The position numbers and the translations under genes are program-made. A stretch of 18,825 bases of DNA from assembly GCA_002710495.1 (NCBI GenBank), contig PAKE01000015.1:33170-51994 (forward strand), written 5' to 3'. Each line of letters starts with the position of its first letter. Positions within the stretch are counted from its first letter, which is position 1. This document shows positions 1 to 18,825 of this stretch, in pieces. The notes under the pieces were generated by a model, which worked only from the letters and a program-made list of their open reading frames with translations, ran no database searches and was not told the origin of the DNA. This stretch comes from Flavobacteriales bacterium. GTDB lineage: Bacteria; Bacteroidota; Bacteroidia; Flavobacteriales; BACL11.

Positions 1-1
1 A

Positions 2-349
2 TTTGATTTCTCTAATTACACCAACAAAACTGTTGCTCTCAATTGTAGTGCCGATGCAATTGTACCAATGTGGGCTTTTATGATAGTTACGTCTTATTTA
101 AATTCCGTTAATGCAGACATACATTTTGGCGGAAAAGAGGATGTCTTTCAGCAAATATTCACTGCTAATATTGATACTATTGATATCACAGAATTTGAAA
201 ACAAAAAAGTGATTGTAAAAGGATGTGGGAATATTCCTCTAAGTGAAAGTTTGTATATTGCTATTACACAAAAATTGCAAAATAGTGTAAGTAGTTTAAT
301 GTTTGGGGAGGCTTGTTCGGCTGTTCCTGTATTAAAAAACAAAAAATGA
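2..349 (+). CDS. DUF2480 family protein, C-terminal part (5' end outside window)
   Basis: This is the C-terminal 115 residues of a protein whose start lies left of the window; the reading frame is open from base 2. The sequence fits my memory of the DUF2480 family of small Bacteroidota proteins: a block around 'ALNCSADAIVPMW', then 'VIVKGCGN', then a 'LMFGEACSAVPV' ending. The function of the family is not known to me. Three cysteines (in NCSAD, KGCG and EACS) sit in these conserved blocks and could bind metal or take part in redox chemistry, but that is inference. Its TGA stop overlaps the ATG of the next gene (ATGA), so the two are probably one transcript with coupled translation. Confidence is good for the family and low for any role. 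Confidence 0.8.
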   Translation, partial: FDFSNYTNKTVALNCSADAIVPMWAFMIVTSYLNSVNADIHFGGKEDVFQQIFTANIDTIDITEFENKKVIVKGCGNIPLSESLYIAITQKLQNSVSSLMFGEACSAVPVLKNKK

Positions 350-1086
350 ATCCAAAAATTTTAGAAGTAAATAAAAATATACAATCCTATAAAGAGGAAA
401 TTGTAAATCACCCATTATACAACCAATTGAATACCATTGAGGATGTACAGAAACTCATGGAAATTCATGTGTATGCTGTTTGGGATTTCATGTCCTTATT
501 AAAAGGATTACAAATTGAATTGACTTGTACTAAAATTCCCTGGAAACCCATTGGAGAAAATAAAACAAGAAGATTAATAAACTCTATTGTTCTGGAAGAG
601 GAAAGCGATGTCGATTCAGAAGGAAATCCTTCTTCACACTATGAAATGTACTTAGATGCTATGAAAGAATGTGGAGCTAATACATCTGAAATTGAAAGTT
701 TTGTAAATAGCGTTTCAGGTATAAACCTACCTAAAATAAATACAGCTGTTGACTTATTTTTAGCAACTACTTTTGATGTTTTAAATAGTGGGGAGGCTCA
801 TAAAATTGCAGCAGCCTTTACTTTTGGGCGTGAAGATTTAATACCAGATATGTTTACTGCTATTGTAAATGATTTGAGTAAAGAACATAAACTTGATAAG
901 TTTGTTTACTATCTAGAAAGACACATAGAATTAGATGGAGGAGAGCATGGTCCTTTGGCGTTGGAACTCATTAGTAATTTATGTGGAGAGGACGAGCAAA
1001 AATGGGAAGAAGTAGAAGAAACTGCTATTGCCTGTTTAGTCGCCCGTAAAGAATTGTGGGATCTAGTTTTAAAAGAACTTAATTAA
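346..1086 (+). CDS. DUF3050 family protein, heme-oxygenase-like fold predicted
   Basis: A protein of 246 residues matching the DUF3050 family as I remember it. The N-terminus holds 'HPLYNQL', then 'HVYAVWDFMSLLKGLQ' (about 41-56), 'TCTKIPW' (60-66) and an acidic 'VLEEESDVDSEG' (82-93). Near the C-terminus are 'FTFGREDLIPDMF' (158-170) and 'ERHIELDGGEHGP' (191-203). Known of the family: uncharacterised, all-helical, related to the heme-oxygenase-like fold. Seen here: the helix with H193-x3-D197-x3-H201, plus acidic and His residues further upstream (E84-E86, H98, E163), resembles the metal-binding layout of heme-oxygenase-like di-iron oxidases. A metal-dependent oxidase role is therefore an inference. 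The start chosen is the ATG in the ATGA overlap with the preceding DUF2480 gene. An in-frame ATG 33 bases earlier lies deep inside that gene and is less likely. The gene ends one base from the convergent rluF. Confidence 0.85.
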   Translation: MNPKILEVNKNIQSYKEEIVNHPLYNQLNTIEDVQKLMEIHVYAVWDFMSLLKGLQIELTCTKIPWKPIGENKTRRLINSIVLEEESDVDSEGNPSSHYEMYLDAMKECGANTSEIESFVNSVSGINLPKINTAVDLFLATTFDVLNSGEAHKIAAAFTFGREDLIPDMFTAIVNDLSKEHKLDKFVYYLERHIELDGGEHGPLALELISNLCGEDEQKWEEVEETAIACLVARKELWDLVLKELN

Positions 1087-1087
1087 T

Positions 1088-1831
1088 CTACTTTGCTTCT
1101 TCAAAAGTTTTAATAGAGTGTTCTACTGCTTGATTAATTTGATTTAATTCTGCTGAGGTAAAATCACGGTAAGTTCCTACAGGAACGTCCAATTTGATAT
1201 TCATTATCCTTACTCTTTTTAGTTTTTTTACATCATATTCCAGGTGCTCACACATCCTGCGGATTTGTCGGTTTAACCCTTGGGTTAAGATGATCTTGAA
1301 CGTGTTTTTCCCGGTCTGTTTTACTTTACATTTTCTGCTAATAGTGTCCAAAACAGGAACTCCATTACTCATTTCTTCTATGAATTCCTTGGTTACTGGC
1401 TTGTGTACAGTTACTTCATATTCCTTTTCATGATTGTTACGAGCACGCAAAATCTTATTTACAATATCTCCATCATTGGTAAGAAAGATAAGTCCTTCTG
1501 AAGGTTTATCTAACCTACCAATTGGAAAAATTCGTGTTGGGTAATTTATAAAATCGATAATATTATCTCTTTCTCTTACTTGGTCGGTAGTACAAACAAC
1601 TCCAACTGGTTTATTAAAAGCCAGATAAACCATCTTTTTCTTTTTAGCTCTGTGTACTACTTTTCCATTTACACTTACCTGATCTTCTTCTGAAACTTTA
1701 GTGCCCATTAATGGCACTTCTCCATTTATTTTTACCCTTCCTTGCTCTATTAATTTATCTGCCGCTCTTCTGGAGCAAAAACCAATTTCAGATAAAAATT
1801 TATTAATACGAGTAAGTTTTTTGTCTTCCAT
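1088..1831 (-). CDS. rluF: 23S rRNA pseudouridine synthase, RluF type
   Basis: A 247-residue RluB/RluE/RluF-group pseudouridine synthase that converts a uridine in 23S rRNA to pseudouridine (U2604 in E. coli numbering for RluF). An S4 RNA-binding domain occupies about residues 7-55 ('RINKFLSEIGFCSRRAADKL'). The catalytic domain follows with 'LAFNKPVGVVCTT' (70-82) and the signature 'GRLDKPSEGLIFLTNDGD' (105-122), in which D108 is the expected catalytic aspartate. 'GLNRQIRRMCE' (185-195) is also typical. 'NNHEKEYEVTV' after the signature favours RluF over RluB or RluE. The start used is the ATG sharing its A with the TAA stop of the upstream flavoprotein (TAATG); a longer reading adds 12 residues before the S4 domain and would overlap that gene. 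It is the last gene of a long minus-strand run. Confidence 0.9.
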   Translation of the reverse strand: MEDKKLTRINKFLSEIGFCSRRAADKLIEQGRVKINGEVPLMGTKVSEEDQVSVNGKVVHRAKKKKMVYLAFNKPVGVVCTTDQVRERDNIIDFINYPTRIFPIGRLDKPSEGLIFLTNDGDIVNKILRARNNHEKEYEVTVHKPVTKEFIEEMSNGVPVLDTISRKCKVKQTGKNTFKIILTQGLNRQIRRMCEHLEYDVKKLKRVRIMNIKLDVPVGTYRDFTSAELNQINQAVEHSIKTFEEAK

Positions 1832-3036
1832 TATTTCAGTTTTGAAGCGATAAAAGAGGTAGTCCAAGCGGCTTGAAAGTTAAATCCTCCTGTAACTCCA
1901 TCTATATCTAAAATTTCTCCTGCAAAGTAAAGGTTTTTAACGTGTTTGCTCTCCATAGTTTTTATATTAATGCTTTCTAAACTAATACCTCCACAAGTTA
2001 CAAACTCTTCCTTAAAAGTAGTTTTTCCTTTTACATGATAGGTGTCGTTACAAATTATCTGAATCAATTTATTCAATTGTTTTTTTCCTAATTCTCCCCA
2101 AGGTTTTTCTTCCACTAACTCAGATCGTTCTAACAAATAACTCCACAATCTTTTAGGAAAATTAAAGGGTCGTATTTTAAATAGTTTCTTCTTCGTATTT
2201 TCTTTAATAACAGATTGAAAATATTCCCTTAACTCTTCAAAGTTACTCTCTCCACACCAAGAAATATTTATATTAAAATCATATTCCTTATCAGAAAGAA
2301 TTCTAGCTCCAAAAGAGGAAAGTTTTAAAACAGCAGGACCGCTCATTCCCCAATGAGTAATTAAAAGAGCTCCTTTGTGTTTAAGTTTTGTGCTCTGAAT
2401 ACTTACTGATGCTTCTGGAACTGAAAGTCCCATTAACTGTGTTATTTTCTCATTCGGAATATTAAAAGTAAATAGAGAGGGAACGGGATTTTCTATTTTA
2501 TGTCCTAAACTTTTTATCCAATTAAATCCTTCTGATTGTGGAGATCCACCTGTACAAACAATCACTTTATCAAAAAGTAGGTTGTGCCCGTTTACTTCCA
2601 AATTTATTTTCTCCTCTTCCTGTTTTATAGAATTAACCCCAGATTTTAATTGAATTTTTATTCCTAATCTTTCTGTTTCTGATATAAATAAATCGTAAAT
2701 AGTTTGTGAAGTATTTGATTTCGGAAACATCCTTCCATCTTCTTCTGAAACAATTTTTACCCCTCTACTTTCAAACCAATTTATCGTATCTTGATTACAA
2801 AAAGTGTTAAATAATTTTTTGAGTTGTTTTTCTCCTCTGGGATAAGATTTTGAAAATCTAGAAGTAGAAGTTTCAGAATTGGTAACATTACACCTTCCTC
2901 CTCCAGAAACCAATACTTTAGAAAGAAGTTTACTTGTTTTTTCAAAAAGAACTACCTCTGAATTTGGGAAATGTTCTTTTATATTTATTGATGCAAAAAA
3001 TGCAGCTGCTCCACCACCAATTATTGCGGTTTTCAT
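1831..3036 (-). CDS. HI0933/BaiN-like NAD(P)/FAD-dependent oxidoreductase
   Basis: A 401-residue flavoprotein of the HI0933 (YhiN, BaiN) family, often labelled 'aminoacetone oxidase family FAD-binding enzyme'. The N-terminal dinucleotide-binding glycines are 'IGGGAAAFFA' (6-15). The family signature 'VSGGGRCNVTN' is at 43-53, 'GRMFP' at 101-105 and 'CTGGSP' at 161-166. The C-terminus has the second FAD-contact block 'FAGEILDIDGVTGGFN', followed by 'FQAAW'. Length is normal for the family. The physiological substrate is unknown for most members, and bile-acid dehydroxylation as in BaiN should not be assumed here. It lies 8 bases after the DUF4357 gene and overlaps rluF as TAATG, so it belongs to the same operon. 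Confidence 0.88.
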   Translation of the reverse strand: MKTAIIGGGAAAFFASINIKEHFPNSEVVLFEKTSKLLSKVLVSGGGRCNVTNSETSTSRFSKSYPRGEKQLKKLFNTFCNQDTINWFESRGVKIVSEEDGRMFPKSNTSQTIYDLFISETERLGIKIQLKSGVNSIKQEEEKINLEVNGHNLLFDKVIVCTGGSPQSEGFNWIKSLGHKIENPVPSLFTFNIPNEKITQLMGLSVPEASVSIQSTKLKHKGALLITHWGMSGPAVLKLSSFGARILSDKEYDFNINISWCGESNFEELREYFQSVIKENTKKKLFKIRPFNFPKRLWSYLLERSELVEEKPWGELGKKQLNKLIQIICNDTYHVKGKTTFKEEFVTCGGISLESINIKTMESKHVKNLYFAGEILDIDGVTGGFNFQAAWTTSFIASKLK

Positions 3037-3044
3037 TTTAGAGT

Positions 3045-3368
3045 TTATTTTCTATAAACGTCATCCAATGTTTTACCTGAATTATTTACCCATTGATTCC
3101 AACCATTTGTGTTTCTGCCTAAAATAATTGCTCCATCTGTACTGCAAGAAGAAAATAAATAATCTTCTGTGAAGATGTGAAAATCACCTTCAGGTAATAG
3201 AATATTATCTTCAATTAAATTTTGTTTTTGTTTTATCATACTCAAACTAAATGAGGGGGCATTTTCCGTTGTTACTTGCGACCCCTTAAATACAACAAAT
3301 CCTTCATTAGTAATATTACCTTCAGCACCATCTGGTAAAAAAATTTGTATTGTTTTTCCTCTACCCAT
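3045..3368 (-). CDS. Small DUF4357 protein, apparent remnant or mini-form of a GIY-YIG nuclease relative
   Basis: A protein of only 107 residues. Residues 23-107 match the DUF4357 domain: 'GFVVFKGS' (23-30), a helix with 'LIEDNIL' (51-57), 'FTEDYLFSS' (66-74), 'GRNTNGWNQW' (84-93) and 'GKTLDDVY' (98-105). DUF4357 usually sits at the C-terminus of longer proteins with a GIY-YIG nuclease domain. The first 14 residues, 'MGRGKTIQIFLPDG', look like the usual N-terminus of those longer proteins, so the nuclease core between the two parts appears to be missing without loss of reading frame. No GIY-YIG catalytic motif is present. The gene starts 4 bases after the ABC gene's stop codon and is followed closely by the flavoprotein gene. 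The frame is open and the DUF4357 residues look intact, so it is probably expressed. Function unknown. Confidence 0.8.
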   Translation of the reverse strand: MGRGKTIQIFLPDGAEGNITNEGFVVFKGSQVTTENAPSFSLSMIKQKQNLIEDNILLPEGDFHIFTEDYLFSSCSTDGAIILGRNTNGWNQWVNNSGKTLDDVYRK

Positions 3369-3371
3369 AAT

Positions 3372-5171
3372 CTAACTTATTTTAACCCCTTTACTTTCTA
3401 GGTGTCTTTTAATATCTTCTAGTTTTCCTTCTGGAATTGCGTCAATTAGTTTTTTGGTATATTCTGTTTCAGGATCACTATAAATTTGATCTGCATCACC
3501 CATTTCTTCAATTTTTCCATGTTGCATAACCAACATTCTATCACTCATATATTTTACTACAGAAAGATCATGAGAGATAAAGATATAAGTCAATCCAAAC
3601 TCTTCTTTTAATTCATTAAGAAGGTTTAAAACTTGAGCTTGTACCGAAACGTCTAATGCTGAAACCGATTCATCACAAATAATAAATTTAGGGTTTACTG
3701 CAAGTGCTCTTGCAATACCAATTCTTTGTCTTTGTCCTCCAGAAAATTCATGAGGATATCGGTAAAAATGAGATGGATCTAGATTTACTCGTGTAAGTAA
3801 GTCTTCTACTCTCTTTTTTCTTTGCTCATCATTTTCTAAAATTCCATGAACCTGCATGGGTTCCATAATAGCGTTTCCAATAGTCATTCTTGGGTTAAGA
3901 GATGAATAAGGGTCTTGGAAAATTATTTGAACTTCTTTTCGGAATTCTCTAAGTTCTTTTGCGTCCATTTTTGCAATATCCTTCCCTTTATAAATCATCT
4001 CTCCTTCAGTAGGCTCTTCTAACCTGATAATAGTTCTTCCTATTGTAGTTTTACCACAACCAGACTCTCCTACAAGTCCTAAGGTTTCTCCTGGATATAC
4101 ATCAAAATTAACATTATCTACCGCTTTTACATGAGAGCTAATTCCTCCGAAAAATCCGTTTCTGATAGGGAAATATGTTTTTAAATTTTTAATCTTCAGA
4201 ATAGGTTCTTTTGCGAATAATTCTTTTTGTTTTAATGCTCTTTCAGAGTTTGGTACAGTTAAATCCTTTGTGAATTCTTCTACTGTAATATTATTTTCAA
4301 TCATTTTTCCGTCTTCATCTTCCTTCATAAAATCAGAAACAGTAGGTAAAAATTTATATCTTTTATTTAGTGGGGGGCGGCAAGCAAGAAGTCCTTTTGT
4401 ATAGGGGTGTTGAGGGTTTGAAAAAATATCCCATACATTTCCTTGTTCTACAATATTACCTTTGTACATCACTACAACTTTGTCGGCAAGCTCTGCAATT
4501 ACACCCAAATCATGTGTAATAAATAGAATCCCCATATCTCTTTCTGTTTGTAGTTTTTGCATTAGTTGTAAAATGGTCTTTTGTACTGTAACATCCAGAG
4601 CTGTAGTTGGTTCGTCTGCAATAAGTACAGATGGCTGACAGCTCATTGCCATAGCAATCATAACCCTTTGTTTTTGTCCTCCTGAAATTTGATGGGGATA
4701 TGTGCTAAAAATTCTTTCCGGATCTGGAAGTTGTACTTCTTCAAAAAGTTTTATAGTAAGATCTTTTGCCTCATGTTTATTCATATTCTGGTGTAACATA
4801 ATCGCTTCCACTACTTGATTTCCACAAGTAAAAACCGGATTCAATGAAGTCATGGGCTCTTGGAAAATCATGGCAATATCATTACCTCTATGTTTTCTTA
4901 TTTCCTCCTCAGAAATTTTTAATAAGTCCACAGATTCTCCGTCATCTTTATGAAAGATAATCTCCCCTCCGGAAATTTCTCCTGGAGGAGAAGGAATCAA
5001 ACGCATAGCTGAAAGGGAGGTAACTGATTTCCCAGATCCTGATTCTCCAACAATCCCTATAGTTTCTCCTTTGGTAAGTGTAAAGCTTATTCCATTTACA
5101 GCTCTTACTACCGTGCCTTCTGTTTTAAATTCGGTAACTAAATTTTTGAATTCTAATAATGTGCCCGCCAT
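3372..5171 (-). CDS. ABC transporter, two fused ATP-binding domains (Dpp/Opp/Gsi type)
   Basis: A 599-residue cytoplasmic ATPase with two complete nucleotide-binding domains in one chain, like DppD plus DppF or GsiA. Domain 1: Walker A 'GESGSGKS' (42-49), Q-loop Q104, signature 'ISGGQKQR' (162-169), Walker B 'VLIADE' (182-187), switch H220, and the peptide-transporter tail 'QHPYTKGLL' (254-262). Domain 2: Walker A 'GESGCGKT' (368-375), signature 'FSGGQRQR' (476-483), Walker B 'FIICDE' (496-501), switch H534. All catalytic residues are present in both halves. A charged linker of about 45 residues (280-325) joins them. Known of the family: it powers uptake of peptides, glutathione or similar small substrates. 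No permease or binding protein gene is in the window, so the substrate cannot be told. It follows a 48-base gap that may carry its own promoter. Confidence 0.93.
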
Positions 5172-5196
5172 TTTATCTTTTTTTCTTTTGAGCGTA

Positions 5197-5228
5197 TAAA
5201 AATAGTTTTTCTTTATCAGTTATACAAA
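5197..5228 (-). promoter_or_regulatory. Possible Bacteroidota promoter for the ABC ATPase gene
   Basis: On the minus strand, TTTG (5228-5225) is followed after 20 bases by TATTTTTA (5204-5197), one base off the TAnnTTTG consensus. The spacing fits the -33/-7 promoters of Bacteroidota. It would place transcription start about 20 to 25 bases before the ABC gene's ATG. The TTTG lies inside the end of the exonuclease gene. Chance matches are easy in DNA this AT-rich, so this is tentative. Confidence 0.35.
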
Positions 5229-5939
5229 TTCTATGTTTTCTTCTTTAATTAGGTCTTTCCCTTTATATTTTAAAAGGAGTTGAGCTACAGTAAGAGTGTC
5301 TTTCTGACAATATATTTTTATCCGTTCTAAATCTTTTTCTTCATAGTATACTCTAGCAACCTGACTTCCATCAATATCATCTTTTGGAGTTGGAATATCA
5401 AAAAGCGCTGCCAATAGTTTTATGGAAGTAAAGTTTTTATAATCACCAAAACGCCAAAGTTCCATTGTGTCTAAATGTTTTATGTCCCATGGTTTTTTAC
5501 CAGCAATGTCTAAAAGTTTTGGAAGTTTTAGTCCGTTTATTAGTGTTCTTCTTGCAATAAAAGGAAAATCGAACTCCCTACCATTATGGGCACATAAAAC
5601 AGATAAATCATCATTAAATTTCTTTTTTAAAAGATGGTTAAATTCCTTTAAAATAGTTTTTTCATTATCCCCATAAAACGACTTTATTCTGAAATGAGAT
5701 TCTCCTTTTTCTGTAAACAAATAACCAACTGAAATACAGATAATTTTTGCAAATTCTGCCATAACGCCAGCTTTCTTTTTATAATATTCAGATGGTGTAA
5801 ACTCTTCTTTTCTTTGCCAAGCTGTTTTCTCCTCCCAAAGCTTTTGGAATATTGGAGATAGTTCCTCAAAATTGTATTCACATGGAACTGTTTCTATATC
5901 TAAAAAAAGAACTTTATTTAAACTTAGGGTTTCTAGCAT
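5220..5939 (-). CDS. Predicted 3'-5' exonuclease, DEDDy type (PolB-like)
   Basis: A 239-residue stand-alone 3'-5' exonuclease of the ribonuclease H-like fold, resembling the proofreading-domain family PF10108 (predicted PolB-like exonuclease). Exo I is 'FLDIET' with D14 and E16, Exo II is 'AHNGREFDFPFI' with D124, and Exo III is 'YCQKDTLTV' with Y210 and D214. All four metal-binding acids and the tyrosine of the DEDDy class are present. It has no polymerase domain. A role in trimming DNA or RNA ends during repair is plausible but not shown. The gene begins at the base directly after the serine hydrolase stop codon, so the two are cotranscribed. This family is often annotated as '3'-5' exonuclease' or 'ribonuclease H-like domain-containing protein'. 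Confidence 0.88.
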   Translation of the reverse strand: MLETLSLNKVLFLDIETVPCEYNFEELSPIFQKLWEEKTAWQRKEEFTPSEYYKKKAGVMAEFAKIICISVGYLFTEKGESHFRIKSFYGDNEKTILKEFNHLLKKKFNDDLSVLCAHNGREFDFPFIARRTLINGLKLPKLLDIAGKKPWDIKHLDTMELWRFGDYKNFTSIKLLAALFDIPTPKDDIDGSQVARVYYEEKDLERIKIYCQKDTLTVAQLLLKYKGKDLIKEENIEFV

Positions 5940-7088
5940 TTAATCATACATTTCTAGTGCTGCGTCTATAAATTGGTAGAAGTCTTCATAATGACCATCT
6001 TCTAAACTTTTTCCATATTTTCTTCCTAATCTTACTATAATCATATCTTTATCTGGAATACAAATAACATATTGCCCCCACAAACCTCTTGCATAATAAA
6101 TATCTAAATCCTTATAGTTTGTAATCCAAAACTGATATCCGTAATTTAAGTTTTTGTTTCCATCTTTATCTAGTAAATCTGCAGCAGAGGTCGCTTGTAA
6201 AGCATAGCTAGAATCAATAATTTGTATTCCGTTCCAATTACCATTATTCATATATAACTTCCCGATTCTAGCAAAATCTCTAGCGTTTGAATTGATGCAA
6301 CAAAAAGCTTTTTCATCCCCTTCTTTTTTATCTGTATTCCAAAGTGCTGGATGTTTTGCTCCCATTGGAATCCAAAGTTTTTCAGATGCATATTCATTAA
6401 TAGATTTTCCTGTTACACTCTCTAAAATAAAGGCTAATAATTGAGTGTTACAACTATAGTATTTAAATACTTTTCCAGGCGGCTCAATCACTTTTAAATT
6501 CATAACTAATTTTTTCAGGTTGTTTCCATAATACGCTTCTGCAATTTTTCCTAGAGGATTATAATAACTTTCGTTCCAGTTAAGTCCAGAACTCATAGTT
6601 AACAAGTTTTTTATTGTGAGATTTTTTTCTGTTTTTCCACAATATTCTGGTAAAAAATCACATACTTTATCATCTATATTTATTATATTATCTTTAATTG
6701 CAACTCCTGTTAAGGTAGAAATATGACTTTTTGACATAGAAAAAGAATTAGAAGCGCTATCTTCTGAATATCCATGCCAATACTCTTCATATTTAATACT
6801 ATCATTTATTATTACCAAAAAAGCAAACGTTTCTAGTTCTTTATTGATCGGTTTTATAAACTCTGGTAAATTTGCTTTATTGTAGCCTTTTGCTATTATC
6901 CACTCTTGATGTGTTCCTGCCTCAATTGTATTTGCTGGAAAATGAATAAAATCATGAATGTATGAAGAGGTGTGTCCTTTTAAATAAGTAATTGAAATTG
7001 CTTTGTATATCCAACTTTTCCCACTAATCAGAATTAATAAATTAATTGCTATAAAAATGAATAATAAATATTTTAATATTTTTTTCAT
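5940..7088 (-). CDS. Membrane-anchored serine hydrolase, class C beta-lactamase family
   Basis: A 382-residue enzyme with an N-terminal hydrophobic segment (about 4-22) that is either a signal anchor or an uncleaved signal peptide, placing the domain outside the cytoplasmic membrane. The catalytic domain belongs to the beta-lactamase/penicillin-binding-protein fold: SxxK is 'SMSK' (S117 nucleophile, K120), the second motif is 'YYSCN' (210-214), and 'RGLWGQ' (334-339) occupies the place of the KTG-type motif. 'NLLTMSSGLNW' (161-171) is a typical family block. The pattern resembles 6-aminohexanoate-dimer hydrolases and EstB-like esterases more than true beta-lactamases. Substrate unknown. It sits one base after lipB and directly before the exonuclease. 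Nothing in the sequence suggests it confers antibiotic resistance. Confidence 0.87.
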   Translation of the reverse strand: MKKILKYLLFIFIAINLLILISGKSWIYKAISITYLKGHTSSYIHDFIHFPANTIEAGTHQEWIIAKGYNKANLPEFIKPINKELETFAFLVIINDSIKYEEYWHGYSEDSASNSFSMSKSHISTLTGVAIKDNIINIDDKVCDFLPEYCGKTEKNLTIKNLLTMSSGLNWNESYYNPLGKIAEAYYGNNLKKLVMNLKVIEPPGKVFKYYSCNTQLLAFILESVTGKSINEYASEKLWIPMGAKHPALWNTDKKEGDEKAFCCINSNARDFARIGKLYMNNGNWNGIQIIDSSYALQATSAADLLDKDGNKNLNYGYQFWITNYKDLDIYYARGLWGQYVICIPDKDMIIVRLGRKYGKSLEDGHYEDFYQFIDAALEMYD

Positions 7089-7089
7089 T

Positions 7090-7785
7090 TTAAATTATTT
7101 CTAGTTCAAATAAACTCACTAAATGGGTTTTTAATTTATTTTTTACTTCTCTCATATCCATTTCTTTTCCCAACTCTTTTTGTAAGGATGTTACTTTTTT
7201 ATCTATAATACCACAAGGGACAATATTTCCAAAATAAGAAAGATCTGAATTTACATTAAAGGCGAATCCGTGCATACTAACCCACCTGCTGTTTTTCACT
7301 CCCAAAGCGCAAATTTTTCTTGCATTTGGAGTTCCTACATCAAACCAAACCCCCGTTTCTCCTTCCGACCTTTCTGCGCTTAAACCATAGTCCGATAAGG
7401 TTAGTATTACCGCTTCTTCCAAGAATCTTAAGTATTTATGAATGTCTGTAAAAAAGTTTTCTAAATCTAGTATCGGATATCCTACAATTTGTCCTGGTCC
7501 ATGATAAGTAATATCTCCTCCTCTGTTAATTTTATGAAAAGTTGCTCCCCTACTTTTAAGATATTCTTCATTTACTAATAAATTCTTTTCGTCTCCACTC
7601 TTCCCTAGTGTGTAAACATGTGGATGTTCACAAAAAAGTAAATAATTATTTGTCGGATTGATTGTGTTTTCCTTCCTGTTTTTTGATTTTACTTTCAGAA
7701 TCCCTGAAAAGAGATCTTCCTGATAATCCCAACATTTTTTATAATCAATCAGTCCTAAATCTTCAAATTTTACTTTTTTATTCAT
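7090..7785 (-). CDS. lipB: Octanoyl-[acyl carrier protein]:protein N-octanoyltransferase LipB
   Basis: A 231-residue LipB, the enzyme that moves octanoyl groups from acyl carrier protein to lipoyl domains, the first step of protein lipoylation. Clear signatures are 'RGGDITYHGPGQIVGYPI' (88-105), 'GVWFDVGTPNARKICALGV' (145-163) with catalytic K157, 'HGFAFNVN' (172-179) and 'IVPCGI' with catalytic C191. Length is normal. Its start shares a base with the TAA stop of the isomerase gene upstream (TAATG), suggesting coupled translation. The partner lipA is not in the window. The 3' end is followed after one base by the serine hydrolase gene. Confidence 0.97.
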   Translation of the reverse strand: MNKKVKFEDLGLIDYKKCWDYQEDLFSGILKVKSKNRKENTINPTNNYLLFCEHPHVYTLGKSGDEKNLLVNEEYLKSRGATFHKINRGGDITYHGPGQIVGYPILDLENFFTDIHKYLRFLEEAVILTLSDYGLSAERSEGETGVWFDVGTPNARKICALGVKNSRWVSMHGFAFNVNSDLSYFGNIVPCGIIDKKVTSLQKELGKEMDMREVKNKLKTHLVSLFELEII

Positions 7786-8774
7786 TAAACCTTTGATAAC
7801 TCTCCTTTCAAAAAATTAATTACATCAATTTCAATTGCATCAACATTATTCATTTCAGACAAATACCAACTTACCCAATCTCCTAAATTAATATGATACA
7901 GAGTGTTTTCTATTTGAGAGTCTCCTTTACTCCAAACTTCTGTAATATTATTCGTGAATTTCGAAATTACTTTTCTGTTTATGTCCATTCTGATTTGATT
8001 TCTATCAAAATCTGATTTATTGCGGAAATATACTACCGCTAAATCATCAACATTTGTTCTCCATCCTAATAATTCGTTATGATTCATTTCAGGAACAACA
8101 TGATGCCAACACAACATTTTACTGTTTTCATTTATTTGCTGACGAAAACGTACCGCTACTCCTTCAAATCCTTGAGCAACATAAATGACGGGGGTTTTTT
8201 GGTACATTTTTTTTGCTAATTTTATCGCTTTATTTTGAATATCTTCTTTTTCAGAATTTAGTAGTGAAATGGAATTTGTAAAATCTGATTTAAATGAATG
8301 GTCAATTATTCTGTAATGATTCAACACAAAAAAAAGTTCAGTAAAAGCGTATCCGAACATTGCTCTTGGTGGGTGTTCTGCAGGGATAATTATATGATTA
8401 TAACTATTTTCTTCTGCAATAGTTTTTAATTTCCCTCCGGAAGTAATTATACAAATTTCTGTATTTCTGTTTTGGCATTTTTCCAAAGCATATATAGTTT
8501 CCTCAGTATTTCCAGAATAAGATGAAGCGATTACTAAAGTGTTTTCATCAACAAAATTTGGAATACTATAATCTTTAGTTGCTAAAATTGGAATATTTGC
8601 TTTTGAAGAAATAATATCATTTATAATAGTTCCTCCAATTCCAGAACCTCCTAATCCGCAAATTAAAATATTATTAAATTTTTTATCTGATTTTTTTAAG
8701 TTTGACGCATCTCCAATTTCCATTGCTTCTGTTAAATGATTTGTAAAATCATTAATATAATCGTTCATTTTCAT
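7785..8774 (-). CDS. Bifunctional phosphoglucose/phosphomannose isomerase
   Basis: A 329-residue SIS-domain sugar isomerase of the PGI/PMI type first described in archaea, interconverting fructose-6-phosphate with glucose-6-phosphate and with mannose-6-phosphate. The phosphate-binding region is 'GLGGSGIGG' (40-48) and 'SSYSGNTEET' (84-93); 'PPRAMFGYAF' (135-144), E229 and 'NHNELLGW' (231-238) are typical of the family. The C-terminus 'GDWVSWYLSEMNNVDAIEID' is well conserved. Two starts are possible: the ATG used here, or an ATG two codons later (MNDYINDF). It is the first gene of the minus-strand run 8774-5220. Its upstream gap is shared with divergent lysS. No clean promoter box is visible for it; two TAnTTTG-like strings (one base short of consensus) occur on the minus strand near 8808-8820. 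Confidence 0.92.
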   Translation of the reverse strand: MKMNDYINDFTNHLTEAMEIGDASNLKKSDKKFNNILICGLGGSGIGGTIINDIISSKANIPILATKDYSIPNFVDENTLVIASSYSGNTEETIYALEKCQNRNTEICIITSGGKLKTIAEENSYNHIIIPAEHPPRAMFGYAFTELFFVLNHYRIIDHSFKSDFTNSISLLNSEKEDIQNKAIKLAKKMYQKTPVIYVAQGFEGVAVRFRQQINENSKMLCWHHVVPEMNHNELLGWRTNVDDLAVVYFRNKSDFDRNQIRMDINRKVISKFTNNITEVWSKGDSQIENTLYHINLGDWVSWYLSEMNNVDAIEIDVINFLKGELSKV

Positions 8775-8829
8775 CTTTTCCGGTTTTATTTTAATTTAAG
8801 GAAGCACAAATTACAAAATATTAGGATAA

Positions 8830-8839
8830 AAGAATTCTT
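8830..8839. repeat. 10-base perfect palindrome in the pgi/lysS divergent region
   Basis: AAGAATTCTT reads the same on both strands and touches the first base of the lysS -7 box. Its position would suit an operator for a dimeric repressor, but palindromes of A and T are common here and nothing else supports a regulator. It is recorded mainly as part of the description of this 86-base gap. Confidence 0.3.
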
Positions 8840-8846
8840 ATCTTTG
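8839..8846 (+). promoter_or_regulatory. Promoter -7 box of lysS
   Basis: TATCTTTG matches the Bacteroidota sigma-A -7 consensus TAnnTTTG exactly and is followed by C, as is common. The start codon lies 14 bases after the box, so the predicted leader is only about 8 to 10 bases. No convincing -33 TTTG is seen at the expected distance. The box is followed by CAAA, giving TTTGCAAA, the same eight bases seen at the pgk promoter. Confidence 0.6.
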
Positions 8847-8860
8847 CAAAAAATTTACAA

Positions 8861-10375
8861 ATGGACAGAGAACTTTCCGAACAAGAAATAGTAAGAAGAG
8901 AAAGCTTACAAAAACTGATAGATCTAGGTATAAATCCATACCCTGCAGATACGTTTGATGTAAATAACACATCTAAAAATATAAAAAAGAGTTATGTTGA
9001 TGGTGATAAAACCGAAGTAATAATAGCTGGAAGATTGATGAGTAGAAGAGTTATGGGTAAGGCGTCTTTTGCTGAAATACAAGATAGTGATGGAAGAATT
9101 CAAATTTATGTAAATAGAGATGAAGTCTGTGAAGGAGAGGATAAGACTATGTATAATACTGTATTTAAAAAACTTTTGGATATTGGTGATATTATTGGAA
9201 TAAAAGGAACTGTTTTCACTACAAAAGTTGGTGAAATTTCAATAAAGGTTAAAAATCTAACCGTTCTTACAAAGACTTTAAGGCCACTACCTCTGCCAAA
9301 AACAGATGTAGATGGGTCGGTTCATGATGCGTTTACAGATCCTGAAAAAAGATATAGACAAAGATACGTAGATTTGGTGGTCAACCCTGATGTGAAAGAT
9401 GTGTTTATCAAGAGAACGCAACTTACAAATTCAATGAGATCTTTCTTAAATGAAAAAGGATATTTAGAAGTAGAAACTCCAATTTTACAACCTCTTTATG
9501 GTGGTGCTGCGGCAAGGCCATTTAAAACACATCATAATACTTTAGATATGGAATTGTATCTAAGAATTGCAAACGAACTATATTTAAAACGATTAGTTGT
9601 TGGTGGATTTGATGGGGTTTATGAGTTTTCTAAAGATTTTAGAAATGAAGGAATGAGTAGATTTCATAATCCTGAATTTACACAAATGGAGCTTTATGTT
9701 GCTTATAAAGATTATTCTTGGATGATGGATTTAGTAGAAGAAATGGTAGAGAAAATTGCTATGGATTTACATGGTACAACTGAAGTAAAAGTGGGTGAAA
9801 ATATCATCAATTTTCAAAGACCTTGGAAAAGATATACAATGTATGAAGCAATTGAGCATTTTACAGGTATTGATATCTCAGAAATGAGTGAAGAAATAAT
9901 GTCTGAAACCGCTAAGGAATTAGGAGTTAAGGTTGATAAAAGTATGGGTAGAGGAAAGTTAATTGATGAAATTTTTGGTGAAAAATGTGAAAGAGAATTA
10001 ATTCAACCAACATTTATAACTGATTACCCTGTGGAGATGTCTCCGTTAGCTAAAAAACACAGAAAACACGACGGTTTAGTGGAGCGTTTTGAAGCTATTT
10101 GCAATGGGAAAGAAATTTGCAATGCATTTTCTGAACTTAATGACCCAATCGACCAAAGAGCAAGATTTGAAGAGCAATTAGAACTTGGGAAAAGGGGGGA
10201 TGAAGAAGCGATGGTTCTTGATGAAGATTTCTTAAGAGCTGTTGAATATGGAATGCCTCCAACTGCTGGTTTGGGAATTGGAATTGATCGATTAAGTATG
10301 ATTATGACAAACTCTAACTCTATTCAGGATGTGCTTTTCTTCCCACAAATGAAATCTGAAAATAAAAATGATTAA
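8861..10375 (+). CDS. lysS: Lysyl-tRNA synthetase, class II
   Basis: A 504-residue class II lysyl-tRNA synthetase, which charges tRNA-Lys with lysine in the cytoplasm. The N-terminal OB-fold anticodon-binding domain covers about 53-135 ('[19 protein letters not shown]'). 'RYRQRYVDL' (164-172) marks the entry to the catalytic domain, motif 2 is 'FRNEG' (260-264) followed by '[11 protein letters not shown]' (269-279), and motif 3 is 'GLGIGIDRL' (470-478). '[13 protein letters not shown]' (417-429) is typical of bacterial LysS. Length is normal, and the start fits the promoter box 14 bases upstream. A 61-base gap separates it from the next plus-strand gene, with no clear terminator, so read-through is possible. 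Confidence 0.98.
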
Positions 10376-10436
10376 TCTTTAATAGTTTAGATAACTTGAA
10401 AATCTATTAGTACGATTTAATAAAAAAACCATCCAA

Positions 10437-11141
10437 ATGGACAATCAGTTTAAAAAAGAATTAGAAAAAACTAATAAATTTGTTAGTTTGGTTTACGATA
10501 AAATGAATTTATTTCCAAATCCTAATAAGGAAATTAATGATATTACTGCTCAAGGACTTACGTCTAATAAAGTAAAGCACGGATCAAGATATTGTCCATG
10601 TTTTGTTGTGATTGGAGAAACCAAGGAAGAGAAAAAAAAATTAAACGATAGAGTGTGTCCATGTAAACCCGCTTTAGAAAAAGAGATTCCAGAAGATGGT
10701 ATATGTCATTGTGGTATATTTTGCACTTCTAGTTATATAGATAATTATGTTAAAGCAGATCTCTCTATGGTTGAACATAAGTTAAATTTAAATTCTGAAA
10801 ATCTAAATCCTTTATTTAAAAAAGATGAAATAAATTCAGTAGAGTTAGTTGATTTGTTAGATGGTAGAAATAGTAGATTAATAAATTTTATTTTAATTGA
10901 TGTAAGGGAAATAATTGAAAATGATACTAAAATGATAATTGGAATGGATTATCTGATTCCTACATCTGATTTAGGTAATGGTTTAGATAGTATCTCTGAT
11001 AAAAAGGAGGAAAATATAGTGGTTCATTGTCATTCTGGATCTCGTTCTGCTAAGGTTCAGGAAATTATGAAAAGCATAGGGTTTAAAACAGTTGTAAATT
11101 TAAGTGGTGGAATCGTTTCCTATGGAGGTGAAACAAAATAA
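10437..11141 (+). CDS. Fusion of ferredoxin-thioredoxin reductase-like iron-sulfur domain and rhodanese
   Basis: A 234-residue two-domain protein. Residues about 10-105 carry the cysteine pattern of the ferredoxin-thioredoxin reductase catalytic chain: 'YCPCF' (C53, C55), 'CPCKPA' (C74, C76) and 'GICHCGIFC' (C90, C92). In the plant and cyanobacterial enzyme these six cysteines hold a [4Fe-4S] cluster and an adjacent redox disulfide; by analogy C53, C74, C76 and C90 are ligands and C55/C92 the disulfide. The gaps differ from the classic enzyme (here 18 and 13 residues, against 16 and 8 as I remember it), and there is an extra C96. Residues about 130-234 form a rhodanese domain with 'LIDVRE' (153-158) and active loop 'CHSGSRS' (198-204), C198 being the sulfur-carrying cysteine. 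There is no signal peptide, so it is cytoplasmic. No FTR variable chain, ferredoxin or thioredoxin gene is nearby. It lies between lysS and gpsA and overlaps gpsA. A sulfur-transfer or persulfide-reducing role is inference. Confidence 0.8.
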   Translation: MDNQFKKELEKTNKFVSLVYDKMNLFPNPNKEINDITAQGLTSNKVKHGSRYCPCFVVIGETKEEKKKLNDRVCPCKPALEKEIPEDGICHCGIFCTSSYIDNYVKADLSMVEHKLNLNSENLNPLFKKDEINSVELVDLLDGRNSRLINFILIDVREIIENDTKMIIGMDYLIPTSDLGNGLDSISDKKEENIVVHCHSGSRSAKVQEIMKSIGFKTVVNLSGGIVSYGGETK

Positions 11142-12126
11142 AAAAAATATAGGAGTCGTTGGTGGAGGTAGTTGGGCCACAGCTATTGTGAAAATGCTTT
11201 GCGAAAATGTTAACTCTATAAATTGGTGGATGAGAAATAAAGACTCTATCAGTCATATTGAAACTTACGGACACAACCCAGATTACATCTCAGATGCAGA
11301 ACTAAAAAAGGAAAAATTAAATATAAGTTGCGATATAAATAGTGTAATTGAAAATTCTGATTTAATTGTTCTTGCTGTTCCTTCTGCATTTCTAAAATCT
11401 ACTTTAAATAATTTAAATGTTTCTCTAAAAGAAAAAATTATTGTTTCTGCAATTAAAGGGATTGTTCCTGAAAACAATACTATTGTTGGAGAATTTATTC
11501 ATAATCAATATGAGGTTCCTTATAAAAATATTGGAGTGCTAACTGGTCCTTGTCATGCGGAAGAAGTTGCCCTAGAGAGGCTTTCTTATTTAACAGTTGC
11601 CTGTAGTGATATAGAAAAAGCAGAGTTTTTTGCAAATTCTATTTCGGGAAGATATATTAAAACTAATGTTTCAGATGATATTTATGGAACAGAGTATTCG
11701 TCTGTTCTGAAAAATGTAGTAGCTCTAGCTTCTGGAATCTGTCATGGTTTAGGTTATGGAGATAATTTTCAGGCAGTATTAATTTCTAATGCAATTAGAG
11801 AAATAAAACTCTTTGTTGATAGGGTTCATCCGATTAATAGAGATATAAAAGAATCTGCTTATTTGGGAGATTTATTAGTAACCGCTTATTCTCAATTTAG
11901 TAGAAATAGAACTTTTGGAGAAATGATTGGAAGGGGGTATAGTGTAAACTCTGCTCAACTACAATTAAAAATGATTGCAGAAGGATATTATGCAGTAAAA
12001 TGTATTTCGGAAATAAATGAAAAACTAAATGTAGAGATGCCAATTACTCAGGCGGTTTATAATATTTTATATAACAGAAAATCTGTCCGAAAAGAAATAG
12101 CTGATTTAACTGAAAAATTAAATTAA
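11122..12126 (+). CDS. gpsA: Glycerol-3-phosphate dehydrogenase [NAD(P)+]
   Basis: A 334-residue GpsA, which reduces dihydroxyacetone phosphate to sn-glycerol-3-phosphate for phospholipid synthesis. The Rossmann motif is 'GVVGGGSWATAI' (11-22), 'VLAVPSAFL' (83-91) and 'SAIKGI' (109-114) are typical, and 'GPCHAEEVA' (142-150) marks the substrate region. The catalytic lysine is K197 in 'EYSSVLKNVVALASG', and 'SRNRTFGEMIGRG' (260-272) is the expected C-domain block. The start chosen gives a normal short lead before the Rossmann motif and overlaps the upstream fusion gene by 20 bases; an ATG 18 bases earlier and a GTG 6 bases later are in frame. It converges with scoB, and the two stop codons overlap. 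Confidence 0.95.
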   Translation: MEVKQNKKNIGVVGGGSWATAIVKMLCENVNSINWWMRNKDSISHIETYGHNPDYISDAELKKEKLNISCDINSVIENSDLIVLAVPSAFLKSTLNNLNVSLKEKIIVSAIKGIVPENNTIVGEFIHNQYEVPYKNIGVLTGPCHAEEVALERLSYLTVACSDIEKAEFFANSISGRYIKTNVSDDIYGTEYSSVLKNVVALASGICHGLGYGDNFQAVLISNAIREIKLFVDRVHPINRDIKESAYLGDLLVTAYSQFSRNRTFGEMIGRGYSVNSAQLQLKMIAEGYYAVKCISEINEKLNVEMPITQAVYNILYNRKSVRKEIADLTEKLN

Positions 12127-12779
12127 AGTTTCATCTCTGGAATTTTTCCCTCAATAATTAAATCTGCTTCCGTTAAATTTTTTATTTCTTCAACAGAAAC
12201 TCCCGGAGCTCTTTCTAAAAGTTTAAATCCTTTATCTGTAACTTCCAAAACAGCAAGGTTTGTAACTACTTTTTTTACGCAATTAACCCCTGTAATTGGG
12301 AGGGTACAGGTTTTCAGAATCTTACTTTCTCCTTTTCGATTGGAGTGCATCATAGCTACAATAATGTTTTCTGCTGAAGCTACTAAATCCATAGCTCCTC
12401 CCATTCCTTTTACCATTTTCCCTGGTATTTTCCAATTAGCAATATCTCCATTTTCGGATACTTCCATAGCTCCCAAAACGGTAAGCTGGACATGTTTTCC
12501 TCTTATCATTGCAAAAGATGTAGAAGAATCAAATAAGGCCGCTCCTGGAAGTGTAGTGATAGTTTGCTTGCCTGCGTTAATCATATCTGGATCTTCCTCT
12601 CCTTCAAAAGGAAATGGACCCATTCCCAAAACTCCATTTTCAGATTGAAACTCAATATCAATTCCTGTTGGTATAAAATTCGCTACAAGTGTTGGTATTC
12701 CAATTCCTAAATTCACATACATATTGTGTTTTAATTCTTGGGAAATTCTCTGTGCTATTTGGTTTTTATCTAAAGCCAT
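12123..12779 (-). CDS. scoB: 3-oxoacid CoA-transferase, subunit B
   Basis: A 218-residue beta subunit of a two-chain CoA transferase (succinyl-CoA:3-ketoacid or acetate/acetoacetate type). 'FQSENGVLGMGPFP' (44-57) contains the family signature with the catalytic glutamate E47, which forms the thioester with CoA. 'NLGIGIPT' (23-30) and 'GGAMDLV' are also typical. Its start shares a base with the stop of subunit A (TAATG), as expected for subunits made in equal amounts. It is the last gene of the six-gene run beginning at holB. Which acid is used cannot be told from sequence alone. The stop overlaps that of convergent gpsA. Confidence 0.93.
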   Translation of the reverse strand: MALDKNQIAQRISQELKHNMYVNLGIGIPTLVANFIPTGIDIEFQSENGVLGMGPFPFEGEEDPDMINAGKQTITTLPGAALFDSSTSFAMIRGKHVQLTVLGAMEVSENGDIANWKIPGKMVKGMGGAMDLVASAENIIVAMMHSNRKGESKILKTCTLPITGVNCVKKVVTNLAVLEVTDKGFKLLERAPGVSVEEIKNLTEADLIIEGKIPEMKL

Positions 12780-13480
12780 TATTCTCTTTTTCTGAAGGTT
12801 CTTTGTTCAATTCTCTTCTCATAATTTTCTCCTTGTAATATTCTTTGTACAAAAATTCCTGGAGTATGTATTTGATTAGGGTCTAATTCTCCCACAGGAA
12901 CTAATTCCTCTACCTCAGCAACGGTAATTGTTCCTGCCATTGCCATTAGAGGATTAAAATTTCTAGCCGTTCCTTTAAAAATTAGATTTCCAGCATTGTC
13001 TCCCCTCCAGGCTTTTACAAAAGCAAAATCAGCTGTAAGTGCGGACTCTAAAATATGAGGTTTTCCATTATATTCTCTTATCTCTTTACCTTCAGCAACT
13101 TCAGTTCCGTATCCAGCTGGAGTAAAAAACGCTGGAATTCCAGCTCCTCCAGCTCTACACCTTTCTGCTAAACTACCTTGTGGAATTAGGTCTACTTTTA
13201 GTTCTCCACTTAGCATTTGTCTTTCAAACTCTTCGTTTTCCCCCACATAAGAAGATATCATTTTTTTTATTTGTTTTCTTTTAAGTAATAATCCTAACCC
13301 AAAATCATCAATCCCAGCATTGTTTGAAATACAGGTAAGTCCAAATAAATCTATTTTTGAAAGTCTTGAAATGACGTTTTCTGGAATTCCTGAAAGTCCA
13401 AATCCCCCAAACATAAAAGTCATGTTACTTTCTACTCCTTTTAACGCTTCATCAATATTGTTTACAACTTTATTTATCAT
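12779..13480 (-). CDS. scoA: 3-oxoacid CoA-transferase, subunit A
   Basis: The 233-residue alpha subunit partner of the following scoB. The CoA transferase signature '[15 protein letters not shown]' (19-33) is intact, and '[14 protein letters not shown]', '[25 protein letters not shown]' and '[22 protein letters not shown]' are conserved blocks of the alpha chain (the two longer ones broken here only by normal variation). Together the two chains move CoA between succinyl-CoA or an acyl-CoA and a 3-oxoacid such as acetoacetate, linking ketone or amino-acid breakdown to central metabolism. It begins 2 bases after the PBP1A stop codon, so it is almost certainly on that transcript, although no functional link to cell-wall synthesis is apparent. 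Confidence 0.93.
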
Positions 13481-13482
13481 AA

Positions 13483-15816
13483 TTAAAAATCTTCATTTAT
13501 ATCTTCATCAAATATTATAGCTTCTATCTCATCGCAGTTCATCTTTTCTTCAATATAATTTTTTATATCAATATCATATTCAAATATATCTTGTTCTGTT
13601 ACATTAGTTATTGTTACGTCATCATAAATTTTCCTCATAAATTTTCCAAAAATTGGTAAAGCTGTATGAGACCCATAGCCTTTTTTGTTTGTGAAATGAG
13701 CTGCTCTGTCTTCGCATCCAACCCAAACTGCTGTTACTAAATTTGGAGTAATCCCTACAAACCAACCATCAGAATAATTTTGTGTAGTACCGGTTTTTCC
13801 TCCTATTTCTGCTTTTATTTTGTACGGATAATATTCACTTCTAAGTGACACCCCTGTTCCTCTTGTGCCTATTTTTTTTCCTTTTTTATCTCCTATTAAA
13901 TGTTGTTTTTCACTTCTTACTCCTTGAACCACTCCTTTTAGTAATTCAACCATTATTGCAGCTGTTTGGTCACTTAAAACTTTTTTTGTCTCTATGGTGA
14001 ACTCTTCTAAAACATTACCATCTTTATCTGTAATTTTTGTTATAAATAGTGGTTCTGTATAATTTCCATTATTTACAAAAGTAGAGTAGGCCGCTGTTAT
14101 TTCTTTTACCGACATATCAAATGTTCCTAAACAAATTGAAGGTGAAGCTTGTAAATTTGATGTAACTCCCATTTTTTGAGCTATATCAATAACTGCTTGA
14201 GGTCCATATTCATGCATTATTGAAGAGGTCATAATATTTAGAGAGTTTGCTAATCCAAATTTTAAAGACAGTTTTAATTCATCGAAATCATCTGAGGAGT
14301 TTTTAGGTATCCAGTCTTCTTGTAGGTTCCACTCGTCTTTATTAAAAATAACTGGAGAATTAAGGATCTTGTCACATGGTTCCATTCCTTCTTGAATAGC
14401 TAATGAATATAAAAACGGTTTGAAGGTTGATCCTACCTGTCTTTTACCTTGTAAAACATGATCGTACTGAAAATATTTGTGATTAATTCCTCCGACATAC
14501 GCTTTTACATGTCCTGTATTAGGGTCCATGCTCATCACCCCTGTATGTAAAAAGAATTTATTATAAATAACAGAATCTCTTGGAGATATCAAAGTATCTA
14601 TTTCTCCTTTCCAAGAAAAAAGATATGTATTTACTTTTGTATTAAAAATATTCTCTATTTCAGAATCTGATTTTCCTTGATTTTTTAATTTTCTATATCT
14701 TTCTGATCTTTTTACCGCTTGGTTTATTAATCCATCTATTTGTTGTTTGCTAAAATCTCTAGGATATGGGGTTTTACTGTTTTTATAAACTTTATTAAAT
14801 TCTCTTTGTAAGACCTTCAGGTGGTTTTTTACAGCTTGTTCCGCGTGTTTTTGTATTCTTAGATCAATAGTTGTATAAACTTTTAGTCCGTCAGTATAAA
14901 GATTATAATATTCTCCATTTGGTTTTTTGTGTGTTGAACACCATTTCTTTAACATTTCTCTAAGTTGTTCTCTGAAGTATGTGGATGACCCTTCGTTGTG
15001 TCCAGTTTTTTGAAAATCTAATCCTAATGGTAGTGCTTTTAGTGAGTCAAATTCTGTTCTTGATAACTTTTTATTCTTCATCATTTGAGATAAAACTACA
15101 TTTCTTCTGTTTTGAGTGCCTTCAGGGTTTCTTATTGGATTATATAATGATGGGTTTTTTAACATTCCAACCAGCATTGCGGATTGATTTGTTGTTATTT
15201 TTTCTACTTTAGTATTAAAGTAAATTTTTGATGCAGAAGAAATTCCTACCGCTTGATTTATCCAATCAAACCTATTAAGATACATTTCAATAATCTCGCT
15301 TTTGGAATATCTTTTTTCAAGTTCTATTGCAACTACCCATTCTTTTAATTTTTGTTTTATCCTCTCAAATCCAGAAGAAGGTTGTTTTGTAAATAACATT
15401 TTTGAAAGTTGTTGAGTAATTGTGCTTGCTCCTCCAGAACCTGTATTTCCTGATAACGCACCATAAGTAGCTCTAAACAAAGAACGAATGTCAATTCCTG
15501 AGTGTTGTCTAAATCTAATGTCCTCTGTAGAAATTAAAGCGTCAATCAAAACAGGAGAAATGTCTAAATAATGAACATTTGATCTGTTTTCTTCAAAATA
15601 TTCTCCTAGAATTACTCCGTCTGATGAATATACAATAGTAGATAGTTTGTTTGTGGGGTTTTCTAAATCCGAAAAATAGATCATCTCAGAATCTCTCTTG
15701 CCGTCTATTGGAAATTCCTTTATAGTATTAATTTTTACTAAATACATTAGGGTAATAAATGCAAAAAAAGGACTTAAGCAAATAATCCAAATTAATATAA
15801 TTTTTTTAATCCTCAT
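13483..15816 (-). CDS. Penicillin-binding protein 1A, bifunctional glycosyltransferase/transpeptidase
   Basis: A 777-residue class A penicillin-binding protein that polymerises and cross-links peptidoglycan in the periplasm. A membrane anchor lies at about 5-27. The GT51 domain has '[14 protein letters not shown]' (96-109; catalytic E98), '[12 protein letters not shown]' (128-139) and 'EMYLN' (177-181). The transpeptidase domain has 'STFK' (S463 nucleophile, K466), 'SLN' (525-527) and 'KTGTT' (674-678), all complete. A lysine-rich insert (about 333-415) separates the domains, and the tail after 735 is acidic. The start overlaps the end of gldH by 11 bases. The gene could be named mrcA or ponA; I leave the symbol open. 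The place directly after gldH in a gliding bacterium is notable, but the two products need not interact. Confidence 0.95.
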
Positions 15817-16285
15817 TTTCTGTTGTTAAATAAAATGAAATATCTGAAATGCCATCTAATTTTTCTAATTCTGTAGAGACGTTATCTCTCATGGCTAATT
15901 CTAAAGAAAAGGAGTGTAGTCCGTTTTGGTACGTTTTTGGTGATAATATTGTAGTTGAAAATTCTTTAATGTCGCTTTTACCCCTACCTATCCATTTACC
16001 ATTATCCTCTGCTAATAATAATTCAATTGTGTTGGTAGAAATAATGTTTTCTTTGTAAGAGTGATGTAGAAAAAATATAATGTTTTGATACTTATAAGAA
16101 GTATTGTGTCGGATTGAAATATTAGACATTCTAACTTGTGTAGAGTCTTTTGTCGTTATGTCAAATTTTATAATTTGTTGTGAGTTCCATTTAGAACCAA
16201 GGAAAGAATGGTGGTGTGTTTTTTCACCCTTACATGAAAAAAAAAAGATTAAAATAATTGGGTATATGAAAATGTTTTTTTTCAT
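15806..16285 (-). CDS. gldH: Gliding motility lipoprotein GldH
   Basis: A 159-residue lipoprotein. The signal peptide ends in 'FFFSC', so C18 is the lipidated cysteine. The mature part fits GldH as I remember it: 'NSQQIIKFDITTKDSTQ', 'ISIRHNTSYKYQNIIFF', 'DNGKWIGRGKSDIKE' and a C-terminal 'ISDISFYL'. GldH is one of the Gld lipoproteins needed for gliding in Flavobacterium johnsoniae, together with the type IX secretion and gliding machinery; its exact role is not settled. The start overlaps the ricT stop as ATGA. A run of ten T bases on the coding strand falls in the signal peptide. The match is by pattern only, since the protein is small and diverges quickly. Confidence 0.82.
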   Translation of the reverse strand: MKKNIFIYPIILIFFFSCKGEKTHHHSFLGSKWNSQQIIKFDITTKDSTQVRMSNISIRHNTSYKYQNIIFFLHHSYKENIISTNTIELLLAEDNGKWIGRGKSDIKEFSTTILSPKTYQNGLHSFSLELAMRDNVSTELEKLDGISDISFYLTTENED

Positions 16286-17442
16286 TCTTTGTTGTTTCCT
16301 TTCTGGTATTTATTTTTTTTCTTATAGTTATTCTTGTTTTTGAATTTATTTTTTGATTTTATTTTTTTGATATCTTGTTTTTTATCAAACCTATTAATAT
16401 TATCTTGGCCAACAACCGTACTATAATCTACTTTTGAAACTTCTTTTTCTACTACAAATTCTTCTAATGACCTTGGAAGTTTTTGTTTTTTATTATCTTC
16501 TATTATTTGAAGTACTTGTTTTAATGAAAGTTCAAAGATTCCTGGTTCGTTAGACTTATAAACGTATTGTAGTTTTTTCTTAAATACGTCAATCTTTATT
16601 TGTTTAGCTTCTCCTTTTTTGGTTTTCAAAATTTGTTTTTGTTTTGGGAAATATTTTAAGCTGTCTAAATAAGAATCAAGCTCAAAATTTAAACAACATT
16701 TTAACTTTCCACATTGTCCTGAAATTTTTTGGGGATTTATGGATAGTTGTTGATATCTAGCTGAGGATGTTGAAACTGCTGGGAAATCAACCATCCAAGT
16801 GGTGCAACACAATTCTCTACCACAACTTCCAATACCGCCAACCATTGCGGCTTCTTGTCTAACTCCAATTTGCTTCATCTCAACTCTAATCCCAAAGGTT
16901 CTAGAATATTCTTTTATTAACTCTCTAAAATCTACTCGTTTTTCAGCTGTATAATAAAAAACAGCTTTTGATTTATCTCCCTGAAACTCTACATCAACTA
17001 GCTTCATTTCAAGTTTATGGTTGTTAATTATTTCTTTTGCTTTTTTAAGAGTTGGTTGTTCTAAATCAATCGCTGATTCGTATTTTGATAAATCTGTATC
17101 TTTTGCGAGTCGATATATTTTTTTTAGTGGGTTGGTTTTTATGTTTATTTTTTTTCTTTTTATTTGATAATAAACAATTTCTCCAATCAATGTAATTTTA
17201 CCAATATCATGACCCGAATTTCCTTCAACAGCAACAAAATCTCCTTCAGAAATACTTAGATTATCTTTATTCTCAAAATATTCCTTTCTGTTCATTTTAA
17301 ACTGAATCTCCACTAAATTTTTATTAGAATTGCTTTTTGCGTCTTCTACATTTGCAAGCCAGTTAAAAACTGAACTTGCTGCTGACCCCCTTTTTTCAGA
17401 AACCTTACATGTACTACATCCTCCTCCTGTTCCGCATCCCAT
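16282..17442 (-). CDS. ricT: PSP1-domain iron-sulfur protein RicT (YaaT-like)
   Basis: A 386-residue PSP1-domain protein of the RicT/YaaT family. In Bacillus subtilis RicT works with RicA and RicF in a complex that carries [4Fe-4S] clusters and affects mRNA processing by RNase Y. Here the N-terminus begins 'MGCGTGGGCSTC' (C3, C9, C12), a Bacteroidota feature. The PSP1 core has 'GSCGRELCCTTWM' (206-217) and 'SGQCGKLKCCLNFE' (241-254), with C207, C212, C213, C244, C249 and C250. The last 35 or so residues are almost all Lys, Asn and Gln, probably disordered and perhaps RNA-binding. Neither ricA nor ricF is in the window. It is 11 bases downstream of holB, the usual neighbour of yaaT in many bacteria, and overlaps gldH. 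Confidence 0.88.
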   Translation of the reverse strand: MGCGTGGGCSTCKVSEKRGSAASSVFNWLANVEDAKSNSNKNLVEIQFKMNRKEYFENKDNLSISEGDFVAVEGNSGHDIGKITLIGEIVYYQIKRKKINIKTNPLKKIYRLAKDTDLSKYESAIDLEQPTLKKAKEIINNHKLEMKLVDVEFQGDKSKAVFYYTAEKRVDFRELIKEYSRTFGIRVEMKQIGVRQEAAMVGGIGSCGRELCCTTWMVDFPAVSTSSARYQQLSINPQKISGQCGKLKCCLNFELDSYLDSLKYFPKQKQILKTKKGEAKQIKIDVFKKKLQYVYKSNEPGIFELSLKQVLQIIEDNKKQKLPRSLEEFVVEKEVSKVDYSTVVGQDNINRFDKKQDIKKIKSKNKFKNKNNYKKKNKYQKGNNKE

Positions 17443-17453
17443 GATTATTAATT

Positions 17454-18608
17454 TTATTCTACAAATTTACGATTTACTTTTAACAGTATCGTTAATTGTA
17501 GTGAAAGTTCGTAAAATATGATTTTTGAGTTAGCATTTCGTTCTATATTTTTTATAGACTCTTCAATTTTTTCACTTATTTCTGAAATATTTCCTTCATG
17601 AATAAATGGGTAGAATTTTGATAAAAACTTTTTTTCGTTTTCTGTAATATTTAGTGTGTTTCGATTAGAAAAATGAATAATTAAACAATTTCTAACCATT
17701 TTTAATGAATATTTTAAAAAAGTGGATTGATTTCTTCTTCCTTTTTTAGTTCTTTCATTTACCCATTTTACAATTTCCTGAATATTTACCAAATAACATA
17801 ATCTCATCCACATTTGGAAATCATCAAAATTATCATCAGTAATTATGTCAGATTCTAAAACATGAATAGCGTCTCCCAAATTACCATCAGAATAAATAAG
17901 GGATTTTTCTAATTTTATAACTCCTTTTTCTGGGAATTTATTTTGTAGTATTTCTGTTTTTTCTTTAGAGGAGTAGTTTTTTATTTTTAGAATTTGTAAT
18001 CTTGAAAGTATTGTTTTTAATAGTATTTCAGAGTTTTCTGAAACCAATATAAATATCGTTTTTTGTGGTGGTTCTTCTAACAATTTTAAAAGTTTGTTGG
18101 ATGTAACAGTTTGCATCTTTTCTGGAATCCAAATTATCACAACTCTGTATTCTGATTCGTAATGTTTTAGTGATAGTTTTTTATGTAAATTATCTGATTC
18201 TTGTGTGTAAATGTATCCTGTTTTTCCTGTTTTGTTTTCAGAAGAAAAAACATCAAACCAATTGTGTAAATTTAAATAGGGGTTATTTAAAGCTTCTTGT
18301 CTAAATTCTTTTGCAAAATTATCGCTTACAGCTTTTTTGATTCCGTTAATTAATAAAACTGGGAAAACTAAATGTAGGTCTGGGTGAATTAACTTATTGT
18401 GCTTCATGCAAGATTGGCATTCACCACAAGAATCTGAAGGTGTTTTATTTGTGCAATTTATGTATTGAGCAAAAGCAAAAGCAAAAGCTAATTTTGGTCC
18501 ACCTGATTTACCTAAAAATAATTGCGAATGACTTAGTCGGTTATTTTCTACCGAATTAATTAGTTGGGTTTTTAACTCCGTATTTCCTATGATGTCTTTA
18601 AATTTCAT
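17454..18608 (-). CDS. holB: DNA polymerase III subunit delta'
   Basis: A 384-residue clamp-loader subunit delta' (HolB) of the AAA+ gamma/delta' family. The N-terminal 'LSHSQLFLGKSGGPKLAFAFA' region (25-45) holds a degenerate Walker A, as expected for the non-ATPase delta' chain. A zinc module follows, with C52, C61, C64 and C67. 'KLLKLLEEPP' (172-181) and 'TILSR' (199-203) are the Walker B and arginine-finger regions; the usual 'SRC' reads 'SRL' here. An insert at about 85-150 seems characteristic of Bacteroidota. It opens the six-gene minus-strand run and has a plausible promoter box just upstream. Confidence 0.9.
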   Translation of the reverse strand: MKFKDIIGNTELKTQLINSVENNRLSHSQLFLGKSGGPKLAFAFAFAQYINCTNKTPSDSCGECQSCMKHNKLIHPDLHLVFPVLLINGIKKAVSDNFAKEFRQEALNNPYLNLHNWFDVFSSENKTGKTGYIYTQESDNLHKKLSLKHYESEYRVVIIWIPEKMQTVTSNKLLKLLEEPPQKTIFILVSENSEILLKTILSRLQILKIKNYSSKEKTEILQNKFPEKGVIKLEKSLIYSDGNLGDAIHVLESDIITDDNFDDFQMWMRLCYLVNIQEIVKWVNERTKKGRRNQSTFLKYSLKMVRNCLIIHFSNRNTLNITENEKKFLSKFYPFIHEGNISEISEKIEESIKNIERNANSKIIFYELSLQLTILLKVNRKFVE

Positions 18609-18622
18609 AAATATGTATCCGT

Positions 18623-18630
18623 CAAAATTA
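18623..18630 (-). promoter_or_regulatory. Promoter -7 box of holB operon
   Basis: On the minus strand the bases read TAATTTTG, an exact TAnnTTTG match, 14 bases ahead of the holB ATG. No -33 TTG is seen at the right distance. The leader would be about 8 to 10 bases, like that predicted for lysS. It would drive the whole run holB-ricT-gldH-PBP1A-scoA-scoB. Confidence 0.5.
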
Positions 18631-18644
18631 CTATTTTTTAGGAA

Positions 18645-18679
18645 TTTGTTCGATTGATTTTTTACTTTGTTTATTTTTG
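18645..18679 (+). promoter_or_regulatory. Promoter of pgk (-33 TTTG and -7 TATTTTTG)
   Basis: TTTG at 18645-18648 and TATTTTTG at 18672-18679 are 23 bases apart, at the upper limit for Bacteroidota promoters. The -7 box is an exact TAnnTTTG match followed by C. It ends 4 bases before the GTG start of pgk, so transcription is predicted to begin at or within a few bases of the start codon. Confidence 0.55.
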
Positions 18680-18683
18680 CAAA

Positions 18684-18825
18684 GTGAAAAACTTATTAAA
18701 TCAAAATTTTGAAGGAAAAAGAGTTCTTGTTAGAGTAGATTTTAATGTTCCTTTAGATGAAGATTTTAATGTTACAGATGATAGTAGAATAAAAGCTGCT
18801 TTACCTACTTTAAATAAATTAATTC
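18684..18825 (+). CDS. pgk: Phosphoglycerate kinase, N-terminal part (3' end outside window)
   Basis: The first 47 residues of phosphoglycerate kinase, the glycolytic enzyme that makes ATP from 1,3-bisphosphoglycerate. The PGK signature '[13 protein letters not shown]' lies at 14-26 and '[11 protein letters not shown]' at 32-42, both strongly conserved. The start is GTG: no ATG is in frame before the signature, the GTG gives the N-terminus expected for the family, and an in-frame stop is found 45 bases upstream. Another in-frame candidate, TTG at 18654, would overlap the promoter. The gene is divergent from holB. Confidence 0.95.

What the first reader, a model, noticed from the sequence alone, without database searches (positions are those of the whole stretch)
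10437..11141. Ferredoxin-thioredoxin reductase-like domain fused to a rhodanese
The N-terminal half has the CPC, CPC, CHC cysteine set that in ferredoxin-thioredoxin reductase binds a [4Fe-4S] cluster next to a redox disulfide. The C-terminal half is a rhodanese with an intact CHSGSRS loop. I do not know of a characterised enzyme with this architecture. The enzyme's usual partners (variable chain, photosynthetic ferredoxin) are not in the window, and a flavobacterium is not photosynthetic. The cysteine spacing is stretched (18 and 13) and a seventh cysteine, C96, is present. One reading is that the cluster/disulfide centre gives two electrons to reduce the persulfide on the rhodanese cysteine, or releases sulfide, within one chain. 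This could be a sulfur-trafficking or persulfide-reducing enzyme.
Basis: partly seen in the sequence, partly recalled or inferred. Interest (0 to 1): 0.78.

Follow-up and report, generated by a model that had tools for sequence, protein, structure and literature searches.

The report
Iron-sulfur disulfide reductase fused to rhodanese
This gene joins a predicted iron-sulfur electron-delivering domain to a sulfur-carrying domain in one protein; relatives occur in many sulfur-metabolising marine bacteria, I found no described function, and it may turn ferredoxin electrons into released sulfide.

Summary
In detail: window 10437-11141 (+) encodes an intact 234-residue protein, a ferredoxin-thioredoxin-reductase catalytic domain followed by a rhodanese. 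It is not a freak. All 120 listed best homologues carry both domains; all seven predicted active cysteines are invariant in 121 aligned sequences; 87 of 298 sampled Campylobacterota genomes hold a fusion-sized frame. In the window's own bacterial family the gene sits just after lysS; fifteen relatives carry a lone rhodanese in that slot and six have nothing between lysS and gpsA. The 'stretched' spacing and 'extra' C96 are clade norms. Two clues tie the domains together: the residue after the rhodanese cysteine is never Lys/Arg in 220 fusions but is in 165 of 167 close stand-alone relatives (only about three independent switches), and the FTR domain accompanies SoxY in 67 of 68 SoxY-bearing Campylobacterota genomes (kinship uncorrected, no control). 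The own genome shows no FTR variable chain but has korAB beside a ferredoxin. Best explanation: a ferredoxin-driven persulfide reductase, working like NADH-dependent CoADR-rhodanese enzymes; chemistry unproven (0.5). Ten literature searches gave no paper on this architecture. New variant of a known kind.

The parts
10437..11141 (+). FTR-catalytic-domain/rhodanese fusion gene, 234 aa
   Evidence: relatives
10458..10769 (+). FeThRed_B domain (residues 8-111); C53 10593-10595, C55 10599-10601, C74 10656-10658, C76 10662-10664, C90 10704-10706, C92 10710-10712, C96 10722-10724. Cluster ligands C53/C74/C76/C90 and redox pair C55/C92 by homology to plant-type FTR (assignment recalled)
10752..10820 (+). 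variable linker, residues 106-128 (0-60% identity of 34 representatives to the window protein over 106-125)
   Evidence: pLDDT 74 at residues 101-110 and 82 at 111-120
10866..11123 (+). rhodanese domain (Pfam residues 144-229; fold matches about 128-234); active loop C198-H-S-G-S-R-S, C198 at 11028-11030
8861..10375 (+). lysS, the constant upstream neighbour in this bacterial family (fusion starts 61 bases after its stop)
   Evidence: PF00152; next to the fusion, to lone rhodaneses and to empty sites
11122..12126 (+). gpsA; ATG at 11122 overlaps the fusion's end (a longer GTG frame starts at 11104); probably cotranscribed, no terminator-like site found in 10300-11300

Best explanation
A ferredoxin-dependent persulfide reductase. 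Inferred cycle: the rhodanese cysteine C198 takes sulfane sulfur (from polysulfide, thiosulfate or a low-molecular persulfide) and becomes C198-S-SH. Reduced ferredoxin, made by the 2-oxoacid:ferredoxin oxidoreductase, feeds the [4Fe-4S] cluster of the tethered FTR domain one electron at a time. C55 attacks the persulfide (or the disulfide formed with C198) and C92, next to the cluster, resolves it, so that HS- leaves and both cysteines are reset. It would work like the NADH-dependent CoADR-rhodanese (Npsr) enzymes, with ferredoxin and an iron-sulfur/disulfide centre in place of NADH, FAD and CoA. Shown here: the two domains, their invariant cysteines, fold matches, cis linkage in two phyla, a fusion-specific rhodanese loop, a ferredoxin source in the genome. 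Inferred: the cluster, every chemical step, the substrate.
For: Both domains match at E <= 0.001 in 69 of 69 members scanned; C53, C55, C74, C76, C90, C92 and C198 invariant in 121 of 121. Rhodanese loop C-x4-R-S present in 220 of 221 unique FTR-bearing long frames; the one without, L177, has no rhodanese. Residue after C198: H 179, L 28, F 8, Y 5, never K/R, in 220 fusions, against K/R in 19 of 19 stand-alone rhodaneses of the same clade and in 165 of 167 close stand-alone hits, as if the loop were adapted to the tethered partner. Separate FTR and rhodanese genes lie back to back in one genome (L182). 67 of 68 SoxY-bearing Campylobacterota genomes have the FTR domain, 58 of 68 a fusion-sized frame. 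Own genome: korAB-type oxidoreductase with an adjacent divergent 105-aa dicluster ferredoxin. Functional analogue: Npsr, where a rhodanese cysteine is the first sulfur acceptor before reduction to H2S (PMC7969121, passages). In one selenoprotein FTR read two predicted Sec replace exactly the two redox cysteines (PMC2398784, passages).
Against: I found no biochemical evidence for any member. Gene neighbours are not recognisable sulfur genes in the window, and the commonest Campylobacterota neighbour is an unknown lipoprotein-like gene (44 of 76 loci; one example has no Pfam match). The K/R switch has only about three independent events (3 of 3 pairs, p 0.25; 2 of 3 in the larger quick tree, p 0.5). 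The SoxY association is confounded by kinship and lifestyle, and no control family was run; 34 of 101 FTR genomes lack SoxY. Fifteen family relatives keep the rhodanese without FTR, so the FTR part is dispensable there. Two of the three fusion-bearing family genomes, G003 and G014, showed no full-length thioredoxin reductase (G014 a 45-position fragment match), which would suit a thioredoxin-reducing role, though both assemblies are fragmented. C55/C92-C198 distance could not be measured.
Confidence: 0.5

Rival explanations
1. The FTR domain is an ordinary ferredoxin:disulfide reductase for thioredoxin or other proteins; the rhodanese is a docking or sulfur-sensing add-on that tunes it but is not its substrate.
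For: FTR reduces thioredoxins, and FTRC homologues of deep-rooted bacteria are thought to serve thioredoxin too (PMC9025218, passages). Stand-alone FTR genes of the same clade occur in Campylobacterota beside or instead of the fusion: 14 of 101 FTR genomes have no fusion-sized frame. Fusion-bearing G003 and G014 showed no full-length thioredoxin reductase (fragmented assemblies).
Against: Own genome has a thioredoxin reductase over the curated cut-off (389.8 bits). The rhodanese catalytic loop is kept in 220 of 220 fusions and, in the one close pair tested, is under stronger purifying selection than the FTR part (dN/dS 0.05 against 0.26), unlike a passive add-on.
Confidence: 0.22
2. A sulfur-delivery enzyme: the rhodanese hands persulfide sulfur to a biosynthetic acceptor, and the FTR domain only keeps C198 reduced or repairs it after oxidation.
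For: Most single-domain rhodaneses with a CRxGxR loop are sulfurtransferases (recalled); relatives at the same locus exist without FTR; NCBIfam's best rhodanese-side matches are MoeZ/MoeB-type sulfurtransferase domains, all far below cut-off.
Against: No sulfur-carrier or desulfurase gene recognised among the ten window proteins scanned or, by eye, among the 30 commonest neighbour clusters. The loop residue that is Lys/Arg in nearly all stand-alone members is His, Leu, Phe or Tyr in all 220 fusions.
Confidence: 0.17
3. Recent horizontal transfer of the complete gene from a Campylobacterota neighbour, with the function it has there.
For: Within its own family only 3 of 52 genomes have PF02943, while 101 of 298 Campylobacterota genomes do. 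My first reading.
Against: Full-length tree splits 15 flavobacterial-type and metagenomic rows from 34 campylobacterotal rows (26 from genome loci, 8 metagenomic rows labelled by similarity) at 100/99; the rhodanese half groups with the lysS-linked lone rhodaneses at 100/100. The FTR half alone gives the same split only at 95/42. An old exchange in either direction stays possible.
Confidence: 0.08
4. Artefact: two neighbouring genes joined by a sequencing or assembly error.
For: Lone rhodanese genes sit at the same locus in 15 relatives.
Against: Same fusion in other assemblies at 95% and 62% identity and in all 120 listed homologues; none of 52 family genomes, many incomplete, shows a separate FTR gene.
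Confidence: 0.01

Closest known systems
Ferredoxin:thioredoxin reductase catalytic chain (FtrB/FTRC; 1dj7, 2pu9)
   Different: no variable chain found (0 of 12 genomes), longer CPC-CHC spacing (13, against 8 in 1dj7), extra C96, C-terminal rhodanese
Glutaredoxin/ferredoxin disulfide reductase fusion of Desulfotalea psychrophila (7pwe) and the chain named rubredoxin, 4tpu
   Different: partner is glutaredoxin (before the FTR part in 7pwe, from the match position) or rubredoxin; here a C-terminal rhodanese. Known to me only from PDB titles and names
CoADR-RHD / NADH-dependent persulfide reductase Npsr (3icr, 3ict, 3nta, 6pfz)
   Different: reductase part is an FAD/NADH/CoA flavoprotein, no FTR domain; here an iron-sulfur-type domain
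FtrB family double-selenoprotein (NF041072)
   Same: nearest NCBIfam model (57.5 bits)
   Different: far below its cut-off of 160; cysteines, not Sec; 121-position model, too short for a rhodanese
Persulfide dioxygenase-rhodanese fusion (5ve3)
   Different: oxidative chemistry and a different partner domain (from its title; recalled)

Membership tests
FTR catalytic-chain family (PF02943) | profile score over the curated cut-off | tested here: met
   96.6 against 22 bits
FTR catalytic-chain family (PF02943) | CPC, CPC, CxC six-cysteine set | tested here: met
   aligned with 1dj7, 4tpu, 7pwe; invariant in 121 of 121
FTR catalytic-chain family (PF02943) | [4Fe-4S] cluster next to a redox disulfide | not testable with these tools
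   needs spectroscopy
Plant/cyanobacterial heterodimeric FTR | variable chain (PF02941) present | tested here: not met
   0 of 12 genomes incl. own; control rings in Synechococcus elongatus only. Own genome is 81.6% complete
Plant/cyanobacterial heterodimeric FTR | reduces thioredoxin with ferredoxin | not testable with these tools
   enzyme assay needed
Rhodanese superfamily (PF00581) | profile score and fold | tested here: met
Rhodanese superfamily (PF00581) | catalytic Cys in a six-residue loop (C-x4-R), as in sulfurtransferases rather than Cdc25-like C-x5-R | tested here: met
   CHSGSR; same pattern in 220 of 220 fusions with a rhodanese; the loop rule is recalled
Rhodanese superfamily (PF00581) | sulfurtransferase activity | not testable with these tools
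   assay needed
CoADR-RHD / Npsr | FAD/NAD-binding pyridine-nucleotide disulfide oxidoreductase domain | tested here: not met
   only FeThRed_B and Rhodanese match in Pfam at E <= 0.01
FtrB double-selenoprotein NF041072 | score over equivalog cut-off; Sec at the redox positions | tested here: not met
   57.5 against 160; codons at C55 and C92 are TGT
Anti-phage defence proteins (PADLOC) | any profile match | tested here: not met
   0 families at E <= 0.001

The most novel reading that the evidence does not exclude
A previously undescribed enzyme class in which a ferredoxin-fed [4Fe-4S]/disulfide centre directly reduces the persulfide on a tethered rhodanese and releases sulfide, giving sulfur-oxidising Campylobacterota and some marine flavobacteria a direct route from the ferredoxin pool to sulfane sulfur; the rhodanese active loop is retuned (no Lys/Arg after the catalytic Cys) whenever the reductase is in cis.
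Probability: 0.42. Interest if true: 0.8.

Novelty: new variant of a known kind. Interest (0 to 1): 0.6.

Why it matters
Ferredoxin-driven disulfide reduction is textbook for photosynthetic redox control. If the same centre reduces persulfides here, ferredoxin and sulfane-sulfur pools would be coupled in one small soluble protein, without NADH or flavin, in bacteria prominent at vents and redoxclines (habitat recalled). The family is widespread (fusion-sized frame in 87 of 298 sampled Campylobacterota genomes), occurs under record titles of genera with cultured members (culture recalled), and makes clean predictions: a loop residue that switches with domain architecture, and a natural series of fusion, lone rhodanese and empty site at one locus in one bacterial family.

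Tried and rejected
Recent transfer from Campylobacterota: my working idea after (still in notebook entry 1); rejected as stated because the trees split the groups deeply. An old exchange remains possible.

Mosaic gene: the window's FTR half is only 50-59% identical to 34 representatives, near-copies aside, while its rhodanese half is 93% identical to P0003, which suggested domain replacement. The AU tests do not reject one clade of flavobacterial-type FTR halves (p 0.56 and 0.30), so this is not shown; faster change of the FTR half suffices.

Operon function: no functional neighbour recognised. lysS and gpsA are housekeeping genes. In Campylobacterota the nearest neighbours vary: an unknown lipoprotein-like gene, DoxX, DsbD with a lone rhodanese, argG-like and glnK-amtB-like genes (argG, glnK and amtB read by eye).

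Selenocysteine: stops flagged in five lone-rhodanese matches (four TGA, one TAA); the lone rhodanese frames themselves are open, so the stops lie outside them.

Cysteine distances: the model (pLDDT 91.2, pTM 0.79) was not readable in the Python box, so C55/C92 to C198 was not measured. The pTM may hint at a preferred domain arrangement but shows none.

Rooting: of three outgroup rhodaneses one (MoeB part, very long branch) fell inside the lone flavobacterial rhodaneses, so the rooted tree is not trusted; there the split flavobacterial-type/Campylobacterota has only 88/75 and 89/86.

Bacteroidota FTRs: 15 of 395 genomes in the phylum sample, own included, have PF02943; the 13 others over cut-off (L022-L034) are stand-alone, a different subfamily with CAC in place of the second CPC and no C96; G142 is a weak match under the cut-off.

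Literature: searches gave no paper on an FTR-rhodanese fusion. The library is open-licence PMC only. Seen as passages: PMC2398784, PMC7969121, PMC10045233, PMC11237513, PMC7278568, PMC9025218. All other papers: listing only. FTR ligand numbering, rhodanese loop rules and habitats are recalled.

Counting caveats: one search selected sequences by the six-cysteine pattern, so it cannot test those cysteines (searches do, on the best hits only). One row (L177, no rhodanese) was left out of the 220. One search dropped 4 of 80 loci where my gene picker lost the fusion frame. The 167 are the first 47 of 120 listed (cut chosen by me) plus all 120 listed. Of the 47, four have CRTANRS, missed by my pattern and counted by eye as Arg; the two exceptions with His (P0149, P0152) may be fragments of fusions. 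The 167 overlap the 19 by at least P0122 and probably P0242. The 73 more distant hits (70 Arg, 1 Asn, 2 without loop) are not in the 167. In one search I left out 5 of 13 Bacteroidota stand-alone rows. Tree labels: of nine 'flavobacterial' fusions only the window and P0017 (NIOZ-UU86) have a known source; the other seven, and eight 'campylobacterotal' metagenome rows, are labelled by similarity.

Full report
What is there. Window 10437-11141 (+) is an intact 234-codon gene. Pfam finds FeThRed_B over residues 8-111 (96.6 bits, cut-off 22) and Rhodanese over 144-229 (38.2 bits, cut-off 22.2) and nothing else at E <= 0.01. That C53/C74/C76/C90 hold the cluster and C55/C92 form the redox pair is recalled from the FTR literature, not tested. 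The gene starts 61 bases after lysS and overlaps gpsA; no terminator-like site was found in 10300-11300.

Reality of the fusion. It recurs in the assembly of a near relative (L036, 95%, Flavobacteriales isolate SI037S4_bin7) and, 62% identical, in a second genus directly behind lysS (L037, NIOZ-UU86). All 120 listed best protein hits (of 1494 at E <= 0.001) carry both Pfam domains (both motifs), and 69 of 69 members scanned match both. In 121 aligned sequences C53, C55, C74, C76, C90, C92 and C198 are invariant; C96 is Cys in 118, residue 91 is His in 108, Tyr in 12 and Asn in 1. Against L036 dN/dS is 0.17, lower in the rhodanese (0.05) than in the FTR part (0.26), and like that of lysS (0.18) and gpsA (0.14).

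Where it lives. A scan of GTDB species genomes found 474 stretches encoding a relative; of the 80 kept, 2 are Flavobacteriales, 77 bear titles of Campylobacterota groups (Sulfurovum, Hydrogenimonas, Nitratifractor and others) and one, L051, is titled only 'bacterium'. In a sample of 298 genomes of the phylum of L099's genome (a Sulfurovaceae, hence Campylobacterota), 101 have PF02943 and 87 of these a frame of 239-334 residues, the size of the fusion; 14 have only shorter or other frames. Fusion was not checked domain by domain for all 87. In the window's own family 3 of 52 genomes have PF02943. In a sample of 395 genomes of its phylum 15, own included, have it; the 13 others over cut-off are stand-alone proteins of a different subfamily.

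A domain series at one locus. In 15 of 15 loci with the best lone-rhodanese matches of the family, the gene directly next to lysS (lysS confirmed by tblastn, 61-86% identical) is a lone 113-121-residue rhodanese, 40-50% identical to the window's C-terminal half, with no FTR domain. In six other genomes (four of the same genus) lysS is followed straight by gpsA. So the slot behind lysS holds fusion, lone rhodanese or nothing. In trees, 15 flavobacterial-type and unnamed metagenomic fusions form one side of a branch against 34 campylobacterotal fusions (100/99); with the FTR half alone the same split has only 95/42. The rhodanese halves of those 15 and the 15 lone lysS-linked rhodaneses form one side at 100/100, and the lone ones are one clade (100/99); within it the metagenomic fusions group with the lone rhodaneses (99/90) rather than with the flavobacterial fusions, though the opposite grouping is not rejected (AU p 0.351). 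Lone rhodaneses lying among fusions suggest one old fusion and one loss of the FTR part, but the root is not secure and gain in place is not excluded. This overturned my first idea of a recent transfer from Campylobacterota. In one campylobacterotal genome the two domains are separate back-to-back genes (L182), and in several others a lone FTR gene abuts or overlaps the fusion.

A mark of cooperation. In 220 unique fusions the residue after the catalytic rhodanese cysteine is His (179), Leu (28), Phe (8) or Tyr (5), never Lys or Arg; in 19 of 19 stand-alone rhodaneses of the same clade it is Lys or Arg. Two further searches gave 167 close stand-alone hits: 120 of 120 flavobacterial-type have Lys, and 45 of 47 campylobacterotal-type have Arg; the two exceptions carry His and may be cut-off fusions. 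On the tree both traits change three times and 3 of 3 independent pairs agree (p 0.25, the least that three pairs allow). In a larger, quicker tree there are four changes of architecture and three of the residue, and 2 of 3 pairs agree with one showing no difference (p 0.5). So the pattern is strong in counts and weak in independent events.

Electron source and partners. The own genome has one PF02943 match, no match to the FTR variable chain (0 of 12 genomes), and a thioredoxin reductase over cut-off. Of the other two fusion-bearing family genomes, G003 and G014, neither showed a full-length thioredoxin reductase; both are in many contigs, so this is a lead for the thioredoxin rival rather than a result. 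The own genome has a korA/korB-type 2-oxoacid:ferredoxin oxidoreductase with a divergent neighbour coding for a 105-residue dicluster ferredoxin, also in G003. That FTRC homologues occur without the variable chain in various bacteria is known (PMC9025218, passages). In Campylobacterota, 67 of 68 genomes with SoxY also have the FTR domain, against 34 of 230 without SoxY; for fusion-sized frames 58 of 68 against 29 of 230. No control family was run and kinship is not corrected, so this only says that the gene follows the SoxY-bearing part of the phylum.

Mechanism. I commit to a ferredoxin-dependent persulfide reductase at 0.5. In Npsr a rhodanese cysteine takes the sulfur first and a reductase domain in the same chain reduces it to H2S (PMC7969121, passages). 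Here the reductase is an FTR domain, whose known substrates are sulfur-sulfur bonds (recalled). Cis linkage, full conservation of both active sites and a loop that changes with linkage argue that the rhodanese is the FTR domain's substrate rather than a passenger. Rivals are a thioredoxin reductase with a sensing domain (0.22) and a sulfur-delivery enzyme with a built-in reducer (0.17).

Novelty. An FTR-type domain fused to a glutaredoxin is solved (7pwe, title), and rhodaneses fused to persulfide reductases are known; this pairing is annotated by databases ('ferredoxin-thioredoxin reductase catalytic subunit/rhodanese-related sulfurtransferase') but I found no paper on it in ten searches of an open-licence library. 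Sulfurovum indicum has two rhodanese-like genes raised about 2.8-fold during sulfur oxidation (PMC10045233, passages); whether either is this fusion was not determined.

Noticed in passing
L166, L167, L168, L170, L182 (about 5.3-6.8 kb in each): In a group of Campylobacterota a lone FTR gene and the FTR-rhodanese fusion (or, in L182, a lone rhodanese) sit divergently beside glnK- and/or amtB-like genes (read by eye); in L168 the fusion is split into two frames.
   Followed up: partly
L177:5697-6371, L178:5238-5882: 215-225-residue proteins with an FTR domain (60-63 bits) and a C-terminal part of about 100 residues without Pfam match; a third architecture.
   Followed up: partly
L038-L113, directly upstream of the fusion: A 104-267-residue lipoprotein-like gene (one example scanned, no Pfam match) directly precedes the fusion in 44 of 76 readable loci, from overlap to 51 bases away; DoxX and small cysteine-rich genes often lie before it.
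   Followed up: partly
L056, L058, L084, L093, L094, L181: DsbD-type thiol:disulfide transporter genes (Pfam checked in L093 and L181 only) lie near the fusion, with a lone rhodanese of the same clade between them in L056, L058 and L093.
   Followed up: partly
window 10437-10751: The window's FTR half is unusually diverged: 50-59% identical to 34 representatives, including P0003 whose rhodanese half is 93% identical.
   Followed up: yes
L016, L017, L018, L037: A secreted M28 peptidase-like gene with PDZ domain (scanned in L037; similar starts in the others) lies behind the lysS-linked rhodanese or fusion in place of gpsA.
   Followed up: no
window 16282-17442 (-): RicT/YaaT-family protein (NF041131, 259.9 bits) with a Cys-rich N-terminus, between a DNA polymerase III delta'-like gene (read by eye) and gldH.
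   Followed up: no
window 313-1086 (+): DUF3050 protein (310.7 bits) that also matches the Haem_oxygenas_2 iron-containing redox enzyme family (35.7 bits); function unknown.
   Followed up: no
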